Source of the DNA: Methanomassiliicoccus luminyensis B10
Lineage (GTDB): Archaea > Thermoplasmatota > Thermoplasmata > Methanomassiliicoccales > Methanomassiliicoccaceae
Direction of reading: 5' to 3'
Assembly (NCBI RefSeq): GCF_000308215.1
Contig: NZ_CAJE01000024.1
Location: 62,001 to 126,000, forward strand
DNA: 64,000 bases
Below the pieces are notes generated by a model. The model did no database searches and had not been told where the DNA came from. It saw only the letters and a list, made by a program, of their open reading frames with translations. Each line of letters begins with the position of its first letter. Position 1 is the first letter of the stretch. Below, piece by piece: positions 1-64,000 of the stretch. Both the position numbers and the translations under genes were made by a program.

Positions 1-623
1 TTGTCGCAGTCATGGCCATACAGCGCGTTTGCTATGCACGTGACTAAAGATACATGCGTTTTCTGCCATGCGTCCATATCAGAACAGAACACGGATGGAA
101 TGCCCGCGAGGTTGAAAATCTCGATAAGGTCATCAACCCTCCCAGTCCTTTCTCCGGAGATCTCACCGAAGGTTGTCGTCTGGAACATCCTCACCAGGCC
201 CCTGCCAATGAAATAGCTGACGACACCGTCGTTTCGTTCCCCGCCCGCGGAGGGGAAGCCGATCAACAGGCGTTCCGTGCCGACAGCGTTTTTCCACTCG
301 TCATAGCCTGCGGCGGTGTTGACGATGAACACGATGTTTTCGGTGCTATTCTGAGACAGGTGTTCCAGAACTGCATCTACCTGTGTCCTTTGCATCGCGA
401 GGAGGATATAGTCATATTTTTCGCCGGGAGGGAGGCTCTCGATGGTCTTTACCCGTACAACCTCTTCCTTACGTGTTTCTGGGCTACGGAGCACGATTCC
501 CGCATCCCTTATTTCCTGTAGGCGCTTTCCTCGGGCTAGAACCGTTATATCCTGACCCGAAAGGCTGAGCTTTGCAGCAAAGATGCTGCCTATGACCCCC
601 GCTCCATAAATGAGAATTTTCAC
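1..623 (-). CDS. Ketopantoate reductase family protein (partial)
   Basis: The 3' end lies beyond the left window edge; about 207 N-terminal residues are visible. The protein begins with a Rossmann dinucleotide site (MKILIYGAGVIGSIFAAKL, GxGxxG). It continues as a typical ApbA/PanE N-domain with LLAMQRTQVDAVL and a later GFPSAGG stretch. The family reduces 2-dehydropantoate with NADPH for CoA synthesis, but many members act on other 2-oxoacids, and archaea often make pantoate by other means, so the substrate is open. The start is GTG at 623, preceded by a strong AGGAGGGGG ribosome site. Base composition is less GC-rich than that of the central genes, so acquisition from bacteria is possible. 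Confidence 0.82.
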   Translation of the reverse strand, partial: MKILIYGAGVIGSIFAAKLSLSGQDITVLARGKRLQEIRDAGIVLRSPETRKEEVVRVKTIESLPPGEKYDYILLAMQRTQVDAVLEHLSQNSTENIVFIVNTAAGYDEWKNAVGTERLLIGFPSAGGERNDGVVSYFIGRGLVRMFQTTTFGEISGERTGRVDDLIEIFNLAGIPSVFCSDMDAWQKTHVSLVTCIANALYGHDCD

Positions 624-1014
624 TTGATTTCCCCCTCCTGTTCTCCTAAGGTCCTAGTCGCTGCTGATACCCAACTACTTGCGGCATAATGCCCTTTGTG
701 GATTTGTTAACTAGATGGGCGGTCACCGGCTGAGTCCATCGAATAAGAAAAATGTGTTACTGTCCGTAGGCAGCTCACGATACGAGCCATAGGAAGGCGT
801 TGGACAAAATCTCTCAAGGGGCACTATCTTACAATCCAATAGCGTCCAGACTACTTCTGATCTACACATTTGAACGAATGTTCTCCGAACTAGGAGCCGA
901 AAAAAAGTTTGATGCCCGATGCAATTCTCCTCCGATCGGGATCTAGGGCGCCAGCTCGGGCACTCGCACGTCCCCGATGATGTGAGAAACATCACCCCTT
1001 CTGTCTGCTCAGGC
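624..1014. other. Intergenic stretch without a recognisable gene
   Basis: The 391 bp between the ketopantoate-reductase-like gene and ogt hold no ORF with credible codon use. The ORF on the minus strand at 723-1076 overlaps ogt in another frame and has a random-looking composition. The right part (near 1000-1014) would hold the ogt 3' flank. I see no repeat or RNA gene. Confidence 0.5.
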
Positions 1015-1554
1015 TTAGAGCGCAGTACCCTTCTTAGGCACAAATAAAGAGGACATGTCGACACGCTCCAGCTCAAGCAATTTTATTTTCGTTCCAATGC
1101 CCCCACCATAACCGGTCAGGCTGCCGTTTGACCCCACCACCCGGTGACATGGGATTATAATGGAGATAGGATTATGTCCAACAGCCCCACCCACTGCTTG
1201 GCTGGACATTCTCTTTTTGTTCATTTTTACGGCCATCTTTTTTGCGATGTCGCCGTAGGTGATGACCTCGCCATACGGTATCTCGCATAAAATGTCCCAT
1301 ACCCCTTGACGAAATTCGCTGCCCCTGGGGGCTAACGGCAATTCAGAAATAGTGGGTCTCTCGCCTGCAAAATACCTGTCCAGCCATCTTTTTGCGGCGT
1401 CAAATATCGGCATGTCGTTTTTCTCTACTATTTCTTCAGGCATGGTCTTCCCATGATATCTTTGTCCTTCAAGCCATAATCCGACAAGATTGTTGCCATC
1501 ACATGCAAGCGTAATTGTGCCTATGGGTGATGGGTAAGTTGTTGAATAATACAT
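1015..1554 (-). CDS. ogt: Methylated-DNA--protein-cysteine methyltransferase
   Basis: This suicide DNA-repair enzyme of 179 aa moves the alkyl group from O6-alkylguanine (or O4-alkylthymine) to its own cysteine. The C-terminal domain carries the helix-turn-helix approach (IPYGEVITYGDIAKKM) and the active-site motif IIPCHRVVGSNGSLTGYGGG, in which Cys is the acceptor. The N-terminal part (MYYSTTYPSPIGTITLACDG) is the usual RNase-H-like domain. Length is normal for single-chain Ogt. GC content is lower than in surrounding core genes, which fits a bacterial origin. It appears to be a single-gene unit. Confidence 0.95.
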   Translation of the reverse strand: MYYSTTYPSPIGTITLACDGNNLVGLWLEGQRYHGKTMPEEIVEKNDMPIFDAAKRWLDRYFAGERPTISELPLAPRGSEFRQGVWDILCEIPYGEVITYGDIAKKMAVKMNKKRMSSQAVGGAVGHNPISIIIPCHRVVGSNGSLTGYGGGIGTKIKLLELERVDMSSLFVPKKGTAL

Positions 1555-1680
1555 ATTGGCCCCTTATTTTGTCTGTGCTTTTTAGCGCGCTCTAGGCTAA
1601 AAGGGTTTCTATCTCCAAGGGCTACAACGGATCTAGGGGCATGCACCAGGCACATATTGAGGAACGAGCATGTGGAAACA

Positions 1681-2187
1681 ATGCCCTCAGAGCAAACCAC
1701 ATCCAACGACAATTTCGGTGGAAGCTTATCCTCGGCCTTTCTGTCGCGCGTTCTAGAGACCTATATTGATATCGAAGCGCCGCCTCAGCAAGTGTGGGAG
1801 GTGCTCCTTGACTTCCCCTCGTGGAGGGAATGGAATCCCTTCATCCCGTCGGTCGATGGATCTCTTGTGGTCGGAGAGCGCATCCTCATCAAGGTCGTCC
1901 CTCCCGGAAGGAAGCCCATGGAGTTCAAGCCCGAGGTCTTCGTCGTGCGGCCCTGCGAAGAGATCATTTGGGGCGGGAGCTTCCTTTGGGTGATGTACCG
2001 TGGTGACCATGCCTTCCTTCTCGAGTCGCTGCCCGGAGGAGGAACGCGCTTCCGGCAGCGGGAGAGGTTCCGGGGACCCATGACTCTCTTCATGACCCGC
2101 ATGATCAAGGATACGGAGAAAGGATACTACCAGATGAACCAGGCGCTCAAGCGGAGAGTTGAGGCTAAAGGCCTGCACCGCGATTAG
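1681..2187 (+). CDS. SRPBCC domain protein (polyketide cyclase/START-like)
   Basis: This soluble protein of about 168 aa has the START/Bet v1-like fold signature: a first strand and helix with VLETYIDIEAPPQQVWEVLLDFPSWREWNPFI, then a sheet with EIIWGGSFLWVMYRGDHAFLLE, and a long C-terminal helix. Members bind hydrophobic ligands or act as cyclases and lipid-transfer proteins; the sequence does not show which. An upstream TTG (1657) or GTG (1672) in the same frame could also start it. ATG 1681 was chosen because residues upstream of it are not family-like. It is divergent from ogt. Confidence 0.8.
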   Translation: MPSEQTTSNDNFGGSLSSAFLSRVLETYIDIEAPPQQVWEVLLDFPSWREWNPFIPSVDGSLVVGERILIKVVPPGRKPMEFKPEVFVVRPCEEIIWGGSFLWVMYRGDHAFLLESLPGGGTRFRQRERFRGPMTLFMTRMIKDTEKGYYQMNQALKRRVEAKGLHRD

Positions 2188-2435
2188 TGCTGCCAGGAAG
2201 TTCAGGACAAACAAAGTATCCGCATCGGTGACGACCGGCTGAGCAGGCCGAACAGCAGGACGCAGGCGCCCACGATGAGGCCCGACAGGAACATCCGCCC
2301 CGGCACCGGTTTGACCGGTAGAGCAGTTTTCAATAGAGAAAATCCCCTGTCGCGCCGGGGGATTAAAGAAGTCGCGCGTCCCCGATCCATCCGACAGGCT
2401 CGGCGTCAGTTCAGATCGGGAACGCGGGAATGCGC

Positions 2436-2903
2436 TTATTCCACCTGGGTCGACAGGAAGACGGGGATCGTCATGTGCTCCATCTGGTCCTGCAGCTCCT
2501 CGATCTCGTCCATGTGGCGGTCCTCGTCGTTGAGGATCTGCACAAGGATGTCCCGGGTGGCGTAATCCTTCAGCTCGCCCGCGAGTATGATGGCCTCATT
2601 GTAGGCCTTGATCGCGCCCATCTCGGAAACGCGGTCGTTCTCCACCTGCTTGGGAACCTCGCTGCCGATGTGTATGTCCCTCAGCTTGGTCACGATGGGC
2701 GTGCCCTCGAGGAAGAGGATCCTTCCGATAAGCTTCTCAGCGTGCTTCATCTCGTCGATAGCCCGCTTTTCAAAGCTGTGGTGCAACTTGCCGAAGCCCC
2801 AGTCCTCGCACATCTCCGCGTGGACGATGTACTGGTTGATCGCGGTCAGCTCGTCAGCGAGCAAGGAATTCAAGGTGTCGATCAGCTTTGGGTCTCCCTT
2901 CAT
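2436..2903 (-). CDS. bfr: Bacterioferritin
   Basis: This 155-aa four-helix ferritin-like subunit stores iron and detoxifies Fe(II) and peroxide in a 24-mer cage. The di-iron ligands Glu18, Glu51 and His54 and the later ExxH (residues about 127-130, NDEDRH) are visible. Met52 in DEMKHAE is the residue that axially binds haem between two Bfr subunits. Length and start (MKGDPKLIDTLN) match bacterial Bfr closely. It sits between oxidative-stress genes (peroxiredoxin downstream in this map), which suits an anaerobe that needs protection from oxygen and free iron. Confidence 0.95.
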   Translation of the reverse strand: MKGDPKLIDTLNSLLADELTAINQYIVHAEMCEDWGFGKLHHSFEKRAIDEMKHAEKLIGRILFLEGTPIVTKLRDIHIGSEVPKQVENDRVSEMGAIKAYNEAIILAGELKDYATRDILVQILNDEDRHMDEIEELQDQMEHMTIPVFLSTQVE

Positions 2904-3107
2904 GGTGTTGGCTCCTCTATTTCTAAGGGCGAATAACTATATTTCGGCCTATAAACTTTACGACTTTTTCACGGCGCTTCACGAAAAATCCCCATTATTA
3001 TGACATGATTCAAATATGGAATTCATAGGAATTCTTCTGATATCGTCGGCCTGCGCATCCCGGCTTCATGTGCTGAGCACTGTACTTGCATCCCTCGAAG
3101 TGATCGT

Positions 3108-3289
3108 TCAGCATGTTGCGCTCTTGATGACGCTGCCGGGACCGGAGGGCATGGCAGTGACGTCGTTCCCGTACCTCTTGGCCCGCTCGGTGCACTTTGC
3201 CTGCGCCCCCTCGCGATACGGCGCATCCTCCAGCTCGATCTCGGGTTCACCTGCGCAGCCCGGTCGAGATCGTCCTTGAAAAAATCAGC
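3108..3289 (-). pseudogene. Degenerate C-terminal tail of the peroxiredoxin reading frame
   Basis: Directly after the peroxiredoxin stop the same frame continues past the TGA as ADFFKDDLDRAAQVN. It then shifts frame into a stretch with strongly coding-like codons containing PEIELEDAPYREGAQAKC and RAKRYGNDVTAMPSG, ending at a TGA (3108-3110). This reads as the remains of a longer C-terminus broken by a stop and at least one frameshift. It could instead be the end of a separate lost gene or a sequencing error. I do not recognise a domain in the tail. Confidence 0.4.
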
Positions 3290-3805
3290 TCACCCAGGGC
3301 CAGGCTCGCTCGACTCCCTGGCGATCCTCAGGAGACCGTCGTAGTCGGGCTCTATCCAGAGGTTCTCGGTGACCCACGACCAGGTGATGATCATCTCCCT
3401 GCTCACCATGAAGAGCCCACGCAGGGGGCGGCCCTTGTTGTAGCTCTCCTCGTTGTCGTCATAGACGCCGTAGGCCTTGGTGACCGCCAGATCTCGATCG
3501 CTCATCAGGGGGAAGCGGAGCTTCAGCCTCTCGGCCCACAGTCCATGGGACACGAGGTCGTTGAAGCTGACGCCCATGAGCGTGTAGCCCGCCTCCTCGA
3601 GATCGGACTGCATGTCCCGGAGGGCCACCATCTGCCAGTGGCACACCAGGCCCCAGTCGGAGGGATAGAATACCAGGAGTATCCCCTTCCGCCCCATCAT
3701 CTCGCTCATGAGGGCGCGGCGCCCGGTCGGTTCGATCAAGACGAAATCGGGGGCCGGTGAGCCTACGGGTAACGGTATCATCCTGTCCACGACCCTCTGG
3801 TCCAT
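3290..3805 (-). CDS. Peroxiredoxin (AhpC/TSA family)
   Basis: This 171-aa thioredoxin-fold protein reduces hydroperoxides. The N-terminus LPVGSPAPDFVLIEPTGRRA and the strand GILLVFYPSDWGLVCHWQM are the peroxiredoxin core. The single Cys in the latter is the probable peroxidatic residue, though the usual PxxxTxxC is altered to PSDWGLVC. MVSREMIITWSWVTEN matches the later sheet. The reading frame seems shortened: coding-like sequence continues beyond the stop in broken frames (3108-3289). A TTAACAATCG half-palindrome lies 53 bp upstream of the start. Electron donor unknown. Confidence 0.85.
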   Translation of the reverse strand: MDQRVVDRMIPLPVGSPAPDFVLIEPTGRRALMSEMMGRKGILLVFYPSDWGLVCHWQMVALRDMQSDLEEAGYTLMGVSFNDLVSHGLWAERLKLRFPLMSDRDLAVTKAYGVYDDNEESYNKGRPLRGLFMVSREMIITWSWVTENLWIEPDYDGLLRIARESSEPGPG

Positions 3806-3978
3806 TTCGCCGACCGCATCGGACCATAGAAATAGGTTATCCGCGCATGTAGGAGCGTTAACAATCGATACACTGGATTCCCCAGGCAGCGGGCCGCTCC
3901 GATCTGTTCGCAGTACTATTCTGACAAAACCTTATTAGGGGGATAGGCAATCGAAAATGGACAGCCTGGAGGGATCAG

Positions 3979-4284
3979 ATGGTACTAACGCCGGAAATGC
4001 AGAGGATCGGGGTCACTCCCAACCTCATGAAGACTACTCAGAAGATGACGTGCCCCCATTGCGGGCTAGAGTTCAGCCTTTTCCAGTCCAGGGCGATCGC
4101 CTGCCGGGGATGCAAGAAGGGCGCGTTCGGCTGCAACCTGGCGAGATGCTTGCGGTGCGACCACGAGTTCCCCATCAGCGGTACCCTGGTCAACGGCAAG
4201 GAGAGGGAGAGAGAGCTGTCCGTATACATGAACAACATCGTGGGCAACTACAACAGAAGCGTGGGCAAGAAGGGGACCCGGTAG
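3979..4284 (+). CDS. Small zinc-ribbon protein
   Basis: This 101-aa protein has two treble-clef style Cys pairs: TCPHCGLEF near residue 24 and, after ACRGCKKGAFGC, CLRCDHEF. It probably binds one or two zinc ions structurally. A basic, polar C-terminal helix follows. The start ATG 3979 is chosen because GGAGGG lies seven bases upstream. I do not recognise a named family. Small archaeal zinc ribbons often act in transcription, translation or as iron-sulfur/metal adaptors, but nothing here decides. Confidence 0.65.
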   Translation: MVLTPEMQRIGVTPNLMKTTQKMTCPHCGLEFSLFQSRAIACRGCKKGAFGCNLARCLRCDHEFPISGTLVNGKERERELSVYMNNIVGNYNRSVGKKGTR

Positions 4285-4318
4285 GCCGGGCCCCCGCCCC
4301 GTTCCCTAGGAGACTACA

Positions 4319-4357
4319 AGGCCAGTGTGAAACTGGGCCTCCTTCTTCTCTCATATT
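4319..4357 (+). terminator. Hairpin plus pyrimidine run after the zinc-ribbon gene
   Basis: AGGCCAGT and ACTGGGCCT form an imperfect stem (one bulged base) around a short loop, followed by a C/T-rich tail (4341-4357). It lies 35 bp after the zinc-ribbon stop codon. A factor-independent terminator is inferred. Confidence 0.45.
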
Positions 4358-4649
4358 GTTGGCGGGCATCTATGCTATCTAGAGTCAATTGCATGGTGCC
4401 CTGAAGCTATCGATCTCGATCGCCTGTATCTGTGGGTGAGCCCTCGCAGGCTCTGCATCATCGGCTTCTAGATCGGTAGAGCTTCACCAATGCTGCAACT
4501 GTTCGCCTGATATCTGCCGATGCGAACGCTCCGGTCCTCTGCGCCCGATCGGCAGGCCCGGCGTCCCTCTTTCCTTTTGCAGCCAGCTGGATCAGACCCT
4601 TCACGCAGTCTCTGGAGGACGCGGACCCTGGTCATATCTGAGCCCATGA
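4358..4649. other. Intergenic stretch without a recognisable gene
   Basis: About 290 bp between two convergent transcription ends. ORFs on both strands near 4468-4705 are short and have no protein-like composition. Nothing else was found. Confidence 0.4.
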
Positions 4650-4686
4650 AAATGAAAGAAAAGGCCCCCCGCATCCGTGCGAGGGG
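4650..4686 (-). terminator. Terminator of the surface-protein gene
   Basis: On the minus strand, a GC stem (CCCC/GCA paired with TGC/GGGG, positions 4665-4686) is followed by CCTTTTCTTTCATTTTC. It sits about 30 bp beyond the stop codon of the surface-protein gene that ends at 4718. Confidence 0.6.
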
Positions 4687-4717
4687 TTTGTTCGAACACG
4701 GCTAGTTCGTATCGGCA

Positions 4718-6481
4718 TCATCCCTTTCTTCTGAAAATGATGAACGCGACCACGCCTACCGCCGCTATCCCGCACAGCAACGCCCCGATCCAATAGGCGC
4801 TGCCGTCATCCGGCTGGGAGTCGTCCGCCTTTACAAGCTTTGCGATAGTTTCCGTTTCCAAGACCGCCCCGCAGACAGTGCATTCTTTGTGGCGCGATCC
4901 CGCTTCTTCATAAGTGGCCTCCTTGTCAACGATCCAGTCGCTCGCGGTATGCCCGGTTGCCGGAATGACGGTCTCTTCCGTCCTTGCGTCGCAGTGAGAG
5001 CAATGCTTGGACTTGGAGCCGTCCGTTGTACAGGTGGCCGGCACGTCCACGGTAAAGTCCTCATCGTAATGATGACCGAACGCACAGAGGTTCTCCCCCA
5101 GCCATATTTCATTTAGCGCGTTGGTCATCGCACCGGTCTCATTTACCTCAAGCCCTGTCGCATCCTCCGGGATCAGGGACGTCCAGCTTCTGGTCTCGCC
5201 ACTGCTGCTATGCTGGAACCAGTCGCCGAAAGCGGTCTTGCCGCCATTCAGCTCCACAAGGCCATCGTACGAAATGATGGACCCGGCCGCTTCATCGGCG
5301 CTTCGCACCATCCTTGCCGCCATTGCCGCGAAGCTTTCGCCGCCTTTTGCATGCACCTTGCTTCCATCGATGCCTATGGAATCTCTGGAGAAGATACCGA
5401 TGTCCTCGGTGCTTACCGCTTCCACACAGCTGTCGCTGATGGTCATGGCGCCATGTGATTGCATGCCGCACCATCTCGCGGTCGCGTTGATGTCAGACCC
5501 GCCGGTTATTGCAAGCGCACCGCGGGTAAAGATCGCAGAATCTCCCGTACTGACGGCCTTCACTTTGCTATTGTTGATGGAAATGGAGATTTCGCCATAT
5601 AGGGCGGGATAAAAGCCGGTGGCGTCGATCCCGGAACAGTTTTCGATGATCAGCGAAGCCCCTGTGAAAATAGCGTTCGATGATGTGCTCGATAATGTCA
5701 GTTTGGAGCTGTTGATCAGGATATTGTACCCATTGGCTATAGCTACCGGGGAATCTGACAACTCCCCGGATACGGAACAGCTGATCTCGCTGTTCTTGAT
5801 TTTGAAGCCATCAATTTCGGTGCCGCCATTTATTCCCCTTACACCATTTGCTATCATGATCCTGCTGTCATCGATATCGACGTGCCCGCTCGGCACGTTG
5901 ATGTTATTGACATATCCAGACGTACTGATGGTGGCATTGCTGCATTTGAAATATCCGTCCACCCCGTTGGAATCAATGGCTACAGAAAACCCTGTGGTAG
6001 CGGCCCCTGCCGTTAAGGAAACGGTCGCATCGGAAATATTGCAGCCCTTGAAGCCGTAGATCCCGAGCACACCGGAGCCCTCCCGTTCTTTGACATCGAT
6101 GCTAATGCTGCCGGGACCTTTGATGGAAAGCAGTCCCATGGTGTAGATCCCGCTGGATATCTCAGGGGTCGCACCATTGACGATGGAGTTCGCCCCGATA
6201 ATCACTATGGTGATCTCATGGTCCGCAAAATGGCCATCGGCCGAAATGCCTACGCCGTTATGGCCGGTGCCAATGGTCGCGCCATTCAGGGTAAGCGTTT
6301 TTGTTCCTGCGTCATAAGTGGCCGTTCCCGGTCCGCAGGCCACGATGTTGTCCTGCGCGGCTATGATGTTCACGCCGTTCACCCATAGCTCACCCGGGTC
6401 ATCTGCGGAAACGGTCGCCGGGACGATCCCAACGATCAGCAAAAGCGATAATATCAATGGCAATAATTTTATTTTTTGCAT
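4718..6481 (-). CDS. Secreted surface protein with C-terminal membrane anchor and Cys-repeat
   Basis: This 587-aa protein begins with a clear signal peptide (basic start, LLPLILSLLLIVGIVPATVSA). A long beta-rich region follows, with many repeated turns such as ITIVIIGAN, ISINNSKV and LTLSSTSSN, resembling a right-handed beta-helix or adhesin stalk. Near residue 480 come two C..C-type repeats (CTTDGSKSKHCSHC, then ECTVCGAVLET) with the GHTASDW linker seen in adhesins of gut bacteria and archaea. A transmembrane helix (IGALLCGIAAVGVVAFIIF) and basic RRKG tail anchor it. It probably mediates contact with neighbours or a host surface. GC content is below that of core genes. Confidence 0.75.
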   Translation of the reverse strand: MQKIKLLPLILSLLLIVGIVPATVSADDPGELWVNGVNIIAAQDNIVACGPGTATYDAGTKTLTLNGATIGTGHNGVGISADGHFADHEITIVIIGANSIVNGATPEISSGIYTMGLLSIKGPGSISIDVKEREGSGVLGIYGFKGCNISDATVSLTAGAATTGFSVAIDSNGVDGYFKCSNATISTSGYVNNINVPSGHVDIDDSRIMIANGVRGINGGTEIDGFKIKNSEISCSVSGELSDSPVAIANGYNILINSSKLTLSSTSSNAIFTGASLIIENCSGIDATGFYPALYGEISISINNSKVKAVSTGDSAIFTRGALAITGGSDINATARWCGMQSHGAMTISDSCVEAVSTEDIGIFSRDSIGIDGSKVHAKGGESFAAMAARMVRSADEAAGSIISYDGLVELNGGKTAFGDWFQHSSSGETRSWTSLIPEDATGLEVNETGAMTNALNEIWLGENLCAFGHHYDEDFTVDVPATCTTDGSKSKHCSHCDARTEETVIPATGHTASDWIVDKEATYEEAGSRHKECTVCGAVLETETIAKLVKADDSQPDDGSAYWIGALLCGIAAVGVVAFIIFRRKG

Positions 6482-6713
6482 TTTTCTACCTTCTAAACTA
6501 TATTTACAAACGTAATTATGAATCGCGGGATAGTTTATGTCAAATATATAAATCTATCTCATTGCCAGCATCTCGCGGGGTATCGGGATCGGCGGAGGGC
6601 GCCCTGCAGCCGACCAATGGCCGCACCCTGGCACATTAACGATGAGGGCATGGCCGTTCGCAGGAGGCGCCGAGCAACATAATTCCCCAGATGATATCGG
6701 GAACTCTCCAAGA

Positions 6714-8105
6714 TCAGCCGCTGGAGGCGGCCCGGGGGATGCCGTACTTTCTCAGGACCTCCTGGCGGTACAGGGTGTTCCCGTGCACGCTGTTGATGTT
6801 GTACAGGCAGAACGGGATCAGCTTGCCGTCAGGGGTCACGGCGTGGATGCAGCAGCCCCTCAGCCGCTCCGTCTCCACGTTCCACACGTCCTGGAACGGC
6901 ATCGACGATATCGTCAGGTAGGAGGTCTTGGCCCTCTGGATGAACTCGTCCCAGGTCCCCTTCTCCTCCTTCGTGTCGCCTCCCACGCTCTCGTCGATGT
7001 ACCTCCACAGGTCGCTGATCTCCTGCCTCGTTTTCGCCGCGACGCAGCAGGTGTCCTTGGGCGGCCCCATGGCGCGGTGCGTCAGGGGGAAGAGGGAGCC
7101 GTCCTCCATGATTACCGACATTGACTTCACGTCGCAGTGGACGTTGGTGCATGACGTCGGTATGAAATTGTCCACGGTGAGCTCGCGGTTGGTCTGCCTC
7201 TCTATCTCCTTGAGGAGGTCTGGCAGCACCGTCCTGTTCGCGTCGGTCGGTATGATGGGATAGCGGCCGAAGTACGCGAGGGGCTGGAAGTGTATGCCCT
7301 TTACGGTGGGCACGTTCCTCTTGGCGAAGTTGATGATCTCCCCGATCTGGTCCATGTTGATATCCGGCGATACCACCGTGACCAGGGTGACGCCCATGCC
7401 CACCTCCTTGCAGTTCTCTATGGCCTGGACCTTGAGGGACAGCAGGTCCCGTCCGCAGGTCTTCCGGTACACCTCGGCGGTCAGCCCGTCGAACGAGAAG
7501 TACAGCGAGTCGACGCCGGCCTCCTTGCACCTCCGGAGGAACTCGATGTCCTGGGCGAACCGCACCCCGTTGGTGTTCACTTCGATGTAGTCGATGCCCA
7601 TGCTCTTGCCCAGGCGGACGATGTCCGGCAGGTCCTCGCGGACGGTGGGCTCGCCGCCGCTCAGCTGTATGCAGATGGGATGGTGAACATGCTCCAGAGC
7701 GGTCCGGTACATGCCCTCGATCTGCTCCATGGAGGGGTTGTACCTGGGCCCCTCAGAAGCGCTGGCGAAGCATATGGGGCACTTGAGGTTGCAGTCGCCG
7801 GTGACCTCCAGGACCACCAGGCAGGTGTGCTGCGAATGCTCTTCGCACAGTCCGCAGTCCAGCGGGCAGCGCACCTTGCCCTTCACCGCCACCTTCTCCG
7901 GCTTGGAGGGGACGCAGGCGTACTGCTTGAGCGACTTGTAGTCCTCGACCCCGCGCCAGATGAGCACCTTGAAATGACCGTGCTCGGGGCAGGTCTTCTC
8001 CAGGTAGATGTTATCGTTCTCGGCGATCTTCATTGCCGGAATGACCTTCAAACATTCCGGGCACAGGCTCTCCGTTTCGCCAATCTTCTCTTCCATGTGT
8101 TCCAC
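6714..8105 (-). CDS. Radical SAM protein, MJ0619-like (methyltransferase type)
   Basis: This 463-aa enzyme has an N-terminal Cys-rich part (CPECLKVIPAMK, CPEHGHF, CPLDCGLCEEH). The radical SAM site is CNLKCPICF (CxxxCxxC for the [4Fe-4S] cluster), followed by QLSGGEPTVREDLPD. A C-terminal region with further cysteines (TSCTNVHCD, CCIHAV) may hold extra clusters. This layout is that of MJ0619-type enzymes, which methylate a pterin precursor in methanogens. The exact substrate here is inferred. It lies downstream of the redox protein and MtaA-like gene on the same strand, but a hairpin with T-run lies between, so it may be transcribed separately. Confidence 0.8.
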   Translation of the reverse strand: MEHMEEKIGETESLCPECLKVIPAMKIAENDNIYLEKTCPEHGHFKVLIWRGVEDYKSLKQYACVPSKPEKVAVKGKVRCPLDCGLCEEHSQHTCLVVLEVTGDCNLKCPICFASASEGPRYNPSMEQIEGMYRTALEHVHHPICIQLSGGEPTVREDLPDIVRLGKSMGIDYIEVNTNGVRFAQDIEFLRRCKEAGVDSLYFSFDGLTAEVYRKTCGRDLLSLKVQAIENCKEVGMGVTLVTVVSPDINMDQIGEIINFAKRNVPTVKGIHFQPLAYFGRYPIIPTDANRTVLPDLLKEIERQTNRELTVDNFIPTSCTNVHCDVKSMSVIMEDGSLFPLTHRAMGPPKDTCCVAAKTRQEISDLWRYIDESVGGDTKEEKGTWDEFIQRAKTSYLTISSMPFQDVWNVETERLRGCCIHAVTPDGKLIPFCLYNINSVHGNTLYRQEVLRKYGIPRAASSG

Positions 8106-8178
8106 CGGATCGTTGCTATAAATGTGATGAAGCTATATCATCGAGCGCTCTGCCCGAAGTGGCCTCGCCCACAACAAG

Positions 8179-8214
8179 CAAAGAAATAAGATAAGAGCGG
8201 CCGCTCCCGCGGCC
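8179..8214 (-). terminator. Hairpin and T-run between redox-protein and radical SAM genes
   Basis: GGCCGC-TCCC-GCGGCC (8199-8214) is a perfect 6-bp stem. On the minus strand it is followed by TCTTATCTTATTTCTTT. It lies just after the stop of the redox-protein gene at 8224. Confidence 0.6.
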
Positions 8215-8223
8215 TAAGTGATT

Positions 8224-8664
8224 TTATGCCTTCTTCTTCTCGAACAGACCTTCGGCGGCAGCGATGGTCTTGGTGGCGAGGTACTCCTCGACCCATGAGT
8301 CGCCGCACTTCGGGCAGACGATGGCGGGCCCGGACCTGGTGATGCCCATATAGGTCATGTTGGCGGTGCCCTGCTGCGCCTGCTCGTTGCAGTGCTTGCA
8401 GGTCCACTCGGACATCTCCGGCTCGTCGGTAGTCTTCACGATGTCGTTCAGCTGCATCCGGTGGGAGTAGGCCGACTCGACCTTTCCCTTGTCGTCGAAC
8501 AGGGCGTAAACGGTCACGTCCCCCACGCGCTTCTTGGCGAGGTTCTTGCCGTTGTTGGTGAGCATCCGCCCGCCGTTGTTCTTCACGACATCAGCGATGT
8601 CCGCCTCCTTCAGGCCCCTCTTTCCCAGCAGCTCCTTGACTTCATCAGTAAATGTTGCGTCCAT
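8224..8664 (-). CDS. Small CxxC redox/zinc-ribbon protein with Cys-pair C-terminal domain
   Basis: This 146-aa protein has an N-terminal helical domain (TFTDEVKELLGKRGLKEADIADVVKNN). Its second half has two CxxC pairs: WTCKHCNEQ and IVCPKCGDSW. Proteins of this shape (DVU_1557-like redox proteins) occur beside radical SAM enzymes and methyltransferases. They may pass electrons or hold a metal; that resemblance is from memory and not certain. Its start lies nine bases after the stop of the upstream MtaA-like gene, so the two form an operon. Confidence 0.65.
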   Translation of the reverse strand: MDATFTDEVKELLGKRGLKEADIADVVKNNGGRMLTNNGKNLAKKRVGDVTVYALFDDKGKVESAYSHRMQLNDIVKTTDEPEMSEWTCKHCNEQAQQGTANMTYMGITRSGPAIVCPKCGDSWVEEYLATKTIAAAEGLFEKKKA

Positions 8665-8673
8665 GTTCTCACC

Positions 8674-9789
8674 TCACCATTTCCCGTAGGTACCGAAGTC
8701 CTTGGCAGCCTGGGTCATGGCCAGGAAGTTGCCCGGGTGCGTGTAGGGCGGGCATTCGCAAGCGCAGCCTAGGATGTAGCCGCGGGGGCTGTCGCGTCCG
8801 GCGATGATGGACTCCTTGGACTGGTCATAGACGGCCTTGGGGTTGGGGTTGATCATCAGCTTAGTGTCGACCGAGCCCATGATGGTGGCCTTGTTCCCAT
8901 AGTCCTTCTTGAGCAGCTCGGTGGGGAAGACATCCTTTCCCTTGTATCCGATATGGAACACCGTGAAGGGGGACCAGATAAGGTTCTGGAACTCCTTGTA
9001 GGAGGTATCGTGGTTGCCGCAGCAGTGATAGAATATCTGCGGGCCGCCGCCGCCCCTGAACACCTTGTTCACGTAGCGCCTCATGTTGGCCACGGAGTAG
9101 TCGCGCACAGCCTCGTCGGAGAAGATATCGTTGTTGGCAAGGACCGAGCCGACCACGAGCATGGCCATGCCGTAGTCCTTGGCGGTGCACAGCGCGCCGT
9201 TGGCGGCGCAGTCGGTGAACTTCTCCACCAGCTTGTGGGCCGCGTCCGGCTCCATGAAGGTCCACATGACGAAGTTCTCCACGCCGACCATTTCTGCGGC
9301 CTCGCCGACCGGGTCGAAGGCGTAGGAGATCGGCACAAAGGTCTGGGGGAGGTTCTTCTGGACGTACGAGTACAGCCTCTGGTACTGCGGGTACGTCACC
9401 CCCTTCCTGAGGTCCTCCTCGGACGGTACCTCCAGCTTGTCGACTTCGCTGGGGTCGCTGATGATAGGCTTCTCTACGATTGGCGGCAAAGTGTCCTTCT
9501 GGATCAGATTGCACCCGAACTCCTTTAGCCAGGGGGTCGAGTAGAACCAGTGCGACACCGACAGCAGGTCGTACAGCTGGTATATGTATGCCAGGCAGTG
9601 TATGCCCAGTTCCGGCTTCTCGTAGAAGTCCCTGATCGTGTACCCACATGATACCGCGGCGTGCGACAGCATGATCGGGTCGACGTCTATTCTATCTTGT
9701 GGGTTATCCACAAAAGGGCTGGCAAAACGCTTAGTGGCTTTGCCGTGCCACTCCATGTCGTATGGCGGAAACAAATCTTCGTAGCCCAT
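8674..9789 (-). CDS. Uroporphyrinogen decarboxylase-family methylcobamide:thiol methyltransferase (MtaA/MtbA-like)
   Basis: This 371-aa TIM-barrel protein belongs to the URO-D superfamily, but its C-terminal half has the zinc site of methylcobamide:CoM methyltransferases. His255 and Cys257 lie in the H-x-C-G-N motif (FYHCCGNHD), with Cys342/344/346 in GCACECPPYTHPGNF. Such enzymes move a methyl group between a corrinoid protein and a zinc-bound thiol such as coenzyme M. The acceptor here is not known. It is the first gene of a minus-strand operon with the redox protein and is divergent from the HemW-like gene. The shared promoter holds two palindromic operators (9845-9902), so an Lrp regulator probably controls it. 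Confidence 0.8.
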   Translation of the reverse strand: MGYEDLFPPYDMEWHGKATKRFASPFVDNPQDRIDVDPIMLSHAAVSCGYTIRDFYEKPELGIHCLAYIYQLYDLLSVSHWFYSTPWLKEFGCNLIQKDTLPPIVEKPIISDPSEVDKLEVPSEEDLRKGVTYPQYQRLYSYVQKNLPQTFVPISYAFDPVGEAAEMVGVENFVMWTFMEPDAAHKLVEKFTDCAANGALCTAKDYGMAMLVVGSVLANNDIFSDEAVRDYSVANMRRYVNKVFRGGGGPQIFYHCCGNHDTSYKEFQNLIWSPFTVFHIGYKGKDVFPTELLKKDYGNKATIMGSVDTKLMINPNPKAVYDQSKESIIAGRDSPRGYILGCACECPPYTHPGNFLAMTQAAKDFGTYGKW

Positions 9790-9844
9790 TGAATCCCTGA
9801 AAGGGCACCGAATTTGCGCCTATTTAATCATTTGTCGCGAAATT

Positions 9845-9902
9845 ATGTAACAATGTTGCATAAGAGGTTCTTTATATTGTTAATGTGCAACATTGTTGCA
9901 CA
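9845..9902. promoter_or_regulatory. Two palindromic operators in a divergent promoter
   Basis: TGTGCAACATTGTTGCACA (9884-9902) is a perfect 19-bp palindrome. ATGTAACAATGTTGCAT (9845-9861) is a copy with one arm mismatch. Their centres are 40 bp apart, about four helical turns, and a TATA-like TTTATATTG (9871-9879) lies between them. The same GCAAC...GTTGC core occurs before the nearby Lrp gene (11845-11857), which makes that protein the likely binder. Confidence 0.75.
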
Positions 9903-10005
9903 TTTTTGGGTAAAATTGCCTCTCGATCGCCCGTTCCATCTGATTCCGTACCATCGAGTAAAATATGAAATGCGCCGATGAGCGGGGCAAATCAGAGGTT
10001 AGAAC

Positions 10006-11349
10006 ATGCCATTAGACCTCACGATGAGATTTGTGGACAGGCTGGCCGACAAGGTGGCCTCCAGTATTTCTTTCTCCGAAGTGACCGATGCCAGCAGTGT
10101 TGTGGACACCAAGGTCGAGAGGGTCGGCCTCAACGTCAGGGTGCCGTTCTGCGCCCTCAAGTGCGCTTACTGCGCGGTGCCCGGCGACCGGTACAGCCTC
10201 GAGGCCGCCCAGATGTTCCTACGCAGCGTGGATCGCGAGCTCGAGCTTTACGCCGAGAGCCTGGGGAGGCCCAAGGTGGACAGGGTGTACGTCAGCGGCG
10301 GGACCCCGTCCCTGATGCACCGGGAGATCGGGACCTTGGTAGATATGGTGGGGGAGCGCTTCGGCTCCCGGGGGAAGGTGGCCATCGAAGCCTCGCCCAC
10401 CGATCTCAGCCCGGATGTGGTGAGGAACCTCCGGGACGCCGGGGTCGACCAGATCAGCGTAGGGGTGCAGACGTTCGACGAAGGGATGCTGGCGAGCCTG
10501 AACCGGGCGATGAAGAGAGAGAAGCTGGAGAAGAGCCTCAGGACGGTGATGGACGCGGGGTTCGACTACGTCAACATCGACCTCATGTTCTCTTTGCGGG
10601 GCCAGACCACGAGCTCGATACTTGATGACCTGAAGACCGCCGGCGAACTGGGCGTCCACGGCATCTCGGTGTACCCGCTGATGCTCCTCCCGTACACGCC
10701 CATGACCATGGACATGATGAGCGGGAAAAGCGGCGGGTGGGTCCAGGACCCCCGAGCGGAGAAGGACCAGTACCTCGCCATCGTGTCGTTCCTGAGGGAC
10801 CACGGGTACAAGCTCCGCACCCTGTGGAGCTTCTCCCAGAGGCCGGAGGAGTACGAGGGGCCCTACGAGCACAGCAACTTCGTGGGGATAGGCCCGCGGG
10901 CCTGGGGGATGGTGAACAACAAGTTCACCCTGAACTGCTCGGGCGTGGTCGAGTACGAGTCCAAGCTGGAGAAGGGCGTCCTTCCCCTGCACGCCTACTC
11001 TGAGGTCAAGGGCTATTCCATCGCCAAGTTCGCCCGCTGCCTGTACAACGGCAAGCTGTCAGGGCAGGAGATCAAGGCGCTGTCGGCCGAGGACCGCAAG
11101 GTCACCGGCTACATCTGGGCGCTGCGGCTGCTGAGGCTCATGGAGAAGACGGGCGACGGGGTTGCGCTCACCGACAGGGCCATGTCGTACGGGAGCCACG
11201 CCACCAAGAAGATCGCCATGGCCACCCTGACCAGGATGGACGAGGCCTCGGGCGCCGGCGCCCGCGGGCATGGCGGCGGGGAGAAGAAAGAGCAGCGGCC
11301 CCTGCGCATCGACGGGCTGGACCTTCAGGAACGAGAGCCGACCGTGTGA
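10006..11349 (+). CDS. HemW-like radical SAM protein (coproporphyrinogen III oxidase family)
   Basis: This 447-aa protein carries the radical SAM cluster motif as FCALKCAYCAVPG (CxxxCxxC), then VYVSGGTPSLM. Later VGVQTFDEGML and the HemN/HemW signature GIGPRAWGMVNN are visible, with a C-terminal winged-helix-like region. HemW proteins bind haem, while related enzymes act on other tetrapyrroles or substrates. In this island of corrinoid genes a role with a tetrapyrrole or corrinoid cofactor is plausible but inferred. It is divergent from the MtaA-like gene, sharing the Lrp-type operators, and convergent with the Lrp gene. Confidence 0.75.
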   Translation: MPLDLTMRFVDRLADKVASSISFSEVTDASSVVDTKVERVGLNVRVPFCALKCAYCAVPGDRYSLEAAQMFLRSVDRELELYAESLGRPKVDRVYVSGGTPSLMHREIGTLVDMVGERFGSRGKVAIEASPTDLSPDVVRNLRDAGVDQISVGVQTFDEGMLASLNRAMKREKLEKSLRTVMDAGFDYVNIDLMFSLRGQTTSSILDDLKTAGELGVHGISVYPLMLLPYTPMTMDMMSGKSGGWVQDPRAEKDQYLAIVSFLRDHGYKLRTLWSFSQRPEEYEGPYEHSNFVGIGPRAWGMVNNKFTLNCSGVVEYESKLEKGVLPLHAYSEVKGYSIAKFARCLYNGKLSGQEIKALSAEDRKVTGYIWALRLLRLMEKTGDGVALTDRAMSYGSHATKKIAMATLTRMDEASGAGARGHGGGEKKEQRPLRIDGLDLQEREPTV

Positions 11350-11360
11350 GGGTCGCGCCC

Positions 11361-11840
11361 TCACTTCGGCGGGGCCAGCCGGGACCTTATGATGTCCATG
11401 GGAGCGTCCGGGTTGATGGGAGTGCTGTCTATGAGGATGTCCACTTCCACGTTGTGCACGTTGGGGATCTTCAGGATGCGCTCCTGGATGAGGCCGTAGA
11501 GTGCGTCCACGCTGCTGGTGTAGACATCGCATACCAGGGCGTGGTCCCCGAAGGCGCGCGCCACCGTCACGATCTCGGGGCTTTTTCTCAGCTCCTCGAT
11601 CACCGAGTTCAGCGCCGAGCCGGCCACCTGGAGGGATATGATCCCCCTCATCAGCCCGACCCTCGAGGGGTTCAGGACGATGGTGTACCCCGAGATGTAG
11701 CCGTCGGCGTCCATCTTGGCCAGCCTGCGGCTTATGGTGGCCTTGGACACCCCCAGCTCCTTGGCGATGTTGCCGAGGCTCTCCCGGGAGTTGTCCCTCA
11801 GTATCTTTAGAATGCGCAGGTCTATTTCGTCCATGCTCAT
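11361..11840 (-). CDS. Lrp/AsnC family transcriptional regulator
   Basis: This 159-aa protein has an N-terminal helix-turn-helix (LGNIAKELGVSKATISRRLAKM, residues about 21-42) and a C-terminal RAM ligand-binding domain with GISLQVAG-like and FGDHALVCDVYTSS strands. Starts at 11840 (MSMDEID) or 11834 are both possible. The perfect repeat GCAAC-GAT-GTTGC lies five bases upstream of its own start. The same core stands twice in the divergent promoter 1.5 kb away. Autoregulation plus control of the methyltransferase and HemW-like genes is the natural reading. The effector is not known. Confidence 0.92.
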   Translation of the reverse strand: MSMDEIDLRILKILRDNSRESLGNIAKELGVSKATISRRLAKMDADGYISGYTIVLNPSRVGLMRGIISLQVAGSALNSVIEELRKSPEIVTVARAFGDHALVCDVYTSSVDALYGLIQERILKIPNVHNVEVDILIDSTPINPDAPMDIIRSRLAPPK

Positions 11841-11844
11841 GCCT

Positions 11845-11857
11845 GCAACGATGTTGC
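11845..11857. promoter_or_regulatory. Operator before the Lrp gene
   Basis: GCAAC-GAT-GTTGC is a perfect inverted repeat five bases upstream of the Lrp start. It shares its arms with the larger palindromes at 9845-9902. A loose half-site (ATCGTTGCG) follows about 20 bp further upstream. Binding there would block initiation, which suggests self-repression. Confidence 0.65.
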
Positions 11858-12017
11858 GGTTTTTTCTGACATATGGCGATATCGTTGCGTGAACACCTCA
11901 TATTTCATTCATTATTAATCATTGTCGGTATATCCAGACTTGTCAATAGTTAAATGACGGCGCGGCCAGGACGATGCGGATGAAAAAGATCGATCAAGAG
12001 GGCCGCTAGACCCCTGT

Positions 12018-12050
12018 TTGGAGAAAAAAAGGAGGAAAAGGAAAGGATTT
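12018..12050 (-). terminator. Oligo-T terminator after the corrinoid gene
   Basis: On the minus strand the DNA beyond the corrinoid-protein stop is pyrimidine-rich and contains a run of seven T. Archaeal RNA polymerase often terminates at such T-runs without a hairpin. Confidence 0.4.
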
Positions 12051-12069
12051 AGGGTGTGCCAGAGTCAGC

Positions 12070-12708
12070 TTACTTCAGAAGTGCGCTGATGGTCTTGACG
12101 GACTCGACAGCGTCGGGAGCCCAGGCCGTTCCGATCTGGTCGGCGAACTCCTTCGAGGTGGCGCCTCCGCCGATGATGGTCTTCACCTTCCCCTTCAGGT
12201 TCTCCTCCGCCAGCTGCCTCTCGATCTCCTTCATGCCCGGCAGGGTGGGGGTCATTAGGGTGGAGGTGGCGATGATCTGGGCGTTCTCGGCCTTGGCCTT
12301 CTCGATGATCTTCTTAATTGGCACGTCCTTGCCGAGGTCGTAGATGGTGAGGCCGGCGCCGGTCAGCATGGCCTTCACGATGTTCTTGCCGATGTCGTGG
12401 ACATCGCCCTCGATGACGCTGAGAACGACCTTTCCGGGCTGGGCGGCGTTGGTGTCGACCTTCAGCTGCGGGAGCACTACGTCCAGGACCTGGTACATGG
12501 TCTGGGCGGCCATCAGGACCTGGGGCAGGAAGTACTGACGGGTCTCGTACTTCTGGCCGACGGTCGCCATGGCGCTGCTCAGGTAGTTGAAGATGATCTC
12601 GCGGGGGTCCATTCCCGCGGCGAGCGCCTGTTCCGCCAAGGGCTTTGCTTCCTTGATCTTCCCGCCGATCACAACGTCCATTATTTTCTTGGCTAAGTCA
12701 TCCGACAT
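12070..12708 (-). CDS. Corrinoid (B12-binding) methyl-carrier protein
   Basis: This 212-aa protein has the two-domain layout of MtaC/MtbC/MttC: an N-terminal helical cap (residues 1-88, with MDPREIIFNYLSSAM and PQVLMAAQTMYQ) and a Rossmann B12 domain. The cobalt ligand His104 lies in GDVHDIGKNIV. A later SxL (STLMTPT) and GG (IGGGATSKEF) contact the nucleotide tail. It would carry a methyl group between a substrate-specific methyltransferase and the MtaA-like enzyme. No substrate methyltransferase is adjacent. Its start follows a good AGGAGG site. Its upstream region holds three TTAAC-N4-GTTAA palindromes shared with sulfur genes elsewhere in the window, which hints at methylated sulfur compounds or methionine as its context. 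Confidence 0.92.
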   Translation of the reverse strand: MSDDLAKKIMDVVIGGKIKEAKPLAEQALAAGMDPREIIFNYLSSAMATVGQKYETRQYFLPQVLMAAQTMYQVLDVVLPQLKVDTNAAQPGKVVLSVIEGDVHDIGKNIVKAMLTGAGLTIYDLGKDVPIKKIIEKAKAENAQIIATSTLMTPTLPGMKEIERQLAEENLKGKVKTIIGGGATSKEFADQIGTAWAPDAVESVKTISALLK

Positions 12709-12843
12709 TTTATTGAATCCTCCTAATTATTTATTGTTAGCAATTCAACAATCCGGGTGGTTAATAAATCATCGCACGGATGTACTGTTTTAACATACGT
12801 TTAGTTGAGATGCGTGTCAATGTCTGGCACAGCTATTTTTCGA

Positions 12844-12899
12844 TTAACTATAGTTATTAACATTAGTTAAGCCATGGATTTATTATTAACAATCGTTAC
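12844..12899. promoter_or_regulatory. Three TTAAC-N4-GTTAA palindromes upstream of the corrinoid gene
   Basis: Three copies stand at 12844-12857 (TTAACtataGTTAt), 12857-12870 (TTAACattaGTTAA, perfect) and 12886-12899 (TTAACaatcGTTAC). They are spaced 13 and 29 bp apart and lie 136-191 bp upstream of the corrinoid start. The same palindrome precedes several sulfur amino acid genes in this window. Confidence 0.7.
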
Positions 12900-12980
12900 A
12901 TGAATGTCTCGATTTTGTAAAAAACGCGATAGGACGGGCCCTGGCCCGCCTGTTCATCGCCGGTCCTTCCGCCGCGCGCC

Positions 12981-14480
12981 TCAGTTCGAGGCCGCGGCCG
13001 GCCTCTCCGCCCTTTCGCCAGGGGACCGGTCCGCGTCGTACTGCTCTCTCCGATCGATGATGGGCTGGTGCTTGGGCTCGAAGGGGGCGCATCCCACGTC
13101 GAGCATCTCCACCATCAGGGGAGCGATGAGGTCGTTCTGCCGGGCGTCCTTGATCTCGTCCAGTCCCTCCAGCCCCGCGATGATCTTCTTCCTTCCCTCT
13201 TCCTTGTCCCCCTTGAACTCGACCCGGAAGGTGAGTATGTCGCGATAGTCGTCGCGGTCCAGCACCAGATCGTAGCTCAGCACTCCCGGGACCGCCAGGA
13301 CCACCTCGTCGAACAGCAGCGGGTAGATCTTCTGGCCGTACCCTATCTTGGTCTGGGCGTCCATGCGGCCCATTATCTTGCCGATCTTGATGCCGGTCCC
13401 GAACCCGCATTTGCACGGCGGCTCGATGATGCAGCTCAGGTCCCTGGTGCGGTAGCGGATGAGGGGCGTGCCCTCCATGGACAGGGACGTCCACAGCATC
13501 TCCCCCTCCTCTCTTTCTCCCAGTTGCTTCCCGGTGGCGGGGTCCACCACCTCCACGATGAAGTCGGCGTTGTTGACGTGGAGGCCGTCGTACGCCCCGC
13601 ACTCTATCGAGCTGGCCAGCCCCATCTCGGTCATGCCGTACTGCGCGACGACCTTGCACCCCCAGATGGAGATGAGCTCCCTGCGCATAGCCTCCGGCAG
13701 CGGCTCGGCGGAACAGATGATCGCCTTTATCCCCATCGAGCGCAGGTCGTGCTTGTCCTTGGCCAGGACGCTGATGCGGTAGATGAAGGAGGTCAGCCCG
13801 ATCATCATGGTGGTGTGGTTCTCCTTCATGAGCTTTACCTGCTCGTCCACGTCCGCCGTGCTTGCCACCACGGAGCTGAAGCCGGCGATCTTGCAGGCCC
13901 CGTCGAGCATGAGGCTGGGGTCCCAGGCGGCCACCGCGGGGAACATGATCTGCAAGGTATCGCCGTCGGTCATCCCCTGCGCCTTCAGGGCGGCGGCGAT
14001 GGAGTCGATGATGTTCAGCACATCGTTCCTGGTATAGAACAGCCGCTTCCTGGTCCCTGACGTTCCTGAGGTGGTGAAGGCCCGCATGACCTTGCTCTGC
14101 GATGCGCAGAGGAACTGGAACGGTTCGGCAGCCAGCTCCGAGGGGTCGGTGACGGGGATCTTCCCCATGTCCTTGATCGTCCTGATGTCCGAAGGCCTGA
14201 TGCCAGCGTCATTGAGCACCTTGCGATAATGGTAGGAGTTCTCGCTCACGTACTCTAGCATCTTGCGGAGCTTGTGCAGCTGGTACTCTGTAACGTCCTG
14301 GTTCTTGATCTCGCCCAGCTCGTCCCTCCCGATGGCCTCGCGGAACTCCTTGGACCCCTTGAACTCCGCACGGATCTTGTTGTGTATCCATATCTCCAGC
14401 GCGTCGTCGCTCCCTTCGATCTTGCGGGAGGACAGCTTGCGCCGGGCCACCGCCATCTTGACATTGTCCAGCAGCTGCAT
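12981..14480 (-). CDS. Phenylacetate-CoA ligase-like AMP-forming ligase (PaaK-like)
   Basis: This 499-aa protein is of the adenylate-forming superfamily. The P-loop-like motif TTSGTSGTRKRLFYT (about residues 150-165), VAQYGMTEMG and the RYRTRDLSCI motif are all present. A Cys-rich KCGFGTG stretch follows, as in PaaK zinc-type ligases. The C-terminal lid domain ends in an unstructured acidic/Arg tail. It would activate a carboxylate with ATP and pass it to CoA. Substrate unknown; PaaK-like ligases recur in clusters with corrinoid methyltransferases. It is divergent from the ArsA-like gene. TTAACAATCG is present in the short shared promoter (14535-14544). Confidence 0.82.
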   Translation of the reverse strand: MQLLDNVKMAVARRKLSSRKIEGSDDALEIWIHNKIRAEFKGSKEFREAIGRDELGEIKNQDVTEYQLHKLRKMLEYVSENSYHYRKVLNDAGIRPSDIRTIKDMGKIPVTDPSELAAEPFQFLCASQSKVMRAFTTSGTSGTRKRLFYTRNDVLNIIDSIAAALKAQGMTDGDTLQIMFPAVAAWDPSLMLDGACKIAGFSSVVASTADVDEQVKLMKENHTTMMIGLTSFIYRISVLAKDKHDLRSMGIKAIICSAEPLPEAMRRELISIWGCKVVAQYGMTEMGLASSIECGAYDGLHVNNADFIVEVVDPATGKQLGEREEGEMLWTSLSMEGTPLIRYRTRDLSCIIEPPCKCGFGTGIKIGKIMGRMDAQTKIGYGQKIYPLLFDEVVLAVPGVLSYDLVLDRDDYRDILTFRVEFKGDKEEGRKKIIAGLEGLDEIKDARQNDLIAPLMVEMLDVGCAPFEPKHQPIIDRREQYDADRSPGERAERPAAASN

Positions 14481-14614
14481 CGCCCCATAAATGAGAACAT
14501 ATCAGAAAAGGATATCCCATGGACGTAAGCGTCCTTAACAATCGAAGAGAGCAAATGCAACAACGGGGGCAAGGATTAATCGTCCATGCCGCTCTACTAC
14601 AGCAGAGGTAGAAC

Positions 14615-15535
14615 ATGCAGGGACCCGGTCTTGATGAACTGGTAAGGACTAAGAAGTTCCTCTTCTTCGGAGGAAAGGGCGGGGTCGGCAAGACCACCAT
14701 GGCGGCGGCCACCGCGGTATGGCTCTCCGACCACGGATACAATACTTTGGTGGTGGCGACCGACCCGACCGTCAGCCTGTCGTCGATCTTCGCGCAGGAG
14801 GTCGGGGAGACGGAGATCACCCCCATCGGGACGGAGAGGAACCTGTGCGGACTGAGCATCAATCCCCGCAAGGCCCTGGGAATGTTCCAGAGCCGCATGA
14901 ACACTATGATGGACGGCTTCTCCACCATGTTCGGCTCGGAGCTGCTGAGCACCCCCTGCACCGAGGAGATCGCCGCCTTCGACCAGTTCGTCAGCTTCAT
15001 GGGGGACACCGAGCACGACAAGGTGGTGTTTGACACCGCTCCCACCGGACATACGCTGAGGGAGCTGTCAATGCCCTTCGACTGGTCCGGGTACATCTCC
15101 AACCAGATAGAGAGCCGGAGGGAGCTGTCGGAGGTGCTGGGGTTCGTGTACGATGAGGGGATGATCGACGACCTGAAGCAGGAGAAGGCAAGGTACGACG
15201 CCGCGGTGAAGGCCCTGTCGGACACGGACACGTCGTCGTTCAACCTGGTCCTGCTGCCGGAAAAGCTCCCCATCGATGAGACGGAGAGGGCGGTGACCGA
15301 TCTGGGCGGGTTCGGCATCCGGGTGCGCGCGCTCATCGTCAACGAGATAATCCCCCAGGACGCCATCAGGGGCAACGCGTTCCTGGAGAGAAGGAGGGCG
15401 ACCCAGGAAAGGTACTTGAATGATATCGGGACAAGGTTCAGGGACATCCCCCGCGCCGAGGTCCCCCTCTTCGACAGCGACATCTACGGGCTGGACGCCC
15501 TTCGCAAGGTCGGAGGCGTTCTGTATGGCCGTTAG
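14615..15535 (+). CDS. ArsA-like ATPase
   Basis: This 306-aa single-unit ATPase of the ArsA/GET3 branch of the SIMIBI class has a deviant Walker A, GGKGGVGKTTMAAA, and the switch-I-like DPTVSLSSIF. The family signature is present as DTAPTGHTLREL. Classical ArsA powers arsenite efflux, but no ArsB pump is visible here. In this corrinoid island an ATP-driven delivery or redox-activation role is more likely (inference). The next gene overlaps its stop by 11 bp and encodes an ArsD-like thioredoxin-fold protein, so the two are translated together. A GAGGT ribosome site precedes the ATG. Confidence 0.88.
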   Translation: MQGPGLDELVRTKKFLFFGGKGGVGKTTMAAATAVWLSDHGYNTLVVATDPTVSLSSIFAQEVGETEITPIGTERNLCGLSINPRKALGMFQSRMNTMMDGFSTMFGSELLSTPCTEEIAAFDQFVSFMGDTEHDKVVFDTAPTGHTLRELSMPFDWSGYISNQIESRRELSEVLGFVYDEGMIDDLKQEKARYDAAVKALSDTDTSSFNLVLLPEKLPIDETERAVTDLGGFGIRVRALIVNEIIPQDAIRGNAFLERRRATQERYLNDIGTRFRDIPRAEVPLFDSDIYGLDALRKVGGVLYGR

Positions 15536-15863
15536 GCTCCGCCTGACCATTCTATCGTTCGCCTGCTGCAACCCCCGCCTGGCGGTGTACGACCAGCAGT
15601 ATGCGGAGCGGCTGCGGGAGGCGCTCGCCGCCGTGGAGATGGAGGCGGACATATCGCTGGTCCACGCCACCGAGGCCCAGATGTCCTCCCGCTACGAGTG
15701 GATGGCGGGGATATTCCCGCTGATGAAGAAGTACGGACAGGCGGTGTCCCCGGCACTGTTCATCAACGAGCGGTTGACCCTCTACGGCGGGGTGCCCACC
15801 TTGGAGAAGTTGAAAGAGGAGCTAGGCAAGTCCAAGGTCGCGGCGGAGCAGGGGAGGATATGA
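15525..15863 (+). CDS. ArsD-like thioredoxin-fold protein
   Basis: This 112-aa protein starts at an ATG inside the end of the ArsA-like gene. It has a vicinal cysteine pair after the first strand (LSFACCNPRLAVYDQQY) and the late motif SPALFINERLTLYGGVPTLEKL, matching the cis-loop and last strand of ArsD/thioredoxin folds. ArsD uses a CC pair to hand arsenite to ArsA. By analogy this protein may hand a metal, a thiol-bound cofactor or electrons to the ATPase. The coupling to ArsA is direct from the overlap; the cargo is unknown. Confidence 0.65.
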   Translation: MAVRLRLTILSFACCNPRLAVYDQQYAERLREALAAVEMEADISLVHATEAQMSSRYEWMAGIFPLMKKYGQAVSPALFINERLTLYGGVPTLEKLKEELGKSKVAAEQGRI

Positions 15864-15908
15864 CCATCGAGAGCTGGTCGCTGTTTTTAAACCTCTGTTA
15901 ACCATGAC

Positions 15909-15937
15909 TTAAATATTTGAGTCCCGTTTCACACATC
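15909..15937 (+). promoter_or_regulatory. TATA box for a leaderless regulator gene
   Basis: TTAAATATTT (15909-15918) lies about 25 bp before ATG 15938, with no Shine-Dalgarno between. Archaeal transcription starts about 25 bp downstream of TATA, so the mRNA probably begins at or next to the start codon. A TTAACCATG half-site overlaps just upstream (15896-15905). Confidence 0.6.
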
Positions 15938-16567
15938 ATGGTTTCCGGCTGCCGCATCGAGATCTCCTATGTCGATCCCGAGTCCTACACCTCCATTGTC
16001 AACCACGATCTGAGGAAAGCGATCCTGAGTTCGTTGTACGCCATGGCCCTGGACGGGCCGGTGTCCAAGCAGGACCTCGCCGACAGGGTGGGCATAGAAT
16101 ATCATCAGCTGGTGTACCAGCTCAGCCATCAGCTCAGCGACTTCTGGAAGGTGGCCGAGGAAAGGAAGGTCCGGGGGACCCGGCAGGAGCTGATCGTGCC
16201 CGCGTCGCCGAGCTCCATCTTCATCACCATCGGCCGCGACGGCAAGATCTTCGTCATCGACCCCCTCGCCGACCTCTTCGGCCCCCTGGCGAACGTGGGG
16301 ACGCGGTGCGACGGGTGCTCCAAGAAGGATTACGAGCGCTGCCTGAAGCACGTGCAGAGCGGATGCTGCTTCGAGTCCACGCCCCGCCCCGAGGAGGCCG
16401 CCACACTGGAGAGCAACGGCAGGAAAGCGCCGTGGCGCCCCGTGGACCTGGCGATCCTCTGCTCATTGAAGGGCATCGCCACCGGCAAGACCTGCTCGGT
16501 GTCGATACCGTGCGACAGCTGCCCGTTCATGCGCCGGGTCATCAAGTTCGATGATGCCGCGCGGTGA
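15938..16567 (+). CDS. ArsR-like winged-helix regulator with Cys-rich C-terminus
   Basis: This protein of about 209 aa has an N-terminal wHTH (LRKAILSSLYAMALDGPVSKQDLADRVGI, then EYHQLVYQLSHQL). The middle has a beta-rich sensor, and the C-terminal half is rich in cysteine: TRCDGCSKKDYERC, GCCFE, CDSCPF. The cysteines could bind a metal or Fe-S cluster and act as the sensor. It follows the ArsA/ArsD-like pair and is probably leaderless. An upstream TTG (15917) is less likely. Target genes are inferred to lie in this island. Confidence 0.65.
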   Translation: MVSGCRIEISYVDPESYTSIVNHDLRKAILSSLYAMALDGPVSKQDLADRVGIEYHQLVYQLSHQLSDFWKVAEERKVRGTRQELIVPASPSSIFITIGRDGKIFVIDPLADLFGPLANVGTRCDGCSKKDYERCLKHVQSGCCFESTPRPEEAATLESNGRKAPWRPVDLAILCSLKGIATGKTCSVSIPCDSCPFMRRVIKFDDAAR

Positions 16568-16588
16568 GCGGGACGGGAGGTCGAGGGC

Positions 16589-17056
16589 GTGCTGATCTAT
16601 CTCGCCGGTCCGCTGTTCTCGCTGGCGGAGAGGGAGTTCAACCAGAAGCTGTCCGACCTCATCGTCCGCGGGATGGAAGGGGCGAGCGTCATCCTTCCCC
16701 AGGAGGAGTGCAGGGACCTGATGTCGGAGAGCGACGCCTTCACCAAGGTTTTCGACACCTGCGTGCGCTCCATCGACCGGGCGGACGCTGTCATCGCCAT
16801 CCTCGACGGTCCCGACGTCGACTCAGGCACGGCCTTCGAGATCGGCTACGCGTTCGCTAGGAGCAAGCCGATCATCGGGGTGAGGACCGACCCCCGGCAG
16901 CTGGAGGACCAGGGCGTCAACTGCATGATCTCCCGTTCGGTGAACAGCATGATCTGGCCCGGCGGGGGGAACGCGGATTGCGCGGTCCTTGCCAGGGCGA
17001 TAGTCGAGGTCCTCCGGTCCGGGGGCCTCGCCGAGCGGCGGGGTTGTCCAGTTTGA
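16589..17056 (+). CDS. Nucleoside 2-deoxyribosyltransferase-like protein
   Basis: This 155-aa Rossmann-like protein opens with IYLAGPLFSLAEREFN. It has the nucleotide-handling motif ILDGPDVDSGTAFEIGYAFA, in which Asp and Glu match the catalytic region of nucleoside 2-deoxyribosyltransferases and of the related nucleotide hydrolase family (Rcl). It would cleave or exchange the N-glycosidic bond of (deoxy)nucleotides. The GTG start is preceded by GGGAGGT. It follows the regulator with a gap of 21 bases and may share its mRNA. Confidence 0.8.
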   Translation: MLIYLAGPLFSLAEREFNQKLSDLIVRGMEGASVILPQEECRDLMSESDAFTKVFDTCVRSIDRADAVIAILDGPDVDSGTAFEIGYAFARSKPIIGVRTDPRQLEDQGVNCMISRSVNSMIWPGGGNADCAVLARAIVEVLRSGGLAERRGCPV

Positions 17057-17125
17057 CAGGTCCATAGAACAGGATTGTAAACATCAGAACGATGGGTTTA
17101 AGGAACTCTCGCTGATGCAATAGCG

Positions 17126-17662
17126 ATGAGCGAAGGCAAGGCACCTAGGGTAGGGATACTATTACTCATCCTCACCACGGCGGTCCTAGCCTCGGTGCTG
17201 ATAGCTCCCTTCACGCTGCCGGAGAACAGCGTCAACGACCTGTCCGGTGGGCTCGGGGTGATAGACAACGGGGAGGTGCTGGCGGTCATGAACCCGTTCG
17301 CCCGGGCCGTGTACACCGCCGCCGACATCCTGTCCGATCAGCTGTCCAGCAACTCCTATTACCTGAACGGCAACCAGGTACCGTTCCCCTCCCGCATGGT
17401 GGGCCTGCTGTTCGGCCTGACCTGGGGGGCGCTGGCGGCAGTGGTGATACGGCCGAGGACCCAGAGCAAGGTCCTTCTCGGGGTCGTGCCGATCCTGGTC
17501 GACTGGAGCCTGCAGTTCACCGCCGAGTACACCTCGACCAACACCATCCGCCTGATCACCGGGGCGGTCGCGGGGATAGCCATCGCCATGTTCCTGGCCG
17601 CCGCTTTCACCCCTCAGCTCGAGGACAAGCTCCCTCCCAAGCCCGTCAAGGATGGGGATTGA
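17126..17662 (+). CDS. DUF2085-like membrane protein
   Basis: This 178-aa integral membrane protein has about four segments: one near the N-terminus (ILLLILTTAVLASVLIA), then VGLLFGLTWGALAAVVI, VLLGVVPILVDWSLQF and AGIAIAMFLAAAF. The motif SYYLNGNQVPFPSRMVG resembles the CHQ...R...G signature of DUF2085, but the cysteines are replaced. Function unknown. The gene stands alone, followed by the MarC-family gene on the same strand. Confidence 0.6.
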   Translation: MSEGKAPRVGILLLILTTAVLASVLIAPFTLPENSVNDLSGGLGVIDNGEVLAVMNPFARAVYTAADILSDQLSSNSYYLNGNQVPFPSRMVGLLFGLTWGALAAVVIRPRTQSKVLLGVVPILVDWSLQFTAEYTSTNTIRLITGAVAGIAIAMFLAAAFTPQLEDKLPPKPVKDGD

Positions 17663-17772
17663 GGGGGCGGGACGGCCGCCGGTCCACCCAATAATAAATA
17701 ATTATATCGCCATAATATTACTTCAGCGGACCTCGTTTTTTGTATCATGAGCGCATTGTCCGTTCGAACGAT

Positions 17773-18444
17773 ATGACCGACCTGTCCTTGGCCCTGGAAT
17801 ACATACCTCTAGCCATAATCTCGATCATAGCGATCTCCAATCCCATCTCCACGGCGACGATGTTCAACGTCCTCACGGAGAAAATGTCCGAGGAGAGGAA
17901 GCACCAGACCGCGGTCAAGGCGTCTCGTTTCTCCCTTTACATACTGGTGTTCTTCGCCCTCACCGGCATGCTCATCTTCCAGATATTCGGCTTCGGCATA
18001 GGGGCGTTCCGCATCGCGGGAGGGATACTACTCACCATCACCGCGATCGACATGCTCCACCCCAAGCCCGAGGGTCTGACCGACAATGACGGCACCAGGG
18101 ACATATCCCTTATCCCCATGGCCATCCCCTTCATCAGCGGCCCCGGGACCATAGTGACAACGGTCGTCCTGATGTCGGGGGCGCAGGACCTCGGCGGAGG
18201 CGACACGCTGGTCTGGCTATTGGCCAGCGCGGGAGTGCTCCTGGGCATCGTCATCACCATCGCGGTCTCGTACCTGGGGATGACGGAATCGGAGAGGGTG
18301 TTCCGGTTCCTGGGCGAGGGCGGGGAGAAGGCCCTGAGCAAGCTCATGGGGCTGATCGTTCTGGCCATAGCCATCCAGTTCATCATCAACGGGATCGGCG
18401 ACGTGCTCCCCGACCTGGTCCGGAAGGGAATGGAAGCGCTCTGA
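17773..18444 (+). CDS. MarC family integral membrane protein
   Basis: This 223-aa protein has six predicted transmembrane helices. Family motifs include AIISIIAISNPISTA, FRIAGGILLTITAIDML, MAIPFISGPGTI and the paired second-half repeat. MarC proteins are of unknown function; some are suggested to move small molecules. ATG 17773 was chosen over an upstream TTG/ATG because it gives the usual length. A TATA-like ATAATATTAC lies upstream. Confidence 0.85.
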   Translation: MTDLSLALEYIPLAIISIIAISNPISTATMFNVLTEKMSEERKHQTAVKASRFSLYILVFFALTGMLIFQIFGFGIGAFRIAGGILLTITAIDMLHPKPEGLTDNDGTRDISLIPMAIPFISGPGTIVTTVVLMSGAQDLGGGDTLVWLLASAGVLLGIVITIAVSYLGMTESERVFRFLGEGGEKALSKLMGLIVLAIAIQFIINGIGDVLPDLVRKGMEAL

Positions 18445-18455
18445 CGCGCCCCTCC

Positions 18456-19817
18456 TCAATTCTTTCTCTTTCTTTTCTGCACCAGCTCGTGCACCAGGTC
18501 CTGCTTGATGACCGGCCTGAACAGGGTGCTGTTCTCCCGGCCGATAATGTGGCCGTACAGGTTCAGGGCGTTCAGCGAGGTCCGCACCTCGTCCCCGGTC
18601 AGCTTCCCGGCCAAGGTGTTGCACAGCCCGGTGAAGGAGACGTAGTCGAGGCCCTGCCCCAGCACTCCCCGGTTGATCTCCGCCAGGACCCTGATGTCGT
18701 TGTTGGTCAGGTTCCCGTAGCTGTAGGAGGTCTGGGCCCACGGGGACAGCCTGGCCTCGTCGCCCGACCTGATGTAATTGAGGCGGAGGTCCGAGAACTG
18801 GCGGTACATCTCGGTGAACCACTCTTTCCCCTTGGAGAACGAGGTGTCGTCGATGTTCCGCTTGTACTCCATCCGGCAGATGGCCATGGCGATCTTGGCA
18901 ATGGCGTCCTGGTCGAAGGGCACGCTTATCTGGGCGTACGCCGGCTCCACTTCTTCCAGCACCGCGGCGATGGACCTCTCGATCTCGGCGACGGCGCTCT
19001 CCGGCACCACCGGCCGGATCATGAGGGCCTGGAGCAGGTACTCGATGACGTCGGGGTCCACCTCGCTCGTCCTGGAGCGGTACTCGGCGTTGTAGATGAC
19101 CGTGGGTATCTGCATGGGCAGGGGGACGGCGGTGGGGTCGACCATCTTGAAGTAGTTGTAGGAGGCCTCCCTGACCTTCCCTTGCATCACCCGGCGGCGC
19201 AGCGCCTTCAGGTCGTCCTTGGACTCGATGAAGGTGAAGTCGTACTGCTTGTTGGGCCGGGAGAACTCCCGGGGAAGGGACCGGAGGATGGAGCCTTTCA
19301 GCTGGTCGAGGGGCCGCTGCTTGGATGACAAGTTGAAGGACTGGCTGCCGATGCCGCCCGGCCCCATCAGGCTCTCCGGGCAGGACAGCAGTTGCAGTGC
19401 CAGGGCCCGGTCCAGGCCGTCCTTGTCGGCGTCCTTCCAGTTGATGCTGACGCGGTGGAGGAAGTCCCCGCTGTCCAGGTAGGGGCGGGGCATCCTGAGC
19501 TCGAGCCTCTTGAGCGCCTCGACCACGTAGTACTCGTCGTACTCCCCGGCCTCGGTGGACCCGCCGACCAGGGACCTCGCCCGGACGTACTTCTGGCTGA
19601 CCTCCAGCTCCACCAGCTCGTCGTCCACCACCTCGATGTCGTCCGGCAGGATGTAGGAGTGCTTCGACTCCGGCTCCTTGTAGGGGCTCTTGCGCAGCTT
19701 GAATGTCCTCTGCCCCACGAACTTGACCCAGCCGGCATGGGGGCTCCCGGAGATGATCTCCCTCTCGAACCCCGCCCACGGGCCCACGGTCCTGTTCCTC
19801 AGAACGAGCTGCCGCAT
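18456..19817 (-). CDS. Hypothetical archaeal protein with C-terminal winged-helix-like region
   Basis: I do not recognise this 453-aa soluble protein. It begins MRQLVLRNRTVGPW, with an N-terminal beta-rich part (DIEVVDDELVELEVSQKYVRARS). A long helical middle follows (PVVPESAVAEIERSIAAVLEEVEP), and a C-terminal segment LTGDEVRTSLNALNLYGHIIGRE resembles a winged helix. No catalytic motif, signal peptide or membrane helix is visible. The start at 19817 is preferred; the frame stays open upstream but is not protein-like. It is convergent with marC and divergent from the P-type ATPase gene. Confidence 0.6.
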   Translation of the reverse strand: MRQLVLRNRTVGPWAGFEREIISGSPHAGWVKFVGQRTFKLRKSPYKEPESKHSYILPDDIEVVDDELVELEVSQKYVRARSLVGGSTEAGEYDEYYVVEALKRLELRMPRPYLDSGDFLHRVSINWKDADKDGLDRALALQLLSCPESLMGPGGIGSQSFNLSSKQRPLDQLKGSILRSLPREFSRPNKQYDFTFIESKDDLKALRRRVMQGKVREASYNYFKMVDPTAVPLPMQIPTVIYNAEYRSRTSEVDPDVIEYLLQALMIRPVVPESAVAEIERSIAAVLEEVEPAYAQISVPFDQDAIAKIAMAICRMEYKRNIDDTSFSKGKEWFTEMYRQFSDLRLNYIRSGDEARLSPWAQTSYSYGNLTNNDIRVLAEINRGVLGQGLDYVSFTGLCNTLAGKLTGDEVRTSLNALNLYGHIIGRENSTLFRPVIKQDLVHELVQKRKRKN

Positions 19818-20018
19818 CCTGGCCAAGATTAATTTCAACCTACAAAACTGTTGAGGAAGGGAGGCGGTTTCTCGGAACGTTCGCCCGGGGCGAGGGAGGA
19901 CCAGGCAACTTTTATTATGCATGCCCTGATTTTACTACCTACCAGCTCATCCGACCAAGATGGAACGAGGGCCGCGCGGGCTGCGTCCCGGCCCCCCGTT
20001 ATCCCCCGGAGGGTCCCA

Positions 20019-22823
20019 ATGCGCCGATCGAGGTCAATATCGAAGGAAGGAAGTGGCGGTACGCGCGCGGCGGACCCTCCCTCCCCGGACTGGCACGCTC
20101 TTAGCATCGAGAAGGCCTACGAGCTGCTGGAGACCACTTCCGGCGGACTGAGCGAGGCGGCGTCCGAACAGCGGCTGCGGGAGTTCGGACCGAACGAGCT
20201 TCCTTCCGAGAAATCGCCGGGGATCTTCCGCATATTCCTGCGACAGTTCCTGAGCCCGCTGATCTACGTGCTCATCGCCGCCGGGGCCATCGCCCTGTTC
20301 GTGGGCGAGATGCTCGACGCCGGCTTCATCTTCATCGTCATCCTCATAAACGCGGTGGTGGGGACCATCCAGGAGGCCAAGGCCGAGAAGGAGGCCGAGC
20401 AGCTGCAGCGGCTGATCAGGACGACCGCGCGGGTACGCAGGGGCGGGACCGAGGTCACCGTGCCCGCAGAGGGGCTGGTGCCCGGCGACATCGTGCTGCT
20501 GGAGTCCGGGAACGTAGTCCCCGCGGACATCAGGCTCGCCTCGGCCGTCAGCTTGGCCATCGACGAGTCGCTGCTGACCGGGGAGGCCGTGGCCATCGAC
20601 AAGAGGGCGGAGCGGGCGGAGGCCGGCGCGCCGGTTAGCGACCGCTGGGACATGGCCTTCGCCGGTTCGACCGTGGTCAGGGGCCGCGGGGAGGGGGCGG
20701 TGGTAGGCACCGGCCTCCGCACCGAGATCGGGGAGATCGCGGAGACCGTCTCGCAGACCGAGAAGACCAAGCCCCCGCTGCTGATCAGGATGGAGCGGTT
20801 CTCCAAGCAGATCAGCTATGTGGTGGTGGCCGCCGCAGCGGCCATGTCGGTCTTCGCCCTCCTGAGGGGCGTTCCCCTGCTGGACGTCTTCTTCCTTGCC
20901 ATCGCGTTAGCGGTGGCCGCCATCCCCGAGGGCCTCCCGGTGGCGGTCACCATAGCCCTAGCCGTCAGGGTGAAGAAGATGGCGGAGCGCCATGTCCTGA
21001 TACGCAGGCTGGCGGCGGTGGAAAGCCTGGGCAGTTGCACCACCATCGCCAGCGACAAGACCGGCACCCTGACGGTGAACAAGCAGACCGTGAAGGTGCT
21101 GGTGCTCCCGGGCATGGAGCCCCTGCGGGCCTCCGGGGAAGGGTACGAGGGCGAGGGCGAGATCCTCACCGAGAGCGGCGCGCCACCCGGCGAGCGGGAG
21201 AGGGCCATGGCCATGAGGATCGTGGAGGCAGGCATCCTGTGCAACGACGGCACCCTGGTGCGCTCAGAGGGGGGATGGAAGCACTCCGGGGACTCCATGG
21301 ACGTGGCGCTGCTGTCTCTGGGCTACAAGACCGGGATGGACCCCGCCGGGGTGAGGGCCTCGGTGAACGAGATCGCCTCCATACCCTTCGAGTCGGAGCG
21401 CCGCTACGCCGCCAAGTTCTACTCTCGCGGCGGCGGCCCCGAGGCGGCGGTGAAGGGGGCGTTGGAGGTCGTCCTCCCGATGTGCTCGCGCGTCATGGGC
21501 GAAGAGGGGCCGCTGCCCCTGGACAATGACGCGATGGAGCGGGAGAGCCACCGGCTGATGTCGCAGGGCTACCGTGTGCTGGCGGTGGCGGGAGGCGAGG
21601 TCGGCGAGGACGCCGCCTCCTCGCCGGACGGCCGGGGGCTCCGGGGGCTGACGCTCCTCGGCCTGGTCGGCTTCATTGACCCGCCCCGGCAGGAGGCCAA
21701 GGCCGCCATCGAGAAGGCCAAGTGCGCCGGGATCAAGACCATCATGGTCACGGGGGACCACCCCTCCACCGCGCTCACCATCGCCGGGGACCTCGGCATC
21801 GCCTCCGGCCCGGAGCAGCTGGTGTCGGGCAGGGAGCTGGAGGAGCTGGGCGGTCCCGAGGTGCCTAAGTTCGTGGACCGGGTCAAGCAGGGCAGGGTGT
21901 TCGCGCGAGTGACCCCCATCCAGAAGCTGGAGATCGTCGACGTGCTCATCAACGAGGGCGAGTTCGTAGCGGTCACCGGGGACGGCGTGAACGACGCCCC
22001 GGCGTTGAAGAAGGCTAACATCGGGGTGGCCGTGGGCTCCGGGACCGACGTGGCCAAGGGCTCGTCGTCCATCATCGTCACCGACGACAACTTCGCCTCC
22101 ATAATAGCCGGCGTGGAGGAGGGGCGGTACGCCTACGAGAACATACGGAAGGTGACGTACCTCCTCGTCTCCACCGGCGTGGCCGAGATCACCCTGTTCA
22201 TCCTGGCGCTGCTCTTCGGCCTTCCCGGGGAAGGCGGGGCGATCCTCCTGCCCCTCATGGCCATCCAGCTCCTGTGGCTGAACGTGGTGACGAACGGGAT
22301 ACAGCACATCGCCCTGGCCATGGAGGGCGGGGACCCCAACGTCATGAACCTCCCGCCCCGCGACCCCTCGGAGGGGATGTTCGACCGCCTCATGGTGAGG
22401 GAGGTGGCCGTGAGCGGCCTGACCATCGGCGCCATGGCCTTCACGCTGTTCTACCTCCTGGTGGAGGCGTTCGGCCGCTCCCCCTTCGAGGCGACCAACC
22501 TTACCTTCCTCTTCATGGTGCTCATAGAGAACGTGCACGTGTTCAACTGCCGCTCGGAGAGGGAGTCGATACTGAGGATACCCGCAGGGAGGAACCGCTA
22601 CATCTTCGTCGCGGTGCTGGCGGCTCAGGCGGTGAACCTCATAGCGATGCACGTCCCGTTGACCCAGGAGCTGCTGTCGATCGCTCCGGTGTCCCTGACG
22701 GAATGGCTCACCCTCCTCGCCTACGCCGCCATCCTGGTGGCGGTGATGGAGGTGTTCAAGTACTTCGAGAGGAAGCGAATCGTGCCCATCTGCGGGCCCG
22801 GCGGGACCGGCCCGGCGCCATGA
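20019..22823 (+). CDS. P-type cation-transporting ATPase (type II, Ca2+-ATPase-like)
   Basis: This 934-aa membrane pump has the N-terminal cation ATPase domain (EKAYELLETTSGGLSEAASEQRL) and the actuator motif LLTGEAVAIDK. The ion-site helix has PEGLPVAVTIALA, and the phosphorylation site is SDKTGTLT. The hinge VTGDGVNDAPALKKANIGVA and about six C-terminal membrane helices follow. The PEGLP form and the SERCA/PMR1-like layout favour Ca2+ (or Mn2+/Na+) export. The start ATG 20019 follows GGAGG at good distance. Residues upstream in the frame look random. Confidence 0.92.
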   Translation: MRRSRSISKEGSGGTRAADPPSPDWHALSIEKAYELLETTSGGLSEAASEQRLREFGPNELPSEKSPGIFRIFLRQFLSPLIYVLIAAGAIALFVGEMLDAGFIFIVILINAVVGTIQEAKAEKEAEQLQRLIRTTARVRRGGTEVTVPAEGLVPGDIVLLESGNVVPADIRLASAVSLAIDESLLTGEAVAIDKRAERAEAGAPVSDRWDMAFAGSTVVRGRGEGAVVGTGLRTEIGEIAETVSQTEKTKPPLLIRMERFSKQISYVVVAAAAAMSVFALLRGVPLLDVFFLAIALAVAAIPEGLPVAVTIALAVRVKKMAERHVLIRRLAAVESLGSCTTIASDKTGTLTVNKQTVKVLVLPGMEPLRASGEGYEGEGEILTESGAPPGERERAMAMRIVEAGILCNDGTLVRSEGGWKHSGDSMDVALLSLGYKTGMDPAGVRASVNEIASIPFESERRYAAKFYSRGGGPEAAVKGALEVVLPMCSRVMGEEGPLPLDNDAMERESHRLMSQGYRVLAVAGGEVGEDAASSPDGRGLRGLTLLGLVGFIDPPRQEAKAAIEKAKCAGIKTIMVTGDHPSTALTIAGDLGIASGPEQLVSGRELEELGGPEVPKFVDRVKQGRVFARVTPIQKLEIVDVLINEGEFVAVTGDGVNDAPALKKANIGVAVGSGTDVAKGSSSIIVTDDNFASIIAGVEEGRYAYENIRKVTYLLVSTGVAEITLFILALLFGLPGEGGAILLPLMAIQLLWLNVVTNGIQHIALAMEGGDPNVMNLPPRDPSEGMFDRLMVREVAVSGLTIGAMAFTLFYLLVEAFGRSPFEATNLTFLFMVLIENVHVFNCRSERESILRIPAGRNRYIFVAVLAAQAVNLIAMHVPLTQELLSIAPVSLTEWLTLLAYAAILVAVMEVFKYFERKRIVPICGPGGTGPAP

Positions 22824-22899
22824 TGGCCGCCGCTCGGAATCGAATGTTCCGACGACCTGAAAAAATAACCAATTATACTAGAACGACTTAGGGGAACCA

Positions 22900-24057
22900 A
22901 TGGTTTCCGTGGAGGACACCGGCCTAAGGGGGGTCAAAGCTGCGACCACCCGGATCAGCAAGGTGGACGGCGAGGGGGGCAAGCTCCTCTACAGAGGATA
23001 TTACATCGAAGACCTCGCCAGGGAGTCCAGTTTCGAGGAGACGGCCTACCTTCTCATGCACGGCGTTCTTCCCACGGCCCGCCAGCTGAACAGGTTCTCG
23101 AACGAGCTGGCCCAGAACAGAAAGCTCTCCCCCGCGGTCCTGAGGGCCTTGCGGGACCTTCCCCTGGAAACGCCGCCCATGAGCGTGCTGCAGGCCGGCG
23201 TCACCCTGCTGTCGGCCCGCTGCCCGGACCAGGGCGACGAGTCCAGGGAGGCCAACGAGCGGAAGGCCATGCGCATAATCGCAGTGATGCCCACCATCGT
23301 GGCGGCGTGGAAGCGCCGGAGGAACGGCCTCGACCCGGTGCAGCCGGACGAGGATATGTCCCAGGCCGCCAACTTCCTATATATGATCAAGGACGAGGTC
23401 CCCGAGCCGGACATCGCCAAGTTCATGGACGTGGCCATGATATTGCACGCGGACCACGAGTTCAACGCTTCTACATTCACGACCCGGGTGGTGGCGTCCA
23501 CGGGGGCGGACATGTATGCGGCTGTGTCCGCGGGCGTCGGCGCGTTGTCCGGCCCGCTGCACGGAGGCGCCAACGCCCAGGTGATGAGGAACCTTTTGGA
23601 CACCAACGATCCCGAGAGCGTGGAGGCGTGGGTGGAGGAAATGTTCAAGCGCGGGCAAAGGGTGTCGGGGATGGGCCACGCGGTCTATCGCACCATCGAT
23701 CCCCGCGCCCTCATTTTGCAGACCATGGCCAGGGCGGTCCTGAAGGACCACCCCGAATATCGCTGGTACGAGATGACCGAGCGGATGGCCGAAGTGACCC
23801 AGGATATCTTCCGACGCAGCAAGGGACGCGACATCTACCCCAACGTGGACCTGTACTCCGCTTCCATCTATCACGCCATGGGCATTCATCATGACTTCTT
23901 CCCGCCCGTCTTCGCCATGTCCCGCTCGGCCGGCTGGACCGCCCACGTCATGGAGGAGAAGTTCCCCCTGCCGCCGGTGAAGCCTTCGCTGTACCGGCCC
24001 TCCTGCACCTATGTCGGGAAAGTAGGGGGGCAGTATGTCCCCATTGATGAGCGGTGA
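22900..24057 (+). CDS. Citrate synthase
   Basis: This 385-aa enzyme condenses acetyl-CoA and oxaloacetate. Visible are the N-terminal GGKLLYRGYYIEDLA and the catalytic His regions LHADHEFNASTF and SGPLHGGANAQVM. GMGHAVYRTIDPRA, a late catalytic region (HHDFFPPVFAMSR) and an Arg-containing end are also present. Length matches the archaeal/Gram-positive type. It could instead be a 2-methylcitrate synthase; the motifs do not separate them. In a methanogen it would feed 2-oxoglutarate and glutamate synthesis through a partial oxidative TCA branch. Confidence 0.93.
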   Translation: MVSVEDTGLRGVKAATTRISKVDGEGGKLLYRGYYIEDLARESSFEETAYLLMHGVLPTARQLNRFSNELAQNRKLSPAVLRALRDLPLETPPMSVLQAGVTLLSARCPDQGDESREANERKAMRIIAVMPTIVAAWKRRRNGLDPVQPDEDMSQAANFLYMIKDEVPEPDIAKFMDVAMILHADHEFNASTFTTRVVASTGADMYAAVSAGVGALSGPLHGGANAQVMRNLLDTNDPESVEAWVEEMFKRGQRVSGMGHAVYRTIDPRALILQTMARAVLKDHPEYRWYEMTERMAEVTQDIFRRSKGRDIYPNVDLYSASIYHAMGIHHDFFPPVFAMSRSAGWTAHVMEEKFPLPPVKPSLYRPSCTYVGKVGGQYVPIDER

Positions 24058-24107
24058 CCAAGTTGGCCTCCTTCGTCCCGATCGCGGGATGCTGAGGTCG
24101 TTCGATG

Positions 24108-24374
24108 CGGCCCCTGCACCAATCCTTGCCTTTCTGCGATCGGACCGCGCCGTACTCCTCTGCGAGGGTGCGGCCAGCGCGATATTGAACGACGCGCTGG
24201 CATCGGCGTGATCAACGTGCTGGCAGCGGGGGCACATGAATTACTTGCCGTCCCTGGAGCCTGATCGACAGCATCCAGAGCCTGCTGGCGGGTGTGCTGC
24301 GGTACGACGTAGATGGCCGTGCTCATTCAGCGCGGTCTTGCGTTCGATCATGAACTGAAGCTGATAGAACGATC
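24108..24374 (-). pseudogene. TnpB (IS605 OrfB) C-terminal remnant
   Basis: On the minus strand one frame reads FYQLQFMIERKTALNEH. After an interruption it continues with SGCCRSGSRDGK, a stop, then FMCPRCQHVDHADASASFNIAL. This is the end of a TnpB protein: the helix before the zinc finger, the two Cys pairs and the terminal aDxNAxxNI motif. A middle piece (IYVVPQHTRQ) is in another frame. Frameshifts and a stop show decay. No terminal ends or tnpA partner were seen. Confidence 0.75.
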
Positions 24375-24484
24375 AGCTACGTAAGCGACCGCAATTCGTT
24401 CCAGAGTTTTTTAGTTAGTATCATTGTAATCGAATAGTACTAGATTGATGACGTACCATGAGCGGCACCGCGAGGAGACCGTTC

Positions 24485-26260
24485 ATGACAATTCCGAGAT
24501 GGGATATCTCACAGCTGGTGGACAGCACCGATACCAAGCACCTGAAGGAGCAGATGCGCGCCATGCGCGACGAGGCCTCGGCGTTCGCCTCCCGCTATCG
24601 CGGCAAGATCGCTGACCTCGACGCTTCCGGCCTGCGGGAGATGCTGGCGGCCAAGGACGAGATGGCCCTCCGCTACGAGGGCGCCATGACCTATACTTCC
24701 CTGTCGTTCGCGGCCGACACCACCGACCCGGTGGCCAACGATCTCTATGCTGCTTACTCGGAGGCTAGCACCCAGGCGAACCAGGACCTGGCGTTCATGA
24801 GCATCGAGGTGGGCAGGCTGCTCGCTTCCCGTCCGGAGATGCTCGACGATCCCGAGCTGAAGGACTACCGCCACTACCTGGAGCGCATGCTGGCCTACGC
24901 CCCCTATCTACTGTCGGAAGGGGAGGAGAAGGTCATCATGGCCAAGGACCAGAACGGGGTGGAGGCGTGGTCTAAGCTGCAGAGCCGGTGGCTGAGCACC
25001 AGGCAGTTCCGCATGAACGTGAACGGCGAAGAGAAGGTCCTGAGCGTGGGGGAGATGACCCCGTTCATCTACGATCCCGACCGGACCACCAGGAAGAACG
25101 TGTACCTGTCCCTGGGAGAAACGCTGGTCAAGGACGAGATCCTGTGGGCCGACATCATGAAGGCGATCGTGACCGACCACCAGGCCATGGGCCGCATCAG
25201 GGGATACCCGTCCCCCCTCACCTCCAGCCTCCTGGTCAACGACGTGGAGCAGGGAGCGGTGGAAGCGCTGATGAGGGTGGTGCGCCGAAACTCCGGGCTG
25301 TGCCAGAGGTACTTCCGGCTCAAGGCCGGGCTTCTGGGGCTTCCGATCCTGGGGAGCTGGGACCTTAGGGCGCCCCTGCCGGGGGCGCCGGAGCACCAGT
25401 ACTCCTGGGAGGAAACGCGCGATCTCCTGGTCTCCGTATACTCCGGGTACGACGCGCGGTTCGGGGAATGGGTCGCCGACATTTACAAGGGCCAGCGGCT
25501 GGACGGTCAGGTCCGCAAGGGCAAGCGGACCGGGGCGTTCTGCGACACCTGGATCGGCGGGAGGAGCGCTTTCATACTCTCATCCTACAGCGGCCGCCTG
25601 AACGACGTGTACACCCTCGCCCACGAGCTGGGCCACGGGGTGCACGCGTACCTTTACACCAGGGCGCAGAACCCCAGCAACTGCCAGGTATCTCTGTGCG
25701 TGGCGGAGTGCGGCAGCCTGTTCGGCGAGCTCCTGCTCACGGAGCGGCTGCTGGAGGAAGCGGGGAGCGGAGAGGAGCGCCGCGCGCTCCTGGTCAAGGT
25801 CCTCAACAGCTTCACCCAGACGGTCTTCCAGGAAGGCTTCCGGTACCTGTTCGAGATCAGCCTGTACGACGCCCTGGATAGGGGAGAGCTGCTGGACAGC
25901 GGCAAGATATCGGAGCTGTGGATGGCCGCGCAGAAGAGCATCTACGGTGACGCGGTGGAGTACCTTCCCGAGTCGAAGTACGACTGGGCCCGGTTCCCCC
26001 ACCACTTCTTCCCGGACCTGCGGTTCTACGACTACCCGTACGTGTTCGCCCAGCTGTTCGTGTTCGCCCTGTTCCGGCTGTACAAGGGGGAGGGAGAAGC
26101 GTTCAAGCCGAAGTTCCGCAGGTTGCTGGAGGCGGGGTCGAGCCGCTCGCCCGCCGACCTGGCCAGGGAGCTGGGCTTCGACATATCCGAGGAAGGGTTC
26201 TGGCTAAAGGGCATGGAACAGGCCGAGGAGTTCCTGGCGGAGCTGGAAAGGTCCGCCTGA
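24485..26260 (+). CDS. M3 family oligoendopeptidase F-like metallopeptidase
   Basis: This cytoplasmic zinc peptidase of about 591 aa cuts short peptides. The catalytic HELGH motif stands in TLAHELGHGVHAYLY, with the downstream Glu in LCVAECGSLFGELLL. The N-terminal helical half (IPRWDISQLVDSTD and following) is typical of PepF. Start ATG 24485 has GAGGAG eight bases upstream; ATG 24458 is an alternative. The length is normal. It stands alone between the TnpB remnant and the convergent THUMP gene. Confidence 0.92.
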   Translation: MTIPRWDISQLVDSTDTKHLKEQMRAMRDEASAFASRYRGKIADLDASGLREMLAAKDEMALRYEGAMTYTSLSFAADTTDPVANDLYAAYSEASTQANQDLAFMSIEVGRLLASRPEMLDDPELKDYRHYLERMLAYAPYLLSEGEEKVIMAKDQNGVEAWSKLQSRWLSTRQFRMNVNGEEKVLSVGEMTPFIYDPDRTTRKNVYLSLGETLVKDEILWADIMKAIVTDHQAMGRIRGYPSPLTSSLLVNDVEQGAVEALMRVVRRNSGLCQRYFRLKAGLLGLPILGSWDLRAPLPGAPEHQYSWEETRDLLVSVYSGYDARFGEWVADIYKGQRLDGQVRKGKRTGAFCDTWIGGRSAFILSSYSGRLNDVYTLAHELGHGVHAYLYTRAQNPSNCQVSLCVAECGSLFGELLLTERLLEEAGSGEERRALLVKVLNSFTQTVFQEGFRYLFEISLYDALDRGELLDSGKISELWMAAQKSIYGDAVEYLPESKYDWARFPHHFFPDLRFYDYPYVFAQLFVFALFRLYKGEGEAFKPKFRRLLEAGSSRSPADLARELGFDISEEGFWLKGMEQAEEFLAELERSA

Positions 26261-26290
26261 GCGGCGGGCGCTCCGAGCTCCCTCCTCCTG

Positions 26291-26836
26291 TCAGTGGATG
26301 GTCACCAGCCCGGCCTGCTGCCTGATCTTGTTGGTGTCGATGATCTCTTCCCTGTCCAGCAGGGACATCCCGGCCATGGGGCCGATGATCTCCACCGCGA
26401 TGATCTTGTCCGGGCTGGTCAGGCTGACCTTCCCCACATGAATGGGGTCGGTGAGCGAGAGCACCAGGTCCTCGGAGTGCTGGTCGATGTGCCTCTTGTG
26501 CAGATGCATCATCCACCTCTCGTTCTCGCCGATGCCCTCAGCGAGCTCGGCGGCCGTCCGTCTCATAGTATCTTCGTCGGCCTCCACCCACCTCTCGACC
26601 GGCACCCAGTGGTAAGTGTGGCTGAGCAGGTCCGGCTCCTCCTGCATGCTCGCGCGCAGGTCGTACACCAGCTCCTTGGGGTCGCCGGCCACCCTTGCGC
26701 AGAACACCCCGTCCACGCAGGCGTGCTCCAGCTCCTCTATTTGCTCTCCGATGTCCCCGACGACCCTCCGCAACTCCTGCTCTGCCAGCCTGGACTGGTT
26801 GGGATGGTACGTCACCAACAGGTTGTATCGCTCCAT
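26291..26836 (-). CDS. THUMP domain-containing protein
   Basis: This protein of about 181 aa has a C-terminal half matching the THUMP RNA-binding domain (SLTDPIHVGKVSLTSPDKIIAVEIIGPMAGMSLL). The N-terminal half (MERYNLLVTYHPNQSRLAEQELRRVVGDIG) has the first THUMP-like strands. Such stand-alone archaeal THUMP proteins probably help tRNA-modifying enzymes, like Tan1 in cytidine acetylation. ATG 26836 is preferred over GTG 26845 because GGGTGAT lies just upstream. Confidence 0.8.
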   Translation of the reverse strand: MERYNLLVTYHPNQSRLAEQELRRVVGDIGEQIEELEHACVDGVFCARVAGDPKELVYDLRASMQEEPDLLSHTYHWVPVERWVEADEDTMRRTAAELAEGIGENERWMMHLHKRHIDQHSEDLVLSLTDPIHVGKVSLTSPDKIIAVEIIGPMAGMSLLDREEIIDTNKIRQQAGLVTIH

Positions 26837-27142
26837 GTCGATCACCCGGCCCTACTACGTGAGGAAAAGTGTATTGATGCTTTGGGTGGCCTCGGCGGGA
26901 GGCGCCCCGGGAGCGTACCCTGGGATGCCGAGAATGTATAACATGTTCTGTCCTTGTTTTGCCGGCTCGCATATACTTTCTTTGCATCAAGCATATGCTG
27001 GGCCTTGCACGTTCTTTGTTCCGAGATGAAAGATGACAGCCCCTCTGTCCCGGCCACGCGCCCCGCGCGCCGCCGGCGGGGCTCTCGGTAGTATGCAAGG
27101 CCGGGGGCGGAGGGGGCCGCCATCATCCGTGAGGGATGAGGC
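26837..27142. other. Intergenic stretch without a recognisable gene
   Basis: This 306-bp divergent intergenic region contains no credible ORF. The TTGCATCAAGCATATGCTGGG area (26979-26999) is less GC-rich than its surroundings and may hold the promoters. I see no clear operator. Confidence 0.4.
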
Positions 27143-27586
27143 ATGCAAGGATATTGCTATGAGTGCAGAAAGGAAGCGAAGGAAGAGGTGTGCGACGAAT
27201 GCAGCGGCATCGCCCTGCCGGTGCTGCCCAGGAACCATGAGGGGGCCGCGCGGCACTGTGCGGGCGGCGGGGTGGGAATAGCTCTCCTGCCCAACGAGCT
27301 GGGGTCTCCGGACAAGCTGTTCTCCTGCGAGCTCAAGCTGGACCTCCCGGCAGGATGGGACGCCCGCGACCTCCGCGAGGTCGGCGAGAGCACCGACCGG
27401 TTCATGAGATATCGGCAGTGCGAGATGTCCTGGAGGTACGACCCCGCCAGCGGGCGGCTCCGCCTGATGGGCCGGAGGAGCGAGGGGCGCTGCGAGTGGT
27501 GCCTGGCGTTCCGCAAGGGCCTCCAGAACATGGCCCGGGAGGAGGGCCGGAGCTTCCGCAACGACGGGGCCTGCCTGACCGTGTGA
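27143..27586 (+). CDS. Cysteine-rich hypothetical protein
   Basis: This 147-aa protein starts with two CxxC-like pairs (GYCYECRKEAKEEVCDECSG), an N-terminal zinc ribbon. A third pair stands near the C-terminus (GRCEWCLAFRKGLQNMA). The centre has WDARDLREVGESTDRFMRYRQ and SWRYDPASGRLRLMGRR. I do not recognise the family. An ATG with GAGGGATGAGG upstream supports the start. Zinc binding is likely; function unknown. Confidence 0.6.
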   Translation: MQGYCYECRKEAKEEVCDECSGIALPVLPRNHEGAARHCAGGGVGIALLPNELGSPDKLFSCELKLDLPAGWDARDLREVGESTDRFMRYRQCEMSWRYDPASGRLRLMGRRSEGRCEWCLAFRKGLQNMAREEGRSFRNDGACLTV

Positions 27587-27765
27587 GGCCGCGGTTTATG
27601 CGGTCATGATCGGGCCGAAGTCAAGCTTATCGCCTATTGTTCTCTCCAGAATCTCGCGAACGGCGCTCTTCTCCGGAGTATCCCGGCCATTTTGGGCCGG
27701 TACGCGTACAAGGAGCCCGCCCCCGCCGCTTCGCGCCTCGCCGTGTGGGGCCGTCCCTTCCCAGT

Positions 27766-28239
27766 TCACTCCCTGTTGATCTCTTCCAGCACCCGCATGG
27801 CTTCATGACTGTGCTTCTTGGGCTGCACCACCGAGGAGAATACCATGCGGATGACGCCCTTCTTGTCGATGAGGTAGGTGACCCTTCCGGGCGACCGCCC
27901 CGCTCCCCACGCCCCGTAGAGGTCCCTGACCCTGTCGCCGGGATCGCTGAGCAGCGTGAAGGGAAGCTTGTTCTCTTCGCGGAACCTCTGGTGCGTCCCC
28001 ATGTCGTCGGAGGAGATCCCGAAGATCTCCGCGCCGTTCTTCTGGAACTCCTCGTGCATCTCCCTGAACTCGTGCGCCTCCAGGGTGCACCCGGCGGTGA
28101 AGTCCTTGGGATAGAAGTACACCACCAGGGCCTTCTTGCCGATCATCTCGCCGATGTCGACCGTGTTGCCATCCTGGTCCTGCAGCGAGAACCCGGGGGC
28201 TTTGTCCCCCACTTGAAGCATCCTGTTCAATGTGGTCAT
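27766..28239 (-). CDS. bcp: Peroxiredoxin, Bcp type
   Basis: This 157-aa thiol peroxidase has the peroxidatic site FYPKDFTAGCTLEAHEF. Its Cys (the C of TAGC) reduces peroxides; the usual second Cys five residues later is replaced, so it may be a one-Cys type. The N-terminus VGDKAPGFSLQDQDGN and the later GRSPGRVTYLIDKKG are standard for the family. It is transcribed away from the metY operon and shares the intergenic region with it. Confidence 0.93.
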   Translation of the reverse strand: MTTLNRMLQVGDKAPGFSLQDQDGNTVDIGEMIGKKALVVYFYPKDFTAGCTLEAHEFREMHEEFQKNGAEIFGISSDDMGTHQRFREENKLPFTLLSDPGDRVRDLYGAWGAGRSPGRVTYLIDKKGVIRMVFSSVVQPKKHSHEAMRVLEEINRE

Positions 28240-28497
28240 GGTTTCGTTGGTGGGAGCGGTCGGTATTAATTGATTCCTCCCGGAGGCCCCCTTCGCCCGC
28301 GCAAGGCGAGATCCTGCCCGCTGTTCCGACTATTCGGGACCGCTGCGTTCCGGCCTGCTGCCGAGGAGGCCAGGCATGAGATCCCTATGCCGAGGGGGAC
28401 GCTTTCCCGATGCCGGCAGCGCCTATTTCTCCTTATGCCGATTTGAATATTTTATTCGGCGACGATTCCAATCGGGGGGCTATCGGGTACTAATTTA
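28240..28497. other. Upstream region of the metY operon
   Basis: About 260 bp between bcp and the metY promoter, with no credible ORF. AT content rises toward 28440-28540, where the metY TATA box and operator lie. Confidence 0.4.
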
Positions 28498-28542
28498 TTT
28501 ATAAACACATAGGCTTTTCAAAATTAAATTAACAATAGTGAA
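28498..28542 (+). promoter_or_regulatory. metY promoter with TTAAC-N4-GTGAA operator
   Basis: A TATA box TTTATAAACA (28498-28507) is followed by TTAACAATAGTGAA (28529-28542), a copy of the TTAAC-N4-GTTAA palindrome with one mismatch. It sits where transcription should begin, so a bound protein would repress. Confidence 0.6.
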
Positions 28543-28635
28543 CAGCACAACAGTTAAACCATCTGGAAGGTGCTGCGAGAACGATCGAGGAACGAAGGAA
28601 CCGAAGGAAAAAATGAACTGTAAAGGAGGAAAAGA

Positions 28636-29931
28636 ATGACTCAGAGTAAGAAGAGCTTGGGAACGCTCGCCATCCACGCGGGACAGACCGTGGACCCGAC
28701 CACCGGATCGAGGGCCGTTCCGATCTATCAGACCACGTCCTACGTGTTCAAGAACACCGTGCATGCCGAGAACTTGTTCGGCCTCAAGGAGCTGGGGAAC
28801 ATCTATTCCCGCATCATGAACCCCACCACGGACGTGTTCGAGCAGAGGATCGCCGCCATCGAGGGCGGGACCGCGGGGCTGGCCACCGCTTCAGGACAAG
28901 CGGCGATCTCATACGCCCTCCTGGGCATCACCAGGCCCGGGGACGAGATCGTGTCGGCCGACAACCTGTACGGAGGGACCTACGAGCTGTTCCATTACAC
29001 CTTCCCCAAGCTGGGCAGGACCGTGAGGTTCGTGCCCTCCAATGATCTTGAGGCTTACGAGAAGACCATCAACGACAAGACCAAAGCGATCTATGTGGAG
29101 TCGATCGGGAACCCCAAGCTGGACACCCCCGACTTTGATGCCATATCCAAGATAGCCCACGACCACAACATCCCCCTGGTGGTCGACAACACCACCGGCG
29201 TCGGCCTGGTCGCCCCCATAGAGCACGGGGCCGATATCGTAGTGCTGTCCGCCACCAAGTACGTTGGGGGGCACGGTGCCGCCATTGGCGGAGCGATCGT
29301 CGATTCAGGCAAGTTCAACTGGGGCAACGGCAAGTTCCCCGAGTTCACCGAGCCCGACCCCGGCTATCACGGCCTGGTCTATTGGGACACCTTCAAGGAC
29401 TTCGCCGGCCTGGGCAACGTGGCCCTGGCGTTCAAGCTCAGGGTCAGCCTGCTGAGGGATACCGGCGCGACCCTCGCCCCCTTCCACGCTTGGCTCTTCC
29501 TGCTGGGCCTGGAGACCCTGCACCTCCGGGTGCAGAGACATTCCGAGAACGCCCTGGCCGTGGCGAAGTTCCTGAAGAGCCACCCCAAGGTCGCATGGGT
29601 CAGCTACCCCGGGCTGGAGGACGATCCGAACCACGCCAACACCGAGAAGTACCTCAAGGGAGGCTACGGCCCCCTGGTGGGCTTCGGGGTCAAGGGCGGT
29701 GAGGCGGCCAGCAGGAAGACCATCGACAGCCTCAAGCTGTTCTCGAACCTGGCCAACATCGGCGACTCCAAGAGCCTGGTCATCCACCCGGCGTCGACGA
29801 CCCACCAGCAGCTGACCGTGGAGGAGCAGAAGGCCACGGGCGTGACAGCAGACTTTATCCGCTTGGCGATTGGTACCGAGGGCATCGATGACATCATCGC
29901 TGACCTCGACCAGGCGCTCAAAGGGGTGTAA
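28636..29931 (+). CDS. metY: O-acetylhomoserine aminocarboxypropyltransferase / sulfhydrylase
   Basis: This 431-aa PLP enzyme of the Cys/Met metabolism family joins sulfide or methanethiol with O-acetylhomoserine to give homocysteine or methionine. The N-terminus [32 protein letters not shown] and the PLP lysine in [18 protein letters not shown] are diagnostic of MetY, as is its length (longer than MetB). A strong AAAGGAGG precedes the ATG. The next gene, metX, makes its substrate. With methanethiol as substrate it would produce methionine directly. Confidence 0.93.
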
Positions 29932-31405
29932 GGACCTGAACTACAGCATCGGCGCCGTGGAGACGAAGTACATCGATCTCCCCGGGCCCCTGGAGCTGGA
30001 GTGCGGAGCGAAGCTCGGACCCCTGAGGATCGCCTACGAGACGTACGGCCGGCTCAATCGGGACAAGAGCAACGCCATCCTCGTCTGCCACGCCCTTTCA
30101 GGGGACGCCCATGCTGCCGGGTATCACCCGGGGGACGCCAAGCCCGGCTGGTGGGACATCGCCATCGGTCCGGGCAAGGGCTTCGACACCACCCGATACT
30201 TCGTGATCTGCTCGAACGTCATCGGGGGGTGCCAGGGCTCCACAGGCCCCTCCTCCGTAAACCCTGACACCGGGAAGCCCTACGGGATGTCCTTCCCGGT
30301 GATCACCATCAGGGACATGGTGAACGCCCAGAAGCTTCTTGTAGACTATCTCGGCATAGAGCAACTCTTCGCCGTGGCGGGGGGCTCCATGGGAGGCATG
30401 CAGGTCCTGGAGTGGGCGGCCGCCTACCCCGACGCGGTCCAGAGAGCCGTGGTCATAGCATCCACCGCCTATTCCACCCCGCAGCAGATCGCCTTCAACA
30501 CTGTCGGAAGGAGGGCCATACAGGCCGACCCCGGATGGGACCACGGCGACTATTACGGCAAGGAGCTGCCGTCGCTGGGGCTGAGCATTGCCCGGATGGT
30601 GGGCCACATCACCTACCTGAGCGACGACTCCATGATCAGCAAGTTCGGGAGGAACCTGCAGAACAAGGACAAGGTGGGCTTCGACTTCTCCACCGACTTC
30701 CAGGTGGAGAGCTACCTGTACCATCAGGGAGATACTTTCATCAAGCGCTTCGATCCCAATTCATACCTGTACATCACCAAGGCCATCGACTACTTCGACA
30801 TGGCCAGGGACGGCTCCCTCATCGCCGGCCTGGCGCCGGTCAAGGCCAAGGTGCTGGTGGTGGCCATCACCTCGGACTGGCTCTATCCCCCGTACCAGTC
30901 GCAGGAGATCGTGAACGCGCTCACCGCCAACAACGTCAAGGCGGTGTACGGGGAGCTGCGCTCCAACTACGGCCACGACGCCTTCCTGCTGGAGGACGGG
31001 CAGCTGAACTATCTGCTGAAGAGCTTCTTCGATCAGGTCACCTCCGGCGACGTCATGCTGAAGGACATCCGGACGATAAGCGAGGACACCACCATAGCCA
31101 AGGCCGCCGAGCTGATGATCTACCTGGGGGTGAACCACCTGCCGGTGGTGTCCAAGGAGGGCAAGCTCGCCGGCATCGTGACCTCCTGGGACATCGCCAA
31201 GGCCACCGCCCGGAGGCTGAACGACCTGAACGAGATCATCACCCGCAGCGTCGTCACCACCACCGTCAGCGAGCCGATAGAGGATGCCCTCCGCAAGATG
31301 GAGGAGCACGAGATCTCCGCGCTCCCCGTCATCGACGAGGCGGGCAGGGTGCTGGGCCTGGTGACCAACGAGCGCCTGAGCCCCCTGCTGCGGAAATGCG
31401 GCTGA
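29888..31405 (+). CDS. metX: Homoserine O-acetyltransferase with C-terminal CBS pair
   Basis: This protein of about 505 aa makes O-acetylhomoserine from homoserine and acetyl-CoA. The alpha/beta hydrolase domain has the nucleophile motif [22 protein letters not shown] with the Asp, and YGHDAFLL with the His. From about residue 385 two CBS domains follow ([20 protein letters not shown], then [17 protein letters not shown]), as in archaeal MetX. They may sense S-adenosylmethionine or adenylates. The start is uncertain: homology begins at [11 protein letters not shown], just after a CTG (29936). ATG 29888, with GAGGG upstream and a 44-bp overlap with metY, was chosen; GTG 29957 would cut conserved residues. 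Confidence 0.93.
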
Positions 31406-31455
31406 CCCCGCTCGTTCAAATATAGACGCGGGTCGATATAGATGTCCGAGAGGCG

Positions 31456-32622
31456 ATGGACTTGAAGTTCGATACCAAGGCAGTGCATAGCGGAGAGGAA
31501 GTGGGAAGGTCGTCCCGCTTCGGGGACGTGGTAGCGCCGATCCACTTGACCAGCACCTTTGCCCGGAAGGATCTTGACGAGGTCTGGGGTGGGTTTGAGT
31601 ATTCCAGGGGAGGCAACCCCACTAGGGCCGCGCTGGAGGAACGCCTCGCCTCGCTCGAGGGCGCCCGGGGCGCCCTGGCCTTCTCCACGGGGATGGGGGC
31701 GGAGACCACCGCCGCGCTCCTGCTGCATAAGGACAGCCGGGTCGTTGTGACCAATGACGTTTACGGCGGCACCTACCGGCTCTTCGACAAGTGCCTGACC
31801 AACTTCGGCCTGGACTTCGACTACGTCGACCTCACCGACGACGCGGCCACGGACAGCGCGATAGCCAAGGGCGCGGACATGATATGGATAGAGACGCCCA
31901 CCAACCCGCTGCTCAAGATCGTCGACATCAAGAGGATCGCCGACGCCGCCCATGACCGGAACCCCGACGCGATCGTGGTGGTGGACAATACCTTCGCCAG
32001 CCCTTACTTCCAGAGACCGCTGGAGCACGGCGCGGACATAGTGGTCTACTCGACCACCAAGTACGTGTCCGGGCACTCCGATGTTCTGGGCGGGGCGCTG
32101 ATAACCGATTCCGAGGACCTCCTGGGGCGGTTGAAGCTCATCCAGAGGTCGGCGGGAGCGACCCCCGGTCCCTTTGACTGCTTTCTCATCCTCAGGGGCA
32201 CCAAGACGCTGCACCTTCGCATGGAGAGGCATCAGAGGAACGCATTGGCGGTGGCTCAGTTCCTGGAGCGCCATGACATGGTGGACAGGGTCATCTACCC
32301 CGGTCTGGAGAACCACCCGCAGCATGAGCTGGCGAAGAGGCAGATGAGCGGGTTCTCGGGCATGGTGTCCTTCTACGCCTCATCCAAGCTGGACGTGAGG
32401 AAGTTCCTGGGGGCGACGCACATATTCACTCTCGCGGAGAGCCTGGGCGGGGTCGAATCATTGATCGAGCATCCCTGGACCATGACCCACCGCTTCATTC
32501 CTGAGAAACTGAGGCTCGCGTCGGGGGTAGATGACCGCCTAGTGCGCCTGTCGGTGGGGATCGAGGACCCCGACGACCTCATAGCCGATTTATCGCAGGC
32601 GATGGAAAAGGGAGCTCGGTAA
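31456..32622 (+). CDS. Cystathionine gamma-synthase/lyase family PLP enzyme
   Basis: This 388-aa protein is of the MetB/MetC/CGL family. Visible are the N-terminal FDTKAVHSGEE, the tetramer/PLP stretch FEYSRGGNPTRAALEERLA, WIETPTNPLLKIVD, and the PLP lysine in VVYSTTKYVSGHSDVLGG. SLGGVESLIEHPWTMTH closes the core. It may form cystathionine from O-acetylhomoserine and cysteine or cleave cystathionine. The cluster with metX favours the synthase. A second, closely similar copy stands at 61209-62363 beside a CBS-like gene. A TATA-like AAATATAG lies about 35 bp upstream. Confidence 0.92.
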   Translation: MDLKFDTKAVHSGEEVGRSSRFGDVVAPIHLTSTFARKDLDEVWGGFEYSRGGNPTRAALEERLASLEGARGALAFSTGMGAETTAALLLHKDSRVVVTNDVYGGTYRLFDKCLTNFGLDFDYVDLTDDAATDSAIAKGADMIWIETPTNPLLKIVDIKRIADAAHDRNPDAIVVVDNTFASPYFQRPLEHGADIVVYSTTKYVSGHSDVLGGALITDSEDLLGRLKLIQRSAGATPGPFDCFLILRGTKTLHLRMERHQRNALAVAQFLERHDMVDRVIYPGLENHPQHELAKRQMSGFSGMVSFYASSKLDVRKFLGATHIFTLAESLGGVESLIEHPWTMTHRFIPEKLRLASGVDDRLVRLSVGIEDPDDLIADLSQAMEKGAR

Positions 32623-32914
32623 GCCTGCTGTATTATATAAAGGGAACGAAATATTTCTAGAATAGTTCCCGGGGCGGAAGCGGCGGCTGAGGCGATTCCG
32701 ACGGTTTCAGAGCAACCTGTCAAAATGTTGAAATTTAATGAGAATGAAAGGGTCAAACGTCAAGGTCACATTCTAATGGCGACGTTTTAGATGTACTTGA
32801 ACAGACGAGCGATGAGTTCATAGATGGCCTGGTCGATCTTTGTTCAATGAGGTTCGGAGCAGCATTCAGCAGGTATATTTTCTGAGTTAAAAGAAGGGCT
32901 TATATGATTTTACT
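32623..32914. other. AT-rich intergenic region before the abiE locus
   Basis: This stretch is clearly lower in GC than the metY-metX operon and marks the edge of an acquired segment. It holds GGGAAC and GTTCCC arms separated by 17 bp (about 32641-32670), possibly a terminator stem for the operon. No gene was seen. A TATA-like CTTATATGAT is at 32899-32908. Confidence 0.4.
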
Positions 32915-32947
32915 GTCATAAGGTGTCAAATTATAGCACATTATGAC
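32915..32947. promoter_or_regulatory. Inverted repeat at the abiEi start
   Basis: GTCATAAGGTG and CACATTATGAC form 11-bp arms with one mismatch, separated by 11 bp. The right arm overlaps the start codon. AbiEi antitoxins are known to repress their own operon by binding inverted repeats before it, so this is the likely operator. Confidence 0.6.
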
Positions 32948-33596
32948 GCAAATGAGAACATCAGTGATATGGGACAGATTGAATCTGAACAACGTCAGGT
33001 TCGTTTCAAGGGAAACCCTGGACCAGTATGCCCGAGAGCTAGGAAAGAATCCCGCCGACAGTATGAAATATCTTCAGAGACACGGGTATATCCATAGAGT
33101 CCTGAGGGGCTTTTTCTACGTTTCCGACTACAAGGATCTCGACAGAGGCGGCTTCGAGTACTCTCTTCAGGAGATGATCAGCGAGGCCATGAAGGTCAAG
33201 AATGTGAAGAAGTGGTATTTTGGCCTTGAATCCGCCCTCAAACTGAACCTTATGACCCACGAGCACTTCAACATCGACTATGTGATCACAGACTCTTTCC
33301 GCACCACGAAGACCATCGAGATTCTGAAAAGACCGGTACGGTTCTATTCATGGAGCGGCCGCATTCACATCGATGGTTCATTGAAACAATATCGATCAAA
33401 ACATGGAATAACGATTCCCTACTCGGATGTTGAGAAGACCGTTCTGGATCTCGCTTATAAAACGTATATTGGCCGTAGTGGAAATGTTATCGACCCTGTT
33501 CTGGAATACCGAGAAGAGTGCGACCCGATGAAGCTCAGATCATACCTGATGGAATACCCACCGGCCTTCAGGGAGATGGTTGGTGAACCGAGATGA
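32943..33596 (+). CDS. abiEi: AbiEi-family antitoxin / transcriptional regulator
   Basis: This 217-aa protein has an N-terminal winged helix (RFVSRETLDQYARELGKNPADSMKYLQRHGYIHRVLRGFFYV) typical of type IV toxin-antitoxin AbiEi. A C-terminal domain follows with WYFGLESALKLNLMTHEHFN and TVLDLAYKTY. The reading frame looks intact. Its stop overlaps the ATG of the toxin gene (ATGA). The toxin is broken in three places, so this antitoxin is an orphan that may still bind DNA. Starts at 32943 or 32952 are both possible. Base composition differs from core genes, as expected for a mobile defence cassette. Confidence 0.85.
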   Translation: MTQMRTSVIWDRLNLNNVRFVSRETLDQYARELGKNPADSMKYLQRHGYIHRVLRGFFYVSDYKDLDRGGFEYSLQEMISEAMKVKNVKKWYFGLESALKLNLMTHEHFNIDYVITDSFRTTKTIEILKRPVRFYSWSGRIHIDGSLKQYRSKHGITIPYSDVEKTVLDLAYKTYIGRSGNVIDPVLEYREECDPMKLRSYLMEYPPAFREMVGEPR

Positions 33597-34528
33597 ACGT
33601 GGAGATCATAGGGTCACTTTGCCGAGATGCAGGCATTACTGACCAGGAGCGGGTAGAGAAAGATATGCGCATCCAATATCTCCTTCGAAGCATCGCTCCC
33701 ACCCATATCTCAGCACCAAGCTCATTTTTAAAGGCGGGACTTGCCTGGTAAAGGCGCATATTCCATTCTATAGATTTTCTGAGGACATAGATTTTGGATG
33801 GTCTGATGAGACACTTTGGCGCGACAAGTCAAACCGTAAGGTGGAGTCGGATTGCCTTGACGTCATCAAGTTCATCCTTCAGGAAATGGCACCGATAGCC
33901 AGAGAGGATGGACTTACTTTCAATCCAAGCATCGATGCTCGCCAAGATGTTTTCATAAACAACAGTGGTACAAAGGTGACCATCCGCTTCAATTATACCT
34001 CATCAGTGACCGGAGCTCCAGGATTGATCAGGATGGAGGTGAACCTGGTCGACCTCATACTCCACCCCCTGTGCAGAATAGCTTGAAGCCTATGATATGC
34101 GCTTTTAGCGACGAGATCAGGTTCACGTTCAAAGAGGACGTGACGCTTTACCTGCAGACAGCAGAACTACTATGCTATGCGCCTCAAGAGATCTTAATCG
34201 AGAAATGTAGAGCGGCCATGACCCGAGGCCGGTATAAAGTCAGGGATAATTGGACTTGGTTATGCTGAAGAGACATTGTCGTCTCGATATCTTTGATTTT
34301 GAGGACGAAATCAAGAAAAAGGTCAGATTCACGGTTGATAGGTTCGACCGCTATCTCTCCAACTTCAACACGGACTCATTGCCTATGGACGTGGCGACCT
34401 TGGAAAATGAGATGATATTGCCCATAATCCCAAGGCCCCCGAACCTTATCGAAGAAATGATCGAGGTCAATGGCCATCTCAATGAACTAAAAGAAGAGAT
34501 TTCGAGGAGCCTCGAAGGCCCCACTTGA
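33593..34528 (+). pseudogene. abiEii: AbiEii-family nucleotidyltransferase toxin (frameshifted)
   Basis: The gene starts at the ATGA overlap with abiEi, but its sequence is split over frames. The N-terminus (MNVEIIGSLCRDAGITDQERVEKDMRIQYLL cut short) runs to a stop. The core then continues in another frame with LIFKGGTCLVK and RFSEDIDFGW, the GGT and DIDF nucleotidyltransferase motifs. A second shift near 34060-34075 leads to CAFSDEIRFTF, and a third near 34245 leads to LDLVMLKRHCRLDIF and the C-terminal end at 34528. Three independent shifts make it inactive unless the sequence has errors. Confidence 0.8.
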
Positions 34529-34661
34529 CCCAATGAAAAATAACGACAAAAGGAGTTTACTTCGCAGGCGCGGGCTCGACCGCGGCCACGGGAACGATGA
34601 AGTCGTTCTGGACGACGCTGCAATCTAGAGCGTTGGAGAACCGCATTGTCACGGCCCCTGA

Positions 34662-35678
34662 TCACTGGGTCGAGATGACGACCGGCACCTGCTCCTTCCC
34701 GATGCGGAAGGAGTCGATGATGTCGTGGCCGGACGGCAGCGCCTCGATGACCGATTCTCCGTGAGCGGACCCGATCCTGATCGCCACGGCCCTGCCCTCG
34801 TGGTCCGAGTACCTCGCCACCATCCCGGAGGCCCTGCTCAGCAGCTCGGCGTCGTCGCCCTCGCACAGGCACACCGGGCCCGGGACCGAGACCGGCTCCA
34901 GAACGATGAAGCCGTCCCCGGCCAGCGTCCGCAGGCGAGCGTTCTCCTTCTCGTCCCTGCCGATGACCACCTTGTGGCCGTCCACGCGGAAGTGCCGCCC
35001 CACTTTCAGTATGGCCACGTCGCGGGCGGTGAGGTTGTCGGGGTTGTGCTCCAAGAAGTCGGACAGCTTGGCGGCGAACTCCTGGGAGGTCAGGAGGCAC
35101 CCCCCGGCCGGGCAGGGATAATCGACGAGCCCTTTCTCTTCGGCCAGCTTTATCTGGGGCTTCCGGCTGCGACCGGATATCGCCAGCAGCGCCTCGCGGT
35201 CCACCCAGCCTTCCTTCTCTGCCTCTGTAGGGGGGAGCAGCTTGGCACTGAGGGGCCGCAGCAGCTTGCCCTCCAGGCCCGCCTCCCTCTCGATGAGCGC
35301 CATGGTGTTGCGGTGCTGGCTCATGGGCCTCTGCCCCACCACTTCGCCGGTGAACAGGAACTTGGCCCCCATATCGTCGGCGATCTGTTTCGCCCTCTTG
35401 AGCATGAATATGCGGCAGTCGATGCAGGGGTTCATCCCCGAGCCGCGGCCGAACTTGGGGTCCCTTACGATGTCCAGGTACTCCTGGCCCTTGGGGACGC
35501 TCTTGAACTCGATGCCCAGCTTCTCGGCGAGCTCGGCGGCATGGCAGCAGCCTCCCGAGTCACACTGGCAGAACGGCGAGGTGAACTTGAGAGCGACGAC
35601 GGTGATGCCTTGCTCCATCATGACCTTGACCGCCAGTGAGCTGTCCAGGCCTCCCGAGAGCAATCCTATGGCGAGCAT
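34662..35678 (-). CDS. PP-loop ATPase, tRNA/thiolation-related (ThiI/MnmA-like)
   Basis: This 338-aa protein opens with the PP-loop GLLSGGLDSSLAVKVM, which binds ATP and adenylates a substrate for sulfur transfer. Cysteine-rich segments follow: FCQCDSGGCCHAAE, NPCIDCRIFML and CPAGGCLL. The C-terminal third has a separate beta-rich domain (FIVLEPVSVPGPVCLCEGDDAELL). It resembles archaeal MnmA/ThiI-like enzymes that thiolate tRNA, but no THUMP domain is present, so the substrate is inferred. A variant sulfur-regulon palindrome overlaps its start codon. The TGA stop is followed in frame by 34 further protein-like codons. Confidence 0.8.
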   Translation of the reverse strand: MLAIGLLSGGLDSSLAVKVMMEQGITVVALKFTSPFCQCDSGGCCHAAELAEKLGIEFKSVPKGQEYLDIVRDPKFGRGSGMNPCIDCRIFMLKRAKQIADDMGAKFLFTGEVVGQRPMSQHRNTMALIEREAGLEGKLLRPLSAKLLPPTEAEKEGWVDREALLAISGRSRKPQIKLAEEKGLVDYPCPAGGCLLTSQEFAAKLSDFLEHNPDNLTARDVAILKVGRHFRVDGHKVVIGRDEKENARLRTLAGDGFIVLEPVSVPGPVCLCEGDDAELLSRASGMVARYSDHEGRAVAIRIGSAHGESVIEALPSGHDIIDSFRIGKEQVPVVISTQ

Positions 35679-35690
35679 AACAATTGTGAA
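35677..35690. promoter_or_regulatory. ATAAC-N4-GTGAA palindrome at the PP-loop gene start
   Basis: This is a copy of the TTAAC-N4-GTTAA motif with one mismatch in each arm. It overlaps the start codon of the thiolation-type gene. It is weaker than the others and counts mainly because of the gene's sulfur role. Confidence 0.4.
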
Positions 35691-36327
35691 TACTGCCTAA
35701 CTACAAAAAGATTACAATGGACCTCGCTGCTTTGATGGCATGCCTCCTGTGTAGCTCCCTGCCGTTACGGGCGTTCGCATACATTCCGGGGGCGGGACGA
35801 TCATACACTGCATAGATCTGGACATGCATAAGACATGCCATCAGCGCAGGGGGACCGACCGATTCGACCAGGCCCATTCGACCGTATCCGTCGTCTCGTG
35901 TTCTTGGTCAATGACAAAGGCTCGTGCTACCATGTGTCCAGAACTTTCCCCCTCCATCTCCATCAGAGCTGCCAGGGCCGTTCTCTTTCCACACATCTTT
36001 GAGATCTGTCTGCCACTCCATGAACCGTTACGGTTTGAAAAACCGAGCGGTCTCTTTTGCTCGGCGTTGCAACGACCATATCGTCACGTCCTCAGCTCCA
36101 GGCCTCTCAACGAACCGTCCATCCCTGACCGGAGGGGGCCAAAGAACCGAAAGCAATGGTCCTGTCGTCATGTTGCATCTCCTTCACCGTGGGGATGGAT
36201 GGATCAAAGGCGTTATGGCCTTCGTTTACGGCCGTTATTACGGCAGCTCGGCGACCCGTCCTGGCATCTCATCGATTGGCCTGCATGCACGGGCATCATC
36301 GAATCATTCCATACCGATGAATGACAC
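35691..36327. other. Intergenic stretch without a recognisable gene
   Basis: About 640 bp with mixed composition. ORFs of 130-200 codons on the plus strand here (for example 35924-36526) overlap marR on the opposite strand and lack protein-like composition. It may be the decayed remains of a lost gene. No repeats or RNA structures were clear. Confidence 0.4.
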
Positions 36328-36771
36328 TCACGCCTCATCTCCGCGATCCATTCGCCCCAGCAACTTGTACAAAAGTGCATACAGCGTTTCGGCTTCCTCC
36401 AGGGAAAGCGGTATGCACTTACCCATCTGCGCGGGGATCGTTTTTGCTTTTTCCTTTAACTTCTCCCCCATCTCCGTGATGGTGATATTGACTGCGCGCT
36501 CGTCCTCCTTGGAACGCTCACGCTGAACGAGCCCCTTAGCCTCAAGTCGCTTTAATAGCGGCGTCAGCGTGCCAGAATCGAGATACAGATGCTCGCCCAG
36601 GTCTTTCACGCCGACTCGTTTGTGTTCCCATAGGACCATCATCGCGATATACTGTGTATACGTTAGGTCGATTTCGTCCAAAAACGGCTTGTATTTTTTT
36701 ACAACCTCTCTGGCACAGGCATATATCGGAAAACAGATCTGATTTTCAAGCTTCAGCACATCGTGATTCAT
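36328..36771 (-). CDS. MarR family transcriptional regulator (OhrR-like)
   Basis: This 147-aa regulator has an OhrR-type N-terminus, LENQICFPIYACAREVVKKY, whose Cys (QICF) matches the peroxide-sensing cysteine of OhrR. The winged helix is VGVKDLGEHLYLDSGTLTPLLKRLEAKGLVQR. The wing ERSKEDERAVNI is well conserved. OhrR proteins repress organic-peroxide defence genes until oxidised. The glutathione peroxidase gene 270 bp upstream on the same strand is a plausible target. GC content is low and the protein resembles Firmicutes homologues, so lateral transfer is likely. ATG 36771 has GGGAGA upstream. Confidence 0.88.
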   Translation of the reverse strand: MNHDVLKLENQICFPIYACAREVVKKYKPFLDEIDLTYTQYIAMMVLWEHKRVGVKDLGEHLYLDSGTLTPLLKRLEAKGLVQRERSKEDERAVNITITEMGEKLKEKAKTIPAQMGKCIPLSLEEAETLYALLYKLLGRMDRGDEA

Positions 36772-37043
36772 ACGGTCTCCCCCTTCGCCATTTGCAACCC
36801 CGTATGGGTATTCCGCACACGGCCTTTCATGATCAGCCCGCACAGGATGCGAGATGACGATCAAGCAATGTACCGCCTGGTCCCATAACCTTCCTCTTCC
36901 CGGCAGACCCATCCACCGACGCATTCATAATCTGCCAATTGCCGCCGCCGGTAGGACCGGATGCTATGGACCGCATCGTCCTCCAGCCACCATATGGATG
37001 TGGATGAACGGACGTCTTTTAATATATAGCTGCGTCGCGTTTA

Positions 37044-37523
37044 TCATTCCTCCAAAAGCTCAGCAATGGCCTTTTCAATGGCCGCCGGGGATTTGGTGGG
37101 CGCATAACGGGCCACTACCTCACCTTTTTTATTGATGAGGAATTTCGTAAAATTCCATTTTATGTTAGGTCCGCCGAGACCACTTTTCTGAGATTTGAGC
37201 CAAGAATAAAGAGGGCTTTCACCCTCACCGTTGACATCGATTTTATCGAACTGTCGGAAAGTGATCCCGTAGCGGCCTGTGCAGAAGTTGCCTATTTCCT
37301 CATTGGTTCCGGGAGCTTGGTTCGCAAATTGGTTGCATGGAAAGTCAAGAATCTCGAACCCTTTGTCTTTGTGTTTATCATATAAAACCTGCAATCCGCT
37401 GTACTGAGGTGTTAACCCACAGCCCGTCGCCGTGTTAACAATCAATAGTACCTTTCCCTTGTAATCAGAAAAACGCACCACATTGCCTTTCGCGTCTTTT
37501 GCGGTCAAATCATAGAGTTTCAT
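37044..37523 (-). CDS. Glutathione peroxidase-like thiol peroxidase
   Basis: This 159-aa enzyme has the GPx signatures LIVNTATGCGLTPQY with the peroxidatic Cys (in place of Sec), the LDFPCNQFANQAPG motif with the second Cys, and KWNFTKFL. Such Cys-type GPx usually take electrons from thioredoxin rather than glutathione. AAGGAGG stands before the ATG. Low GC and close similarity to clostridial forms suggest horizontal transfer together with the OhrR-like regulator gene. It adds to the oxidative-defence set of the window. Confidence 0.92.
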   Translation of the reverse strand: MKLYDLTAKDAKGNVVRFSDYKGKVLLIVNTATGCGLTPQYSGLQVLYDKHKDKGFEILDFPCNQFANQAPGTNEEIGNFCTGRYGITFRQFDKIDVNGEGESPLYSWLKSQKSGLGGPNIKWNFTKFLINKKGEVVARYAPTKSPAAIEKAIAELLEE

Positions 37524-37854
37524 TTGGTTCCTCCTTGACTCAATTGAATTGTATGTAATCAAATTGTGCTATATCTATTTGGCGGTGTCAAGCGCGCTCC
37601 TCCGACCAGGGCGAAACCTAGACCCATGGGCATACTGGTCGATCTGTTTGTGCATCCGCGCATCGCAAATGATCATACGGAAGCTCATCCTTTTGCCCTT
37701 ACACACATCGCTAAAAGTCACCCCGCCGGAAGCATCATCTTCCCGCTTTTTTCATCCTCCCTCCGGGGGCTACCCTTCTTCTCTCCCTATGGCGGAGGTA
37801 CTTGGACCGACAACGGAACGGAGATTATGTGCCCCCTACTTGCCGGCATCGCGC
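37524..37854. other. Intergenic stretch without a recognisable gene
   Basis: 331 bp between gpx and the end of the cysE fusion gene. Short plus-strand ORFs here have no protein-like composition. I see only the likely gpx promoter region (AT-richer near 37540-37580). Confidence 0.4.
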
Positions 37855-39513
37855 TTACCTGATGTCCACGAAGGGCACGATGTCGCAGCAGCCGCAGCGG
37901 TTGCACATTGTCTCGAAGGTCAGGGTGCTGAGCCCATGTCTCTCCAGGATGTCCTTCTGCGCCCGGACCAGGCGGAGAAGGCGGTCCTTGTCCACTGGCC
38001 TGACGCTACCGATCTCGCTGGCAAGGGCGTTCCTGTTCATGTTGTTGGTCCGGAGGGCGCGAAGAGTGGCCACGCTCCCGATCTCGGCCAGGTGCTCCAC
38101 GCCCTGGAGGACGTTCTCGTCACTTTCCCCCAGCCCGATGATGATATTGGAGGTCACCCTGCCTCTTCCGAACACCTCCACGGCGTGCTCGATGGACCGC
38201 AGGATGAGGTCGTAGTCCTTCTTTCCGCACACCTTCTCGAAGATGCCGCGGTCGTAGGTCTCGATGTTCAGCTTGATCTCGTCGGCGCCAGCTTCCTTCA
38301 GGAGGTCGATCTGCTCCATTTCCGAGATATACGGCTCCACGCCAATGGTGACGGACGGGAGCGCCTCCCTTACTCCGCGGACCACTTCCGCGATGCGCTC
38401 TACCGTCCGTTCAGCGGTGTCCGGCACGCCCGACGTGATGGCCACCGCGTCGAAGCCGACCTTGTGGTGGGCCTCGACGATCATCCGCATCACCTTCTCA
38501 GGGGTGTGCCCCTTTTCCTGGCTCTCCTCCAGAAGTGGGGACGCGCAGAAGCTGCACCCGTAGATGCACCGGTTGTCCAGGTTGAAGAACGCCTGCTCGG
38601 GGGCGTGGAACACCACCGGCTCGATCTTCACCTCCTCGATGAACACCTCCCCGTCCCGGCACAGGGAGTACGTCCCGCCGTTCGGCACCAGCTCGAAGTC
38701 CCCCCGGTCGCGGGATACGGCCTTCTTGACCCTGGTGCCCTCGAACGCCAGCACTATGCCGGTGCTCCCGGCCCCGGGGCCGGCGGTCGAGCAGCTGGCC
38801 CGGAACGGCAGTTCCATGTCCTGGGGTATCTTCACGGGGCCAGATAGCAGAAGCGTGGCCTTCTTGTCAGCGGTGTGCATGATCCTCTCCTCGATGTCGT
38901 TGAGCCTGGAGTCCAGCCCGGCGATGGCCCGGCGGACCTCGTCCAGCGTATGCGCCAGCGGGTCAGGCAAGGGAGCTACGGTAGCTTCCGGGGCCTCCTT
39001 GCGCCCGTCTACCTTGATGACCTTGCCCGGCACTCCCACCACGGTGCTGTTGGGGGGCACGTCCTTCACCACCACCGACCCGGCGCCGATCTTGGAGCCG
39101 GCCCCGATGATGATGTTGCCCAGCACGGTGGCGTTGGAGCCGATGACCACATCGTTGCCGATGGTGGGATGCCTCTTCTCTTTCGATGTGCTCACCCCTC
39201 CCAGCGTCACCCCCTGGAAGATGGATACGTTGTCCCCGATCTCGGCCGTTTCCCCGATGACCACGCCGGTGGCGTGGTCGATGAAGAACCCCTTGCCGAT
39301 CTTGGCCCCGGGGTGGATGTCCGTGCCCGTCAGCACCCGTGATGCGTAGTTGATGGCTCTGGCCAGCTTGTACTGTCCCTTCTCGTATAGGCGGTGGGAC
39401 GTCCGATACAGGAAGATGGCGTGAAGGCCGGGGCTGAACATGAGCGCCTCGCCGAACGACCTGGGCGCGGGATCTCTCTCCAGAACGGTGTTGACGTCAT
39501 CCTTCCAGCTCAT
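37855..39513 (-). CDS. Serine O-acetyltransferase fused to a radical SAM (biotin synthase-related) domain
   Basis: This single open frame of 552 aa joins two enzymes. Residues 1 to about 175 are an EpsC-type serine acetyltransferase: [19 protein letters not shown], then left-handed beta-helix hexapeptides [24 protein letters not shown] and [20 protein letters not shown] linker with a helical segment follows. Residues about 300-552 are a radical SAM domain with [24 protein letters not shown] and a C-terminal [12 protein letters not shown], resembling the biotin-synthase-related group (COG2516). The first half makes O-acetylserine; the second has no known substrate. GGAGG precedes ATG 39513. 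A sulfur-regulon palindrome lies about 100 bp upstream. Confidence 0.85.
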
Positions 39514-39608
39514 GAGCGTTCCTCCGGGCCGCCGCCCCGCGAGCTCCACGGCCCCGACCCGATGGCCGCCATCGATGCTAGAGGCAAATGACCGGGACGT
39601 ATTTCTTT

Positions 39609-39622
39609 TTAACGATTGTGAA
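39609..39622. promoter_or_regulatory. TTAAC-N4-GTGAA palindrome before the cysE fusion gene
   Basis: TTAACGATTGTGAA is a one-mismatch copy of the TTAAC-N4-GTTAA motif, 96 bp upstream of the start. On the minus strand it abuts an A/T-rich TTAAAAAGAAATA that could be the TATA box. Confidence 0.55.
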
Positions 39623-39675
39623 TTGATTGACGCAGCGCTCTCGGTGCCCGGTCCCGCGAGATCGAGAAAGTTATT

Positions 39676-39707
39676 TGTAACGATTATTACATGTAACAGT
39701 CGTTACA
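39676..39707. promoter_or_regulatory. Tandem TGTAAC-N4-GTTACA palindromes before the MFS operon
   Basis: Two adjoining 16-bp sites: TGTAACgattATTACA (39676-39691, one mismatch) and TGTAACagtcGTTACA (39692-39707, perfect). They lie about 85-115 bp before the MFS start. They resemble the TTAAC-type sites but carry G in place of the outer T, so the binder may be a different protein. Confidence 0.6.
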
Positions 39708-39790
39708 TCTTGTTCGGAGGATCCTCTGGCATTGCCGCCCCGGCCGCATCGGACCGGTGGCCGGGAGGGGCTGGGAAGAAGGAACGGGCG

Positions 39791-41032
39791 ATGGGCGCGG
39801 AAGCCAAGAAGAGGTTCGCGCCGGCCGTGACCGTCATTATCCTGTTCGGCATCATCAGCATGCTGGGGGATGTGGTCTACGAAGGCGCCCGCAGCGTCAA
39901 CAGCCAATACCTGAGCCTCCTGGGGGTCAGCGCGGCCACCGTCGGACTGGCTTTTGGGATCGGAGAGTTCCTGGGGTACTCCCTCCGCATGGTCGCCGGG
40001 GTGCTGTCGGACCGGAGCGGCAACTACTGGACGTTCATGTTCGCGGGGTACGGGATGCTGGCGGTCGTGCCGCTGATGGGCCTGACCATGAACTGGAACA
40101 TCCTCATCGTCCTGATATTGATGGAGCGTATAGGGAAGGCGCTGCGCAATCCGGCCAAGGACACCATCGTATCCAGGGTATCGGAGGGCCAGGTAGGGGT
40201 GGGGTTCGCCTTCGGCCTCCAGGAAGCGCTGGACCAGGTGGGGGCGTTCATAGGTCCGCTGATCTTCATCATGGTGTTCTATCTCACCGGGAAGAATGAG
40301 ATCGCCCAGTACCAGTCGGGTTATCAATCGCTGTTCATCGCGGTCGTTCTCCTGATGATATTCCTGGCCTACGCGTACCGCAGGGTGAAAAAGGATGAAC
40401 TGATCCCCGCCATGCCCAAAAGGGAGTTTCGGACGGAGAGGCTGAAGCCGATATTCTGGGTCTACACGGCCTTCACCTTCTTCTGCACGCTGGGGTTCGT
40501 AAACTTCAGCCTGGTGGGCTTTCACCTGAAGGACAGCGGCATCATGTCCGATGCGAACATCGTGCTGCTGTACTCCGTCGCCATGATCGTTGACGCGGCG
40601 ACGGCCCTGCTGGTCGGAAAAGCGTACGACCGCTTGAAAATAAGGACCGGGATGAAGACCGGAGGGCTGCTCGTTCTGACGGCCATCCCCCTCGTCACGC
40701 TGCTGTTGCCGTTCCTGACCCTGAGCGGCTCGATCCCGCTGATCGTGGCGGGGATGGTGCTCTTCGGGGTGGTCCTGGGGACCCACGAGACCGTCATGCG
40801 CTCGGCCATCGCCGACATCACGCCGTTCCACAAGCGGGGGACCGGCTACGGCGTGTTCAACACCGCCTACGGCCTGGCCCTGCTGGGCGGGGCGGCCCTG
40901 ATGGGCTGGCTGTACGATCTGGACCAGGCCGGGCTGATCGTGGCCTTTGTCGGGGCGGCCGAGATAATCGCCCTGCTGATCTATGTCGGGATGCGCCGCA
41001 TGGTCAGGACGGGCCGGCCTGGAACGGGGTGA
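39791..41032 (+). CDS. Major facilitator superfamily transporter
   Basis: This 413-aa membrane protein has about twelve transmembrane helices. The region between helices 2 and 3 has RMVAGVLSDRSGNYW, the MFS loop form, and GKALRNPAKDTIVSRVSEGQ is a typical early cytoplasmic motif. The second half has AMIVDAATALLVGKAYDRLKIR. Substrate unknown. The downstream gene encodes a ChrB-like protein, so export of chromate or another oxyanion is one possibility. ATG 39791 is chosen over the far-upstream open frame. Tandem palindromes stand before it. The stop overlaps a possible GTG of the next gene, showing an operon. Confidence 0.85.
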   Translation: MGAEAKKRFAPAVTVIILFGIISMLGDVVYEGARSVNSQYLSLLGVSAATVGLAFGIGEFLGYSLRMVAGVLSDRSGNYWTFMFAGYGMLAVVPLMGLTMNWNILIVLILMERIGKALRNPAKDTIVSRVSEGQVGVGFAFGLQEALDQVGAFIGPLIFIMVFYLTGKNEIAQYQSGYQSLFIAVVLLMIFLAYAYRRVKKDELIPAMPKREFRTERLKPIFWVYTAFTFFCTLGFVNFSLVGFHLKDSGIMSDANIVLLYSVAMIVDAATALLVGKAYDRLKIRTGMKTGGLLVLTAIPLVTLLLPFLTLSGSIPLIVAGMVLFGVVLGTHETVMRSAIADITPFHKRGTGYGVFNTAYGLALLGGAALMGWLYDLDQAGLIVAFVGAAEIIALLIYVGMRRMVRTGRPGTG

Positions 41033-41037
41033 CGCGT

Positions 41038-41583
41038 ATGGAACACCAGGAATGGCTGACGATCAACTACACTCTTCCCAAGGAGCCGTCGCGGGCCCGG
41101 GTGAACGCATGGAGGAAGCTTAAGAAGAGCGGAGCAGTGCTCCTGGGCCAGTCGGTATGGGTCTTGCCCATGAGCGAGGACAACGAGGCCTTCATGCGGG
41201 ACCTCTCCGGCGGGATCCGGCGCGACGGGGGCGATGCTTACCTGATGAAGATGGTCCCTCGCGACGAGGCCACCTCAGAGCGCCTGGTGGCCGCTTTTGA
41301 CAAGGCGAGGGACGAGGAGTACGGGGAGCTTATCGAACAATCCGACGCCTTCCTCCACGAGCTGGAAGTGGAATCCGCACGGAGGAAGTTCACCTTTGCG
41401 GAGCTGGAGGAGAACGAGTGCGGGTTCCAGAAGCTGGCCGATTGGCACCGCAAGATCACGGAACGTGATTTCCACGGGGCCTCCCTGCGCTCCTCCGCCG
41501 ATGAGAAGCTGGAAGAGTGCCGGGTGCGGCTGGAGGCGTTCTGCGCGGAGGTCTATCGGCAGAATGACGAGGTCCCGCAATGA
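41038..41583 (+). CDS. ChrB N-terminal domain-like protein
   Basis: This 181-aa soluble protein opens with LTINYTLPKEPSRARVNAWRKLKKSGAVLLGQSVWVLPMSED. This is the ferredoxin-like ChrB N-terminal (PaaX-like Cas2-fold) domain, followed by long helices. ChrB regulates or assists chromate resistance; the C-terminal superoxide-dismutase-like part of full ChrB is absent. ATG 41038 follows GGGGTGA; GTG 41029, overlapping the MFS stop, is an alternative. Its own ATGA overlaps the DUF1232 gene. A regulator of the operon through the tandem palindromes is possible. Confidence 0.75.
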   Translation: MEHQEWLTINYTLPKEPSRARVNAWRKLKKSGAVLLGQSVWVLPMSEDNEAFMRDLSGGIRRDGGDAYLMKMVPRDEATSERLVAAFDKARDEEYGELIEQSDAFLHELEVESARRKFTFAELEENECGFQKLADWHRKITERDFHGASLRSSADEKLEECRVRLEAFCAEVYRQNDEVPQ

Positions 41584-41966
41584 CGAGGGACGGGAGCGTG
41601 CCCTTGAAAGAGCGGGCAGGACAGCTGAGGACGGACCTCCCCGCCGTGTTCCTGGCGCTGAAGAAGAAGGAAACTCCGGTGCTGGCGAAGATATGCGCCG
41701 GGGCCACCGTCGCATACGCCCTGTCACCCGTGGACCTCATTCCCGATTTCATCCCGGTCCTCGGCTATCTGGACGATCTGATCGTCCTGCCCGCGCTGGT
41801 GGCATTGACCATGAAGCTGATCCCGCGGGACGTTCTGGCGCGATGCCGGGACGAGTCCGCCGAGATGTGGCGGGACGGAAGGCCGAAAAGGTGGCGTTAT
41901 GCGCTGCCTATCATAGCCCTTTGGCTGATCGTCCTGTACCTGATCGCGAAGGCGATATGGCTCTGA
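41580..41966 (+). CDS. DUF1232 (YkvA-like) membrane protein
   Basis: This 128-aa protein has the DUF1232 core AYALSPVDLIPDFIPVLGYLDDLIVLPALVAL, a conserved acidic membrane-embedded hairpin, plus a C-terminal helix (LPIIALWLIVLYLIAKAIWL). Function unknown. It is translationally coupled (ATGA) to the ChrB-like gene and ends the operon, convergent with larE. Confidence 0.88.
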   Translation: MTRDGSVPLKERAGQLRTDLPAVFLALKKKETPVLAKICAGATVAYALSPVDLIPDFIPVLGYLDDLIVLPALVALTMKLIPRDVLARCRDESAEMWRDGRPKRWRYALPIIALWLIVLYLIAKAIWL

Positions 41967-41983
41967 CCCGTTCCCCTTAAAGC

Positions 41984-42817
41984 TCACGGCCGCTCGGCCG
42001 GAGGAGTGCCCCGGAATCCTGCGAGGTCGAGGCACGCATACCTGTACCCGGCCTTCCGCACCCCCTCCACAATGGCCCCTCTCAGCTCCACCGCCCGGGC
42101 CAGGTCCTCGGGGAGGAGCTCGATCCTGGCGGTGTCCCCGGCGTGCCGGACCCGGAACTGGCGGAAGCCCAGGCCGTGCAGGACGTCCTCGGCCGCTTCT
42201 ATCCTTGACAGCAGCTCCGGCGTTACCGGGGTGCCCTGGGGCACCCGAGAGGAGAGGCAGGCCATGGCCGGCTTGTCCCATACCTGGATATCCAGCGTCC
42301 GCGCCAGCTCGCGGACGTCCTGCTTGGTCAGCTCGAGCTCGATCAGGGGAGAGCGGACCCCTTGCTCCCGGGCGGCCCGCTGCCCCGGCCGGTCGTCCGA
42401 AAGGTCGTCCAAGTTGTTGCCGTCCACGATGACGCTGAACCCCTCGTCCCCGGCGATGCCGCGGAGCCGGCGGAACAGCGCGCTCTTGCAATGATAGCAG
42501 CGGTCCCCGTCGTTGGCCCGGTACCGGTCGTCCAGGTGCTCCTCCGTGGTGACAAGCCGGACCCTCGCCCCGCATCTCTCGGCCAGCTCCACGGCGGCAT
42601 CCCTCTCCCGCCTGGGGTAGCTGGGGGAAACGCCGATGCACGACAGCGCCCGGGGCCCCAGCTCCTCGCCGGCCACGGCCATCAGCAGCGAGCTGTCCAC
42701 TCCTCCTGAGTATGCCACCAGGACGGAGTCCCATTGCCTGAACCATCGGCGGAGGGTTCCCAGCTTGCGTTGGACATCATCAGGCATGTCGGTCATGGCA
42801 TCCTCAGCAGAACACAT
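41984..42817 (-). CDS. larE: LarE-like ATP-dependent sulfur transferase
   Basis: This 277-aa PP-loop enzyme has the motif LVAYSGGVDSSLLMAVAGE. The LarE-type segment DGDRCYHCKSALF and the conserved CLSSRVPQGTPVT are present; LarE uses an equivalent Cys as the sulfur donor or as a cluster ligand. LarE thiolates a pyridinium precursor of the nickel-pincer cofactor. No larB or larC is in the window, so other sulfur-insertion roles remain open. Start 42817 follows TGAGGA; 42796 is an alternative. It belongs with the many sulfur-handling genes here. Confidence 0.9.
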   Translation of the reverse strand: MCSAEDAMTDMPDDVQRKLGTLRRWFRQWDSVLVAYSGGVDSSLLMAVAGEELGPRALSCIGVSPSYPRRERDAAVELAERCGARVRLVTTEEHLDDRYRANDGDRCYHCKSALFRRLRGIAGDEGFSVIVDGNNLDDLSDDRPGQRAAREQGVRSPLIELELTKQDVRELARTLDIQVWDKPAMACLSSRVPQGTPVTPELLSRIEAAEDVLHGLGFRQFRVRHAGDTARIELLPEDLARAVELRGAIVEGVRKAGYRYACLDLAGFRGTPPAERP

Positions 42818-42866
42818 ACGGTCCTCATAGCAGTTGCCGCCCGGCCCTTGACGGCGTCGGGGGATA

Positions 42867-42896
42867 CAAAAAGAGGGGAAGGTCCCGCGGGGGACC
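42867..42896 (-). terminator. Terminator after the small hypothetical gene
   Basis: GGTCCC-GCGG-GGGACC (42881-42896) is a perfect stem. On the minus strand CCTTCCCCTCTTTTTGT follows. It lies just past the stop of the gene ending at 42917. Confidence 0.65.
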
Positions 42897-42916
42897 CCCT
42901 TCGTTCATGTTGTGGC

Positions 42917-43180
42917 CTAGCGGCTCAGGCTCAGGGTGTACCCGAAGCCTTCCAGCTTGCGCTGCACCAGGGTTATCATCTGGTCCTTGTCCGAATGGTC
43001 CCCTAGCTCGGCGTGGAGCTGCCCGCCCATGGAATGGGCCTTGACCCTGTGCCCCATTATATCGCCGAGGTCGCAGAAGACCTCCATCAACTGAGGACCT
43101 TTGAGGACGGTGAACCCCGTGCTGGTAATGTTCATCCGTCCGATCTCCACTCCCCTGTCGGTAACACGGTACTCGCTCAT
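42917..43180 (-). CDS. Small hypothetical protein
   Basis: This 87-aa soluble protein (MSEYRVTDRGVEIGRMNIT, then LKGPQLMEVFCDLGDIMGHR) is alpha/beta in pattern, with one Cys. I do not recognise it. ATG 43180 is chosen since the residues before it are not conserved-looking. A strong terminator follows. The gene has good GC-rich codon use, so it is likely real. Confidence 0.55.
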   Translation of the reverse strand: MSEYRVTDRGVEIGRMNITSTGFTVLKGPQLMEVFCDLGDIMGHRVKAHSMGGQLHAELGDHSDKDQMITLVQRKLEGFGYTLSLSR

Positions 43181-43557
43181 CTGATGCCCCAATTATTTGC
43201 ACCTAAGGAATCTCGTATAGTTATGCTTTTCTCGAAGCAATCCTGGTATTAACAAACGAACCGGGCATGACCTGGCCGCCAGCTAGACCATGTGACCGGA
43301 CCGATTCCGAATTGCATATCTATCCCTTCCGCGCAACGGCCCGGCGGGGGCGGAGGGAGAAAGCCTCTCGAACCCCACCCTCAGGCACCGTCAGGGTGCT
43401 CGCATGCTACCGGACCGACGGTCCGTCCAGGAATATTCCGTTCGAGCGGGTCCAGGCTGGCCTGGCGCCTTATCATGCCTTTTCAAGGCCTTCATGCGCC
43501 TTTCTGCCAACATTTTATTCTATTATGAATCTCCCACATCACAGTCATTAAATAACT
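43181..43557. other. Intergenic stretch without a recognisable gene
   Basis: About 380 bp between the small hypothetical gene and the XRE-CBS promoter. Overlapping plus-strand ORFs (43267-43551 and others) look random and end in the AT-rich promoter. No repeats seen. Confidence 0.4.
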
Positions 43558-43571
43558 TAACAATCGTTATA
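43558..43571. promoter_or_regulatory. TTAAC-N4-GTTAT palindrome before the XRE-CBS gene
   Basis: TTAACAATCGTTAT is a near-perfect copy of the sulfur-regulon palindrome, 102 bp upstream of the TTG start. Autoregulation of the regulator is the simplest reading. Confidence 0.6.
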
Positions 43572-43673
43572 CCGCCGCCGAACCAAGCGCTGAACCGCAG
43601 GTCTGCGGGTCGGGGACCGGATGTTCGCGTACAGAGAAGGGCGGCGCCGAACGACCAAAGAGCAGGTGAGAGA

Positions 43674-44255
43674 TTGAAAGCGGTACGATTCCCGGAAGCG
43701 ACACAGATCAGGCAGATGCGGCACTCCCTCGGCATCACCCAGTCAGCCCTGGCCAAGAGGTCCGGGGTAAGCCAATCCACCATCGCCAAGATCGAGAGGT
43801 GCAAGATCAAGGGCAGCTACCCCGAGGTGGTGAAGCTCTTCGAGGCTTTGGAGGACGAGGCGGAGACGCGGCTGACCAAGGTCCGCTTGCGCGACATCAG
43901 CACCAAGCAGGTCATCGGGCTCCAGGCCGAGGACCCGGTCAGGAGGGCCTCCGAGCTGATGAGGGAGCATGACATCTCCCAGATGCCGGTGTTCGAGGGC
44001 GACCGAGTGGTCGGCAGCCTCTGCGACAAGACCATCCTGGAGCTGGTGATGGCCGGCATGAAGATCGAGGAGGTCGCCCGCAGGCCCATACGGTCCGTCA
44101 TGGACGGCCCCTTCCCCGTGGTGGACGAGGACGTAGAGAAGGAGTCGGTGGAATCGCTGATTCTCGCCGAGCACGCCGTTCTCACCACCCGCAACGGGAA
44201 GATAACCGGCATAGTCACGGGAGCGGACCTCATCCAGATCGACTGGTCGATCTGA
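43674..44255 (+). CDS. XRE-family HTH regulator with CBS pair
   Basis: This 193-aa protein has an N-terminal XRE helix-turn-helix (IRQMRHSLGITQSALAKRSGVSQSTIAKIERCKIKG). Two CBS domains follow (LRDISTKQVIGLQAEDPVRRASELMREHDISQMPVF and RSVMDGPFPVVDEDVEKESVESL). CBS pairs bind adenosyl ligands such as AMP, S-adenosylmethionine or methylthioadenosine. A DNA-binding protein that senses such a ligand fits control of sulfur amino acid genes. The TTG start has AGGTGAG upstream and gives the natural N-terminus. A shared palindrome stands in its own promoter. It is convergent with cysK. Confidence 0.88.
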   Translation: MKAVRFPEATQIRQMRHSLGITQSALAKRSGVSQSTIAKIERCKIKGSYPEVVKLFEALEDEAETRLTKVRLRDISTKQVIGLQAEDPVRRASELMREHDISQMPVFEGDRVVGSLCDKTILELVMAGMKIEEVARRPIRSVMDGPFPVVDEDVEKESVESLILAEHAVLTTRNGKITGIVTGADLIQIDWSI

Positions 44256-44333
44256 GGCCCGACCGTTCTTTATTTTTTCGATTTAGTAAAAATGGGATGA
44301 AGGGGTTTGGGATGCCTGCGGAGGCGGCCCGGC

Positions 44334-45248
44334 TCACTCGAACAGGTCCGTGCTCAGGTACCTCTCCCCGGTGTCGGGGAGCACCACCACGACCTTCTTG
44401 CCCTTCCCCAGCTCCTTGGCGACCTCCAGGGCGGCCCACAGCGCCGCTCCCGAGGAGATGCCGGCGAGGATGCCTTCCTTCTTGGCAAGCTCCCTGGCGG
44501 TGGCCGCGGCATCCTCGTCCTTCACCTGAACGATGCGGTCGAGGATCTTGGCGTCGAGCACCTTGGGCACGAAGCCGGCCCCGATGCCCTGTATCTTGTG
44601 GGGCCCCTTGGCCCCGCCGGACAGCACCGGCGACCTGGCCGGTTCCACGGCGATGAGCAGCGTCTTCTTGCCCTTCTCGCGCAGGGCCTCCCCGACCCCG
44701 GTGATGGTGCCCCCGGTGCCGACCCCCGACACGAAGGCGTCCGGGTCAGGCAGGTCCTTCAGGATCTCCTGTCCGGTGGTCTCCCGGTGGATCTTGGGAT
44801 TGGAGGGGTTGTCGAACTGCAGAGGGATGTAGTGCTTCGGATCGCTCTGGTAGATCTCCTTGGCCTTGTTGACCGCACCGCCCATGCCTTCTGGTCCGGG
44901 CGTAAGCACGATCTCCGCGCCGAAGGCCTTCAGCAGCTTGCGGCGCTCGATGGTCATGGTCTCCGGCATGGTCAGCACGAGGCGGTACCCCTTCGCCGCC
45001 GCCACCATGGCCAGCCCTATGCCGGTGTTCCCGGAGGTCGGCTCGACGATGATCTTGTCCTTGGTCAGGGCCCCGCTCTTCTCGGCATCCTCCACCATGG
45101 AGAGAGCGATACGGTCCTTGACGGAGCTTGCTGGATTGAATGATTCCAACTTTGCATATACCTCGGCGGAGCCCGCCGGGACGATCTTGTTCAGCTTCAC
45201 CAGGGGAGTGTTGCCGATGGTGCTCAGTATCGAGTCATGCAACGTCAT
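44334..45248 (-). CDS. cysK: Cysteine synthase
   Basis: This 304-aa PLP enzyme makes cysteine from O-acetylserine and sulfide. The first motif is [16 protein letters not shown]. The PLP lysine stands in [29 protein letters not shown] binds the substrate, and [17 protein letters not shown] holds the phosphate. ATG 45248 is chosen: the upstream residues in the frame (from 45305) cover the promoter. A TATA box stands at 45274-45283 with the palindrome TTATCaaatGTTAA between it and the start, so the mRNA has a leader of only a few bases. It would use the product of the CysE fusion. Confidence 0.93.
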
Positions 45249-45249
45249 A

Positions 45250-45283
45250 TTATCAAATGTTAACACTTCTGATGGTTTATAAC
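45250..45283 (-). promoter_or_regulatory. cysK promoter with operator at the transcription start
   Basis: On the minus strand, TATA box GTTATAAACC (45274-45283) precedes TTAACatttGATAA (45250-45263), a one-mismatch copy of the TTAAC-N4-GTTAA palindrome. It lies at the expected start of transcription. Binding would block initiation. Confidence 0.65.
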
Positions 45284-45408
45284 TCTGTGTCTCGATAATA
45301 TTCACATATGACTATTTTATGTTGCCAGAGGCGCGCTTTCGGCGCCTGCCGCGGCCCCGAACATATGATCGCCCCCTGACGGTCCGTGGCGCCGTTCCCC
45401 CTCGCGCC

Positions 45409-46329
45409 TCACGTGGCATAGTGAGGGGGTCCCGGGTGCACCTTCTCGATGTACCGGGGTTCGAAGATGTCCTTCTCGCTCAGCGCCCTGTCGATATATC
45501 CCAGGTCCTTGAGCGCTCCCACGAAGCTCATGGTCGAGGCGATGTACTCCTCGGAGAGCGCGGCGCAGTACTTTGGAGATACAGCGTAGGTCTGGAGTAT
45601 GAAGTCCTCATCCACCGTCCCCACCAGGTTCGCCACGATCCCCGCCGCCTTCTGGGGGTCCTCCCGTATCAGCTTGGACGCGAGCTCGTGCTCCTCGAGG
45701 AGATCGAGGATGAGCCCCTCCTCCTCCATCAGCTCTCCGCGGACCACGATGCCGTAGCTTGGATTGTTCGGCCACAGACGGTCCGGGGGGATGACGATCT
45801 TGGCCCCGCCGTACCTCTTGGCCGCAACGGCCAGGGGCGGGGTGCCGAACGCCGCGGGGATCTCCCCGTCGACGAGGGCCTGCAGGACGTAATCGGCCCA
45901 GGCATAGTTCTCGATCTTCACGTCGACCCCGTACCGCTCCGCCAGGTCCCGCCCTATGACGTCGTGTATGGACCCCTTTGGCGGGGTGCCCACGGTCCTT
46001 CCTTCGAACTGCTTCAGCACCGACCCGGGGTCCCCCAGCTCCCCGAAGCCCTTGTACTCCTTCTGCGCGACCATGACGGTGCCTTCGACGTGCCCGCCGG
46101 CCACGCACTTCAGGTCCAGTCCCCTGCCCATCCCTATGATGGCGGGGGGCAGTCCGACGTACCCCATGTCGATGTCCTTCTTCTCGAACGCCTTCACGAT
46201 GTCCGGCCCGGAGGCGAACAGCTTCCACTCTGCGTCGATGCCTCTCCTCTGCAGCCGGTCGGTGCCTTCCAGGATGAACGAGGTGTGATAGAACGTCGAG
46301 AGGTGCCCGATACTGATCTTCCGCGCCAT
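45409..46329 (-). CDS. NMT1/SsuA-like solute-binding-fold protein without signal peptide
   Basis: This 306-aa protein has the type II periplasmic-binding fold of nitrate/sulfonate/taurine ABC transporters: IDMGYVGLPPAIIGMGRGL, the hinge FEGRTVGTPPKGSIHDVI, and LVDGEIPAAFGTPPLAV. It starts at MARKISIGHLST with no signal peptide or lipobox, so it probably acts in the cytoplasm, as a sensor or a ligand carrier. It is divergent from the ATPase-GTPase-Fe-S genes next to the nitrogenase-like system, whose importers use related folds. A TATA-like TTAAATATC lies about 35 bp upstream. Confidence 0.75.
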   Translation of the reverse strand: MARKISIGHLSTFYHTSFILEGTDRLQRRGIDAEWKLFASGPDIVKAFEKKDIDMGYVGLPPAIIGMGRGLDLKCVAGGHVEGTVMVAQKEYKGFGELGDPGSVLKQFEGRTVGTPPKGSIHDVIGRDLAERYGVDVKIENYAWADYVLQALVDGEIPAAFGTPPLAVAAKRYGGAKIVIPPDRLWPNNPSYGIVVRGELMEEEGLILDLLEEHELASKLIREDPQKAAGIVANLVGTVDEDFILQTYAVSPKYCAALSEEYIASTMSFVGALKDLGYIDRALSEKDIFEPRYIEKVHPGPPHYAT

Positions 46330-46560
46330 GCCTATCGGTCCTTAATATGGAGGGCCCTTGATATTTAATGCTAAGCCGGGGGCCGTCCAGATGTTTCCCT
46401 TGTTGTGGGAGGGGCCGTCGATTTTTGTACTATCGCCCATCAAATGGCCTGATTGTACCGCATAGCCGAATTATTATCCTCTTTGGGTTATGTGTGGTAT
46501 AAATAGGTGAAAAGTGCTCAGCCATATCAAGAACGGCCGTCAGCGGACCGAGGCGATGGC

Positions 46561-47325
46561 ATGGGCAGGCACTGCGACATACTGGAGATACGGGGCGGCG
46601 TGGACAAGAACGGCGAGAAGGAAGAGGTGGACCGGCTGGTCTTCCGCCCCGGCGAAATCGTCGGCATTGTCGGGCCGACCGGTTCCGGCAAGACCACCCT
46701 CATCAGCGACATCGAGCAGCTGGCGGTGGGGGACACGGTCTCCCAGCGGCAGGTGCTCATAGACGGCGATCTTCAGGACGTCCGCACCCGGGCCGACCCC
46801 CGCAGCAAGCCGGTGGCGCAGCTGTCGCAGAATATGCACTTCCTCGCCGACATGGACGTGGAGGAGTTCCTGCGCATGCACGCCCGGAGCCGGGGCAAGG
46901 ACGCCTCGCTGGTGCCCGAGGTGGTAGCCACCGCCAACCGCCTGACCGGGGAGCCGGTGCGGACGACCGACCATCTCACCCAGCTCAGCGGCGGCCAGTC
47001 CAGGGCGCTCATGGCCGCGGACATCGCCATCATCTCCGACTCCCCCATCGTGCTGATCGACGAGATCGAGAACGCCGGGATAAGGAAGCAGGAGGCGCTG
47101 GGCCTGCTGGCCGGCCGGGGAAAGATAGTGATCGTGGTCACCCACGACCCCCTGCTGGCGCTGCTCGCGTCCCGAAGGGTGGTGATGTCCGAGGGAGGCG
47201 CGCGGCTGGTGCTGGAGCGGACCCCCCAAGAGGAGCGGGTCTGCTCCCGGCTCATGGAGCTGGACGGATGGATGCTATCCCTGAGGGAATCGATCAGGGA
47301 AGGCAGGACGGTGAGCCTGGCATGA
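46561..47325 (+). CDS. Soluble ABC-type ATPase
   Basis: This 254-aa nucleotide-binding protein has Walker A (GIVGPTGSGKTTLISD), the ABC signature LSGGQSRALMAAD, Walker B IVLIDEIEN and the switch histidine in VIVVTHD. No permease gene is near, so it is not a transporter ATPase in the usual sense. It resembles stand-alone archaeal ATPases that power cofactor or enzyme activation, such as the A2 (AtwA) component for methyl-CoM reductase. ATG 46561 was chosen; the TATA box TATAAATAGG (46498-46507) fits. Its ATGA overlap couples it to the GTPase gene. Confidence 0.8.
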   Translation: MGRHCDILEIRGGVDKNGEKEEVDRLVFRPGEIVGIVGPTGSGKTTLISDIEQLAVGDTVSQRQVLIDGDLQDVRTRADPRSKPVAQLSQNMHFLADMDVEEFLRMHARSRGKDASLVPEVVATANRLTGEPVRTTDHLTQLSGGQSRALMAADIAIISDSPIVLIDEIENAGIRKQEALGLLAGRGKIVIVVTHDPLLALLASRRVVMSEGGARLVLERTPQEERVCSRLMELDGWMLSLRESIREGRTVSLA

Positions 47326-48020
47326 AGATGGTTGTGATCGCCGGCACTCCCGGCGCGGGCAAGACCTCGGTACTCTCCTGGATGACCAAGACGCTCGTCC
47401 GCAAGGAGGTGCGGCCGGTTCTGGTCAAGATAGACTGCCTGTGGACGGACGACGCCAAGAGAATGGAGCGGCTGGGGATCCCGGTCAAGGTGGCGCTGGC
47501 CAGGGACATGTGCCCCGACCACTTCTCCATCTACAACACCGACGGCATGCTGGACTGGGCCCGTTCCGAGGGGGCCGAGGTCCTGCTGGTGGAGACCGCG
47601 GGCCTCTGCCTGCGCTGCGCGCCCTACTCCAACCGATGCCTGGCGGTCTGCGTCATCGACGCGACCTCCGGGCCGAACACCCCTTTGAAGATCGGCCCCA
47701 TGCTGACCACCGCCGATGCGGTCGTGGTCACCAAGGGGGACATGGTATCCCAGGCGGAAAGGGAAGTGTTCCGGGAGAGGGTCCTGGAAGCGAACCCCTC
47801 ATGTACGCTCATAGAGGCCAACGGGCTTACCGGGAAAGGCTCCGCGGAGCTCGCCGAGCTGGTGGCGGAGGCCGCGGACACCATCGATGTCATGAGGCTC
47901 CGCCACACCCCGCCCTTGGGGGTGTGCACGCTGTGCGCCGGGGAGATGAAGATGGGAAAAGAGAACCACCGGGGCGTCCTGCGCCACATCGACGGCTCGA
48001 TGTTCTATTCGGGAGAATGA
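47322..48020 (+). CDS. HypB/CobW-like SIMIBI GTPase
   Basis: This 232-aa GTPase has the P-loop VVIAGTPGAGKTSVLSW. A metal-type region follows (LVKIDCLWTDDAK), with ETAGLCLRCAPYSNRCLAVCVID rich in Cys, and the G4-like VVTKGD. The end has CTLCAGE. HypB, UreG and CooC relatives insert nickel or activate metalloenzymes, so this GTPase may deliver metal or cofactor to the nitrogenase-like or another enzyme. It overlaps the ATPase gene and is followed after four bases by the Fe-S protein gene, forming a tight operon. Confidence 0.82.
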   Translation: MKMVVIAGTPGAGKTSVLSWMTKTLVRKEVRPVLVKIDCLWTDDAKRMERLGIPVKVALARDMCPDHFSIYNTDGMLDWARSEGAEVLLVETAGLCLRCAPYSNRCLAVCVIDATSGPNTPLKIGPMLTTADAVVVTKGDMVSQAEREVFRERVLEANPSCTLIEANGLTGKGSAELAELVAEAADTIDVMRLRHTPPLGVCTLCAGEMKMGKENHRGVLRHIDGSMFYSGE

Positions 48021-48024
48021 TGGA

Positions 48025-48660
48025 ATGAGCAGCATAAGCATACTTGAGACATTGCCGGGGTACAATTGTGGGCGGTGCGGCTTCCCCAACTGCCGTAGCT
48101 TCGCGGCGGCGCTGGGGGACGGCGCCGAGGTGGACGACTGCCCGCTGCTGCTCCAGGAGAGGTACGCGGAGAACCGCGCCAGGCTCGTGGAGGCGGTGGC
48201 ATCGAGGCCGGAGAGGCCGGTCGAGCTGGTGGGCAATAGGGTGGCCGCGGACGTCATCCTCGCCCCCCTGCCGGGGGAGCCGGCCTGCCGGGAGTTCATC
48301 TATCCCTTCGACCGCGACGTGAGGCCCCAGGCCGGGGAGCTGGTCTCCTACCGCTGCCTGGGCTGTCCCATCCTCCACTTCGCCAAGGTGGCCAAGGTTG
48401 ACCACTCCGTCCTCATGGTCCAGGTTACCGGGCCGCTCCACCGCCTGGGCATCACCGACAGCGTGCCCACGGACATCGGGATATGCTCCACGGTGGCCTT
48501 CGAGGGGCAGGTCGTCAACGACCGCATCGTGGAGATCGGGGAGACGGTGAGGTTCATCCCCCATCGCTGCATGATGCAGAAGGTGCACTCCGGCGTGGTG
48601 GTGAGCTCGGAGGGGGACAAGGTCAGGATCGAGAACGTCGACCTCAAGGTGTGGGGCTGA
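48025..48660 (+). CDS. 4Fe-4S domain protein (Cys-motif N-terminus)
   Basis: This 211-aa protein starts with a cluster-binding motif of the CxxCGxxxC type (LPGYNCGRCGFPNCRSFAAAL, then DDCPLL), as in the corrinoid iron-sulfur protein and RnfB-type [4Fe-4S] domains. A beta-rich domain of unknown kind follows (FIYPFDRDVRPQAGELVSYRCLGCPILHFAKVAKV). It may supply electrons in the activation process driven by the two NTPases encoded before it. It ends the operon; a hairpin terminator overlaps its stop codon. Confidence 0.75.
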   Translation: MSSISILETLPGYNCGRCGFPNCRSFAAALGDGAEVDDCPLLLQERYAENRARLVEAVASRPERPVELVGNRVAADVILAPLPGEPACREFIYPFDRDVRPQAGELVSYRCLGCPILHFAKVAKVDHSVLMVQVTGPLHRLGITDSVPTDIGICSTVAFEGQVVNDRIVEIGETVRFIPHRCMMQKVHSGVVVSSEGDKVRIENVDLKVWG

Positions 48661-48680
48661 GGGCTTGGCCCCTTTTTTCT
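48653..48680 (+). terminator. Hairpin terminator of the ATPase-GTPase-FeS operon
   Basis: GGGGC and GCCCC (48653-48657 and 48668-48672) form a stem, followed by a TTTTTTCTT run. It overlaps the Fe-S protein stop codon and closes the operon before the convergent DUF2099 gene. Confidence 0.7.
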
Positions 48681-48692
48681 TGCGGACCGCTC

Positions 48693-49511
48693 TCAGATTA
48701 GCGGGCGGGGCGGGTCTTCCGGCTGGATGACCTGGGGCGCCTTCACCACCTTGCGCCGGTGCTCGATCAACTCCTCGCCCCACTTGGAGGCGGCGTAGAC
48801 AGGCACCTTGTTGCCGGCCTGCATCGGCGCTCTCTCCTTCGCCACGGCCCTGATGCTCTTGGAGCCGCACGCGGTGACGATGTCGCAGGAGTCGAACAGG
48901 ACCTCGGCGTCCTCCGCGGTCCGCCCGGAACTGTGCACGGCGAAGATAGCCACCCTGTCGCCGTACCGGTCCCTCAGTGCCTTAGCGTCGCCGGCGAACG
49001 AAACGGTCACCCCCACCTTCTTGAACCCCAGCTTGAACGCCAGCTCGGTCCCGGCGAGCTGGTCTATCTTGGCGGTTGACGGGTCCAGCACCCTGTCCCT
49101 TCCGACGGCGTCGATGACCTCATCGATGGGGGACGTCTCCACTATGCCGGAGATGCGTCCGCCGATGCCCTGTATGAGATCGGGCTCCGAGACCACCAGG
49201 GTACCAGTGCCGTCGCACACCAGCACCGCGGCGTCCAGCCGTCCCTCGGCCACCGCCATGCCCAGGAGCTCCGATACGCCGAAGGACAGGAAATCCCTCA
49301 TCCGAAGCTTGCGGTCGGGGGTGCACATGCCGAAGTCCTTGATGCGGAACTCGATGTTCTCGCGGACGATCTCGGGGGTCATGGTCTCTATGCCCCGCTT
49401 TTTATAGAACAAGGGGCAGTACTCCAGCTGAGGCTCCCCGACCTCCACGATCTTGCCGTCCTCGATCACTACCTTCGTCTTCCCAAGAGCCTCGATGACA
49501 TGCCTGCCCAT
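48693..49511 (-). CDS. Methanogenesis marker 8 (DUF2099) protein
   Basis: This 272-aa protein matches the DUF2099 pattern: a short N-terminal EALGKTKVVIEDGKIVEVGEP, YCPLFYKKRGIE, RIKDFGMCTPDRKLRMRDFLSFGVSELLG and VFCAVHSSGRT-like later strands with TACGSKSIR. The family is found almost only in methanogens and is called methanogenesis marker 8. Its function is not settled. The gene lies 19 bases downstream of nifB on the same strand, so a role in NifB-linked cofactor chemistry is possible. ATG 49511 has GGGTGA upstream. Confidence 0.78.
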   Translation of the reverse strand: MGRHVIEALGKTKVVIEDGKIVEVGEPQLEYCPLFYKKRGIETMTPEIVRENIEFRIKDFGMCTPDRKLRMRDFLSFGVSELLGMAVAEGRLDAAVLVCDGTGTLVVSEPDLIQGIGGRISGIVETSPIDEVIDAVGRDRVLDPSTAKIDQLAGTELAFKLGFKKVGVTVSFAGDAKALRDRYGDRVAIFAVHSSGRTAEDAEVLFDSCDIVTACGSKSIRAVAKERAPMQAGNKVPVYAASKWGEELIEHRRKVVKAPQVIQPEDPPRPLI

Positions 49512-49530
49512 ATGATTCACCCTCGACGGT

Positions 49531-50820
49531 TCATTCGGCCGTGGCCTGGTCCGGCGAAGAGGGCGATGCGCGCTCGCCCCTGATCGAAGCGACGGCCTTT
49601 CTCACCGCCGCCTCCAGGTCGCCGCTGTCCTCGATCGGCTCTATGCCGTTCTCCTTCAGCAGCTCGATCGCCGGGAGGCCGAACTTGGTAGAGATGACCG
49701 CGTCCATGCCTTTCAACTTATCGGACGTAGCTTCGATCTTGGTGCGGTGGCCCGGACCGAACAGGGGGATCTCCTGCTCCTCCGTCACGTCGATGCTGGG
49801 GCCGGGAACTACCTTGCCGTCCTCGAATCTATAGGTCCTGAAGACCTCGGTCAGACCGAAGTGCTGGTCAACCCCTTTTCCGCTCGATGTGGCCACGGCT
49901 ATGCGGTACGAGCTCTTCTGTTCCGGTGGCATGATGATGTCCCTCTCTTTCGTGGCGCAGGTGAAGTGCGCGAACTCCGCCGACCTGTCCTCGCCCAGCA
50001 GCCCGATGGCATCGGCCCGGCACTGCCGGCAGTGCCTCATCTGACGTATGTCCACCTCGCACTCGTCCTGCAGCTGCTTGCGTTCCTTGGACGTCGGCGC
50101 GCGCATGCTCTCGAACTTGGTGCCCGGAACCGGTATCAGAGGAAGAATGTTCACTATGTAAGCGCCGAGCTCCTTCGCTCTCTTCGCTACCGCGGGCAGA
50201 TGGTCCATATTGATACCTGGGACCAGCACGGAGTTGACTTTGACCGTGATGCCCGCCTCGGTAGCGCGCCTAATCCCCTCGAGCTGATTATCGATGAGGA
50301 TCTTCGCCGCTTCCTCCCCGTGATATGCCTTCCCCTCGAACATCACGAAGTCGTATAGCCTGGCCCCGATCTCCGGATCTATGGCGTTCATGGTGACGGT
50401 GACGAACCTCACTCCCAGTTCTTTCAGCCGGTCCGCGTTCTTCGGCAGGTTCAGACCGTTGGTGCTCAGACAGAAGGTAATCTCTGGGAACTCCTTCTTC
50501 ATGAGCTCCAGGGTTTCGAACGTCTCCTCGTTGGCTAAAGGGTCCCCGGGACCGGCGATGCCGATGACCGAGAGGTTCTCCAGCTTCCCCCTGACGTAGC
50601 TGACCTTCTCCACCGCCTGTTTTGGGGTGAGGACCTCAGAGGTCACTCCCGGCCGGGACTCGTTAGTGCAGTCATACTTGCGATCGCAGTAGTTGCACTG
50701 GATGTTGCATTTCGGGGCGACCGGCAAATGCATCCGGGCGAACTTGCGGTGGGCGCCGGAATAAAAGCAGGGATGGGCCCTCAGGCGCGCCTCGGCCTCC
50801 ATGGCTGTGTCTGGCGTCAA
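49531..50820 (-). CDS. nifB: NifB-like radical SAM enzyme with NifX-type C-terminal domain
   Basis: This 429-aa protein opens with the NifB signature LPVAPKCNIQCNYCDRKYDC, then TNESRPGV. These hold the radical SAM CxxxCxxC and further cluster ligands; CRQCRAD near residue 265 is another Cys site. Residues about 305-415 are a dinitrogenase cofactor-binding (NifX/NafY) domain (RIAVATSSGKGVDQHFGLTEVF). NifB builds the Fe8S9C core from Fe-S units and a SAM carbon. It is encoded divergently from nifHDK and together with DUF2099. The TTG start at 50820 lies 29 bp after a TATA box (leaderless); ATG 50802 is possible. Confidence 0.92.
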   Translation of the reverse strand: MTPDTAMEAEARLRAHPCFYSGAHRKFARMHLPVAPKCNIQCNYCDRKYDCTNESRPGVTSEVLTPKQAVEKVSYVRGKLENLSVIGIAGPGDPLANEETFETLELMKKEFPEITFCLSTNGLNLPKNADRLKELGVRFVTVTMNAIDPEIGARLYDFVMFEGKAYHGEEAAKILIDNQLEGIRRATEAGITVKVNSVLVPGINMDHLPAVAKRAKELGAYIVNILPLIPVPGTKFESMRAPTSKERKQLQDECEVDIRQMRHCRQCRADAIGLLGEDRSAEFAHFTCATKERDIIMPPEQKSSYRIAVATSSGKGVDQHFGLTEVFRTYRFEDGKVVPGPSIDVTEEQEIPLFGPGHRTKIEATSDKLKGMDAVISTKFGLPAIELLKENGIEPIEDSGDLEAAVRKAVASIRGERASPSSPDQATAE

Positions 50821-51223
50821 TGCGTTCTCAAGCGGTTCCAGCCGCTAAATACCTGTTTGTGGGTTTAATTCTAAAATGAATACGAATAATTCTCGTCCAG
50901 GCTCATGTCGATTCGGGGCTCTTCCGATGTGCAGCCCCCCCTCGCTAGGCGGCGACGCGCTCCCTCTTCGTTTCGTGCAAAAAATGAAGGACGGGCGACA
51001 GGCCGCGCCGGAGGGGTCGAGCCAGACGTGCTCCGGCATGATGGCCGTGCAGTCAATGTCCGATCGTTCTCTCCACAGCCGAAGTGTGGATTTCTAGTCG
51101 GTTCCGACTGTCGTTATGCAGTTTAAATAGGCTGCCCGACTCGTTTTAAAAATAGACCTCTGCGCCTAGAATCCCTCAGTCAACTGGAAACCTCTTGACA
51201 TGAAATGAAAGGAGAAACCTAAA
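50821..51223. promoter_or_regulatory. Divergent promoter region of nifB and nifHDK-like genes
   Basis: The region holds a TATA box for nifB on the minus strand (GTATTTAG, 50845-50852). Two TATA-like boxes for nifH are at 51122-51129 (TTTAAATA) and 51144-51154. Upstream of them are two inverted repeats: TCCACA-N7-TGTGGA (51072-51090) and AGTCGG-TT-CCGACT (51096-51109). GGAG of AAAGGAGAAA precedes the nifH ATG. No other gene is seen. Confidence 0.6.
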
Positions 51224-52222
51224 ATGGCGAAACAGAGGAACATTGCGATATATGGGAAGGGTGGGATCGGCAAGTCCACCACTTCATCCAACATCAGCGC
51301 CGCGCTTTCCGAGCAGGGCTTGAGGGTCATGCAGATCGGGTGCGACCCTAAGAGCGATTCCACCAACACCCTCCGGGGCGGCGAGTTCATACCCACAGTC
51401 CTGGACACCCTCCGGGGCGGGAAGAGGTTCGAGACCAGCGACGTCGTCCATGAAGGGTTCAACGGCGTCCTGTGCGTCGAGGCCGGCGGTCCCGAGCCCG
51501 GGGTCGGCTGCGCCGGCAGGGGCATCATAACCGCCATCGAGCTGCTGAACCAGAGGAAGGTGTTCGACCACTACAAGCCGGACGTGGTCATCTACGACGT
51601 CCTCGGCGACGTGGTGTGCGGAGGGTTCGGCATACCCATCAGGGAAGGGGTGGCCGACCAGGTGTACACCGTCACCTCGTCCGACTTCATGGCCATCTAT
51701 GCGGCCAACAACCTGTTCAAGGGCATCAGGAAGTACGCCAACAGCGGCGGCGCGCTGTTCAGCGGCATAATCGCCAACTCCACCAACCTCCCCATCCAGA
51801 GGGAGATCATCGAGCACTTCGCGGCCGCCACCAAGACCACCATCGCCGAGTACGTGCCCCGCTCCCTCACCGTCACCAAGAGCGAGCTGCAGGGAAAGAC
51901 GGTCATCGAGGCGGCCCCCGATTCCGAGCAGGCCGATGTCTACAGGGCCCTGGCCAGCAAGATCGTGAAGAACCAGGACCGCTACGTCCCCGCCCCGCTG
52001 GAGGTCGATCAGCTCAAGGCATGGGCGGAGAGCTGGTCGGACAAGCTGCTGGAGAGCCGCGACGCTCCCACCGGGATCAACTTCGCCATCCAGAACGAGG
52101 CTGCGACCGAGAGCCTGCCGGGGGCGGTCTCCAAGAGGCCGGCCCGGAGGTCCAAGTCCGACGGCTCCGTCCTGGTGAAGTCCTCCCCTGGCGGTAGGGC
52201 CGCGTCGGTCAAGGGAGGATGA
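51224..52222 (+). CDS. nifH: Nitrogenase iron protein-like (NifH family) reductase
   Basis: This 332-aa ATPase has the P-loop [15 protein letters not shown] and switch region GCDPKSDST. Cys96 (PGVGCAGRG) and Cys132 (DVVCGGFG) bridge a [4Fe-4S] cluster between two subunits. It delivers electrons to the NifDK-like proteins with ATP use. The last 60 residues (after [10 protein letters not shown]) form a low-complexity tail, basic and Ser/Gly-rich, that ordinary NifH lacks. AAAGGAG stands before ATG 51224. The nifD-like gene begins three bases after the stop, so no nifI1/nifI2 genes lie between. That differs from methanogen nitrogen-fixation operons. Confidence 0.93.
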
Positions 52223-52225
52223 GAG

Positions 52226-53818
52226 ATGGCCGCGAAGAAGCAGAGCGCCAAGAACGTTCCCAATGGCGAGCCCGTGCCGGAGGTCCACATCGTCAACAAG
52301 AGGATCGACCTCGGCGAGAACACCTGTCCCAACCGCGAGGAGCGGGCCAACGGTATCAACGTGTACTACGGGAAGGCCACCGAGTTGCTGGCCGACGCCC
52401 GCGCCGGCAGGCTCAAGCAGTGCGACCGCAAGTTCCAGCAGTCCTCGGGCTGCCCCCTGAACTTCTACCTCACCGTCAGGGTGAACACCATCCGGGACGC
52501 CACCATAATCTATCACGCCCCGGTGGGATGCTCCGTCCCGTCGCTCGGGTATCGCGAGCTGTTCCAGCACCTTCCGACCAGCCTGGGGCTGCCGGAGCAG
52601 TATGACCTGCACTGGATGACCACCAGCCTGAACGAGAAGGACGTGGTGTACGGTGCCCAGGACAAGCTCAGGGCGGCGGTGCAGGAGGCGCAGAGGAGGT
52701 ACGACCCCAAGGCCATCTTCATTCTCACCTCCTGCGCGTCCGGCATCATCGGCGAGGATATCGAGGGGACCGTGAACGCGATACAGCCGGAGACCAAGGC
52801 CACCATCGTGCCGATACACTGCGAGGGCATACGCTCCCGTCTGGTGCAGACCGGTTACGACGCCTTCTGGCACGCTGTGCTCAAGTATCTGGTCAAGGAA
52901 CCCAGGAAGAAGCAGGAGGACCTGGTGAACTGCGCCAGCATGCTCTCGTACACCTGGCAGGACCGCCTGGAGATAAGGAGGCTCTTGGGCAGGATGGGGC
53001 TCAGAGTGAGCTACGTCCCTGAGTTCGCCACCGTGGAGCAGTTCGAGCAGCTGTCCGAGGCGGCCGTCACCGCGCCGCTGTGCCCGACCTACACCGACTA
53101 TCTGTCCAGGGGGCTGAAGCAGGAGTACGGCGTGCCGTACTTCATGTACCCATCCCCCATGGGGTTCGCCAACACCGATGGGTGGCTGCGGGAGATCGGG
53201 AAGGCCACCGGCAAGGAGAGGGAAGCGGAAAAGGTCATTGAGGAGGAGCATCAGAAGTGGGGGCCCAAGATGAAGGCTATCCAGGAAGAGTTCTCCAAGA
53301 TCAAGCCCAACGGCGAGAAGGTGGAGGTCCTGGGCGCCCTGGGGCAGGGAAGGCTGCTGGCGCAGGTGCCCTACTTCGACGAGCTCGGCGTCAAGTCCTC
53401 GGCCGCCATGGCCCAGGACTACGATAACCTGATCATCGACGAGCTGGAGAAGGTAGTGGAGCAGGTGGGCGACTTCAACATCCTGGTCAACACCTTCCAG
53501 GCCGCCGAGCAGGCCCACATCAACCGCAGGCTCGATCCGGACATGACCCTGACCTGCCCGTTCCAGGGCAGCTCCTACAAGCGGCTCAAGGGCATCACCA
53601 GGGTCCACTCGCTGCGCGGCGACGGGAACCTGTGGGCCCAGCAGAGCGCCTACGCCGGCGCTGTCGCGTACGGCAGCTTCCTGCTCCAGGCGTTCAAGAG
53701 CAAGACCCTGCAGAAGACCATGAAGACCAAGACCAAGGATGGCATCAGGTCATGGTATTACGAGCAGGAGAACCCGCTGTACTTCCTCGACAGCGACGCC
53801 GACGAGGTGGGACCGTGA
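52226..53818 (+). CDS. Nitrogenase component 1 alpha-like protein (NifD family)
   Basis: This 530-aa protein is NifD-like. Cys76, Cys102 and Cys170 (SSGCPLN, PVGCSVPS, TSCASGI) match the P-cluster ligands of NifD in spacing (26 and 68 residues, against 26 and 66). Cys286 (APLCPTY) and His461 (TRVHSLRG) are placed like the cofactor ligands Cys275 and His442. So it probably binds both a P-cluster and a NifB-derived cofactor, unlike the tetrapyrrole enzymes CfbD, BchN and ChlN. It is distant from true NifD. A C-C/C-S bond or other reductive role is inferred from operon context. It overlaps the nifK-like gene by four bases (GTGA). Confidence 0.88.
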   Translation: MAAKKQSAKNVPNGEPVPEVHIVNKRIDLGENTCPNREERANGINVYYGKATELLADARAGRLKQCDRKFQQSSGCPLNFYLTVRVNTIRDATIIYHAPVGCSVPSLGYRELFQHLPTSLGLPEQYDLHWMTTSLNEKDVVYGAQDKLRAAVQEAQRRYDPKAIFILTSCASGIIGEDIEGTVNAIQPETKATIVPIHCEGIRSRLVQTGYDAFWHAVLKYLVKEPRKKQEDLVNCASMLSYTWQDRLEIRRLLGRMGLRVSYVPEFATVEQFEQLSEAAVTAPLCPTYTDYLSRGLKQEYGVPYFMYPSPMGFANTDGWLREIGKATGKEREAEKVIEEEHQKWGPKMKAIQEEFSKIKPNGEKVEVLGALGQGRLLAQVPYFDELGVKSSAAMAQDYDNLIIDELEKVVEQVGDFNILVNTFQAAEQAHINRRLDPDMTLTCPFQGSSYKRLKGITRVHSLRGDGNLWAQQSAYAGAVAYGSFLLQAFKSKTLQKTMKTKTKDGIRSWYYEQENPLYFLDSDADEVGP

Positions 53819-55179
53819 CCTCCTCAGAGATAGACGCGCTGGGCGTGGAGGCGGTGTACCCGGAGATCGCCGAGGCCCCCCGGTGGACCTGCTCCCTGGG
53901 CGGCGCGTACCTCGCCACCACCGCCATCTACGGCGCTGTTCCGATACTGCACGCGGGGGCGGGCTGCGGCATCGCCCAGCTCCTGGGCTTTCACTACGGC
54001 GCGGGAGAGAACGCCGCCGGAGGGACCGGCGGGACCAGCGTGCCGTGCTCCTGCCTCATCGAGAAGCATGTCATCTTCGGCGGGGAGGACAAGCTCCGGA
54101 AGCTCATCGACTCGTCCATCCAGCTAATGGACGGCGACCTGTACGTGGTCATCTCTGGCTGCGTGCCCGCGCTCATTGGCGACGACGTTGAGGCGGTAGT
54201 GAGAGAGTTCCGCGGGAAGAAGATACGGGGCGTCAGCCCGGAGATCGTGGTGGTGAACACCGCCGGCTTCAAGGGCAACACCTTCGACGGCTACGAGGTC
54301 CTATTGGAGTCGATCATCGACCAGATCTTGGAGCCCCGTCCCCAGAGGAAGAAAGTGGTCAACATCCTGGGAGTGGTGCCGCTGCAGCACATCTTCTGGA
54401 AGGGCGACCTGGAGGCGGTGAAGAACCTCCTCGCCAAGATCGGCGTGGAAGCGAACATCATCTTCACCGAGTTCGACGGCCTGAAGAAGGTGAAGGCGCT
54501 GCCGGAGGCGGAGCTGAACATCGTGCTGTCGACCTGGAACGGCCACAAGGCCGCCCGGAAGCTGAAGGAGAAGTTCGATCAGCCCTACATCTCGTTCCCC
54601 TCCACACCCATCGGCCCGCAGCAGACCAGCGAGTTCCTGAGGGCCGTGGCCAAGAAGCTCAAGGTCCCCAAGAAGACCGTGGAGAGCGTGATCGCTCAGG
54701 AGGAGCGCCGCGCCTACCGCTTCGCCGAGTACATAATGGACGGCGTCATCATCGGGCTCCCGCACCCGTTCCTGGCGGTGGTGGCGGACACCAACACCGC
54801 CCTGGGCGTAACGAAGTACCTGGCGAACGAGGTGGGGCACCTGCCGGAGGTGGTGCAGATCACCGATGAGCCTCCCGAGGAGGTCCGCGAGATGATCAGG
54901 CACGAGCTGACTGAAGGGCTGGAGTCGGTGGTCAAGCCGGACATAATCTTCGAGAGGGACGCCTTCAAGATCAGGAACAACTTGAGGAACCGGAGCTTCC
55001 AGTTCCTGCTGGCATCTTCGCTGGAGAAGTGGCCGGCGGCTAAGGAGTTCTCGGTCGGGCACCTCAGCATCACCTTTCCCACCTTCGATCGCGCCATCGT
55101 GGAAAGGACGTACACCGGATATCGCGGCGGGAACAACCTGCTGGAGGACATAACCTCGAAAGTGGTCGGCCCGCTCTGA
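53815..55179 (+). CDS. Nitrogenase component 1 beta-like protein (NifK family)
   Basis: This 454-aa protein is the partner of the NifD-like subunit. Cys26, Cys51 and Cys116 (RWTCSLGG, GAGCGIAQ, ISGCVPAL) parallel Cys70, Cys95 and Cys153 of NifK (first spacing 25 in both). An extra pair, Cys78/Cys80, stands in VPCSCLIE. The N-terminal extension of true NifK is missing. The GTG start overlaps the nifD-like TGA. The middle and end have typical Rossmann folds (VNILGVVPLQHIFWKGDLEAVKNLL, VVADTNTALGVTKYL). Together they form an alpha2beta2 reductase. The ABC transporter genes follow after 43 bases. Confidence 0.86.
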   Translation: MTSSEIDALGVEAVYPEIAEAPRWTCSLGGAYLATTAIYGAVPILHAGAGCGIAQLLGFHYGAGENAAGGTGGTSVPCSCLIEKHVIFGGEDKLRKLIDSSIQLMDGDLYVVISGCVPALIGDDVEAVVREFRGKKIRGVSPEIVVVNTAGFKGNTFDGYEVLLESIIDQILEPRPQRKKVVNILGVVPLQHIFWKGDLEAVKNLLAKIGVEANIIFTEFDGLKKVKALPEAELNIVLSTWNGHKAARKLKEKFDQPYISFPSTPIGPQQTSEFLRAVAKKLKVPKKTVESVIAQEERRAYRFAEYIMDGVIIGLPHPFLAVVADTNTALGVTKYLANEVGHLPEVVQITDEPPEEVREMIRHELTEGLESVVKPDIIFERDAFKIRNNLRNRSFQFLLASSLEKWPAAKEFSVGHLSITFPTFDRAIVERTYTGYRGGNNLLEDITSKVVGPL

Positions 55180-55222
55180 AGGACTGAAAGGGAAAAAAAG
55201 GAAGAAGATCACGAGGTGAAAA

Positions 55223-56251
55223 ATGACCAGAACCGACATCCCCAGCGCAAGCGCTGGAAGCTCAGCCTCCGCCACCGCGGACATCTGCGAGGGGACGGAG
55301 AAGAGGGACGGGACCGCGCATGCGGCCGCCCCAGGGGGCCAAGTGCCCCTCGACTGGGACTATGAGGCCGGGGAGGGCGGGGCCGCCATCAAGATCAAGG
55401 CGATCGACGTCAAGAAGACCTTCGCCGCGCGCGGCAACGGGAAGAACGGCAGCTCCGGCGGCACGGCCGCCCTGGGCGGCCTGAACCTCGCCATCTCCAG
55501 GGGGGAATTCCACGTGATCCTGGGGCCTTCGGGCTGCGGCAAGTCCACCTTCCTGGACCTGGTGGCCGGCCTGAGCAAAGCCACCGAGGGAGCGGTCCTC
55601 ATCGACGGCGTGCCGGTCAGCGGCCCCGGCCCCGATCGTGCGGTGGTGTTCCAGCAATACGCGCTGCTCCCATGGAAGACCGCCCTGGGCAATGTGGAGT
55701 TCGCCCTGGAGAACCTGGAGCCGGACAAGAAGAAGCGCCAGGAGACCGCCTCCCGCTACCTGGGACTGGTCGGTCTCGAGGGCTTCTTCGGCCACTACCC
55801 CCACGAGCTGAGCGGGGGGATGAAGCAGAGGGTCGCCATCGCCCGCGCCCTGGCCATCGGCCCGGACATATTGCTGATGGACGAGCCCTTCGCGGCGGTG
55901 GACGCCCAGACCAGGGAGATCCTGCAGCGCGACCTGCTGCGGATCGCCGCGGAGACCGGGAAGACCGTCCTCTTCATCACTCACAGCATCGACGAGGCGG
56001 TGTTCCTCGCCGACCGGGTCTCGGTGATGACGGCGCGCCCGGGCACCATCAAGAGCGTGGTCCCGGTCCCCCTGACCAGGGAGGAGCGGCTCCATGACGA
56101 CGTCAAGGTCTCGGACCCCTACATCCGGACGAGGCACCGGCTCTGGGAGCTCCTGAAGGAGGAGGCGATAAAGGCCCAAGGCCTGACGAGCGAGATACCG
56201 GCCAAAGCGCCGGGCTTGGACCCTGGCATCAAGGTAAGCGCGGGTGATTGA
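55223..56251 (+). CDS. Nitrate/sulfonate-type ABC transporter ATPase
   Basis: This 342-aa ATPase of the TauB/SsuB/NrtD group has Walker A (ILGPSGCGKSTFLDL), the Q-loop FQQYALLPW, signature LSGGMKQRVAIARAL, Walker B ILLMDEPFAAVDAQTR and the switch His in FITHSIDEAVFLADR. The N-terminus carries an unusual low-complexity extension of about 55 residues (Ser/Ala/Gly rich) and the C-terminus about 40 more. It probably energises both permeases encoded after it. It lies 43 bases after the nifK-like gene on the same strand, so the importer is part of the reductase operon. Confidence 0.93.
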   Translation: MTRTDIPSASAGSSASATADICEGTEKRDGTAHAAAPGGQVPLDWDYEAGEGGAAIKIKAIDVKKTFAARGNGKNGSSGGTAALGGLNLAISRGEFHVILGPSGCGKSTFLDLVAGLSKATEGAVLIDGVPVSGPGPDRAVVFQQYALLPWKTALGNVEFALENLEPDKKKRQETASRYLGLVGLEGFFGHYPHELSGGMKQRVAIARALAIGPDILLMDEPFAAVDAQTREILQRDLLRIAAETGKTVLFITHSIDEAVFLADRVSVMTARPGTIKSVVPVPLTREERLHDDVKVSDPYIRTRHRLWELLKEEAIKAQGLTSEIPAKAPGLDPGIKVSAGD

Positions 56252-56252
56252 A

Positions 56253-57083
56253 ATGGGCGCTGCAGCGAGCTCAAATGTAAAAAAGAACGGGCTGGAGCTG
56301 GGCTTCGGTCTGCTGGCCAAGGCCGGAGTGAAGTTCGTGCACGTGTTCGGGGCCATCATCGTATTCCTGGTGCTGTGGGAGATTGCCCCCGATCTCGGGC
56401 TGATCAACGAGGTAATAATCCCCACACCGACGACGATCTTCGACAAGTTCGTCCAGACCATCCTCAGCGGAGAGCTGCTGACGCACGTCGGCATCAGCAT
56501 GCAGCGCATACTCTTGGGTTTCGGCATAGCCTTGGCAGTGGCGCTCCCCCTGGGCTTCCTGCTGGGAGGATGGTTCAAGACGCTGGAGACCGCGGTGAAC
56601 CCCCTTCTGCAGGTGCTCAGCCAGGCCAATCCGTTCACCCTGTTCCCGGTGTTCATCACCCTGCTGGGGATAGGCGAGATATCCAAGATCAGCATTATCT
56701 TCTGGGTGTGCCAGTGGCCGGTGCTGTTCAACACCGTGACCGGCATAAAGAACGTCGACCCGGCCCTGGTGAAGATGGCCCGGTCGCTCGGAATGAGCAA
56801 GTTCCAGATGTTCTACAAGGTCCTGCTACCCGGAGCGATGCCCTCGGTGTTCACGGGCATCCGGATGAGCGCGGTGTTCGCGTTCTTCATGCTCATAGGC
56901 GCGGAGATGATAGGCGCCAGCTCTGGTCTGGGATACATGATACTGCAGGCCCAGGCCACTTTCCAGATGCCCAAGATGTGGGTCGGGATCGTGACGGTGG
57001 CGCTGCTCGGCATACTGGTGAACCTGCTGATACAGTACCTGGAGAAGAGGCTCTCCGGGTGGAAGGAAGCGATCACGATATGA
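56253..57083 (+). CDS. ABC transporter permease (nitrate/sulfonate type), first copy
   Basis: This 276-aa membrane protein has about six transmembrane helices. The ATPase-contact loop reads VKMARSLGMSKFQMFYKVLLPGAMP (the EAA motif), followed by SVFTGIRMSAVFAFFMLIGAEMI. ATG 56253 directly follows GGGTGATTG, a good archaeal ribosome site overlapping the ATPase stop. It is closely related to the second permease at 58414-59259 (shared LGFLLGGWFKTLETAVNPLL), so the two are duplicates. Confidence 0.92.
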   Translation: MGAAASSNVKKNGLELGFGLLAKAGVKFVHVFGAIIVFLVLWEIAPDLGLINEVIIPTPTTIFDKFVQTILSGELLTHVGISMQRILLGFGIALAVALPLGFLLGGWFKTLETAVNPLLQVLSQANPFTLFPVFITLLGIGEISKISIIFWVCQWPVLFNTVTGIKNVDPALVKMARSLGMSKFQMFYKVLLPGAMPSVFTGIRMSAVFAFFMLIGAEMIGASSGLGYMILQAQATFQMPKMWVGIVTVALLGILVNLLIQYLEKRLSGWKEAITI

Positions 57084-57122
57084 TCTGAGGATCAAAGAGC
57101 GAAGAAAAAGGAGTGAAGTGAC

Positions 57123-58310
57123 GTGACAGAGAAGAGGACGACATACATAGCGGTAGCCATAGTGGCCGTTCTGGTGGTCGCGGTCCTGGTGGCAGCCTTC
57201 GTGCTGCCCAAGGAAGGCGAGGCCAGCGGGTACACGATCAAGGCGAACGTGAACAAGGACTGCACGGGAACGCCCTTCTACGTGGGGCAGCAGATCGGGT
57301 ACTTCGAGGCCTACGGGATCAACTTCGTTGACCAGGGCGCCTTGGACTACTCCCTCCAGCCCACCGCCCTGGCCTCGGGCCAGGACGACATCTACGACGG
57401 GCACCCCATCACCATCATCAACCTGATACAGGGCGGGGCCAAGGTGAAGGGCGTGGTGATGAGCGGATACGAGCCGGACGACGGCAACGTGAGCAAGCAG
57501 CACATGCACTGGCTGGTAAAGGGCGACAGCCCCTACAACACCATCGACGACCTGTTCACCAAGCTCGACCGCAAGCCGGTGATAGCGGTCCTGGCCCAGG
57601 GGATCTGCGCGGACCTGGAGACCATGGTCCTGCTGGACAACGCCGGGTACTCGCCGGACCAGTACGAGATAAAGAAGCTGGCCGACCCCTACCAGGAGGC
57701 GGCCCTCCTCAATGGGGAGATAGACGTGGCCGTCCTGCACCCGCCGTTCTACGCGGCGGCCGAGGAGCACGGCGGCGTCAGGGTCCTGGCGACCAGCATG
57801 GACACGCTGGGCCAGTTTGCCGGGACCTCCTTCCTGGTCTTCACCGAGGACTTCATCGAGAAGAACCCTGAGTCGGTAAGGCAGTTCATCAAGGCCTACA
57901 AGGACTCCCAGAGATGGGCCAACGATCACCAGGAGGAAGCCGGCAGGTTGACCGCCGACACCATCGGACTCACCAGCGCGGTCCCGCACTGGTACAGCTA
58001 CAACGGCACCATTACCGATGCGGACATCCAGCCCTGGATCGATGCCATGGAGAAGTTCGGCCTGATCCCGGAAGGCGCGTTCGAGCCCTCCGACCTGTAC
58101 ACCACCGAGTTCAGCGACCTGTGGACGGACCCGGTGGCCCCGCAGCCTCTGAACCCGTTCAACTCCCCGACCAATCGAGACCATGGGTGGCTGAACGAGA
58201 CCGCGGGCCTGATCGCCCCCATCTCCTCGTTCGTGGAGGAAGTGCTCGTTCATGCGGACCACCACTCGATAGACGAGGCCGTCGTGCCGACGATCGCCAG
58301 GGAGAGGTGA
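57123..58310 (+). CDS. ABC transporter substrate-binding protein, first copy
   Basis: This 395-aa protein has an N-terminal membrane anchor or signal (YIAVAIVAVLVVAVLVAAFVLP) and the NMT1/SsuA-like fold (FYVGQQIGYFEAYGINFVDQGAL, ALASGQDDIYDGHPITIINLIQGGAKVKGV). It sits outside the cell and hands ligand to the permease. The ligand is not shown by the sequence; family members bind nitrate, sulfonates, taurine or thiamine precursors. The GTG start follows GGAGTGA. It is related to the second binding protein at 59273-60379 (shared EPSDLYTTEF and WANDH segments), but the pocket residues differ. Confidence 0.9.
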   Translation: MTEKRTTYIAVAIVAVLVVAVLVAAFVLPKEGEASGYTIKANVNKDCTGTPFYVGQQIGYFEAYGINFVDQGALDYSLQPTALASGQDDIYDGHPITIINLIQGGAKVKGVVMSGYEPDDGNVSKQHMHWLVKGDSPYNTIDDLFTKLDRKPVIAVLAQGICADLETMVLLDNAGYSPDQYEIKKLADPYQEAALLNGEIDVAVLHPPFYAAAEEHGGVRVLATSMDTLGQFAGTSFLVFTEDFIEKNPESVRQFIKAYKDSQRWANDHQEEAGRLTADTIGLTSAVPHWYSYNGTITDADIQPWIDAMEKFGLIPEGAFEPSDLYTTEFSDLWTDPVAPQPLNPFNSPTNRDHGWLNETAGLIAPISSFVEEVLVHADHHSIDEAVVPTIARER

Positions 58311-58413
58311 TGCGGGGAACGGCGTGAAACCCGCGCCCCGGAAGGGCCTGGCCCGGCCCGCGCTCTTCCGAAGCACTTTATTTTCACGACCGCGTCGAGC
58401 GAGAGAGGTGATC

Positions 58414-59259
58414 ATGGCCGATACCGGGGTGAAGATGGCCGGTGCAAATGGCGGATGGGCCGGCCAGGGTGGTCAAGCGAGGCCTTTCGGCCTGCGCCTG
58501 GCGCTCTCGGCGGTGCCAATACTGGTCTTCCTGGCGGTGTGGCAGTACGCCCCGTCCGCCGGGCTCATCAGCCCCACGGTCCTGCCGGCCCCCACCACCA
58601 TCATGCGGGAGGTCGCGGAGCTGACCATGACCGGCGAGCTGGTGGAGCATATCGCCATCTCCCTGGGCCGCACCGTGGCCGGCCTGGCCCTCGCTATCAT
58701 GCTGGCAGTGCCGCTCGGCTTCCTGCTGGGAGGATGGTTCAAGACGCTGGAGACCGCGGTCAATCCCCTGCTGCATATGTTCAGCCAGGCCAATCCGTTC
58801 ACCCTGCTCCCGGCGTTCATCGCCGTGCTGGGGCTGGGGGAGCTGTCCAAGGTCACCATGATCCTCTGGGTTTCCATGTGGCCGGTCCTGTTCGGGACGG
58901 TCAGCGGGATAAGGAACGTAGACCCCGAGCTGGTGAAGATGGCCAGATCGTTCGGGCTGAGCAGGGGGCAGCTGTTCGAGAGGGTCCTGCTACCAGGGGC
59001 CCTGCCTTCGGTATTCGCGGGGATACGATCCGCTACCCTCCTGGCGTTCTTCTTCCTCATCGGGGCGGAGATGATCGGTGCCAGTTCCGGGCTGGGGTAC
59101 ATGATATCCCAGGCCTGCCCCTTCCATCAAGGCTCCTTCCAGCTGGAGAAGATGTGGGCGGGGATAGTGACGGTGGCCCTCTTGGGCATCCTGCTGAACG
59201 GGGCGGTGGCGAGGATCGAAAGAAGGTTCTCCCGGTGGAGGGAGGGTGCGGAGATATGA
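58414..59259 (+). CDS. ABC transporter permease (nitrate/sulfonate type), second copy
   Basis: This 281-aa permease has about six helices. The EAA-loop is VKMARSFGLSRGQLFERVLLPGALP, and SVFAGIRSATLLAFFFLIGAEMIGASSGLGYMI follows. ATG 58414 has GAGGTGAT directly upstream, which fixes the start; the open frame before it is random-looking. A TATA-like CTTTATTTTC at 58376-58385 could give an extra promoter. Together with the second binding protein it would form a second importer sharing one ATPase. Confidence 0.92.
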   Translation: MADTGVKMAGANGGWAGQGGQARPFGLRLALSAVPILVFLAVWQYAPSAGLISPTVLPAPTTIMREVAELTMTGELVEHIAISLGRTVAGLALAIMLAVPLGFLLGGWFKTLETAVNPLLHMFSQANPFTLLPAFIAVLGLGELSKVTMILWVSMWPVLFGTVSGIRNVDPELVKMARSFGLSRGQLFERVLLPGALPSVFAGIRSATLLAFFFLIGAEMIGASSGLGYMISQACPFHQGSFQLEKMWAGIVTVALLGILLNGAVARIERRFSRWREGAEI

Positions 59260-59272
59260 GGAGGTTCCTGAA

Positions 59273-60379
59273 ATGATCGGCAAGAAGGCAGTAGCATTGA
59301 TCGCAGCTGTAGCAGTGGCGGCGGCCTTATTGGCCGCCCTGGCGTTCCCGCCCAGCGCGTCGGCGGACGGCCACACCATAAGGGCGAACATCAACAAGGA
59401 TTGCTCCAGCGCCCCGTGGTTCGTGGGAGTGCAGAAAGGCTATTTCGAGGCGTACGACGTCAATGTCGTGGACCGCGGCTCGTTGCTCTATAGCCTGCAG
59501 CCCGCCGCGTTGGCCGGGGGGCAGACCGACGTGATCGACGCCAGCCCGGCCACCGTGATCCACATGCTGCTCAGCGGGGCCAAGGTGAAAGGGGTGGCGC
59601 TCAGCGGGGCCTCTCCGGAGGAGATCGGCAACAAGGTTGAGGGCGACATGCATTGGCTTGTGCTCAACAGCAGCAAGTACCACAACGTCCAGGACCTTGT
59701 GGCCGGCGGGAACGTTCCCAGGATCGGGGTGAGCATGCCGGGCTTCTGCATGGAGATCGACGCCGACGGATGGTACGAAGACAACGGCATCGAGATGGGG
59801 TCTTTCGAGTTCGTGGTCATACCCGACCCGCATCTGGAGGACTCCCTGCGGCAGGGCCTGATCGACGTGGCCGTATTGCCGCAATCGTTCTACACGGTAG
59901 TGGAGCCAAGGGGCGGCGTCAGGCCGATATCGACCAGCCTCGATCCGTCCGGCTCGCTGGGAGAGACCTCCCTGATATTGTTCACCGAGGACTTCATCGA
60001 GAAGAACCCCGACGCGGTGAGGGCGTTCGTCCAGGCCTACAAAGGAGCGGAGCGGTGGGCCAACGACCATCCTCACGAGGCGGAAGGCATCACCGCCCAC
60101 GCCGTGGGGTTGCACCACGTGACCTCCCACCGGTACAGCGATTCCGGGAAGATAACGGACGAGGTCTTGCAGCCATGGATCGACGCGATGGTGATGGACG
60201 GGACCATAGCTGCAGGGGAGGTCGAGCCCTCCGACCTGTACACCACCGAGTTCGGCGACCTGTGGGAGAACTCGACGGGACCGCAGCCCCTGGACCCCTT
60301 CCCCGCCCTGCCGCACGAGAGCGCCCACGCCCTGGGCGGTACGGAGTTCCATGCGGTCCGGGCAAGGCCCTCCGAGTGA
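59273..60379 (+). CDS. ABC transporter substrate-binding protein, second copy
   Basis: This 368-aa secreted protein has a signal peptide (MIGKKAVALIAAVAVAAALLAALAFPPSASA). The NMT1-like fold follows (APWFVGVQKGYFEAYDVNVVDRG, ALAGGQTDVIDASPATVIHMLLSGAKVKGV). ATG 59273 has GAGGAGGT seven bases upstream; the gene begins 13 bases after the permease stop. Its core is close to the first binding protein, but ligand-loop residues differ, so a second, related substrate is likely. Confidence 0.9.
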   Translation: MIGKKAVALIAAVAVAAALLAALAFPPSASADGHTIRANINKDCSSAPWFVGVQKGYFEAYDVNVVDRGSLLYSLQPAALAGGQTDVIDASPATVIHMLLSGAKVKGVALSGASPEEIGNKVEGDMHWLVLNSSKYHNVQDLVAGGNVPRIGVSMPGFCMEIDADGWYEDNGIEMGSFEFVVIPDPHLEDSLRQGLIDVAVLPQSFYTVVEPRGGVRPISTSLDPSGSLGETSLILFTEDFIEKNPDAVRAFVQAYKGAERWANDHPHEAEGITAHAVGLHHVTSHRYSDSGKITDEVLQPWIDAMVMDGTIAAGEVEPSDLYTTEFGDLWENSTGPQPLDPFPALPHESAHALGGTEFHAVRARPSE

Positions 60380-60516
60380 TGCACCGCCGGAGCCCCATGC
60401 GATAGAAAACGGCTATATACAAGGGGGTCCAGTGAGAACTAGCGCATCTGCCGCGTGAGCCGTCCTCGGACCGAAAGGCCAGGGGCGTGGTCGGCAGGTC
60501 ACCGGACGGTTCAACC

Positions 60517-61206
60517 ATGTGGCTTACGGGGCATTTCGCCGTTGCGCTCATAATATGCCTGCCGCTGCTGCTCCTGTTGAAGGAGCAGAGGGGCCTGGGG
60601 CTGGTCTACGTGGCCTTCTTCTCGGTGCTGCCCGACTTCCTTCACTCCGGCGCGCTGAGGATGGCCAGCCACTCCCTGCTGGGATGGGCCATCATGCTGT
60701 CGGCGGTCCTGGCGCTGTTGATCATCGCGTTCCGCCTCCGGCCGGCCCTCCTGGCGATCGCGGCGCTGGCGTCCTTCGCCCACCTGCTGGGCGATCTGTA
60801 CATCGGGTCGATATTCCCGTTCTATCCTTTCGACCCGAACTACGTGGTTCTCCACAACCTCAACACGCTCTTCGCCCTCCGGGCGGAAGTGCTGTTCATC
60901 ATCCTGGCGGCGGTGATGCTCATCGTCCTCCTCCGCCCGTGGACCACCCTGAAGGGGGTGAGGAACTATTCGCCGTCCCAGCGGAGGAACCTGCTGGTGC
61001 TCATGCTCCCGTTCGGGCTGATGACCCTGGCGGAAGGGGCGTATTACTTCCTGTTCTTCTTCCGGAACCAGCCCGGCATCGTTGCGGGAGTGATACTGCT
61101 GGCCTTCCTGGGCCTGATCGCGTTCTCCTTCATCGTGACGCTGCTGGCGCTGCTGCCGTCGGCGGCCCGGGAGTATGACCGGTGCGCCCAGAGGCAGTTA
61201 TACTAG
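60517..61206 (+). CDS. DUF457/YdjM-like metal-dependent membrane hydrolase
   Basis: This 229-aa integral membrane protein has about six helices and the conserved metal-type residues GHFAVAL, LPDFLHS, ASHSLLGW and FAHLLGDLYIG: an H...D..H plus HxxGD pattern. Members of the family (YdjM/LexA-regulated, DUF457) are predicted zinc hydrolases, unproven. ATG 60517 is chosen; GTG 60487 is also open. A TATA box GGCTATATAC lies at 60411-60420. It is convergent with the CGL gene. Confidence 0.75.
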   Translation: MWLTGHFAVALIICLPLLLLLKEQRGLGLVYVAFFSVLPDFLHSGALRMASHSLLGWAIMLSAVLALLIIAFRLRPALLAIAALASFAHLLGDLYIGSIFPFYPFDPNYVVLHNLNTLFALRAEVLFIILAAVMLIVLLRPWTTLKGVRNYSPSQRRNLLVLMLPFGLMTLAEGAYYFLFFFRNQPGIVAGVILLAFLGLIAFSFIVTLLALLPSAAREYDRCAQRQLY

Positions 61207-61208
61207 GG

Positions 61209-62363
61209 TCACCTCGCCTTTTCCAAAGCCTGGGCCAGGTCCTCGATGAGATCCTCCTTGTTCTCGACCCCCACGGACAGCCGTACGAGGCCGTCGGCCA
61301 GCCCGCAACGCAGCCTTTCCTCGCGCGGGATGGAGGCATGGGTCATGCAGGAGGGGCATTCGATGAGCGATTCCACCCCGCCCAGGCTCTCCGCCAGGGC
61401 GAAGATCTTGGTGGACTCGACCACCTTCACGGGGTCCAGGCCGTCCTTGAGCTCGAACGACACCATGCCCGAGAACCCACTCATCTGCCTCTTGGCGAGT
61501 TCGTGCTGGGGATGGCTCCTGAGCCCCGGATAGTTGACCCTCCGCACGAGATCGTGGCCTTCCAGGAACTCCGCCACCGCCAGGGCGTTCTCCTGGTGGC
61601 ACTTCATCCTCAGGTGCAGGGACTTGATGCCCCGCAGCGTCAGGTAGCATTCCTGAGGTCCGGGCACCGCGCCGACCGCGTTCTGGTAGAACCTCAGCCT
61701 CTCCACCAGATCGGGGTCCTTGGCCACCGCGCATCCTCCGATGACGTCGGAGTGACCGCCGATGTACTTGGTGGTGGAGTGGACCACCAGGTCCGCCCCG
61801 AGGTCCAGGGGCCTCTGGAAGTACGGGCTGGCGAAGGTGTTGTCCACCACCACTAAAGTCTCCCTGTTGGCGGCATGCGCCTTCCCGGCCAGCTCCTTGA
61901 TGTCGTACACCTTCAGCAGCGGGTTGGTGGGGCTCTCTATCCACATCATGTCGGTCATTTCGGCCAGTGACCGGTCCACCGCTCCAGGGTCCCCGAGGTC
62001 TACGAAGTCGAACCCCAGGCCGAACTGGGAGAAGCACTTCTTGAACAGGCGGAACGTCCCTCCGTAGAGGTCGTTGCACACCACCACCCGGCCTCCCGAG
62101 CTGAGAAGGAACATCATGGTGGCCTCGGCGGCCAGACCGGAAGCGAAGGCCAGTGCGCCCATCCCTCCCTCTATAGCTGCCAACCGCTCTTCCAGCGCCC
62201 TCCTGGTGGGATTGCCGGAGCGGGAGTACTCGTAGCCGTTGGTCGGTCGATCGACCTTCTTCCTGGCAAAGGTGGAGGCCATGTGTATGGGGACCGCCAC
62301 GTCCCCATTGGCCTGCTTCTCCGGCTCCTCGCCCGCGTGCACCGCTTCCGTCTCGAACCTCAT
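61209..62363 (-). CDS. Cystathionine gamma-synthase/lyase family PLP enzyme, second copy
   Basis: This 384-aa protein is of the same family as the gene at 31456, with FETEAVHAGEEPEKQANGD, YEYSRSGNPTRRALEERLA, WIESPTNPLLKVYD and the PLP lysine in VVHSTTKYIGGHSDVIGG. Its ATG overlaps the stop of the upstream CBS-like gene (ATGA), with GGAGGG before it. With a beta-synthase encoded just before, it is best read as cystathionine gamma-lyase of reverse transsulfuration (homocysteine to cysteine). Confidence 0.92.
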   Translation of the reverse strand: MRFETEAVHAGEEPEKQANGDVAVPIHMASTFARKKVDRPTNGYEYSRSGNPTRRALEERLAAIEGGMGALAFASGLAAEATMMFLLSSGGRVVVCNDLYGGTFRLFKKCFSQFGLGFDFVDLGDPGAVDRSLAEMTDMMWIESPTNPLLKVYDIKELAGKAHAANRETLVVVDNTFASPYFQRPLDLGADLVVHSTTKYIGGHSDVIGGCAVAKDPDLVERLRFYQNAVGAVPGPQECYLTLRGIKSLHLRMKCHQENALAVAEFLEGHDLVRRVNYPGLRSHPQHELAKRQMSGFSGMVSFELKDGLDPVKVVESTKIFALAESLGGVESLIECPSCMTHASIPREERLRCGLADGLVRLSVGVENKEDLIEDLAQALEKAR

Positions 62364-63343
62364 TCGATCCCTCCTTCCAGGAAGCCGTGCTCCCTCATCC
62401 ACCGGTCGTTGTAGATCTTGCTGAGATACTTGGCCCCGCCGTCGGGGAGGACCACCACGACCACGTCCTGCGGTCCCAGGTCCCGGGCCGCCTGCAGGGC
62501 CACGTGCACTGCCGCCCCCGACGAGCCGCCGGCGAAGATGCCCTCTTCCCGGGCGAGGCGGCGCGTCATCAGGAACGCCTCCTTGTCGCTGAACTGGATG
62601 ACGTCGTCGATGTACTCGAAGTGGACGTTCCTGCACAGGATATCCTCGCCCACTCCCTCCACGAAGTAGCTGTGGGCTTCCGGGAACTTCCCGGTCTTGA
62701 AGTAGTGATAGTACACCGAGCCGTGGGGGTCGGCGGCGATGACCTTGACCGACGGGCTGACCTCCTTGAGATATTTGGCGATGCCCGAGACGGTCCCCCC
62801 GGTGCCGACCCCGGCGACGAAGTGGGTGATCTTCCCCTCGGTCTGTTCCCAGATCTCCGGGCCGGTGGTGCGGTAGTGGGCGTCGGTGTTGGCGGGGTTG
62901 TTGAGCTGGTCGATGTATAGCGCGTCCGGCTTTTCCTCCGCCATCCTGCGCGCTACCGAGTAGTAGCTGCGGGGATCATCGGCGGAGACCTTGGTCGGGG
63001 TCACGACGGTGTGCGCCCCGAACGCGCGCAGAGCATCGATCTTCTCTTGGCTCATCTTGTCGGGGATGCTGAACACGCTGCGATATCCCTTCACCGCGCT
63101 GACCATGGCCAGCCCCATCCCGGTGTTCCCGGAGGTGCTTTCCACCACCGTGCCGCCGGGGACGAGGCGGCCCCTTCTCTCAGCCTCCTCGATCATGGCC
63201 AGGGCGATGCGGTCCTTGGCGCTTCCGCCGGGGTTCATGAACTCAAGCTTGGCAAGCACTGTCGCTTCGAGGCCTTCGGTGACCTGGTTCAGCCGCACCA
63301 GAGGGGTCCTCCCGATGGCCTGCAGAATATTCTCATACCACAT
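62360..63343 (-). CDS. Cystathionine beta-synthase-like PLP enzyme
   Basis: This 327-aa enzyme of the CysK/CBS fold II family has AIGRTPLVRLNQVTEGLEATV, the PLP lysine in NPGGSAKDRIALAM, ESTSGNTGMGLAMVS and FVAGVGTGGTVSGIAKYL. The EGVGEDI motif near residue 230 and the lack of CBS regulatory domains match short cystathionine beta-synthases. It would condense serine (or O-acetylserine) with homocysteine. Its promoter holds a perfect TTAAC-N4-GTTAA palindrome. It is first in a two-gene operon with the lyase. Confidence 0.9.
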   Translation of the reverse strand: MWYENILQAIGRTPLVRLNQVTEGLEATVLAKLEFMNPGGSAKDRIALAMIEEAERRGRLVPGGTVVESTSGNTGMGLAMVSAVKGYRSVFSIPDKMSQEKIDALRAFGAHTVVTPTKVSADDPRSYYSVARRMAEEKPDALYIDQLNNPANTDAHYRTTGPEIWEQTEGKITHFVAGVGTGGTVSGIAKYLKEVSPSVKVIAADPHGSVYYHYFKTGKFPEAHSYFVEGVGEDILCRNVHFEYIDDVIQFSDKEAFLMTRRLAREEGIFAGGSSGAAVHVALQAARDLGPQDVVVVVLPDGGAKYLSKIYNDRWMREHGFLEGGIE

Positions 63344-63513
63344 TTTCTCACTCTCCGGTGCCGGACATCACGACGGCGGTCCCCCTGATGCGGAGACCCT
63401 CGTCATCGGCGGCAAAATTCAATGAAGGGATCGGAAGAACAGACCTACCGGGCGGACGCCTGCGGACGACAAACGCGATCCCTTCTCAACATAGACCGGA
63501 GCAAAGGTTACTG

Positions 63514-63538
63514 GTTATTTAAGTTTAACTATTGTTAA
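63514..63538 (-). promoter_or_regulatory. Promoter of the CBS operon with perfect TTAAC-N4-GTTAA site
   Basis: TTAACTATTGTTAA (63525-63538) is a perfect copy of the palindrome. Just downstream on the minus strand is a TATA-like CTTAAATAAC (63514-63523). The site lies at the TFB-recognition position, where binding could either block or recruit the transcription factors. Confidence 0.65.
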
Positions 63539-63800
63539 CTATGGTCAGTACGTAGGAACCCGCTCGAGACCCGTCCCAGCTCGCACGTTTACAGAAAGAA
63601 GTTCTTTGGTCATCACGAGGTCGGAGATCACCGTGGACGGTGGCAGCGACAAGCTTCTTTCATAGTGTCCGCGCTCCTCGTTGCCGCGATCGCGGCCTGG
63701 CCTAAAAAGAAATGACCTTCCGAAAGAGCTGGGGCGGCCCCCGGTCGGGAGCGGGCGCTCGCGGCATTCCGGAAGGAGATATGGTAGAGCGGACGATGGC
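63539..63800. other. Intergenic stretch without a recognisable gene
   Basis: About 260 bp with no credible ORF between the CBS promoter and the MoaD-like gene. A plus-strand ORF (63712-63924) is antisense to the MoaD-like gene and not protein-like. Confidence 0.4.
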
Positions 63801-64000
63801 TCAGCCGCCCGCCATGGGCGGGAACAGCACTATGCCGTCCCCTTCCTTGATGCCGGTGGCCAGGCCGTTCAGCTCCTTGATGTTCTTGCCGTTCAGGAAG
63901 AGGTTGACGTACGGCCGCACCTGATCGTTCTCCAGCACGGCCGGTCCCAGCTCCGGGAACCTCTCCACCAGCGCCGAGACCACATCGTTGACGGTGTGGC
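63801..64000 (-). CDS. MoaD/ThiS-like ubiquitin-fold sulfur carrier (5' partial)
   Basis: The start lies beyond the right window edge. The visible part reads TVNDVVSALVERFPELGPAVL, then VNLFLNGKNIKELNGLATGIKEGDGIVLFPPMAGG. The C-terminal Gly-Gly and the hydrophobic core match MoaD/SAMP proteins. Such carriers take sulfur as a thiocarboxylate for molybdopterin, tRNA thiolation or archaeal protein modification. The role among these cannot be told here. The GTG at 63983 is internal. Confidence 0.85.
   Translation of the reverse strand, partial: HTVNDVVSALVERFPELGPAVLENDQVRPYVNLFLNGKNIKELNGLATGIKEGDGIVLFPPMAGG

Follow-up and report, generated by a model that had tools for sequence, protein, structure and literature searches.

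The gene for a 212-residue corrinoid protein in this genome (2.62 Mb, 26 contigs) lies downstream of a 56-bp array of three palindromes of the kind that precedes sulfur-assimilation genes elsewhere in the genome, and sequence evidence supports its tie to sulfur control well. We read the array, with moderate confidence, as a putative multi-site operator for the regulator of a sulfur-assimilation regulon. Our literature search found no description of the TTAAC-N4-GTTAA motif of this regulon, and what appears to be new here is an archaeal sulfur regulon, marked by a motif not found described, that would include a corrinoid methyl carrier.

A palindrome array upstream of the corrinoid gene

Three palindromes of the TTAAC-N4-GTTA type fill positions 12844–12899 of the window (the whole stretch of 64,000 nucleotides analysed, 61% GC) exactly, the first two having one base in common. 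The array lies 136–191 bp upstream of the corrinoid ATG, in a gap of 272 bp that separates this gene from the end of an AMP-ligase-like gene (12981–14480). The gap also holds a weaker fourth palindrome with one mismatch to the consensus and no AT centre. The features, with distances given from the ATG, are as follows.

12070–12708, minus strand: corrinoid protein, 212 aa, B12-binding_2 and B12-binding domains, DxHxxG motif
12763–12768, minus strand: candidate TATA element TTTATT of the corrinoid gene, at −60, assigned by inspection
12790–12803, minus strand: weaker fourth palindrome, TTAACATACGTTTA (gene strand TAAACGTATGTTAA), at −95
12844–12857, minus strand: palindrome 1, TTAACTATAGTTAT (gene strand ATAACTATAGTTAA), at −149, matrix score 17.4
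12857–12870, minus strand: palindrome 2, TTAACATTAGTTAA (gene strand TTAACTAATGTTAA), perfect, at −162, score 16.1
12886–12899, minus strand: palindrome 3, TTAACAATCGTTAC (gene strand GTAACGATTGTTAA), at −191, score 18.6

Allowing up to two mismatches, TTAACNNNNGTTAA matches 16 times in the whole window against 3.85 expected, and no shuffle got to 16. The intergenic region holds four sites where dinucleotide shuffles predict 0.03–0.06, and under all nine settings the count observed in the gap, or in its AT-rich part, was reached by none of 5,000 such shuffles. Exact coordinates and shuffles thus agree with the original prediction of three sulfur-type palindromes within 56 bp before the corrinoid gene. 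Its further claim, that this gene has the most sites in the window, also holds: there is a single strong site before each of metY, cysE and the HTH-CBS regulator gene, and an overlapping pair before the beta-synthase gene.

The motif-marked regulon and its candidate regulator

Scanning the genome by pattern and by stretches, we found 51 sites per strand for TTAACNNNNGTKAA with one mismatch, against 27–31 for the reversed control; the regulon has at least the members listed here. Sites with an AT centre that match exactly or almost exactly precede metY (O-acetylhomoserine sulfhydrylase type), a cysE–radical SAM fusion gene, the HTH-CBS regulator gene, sufC–sufB, nifS, genes for a ThiF protein, an AhpC-type protein and a variant radical SAM protein, and a CBS-type beta-synthase gene followed by a Cys/Met PLP enzyme gene. 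Genes for a taurine-type (tauC-type) ABC permease and ATPase have two sites, and a homocysteine-biosynthesis (HcyBio) gene has a weaker one. The operator is also present upstream of an mtsA/mtsB-like pair encoding an MtaA/CmuA-family enzyme and an MtaC-like corrinoid protein (C12:549–551 kb), and a corrinoid/URO-D pair on contig 15 (C15:69 kb) is preceded by a strong site and two weaker ones. These genes were not picked beforehand, and judged by their sequences they are a real sulfur-assimilation set. The remaining sites in the window, including one that makes a ThiI/NFACT-R_2-like gene a likely further member, are listed below.

11940–11953, minus strand: palindrome-like site TTAACTATTGACAA before the Lrp gene, at −113, score 12.6
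28529–28542, plus strand: palindrome before the metY-type gene (28636–29931), 3′ of the TATA-like TTTATAAA
35677–35690, minus strand: palindrome overlapping the start of the ThiI/NFACT-R_2-like gene (34662–35678), score 17.6
39609–39622, minus strand: palindrome before the cysE–radical SAM fusion gene (37855–39549)
43557–43570, plus strand: palindrome before the HTH-CBS regulator gene (likely start 43674, end 44255)
63525–63548, minus strand: two overlapping palindromes before the beta-synthase (62360–63343) and Cys/Met PLP enzyme (61209–62636) genes

The SurR regulon of Thermococcales is likewise archaeal, concerns sulfur-related genes and uses short dyads, sometimes several per promoter. SurR recognizes GTTn3AAC(n5GTT) and targets S0 reduction and hydrogenases (PMC12162507), whereas here TTAAC-N4-GTTAA stands before cysteine, methionine and Fe–S assembly genes. 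We rejected membership in the SurR regulon: the sites conform neither to GTTn3AACn5GTT nor to the short GTTn3AAC, apart from an incidental GTT-ATT-AAC at the junction of palindromes 1 and 2, and the SurR motif is absent from sites elsewhere in the regulon, such as TTAACAATAGTGAA.

We then asked how the corrinoid gene compares with the remaining B12-binding genes of the genome, assigning methylamine loci by sequence recognition. No palindrome was found upstream of the methylamine-system-like corrinoid loci, of two methanol (mtaCB-like) loci or of a second mtsA/mtsB-like pair (L237:2313–4246). A third mtaC has an ambiguous site 436 bp upstream that may instead serve the divergent HcyBio gene. 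By its upstream sequence, the window corrinoid gene groups with the sulfur genes and not with the methanol and methylamine genes.

Conservation was assessed with a weight matrix built from the sites of this genome, all corrinoid promoters being excluded except the mtsA-like one. A score of at least 8 was reached by 23 of the 35 orthologous corrinoid promoters (2.9 in locally shuffled sequence) and a score of at least 12 by 9 (0.5 when shuffled), counts that are not probabilities, as the relatives are statistically non-independent. The positive promoters fall in four families. Control promoters stay near background: sufC 2/28, HTH-CBS 0/29, PdeM 0/19 and Lrp 1/29, the last being this genome's own. 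Exact sites are rare in relatives (0–2 per genome), yet both of those in genome G015 precede sulfur genes (sufC; cysK–metY) and one of the two in G005 precedes cysK–cysE. The link between motif and sulfur thus appears to extend to two further genera, the large regulon being seen in this genome only.

The position of the sites bears on the direction of control. By eye, the palindrome lies just 3′ of a visible TATA-like element at metY, at the ThiF gene and at cysK of G015, and it abuts such an element from upstream at nifS and the beta-synthase gene; sites at or adjoining the TATA or start-site region suggest repression at most of the sulfur genes whose TATA is visible. At the window corrinoid gene, all palindromes lie upstream of the likely TATA, whose location is that of the conserved TATA in orthologous corrinoid promoters, and in those promoters the palindrome is likewise upstream of the conserved TATA region (also by eye). 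This placement suggests a different effect at corrinoid genes, such as activation or cooperative control. Operators upstream of the TATA would nevertheless fit a corrinoid gene that sulfur shortage switches on as well as one that it switches off. Lying 95–191 bp 5′ of the ATG, the operators could also serve an unrecognised start, a point that we count against our main reading.

The best candidate for the regulator adjoins the corrinoid gene.

11361–11840, minus strand: Lrp/AsnC-family regulator gene; PF13404, PF13412 and PF01037 over cut-off

The product combines an AsnC-type HTH with an AsnC ligand-binding domain and has solved archaeal Lrp structures among its relatives. Of 147 genomes, 56 have orthologs of both Lrp and the corrinoid protein, 15 have just one of the two and 76 have neither; in relatives the two are frequently on the same contig, with Lrp near the corrinoid cluster. 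The clade of G016, G018 and G020 has lost both Lrp and the palindrome, the only clear match of this kind; the motif is absent from the Lrp promoters of relatives, and across genomes Lrp and the palindrome are weakly linked. We dropped Lrp as a proven regulator, since the motif stands in its own promoter here only and losses clearly match in one clade; its binding to the palindromes is a prediction, and our nomination of it is tentative, with the balance tilted against it. The HTH-CBS protein (43674–44255) is less likely to be the regulator, because its orthologs lack the motif (no palindrome in any of 29 promoters) and because G015 has palindromes before cysK–metY and sufC yet no match to the protein.

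Recent duplication of a corrinoid protein found across the order

The corrinoid protein matches the Pfam B12-binding_2 and B12-binding models over cut-off and has DVHDIG at residue 102. Against TIGR02370 (methyltransferase cognate corrinoid protein) it scores 194.4 bits, under the curated cut-off of 215.3; it misses formal membership and would nonetheless be expected to work like this family. Scores for the MtbC and MtaC equivalogs (159.8 and 117–126 bits) lie below their curated cut-offs of 350 and 420–450. By sequence, the nearest solved structures are the trimethylamine and monomethylamine corrinoid proteins, MetH being more distant, and the closest titled relatives are from Methanomassiliicoccales.

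A second copy in the genome, at C12:117.6 kb, is 77% identical and keeps the order-wide (ancestral) neighbourhood of PdeM, corrinoid protein, a LigD or hydantoinase-like protein, MtaA and URO-D, to which the cluster in relatives adds RamA and an AmmeMemoRadiSam enzyme. MtaA of this cluster scores above the cut-off of NCBIfam PRK06252, and RamA matches TIGR04270 with 725 bits. In a tree, the window copy falls within the order-wide corrinoid family as a recent duplicate, species-specific among the sampled genomes, with a branch length of 0.28 versus 0.12 for the C12 copy. The window protein is thus a direct paralog of a family whose relatives keep the palindromes, but it has moved, lacks MtaA and RamA neighbours and has more palindromes. 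Its neighbours are the Lrp gene and the AMP ligase; an MtaA/CmuA-like gene (8674–9789) is separate. Two observations count against our main reading: the URO-D partners lie outside the operon of the window copy, and no palindrome precedes the C12 copy.

Corrinoid promoters across the order (L057–L105) share a conserved element, GGATGGTNNATCCATCCATAAAAGRRTTTATWAT (GGATGG...CCATCCATAAAAG), at the likely TATA. This GGATGG...CCATCC element is partly retained at the C12 copy and lost at the window copy. As the window copy keeps palindromes without the element and the C12 copy lacks the palindrome, the ancestral control may have been split between the two copies.

Two further observations concern the surrounding sequence. 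A minus-strand run at 6714–9789 encodes a TrsS-type radical SAM (seleno)protein, a DUF7479 protein and a His-Cys-Cys MtaA/CmuA-like URO-D protein, and the divergent URO-D/HemN-like promoter at 9790–10005 carries a different palindrome, of the TGCAACATTGTTGCA type.

Proposed methyl transfer in a sulfur setting

We propose that the regulator of the sulfur-assimilation regulon acts on the multi-site operator at 12844–12899 and thereby controls a recent duplicate of the order-wide methyl-carrying corrinoid protein, whose partners would be MtaA, URO-D-family methyltransferases and the RamA activase. Within the sulfur response, the protein would ferry methyl groups between methylated thiols and coenzyme M, co-regulated alongside the mtsA/mtsB-like pair and the second corrinoid/URO-D pair. 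We give this account, taken whole, an even chance. The array, the regulon, the conservation of the palindrome and the duplication can be read from the sequences directly; that methyl transfer by the window protein is tuned to sulfur supply is probable, and a methyl-sulfur substrate is a possibility that falls slightly short of an even chance.

In the URO-D family, enzymes whose zinc site is His-Cys-Cys work on sulfur or selenium compounds (PMC10418091). An H-x-C motif with a later Cys is present in MtaA (C12), in the window URO-D protein and in the contig-15 URO-D protein; no H-x-C is seen in the URO-D protein encoded by the order-wide cluster. These His-Cys-Cys residues and the presence of an mtsA/mtsB-like pair in the regulon favour methylated-thiol chemistry, for which the sdm/mlp systems set a precedent in chalcogen supply through demethylation. 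MtsA/MtsB is the dimethylsulfide:CoM methyltransferase of Methanosarcina and is reported in Methanomassiliicoccales. The likeness lies in the combination of an MtaA/CmuA-family enzyme with a corrinoid protein and in the operator that the mtsA/mtsB-like pair shares, but the window protein is 32% identical to the corrinoid protein of that pair, and at the window locus the corrinoid gene has no MtsA-type MtaA/CmuA gene beside it or in its operon.

A simpler possibility, to which we give a distinctly smaller chance, is that the corrinoid/MtaA route responds to sulfur supply with no methylated-sulfur substrate involved, the duplicate providing extra MtaA-directed methyl-carrying capacity. Coenzymes M and B are thiols, which would give such tuning its reason. 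The order-wide relative is linked to MtaA (PRK06252) and RamA (TIGR04270) and to no sulfur-specific enzyme, and the operators upstream of the likely TATA fit as well; on the other hand, the operator is common to the mtsA/mtsB-like pair and to the contig-15 pair of a corrinoid protein and a His-Cys-Cys URO-D protein, and the canonical methanol and methylamine carriers stand outside the regulon. The same evidence bears on the original prediction of a sulfur setting rather than methanol or methylamines. Its regulatory side stands, given an operator of the sulfur-regulon type that methanol and methylamine corrinoid genes mostly lack and a similar palindrome kept before the orthologous gene in relatives; the MtaA/RamA association of the order-wide relative weighs against its chemical side.

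It is unlikely, though precedented in the mlp/sdm clusters of Methanococcus voltae and clostridia (PMC10418091), that the corrinoid protein receives methyl groups which a URO-D enzyme removes from dimethyl selenide or sulfide, freeing the chalcogen for biosynthesis. Type 1 mlp and M. voltae sdm loci resemble the present one in pairing a corrinoid protein with URO-D S/Se-methyltransferases that serve chalcogen supply (PMC10418091), and genes for a TrsS radical SAM (seleno)protein and a His-Cys-Cys MtaA/CmuA-like URO-D protein lie about 2–6 kb from the corrinoid gene. A Type 1 mlp locus comprises at least Mlp2 and Mlp3, a corrinoid protein and RamA, whereas the genes scanned at 4.7–15.5 kb include one URO-D gene and no Ram/RACE gene; the defining Mlp2/Mlp3 pair is missing from the window cluster, no RamA gene adjoins the corrinoid gene, and the window URO-D gene has no palindrome.

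Methionine synthesis, which the original prediction had offered as one sulfur setting, is disfavoured, and we consider it quite unlikely that the corrinoid protein supplies the methyl groups that a core methionine synthase would pass to homocysteine. Corrinoid proteins are presumed to serve such synthases in vivo (PMC7857596), and the operator is common to metY and the beta-synthase/Cys-Met enzyme pair. However, the likely MesB (L110:3157–4179) lies beside cooC and cdhDE and has no palindrome, in agreement with work that predicts CoFeSP as the methyl donor for MesB beside cdhDE and credits Methanomassiliicoccales with MesB and no other core synthase (PMC7857596). The MesB call is based on residues, size and position; searches of Pfam, NCBIfam and PDB gave it no support. 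With this gene resembling MesB, we rejected the idea that the corrinoid protein fills the gap of a missing methionine synthase. Profile searches of the genome with PF01717 and PF02574 gave no match, but PF01717 misses Methanosarcina acetivorans in controls and is therefore an unreliable test for all core synthases; a search with it alone would wrongly report a genome without methionine synthase. Near the corrinoid genes of relatives, the weak PF01717 matches that were mapped are MtaA. On the same contig, L110:10405–13989 is an acetyl-CoA synthase beta-subunit-like frame with an apparent intein (CVPAGEDVMLGDGSF ... INGIVVKN/C), its last part seemingly out of frame.

That the array is a remnant without present regulatory effect at a diverging, little-used duplicate is very improbable: the copy is species-specific among sampled genomes and has the longer branch, but it keeps DxHxxG and a full-length frame, has a good ribosome site and carries four palindromes whose half-sites are conserved, all of which point to selection.

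Returning to the methylated-thiol reading, a broader form of it is conceivable, if doubtful: the order-wide corrinoid/MtaA/URO-D module would carry out assimilatory demethylation of methylated thiols (or selenides) under an Lrp-family master regulator, with co-control of cysteine, methionine and Fe–S assembly genes by the motif, and here the carrier would have been duplicated and its control split.

Methanomassiliicoccales live in guts and sediments, and the literature searched held no description of sulfur control in them. With some dozen sites, the regulon that the motif marks is open to testing, and it draws attention to a conserved corrinoid protein whose substrate merits biochemical work. 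The regulon suggests a link between sulfur supply and the methyl transfer that feeds methane formation in Methanomassiliicoccales.
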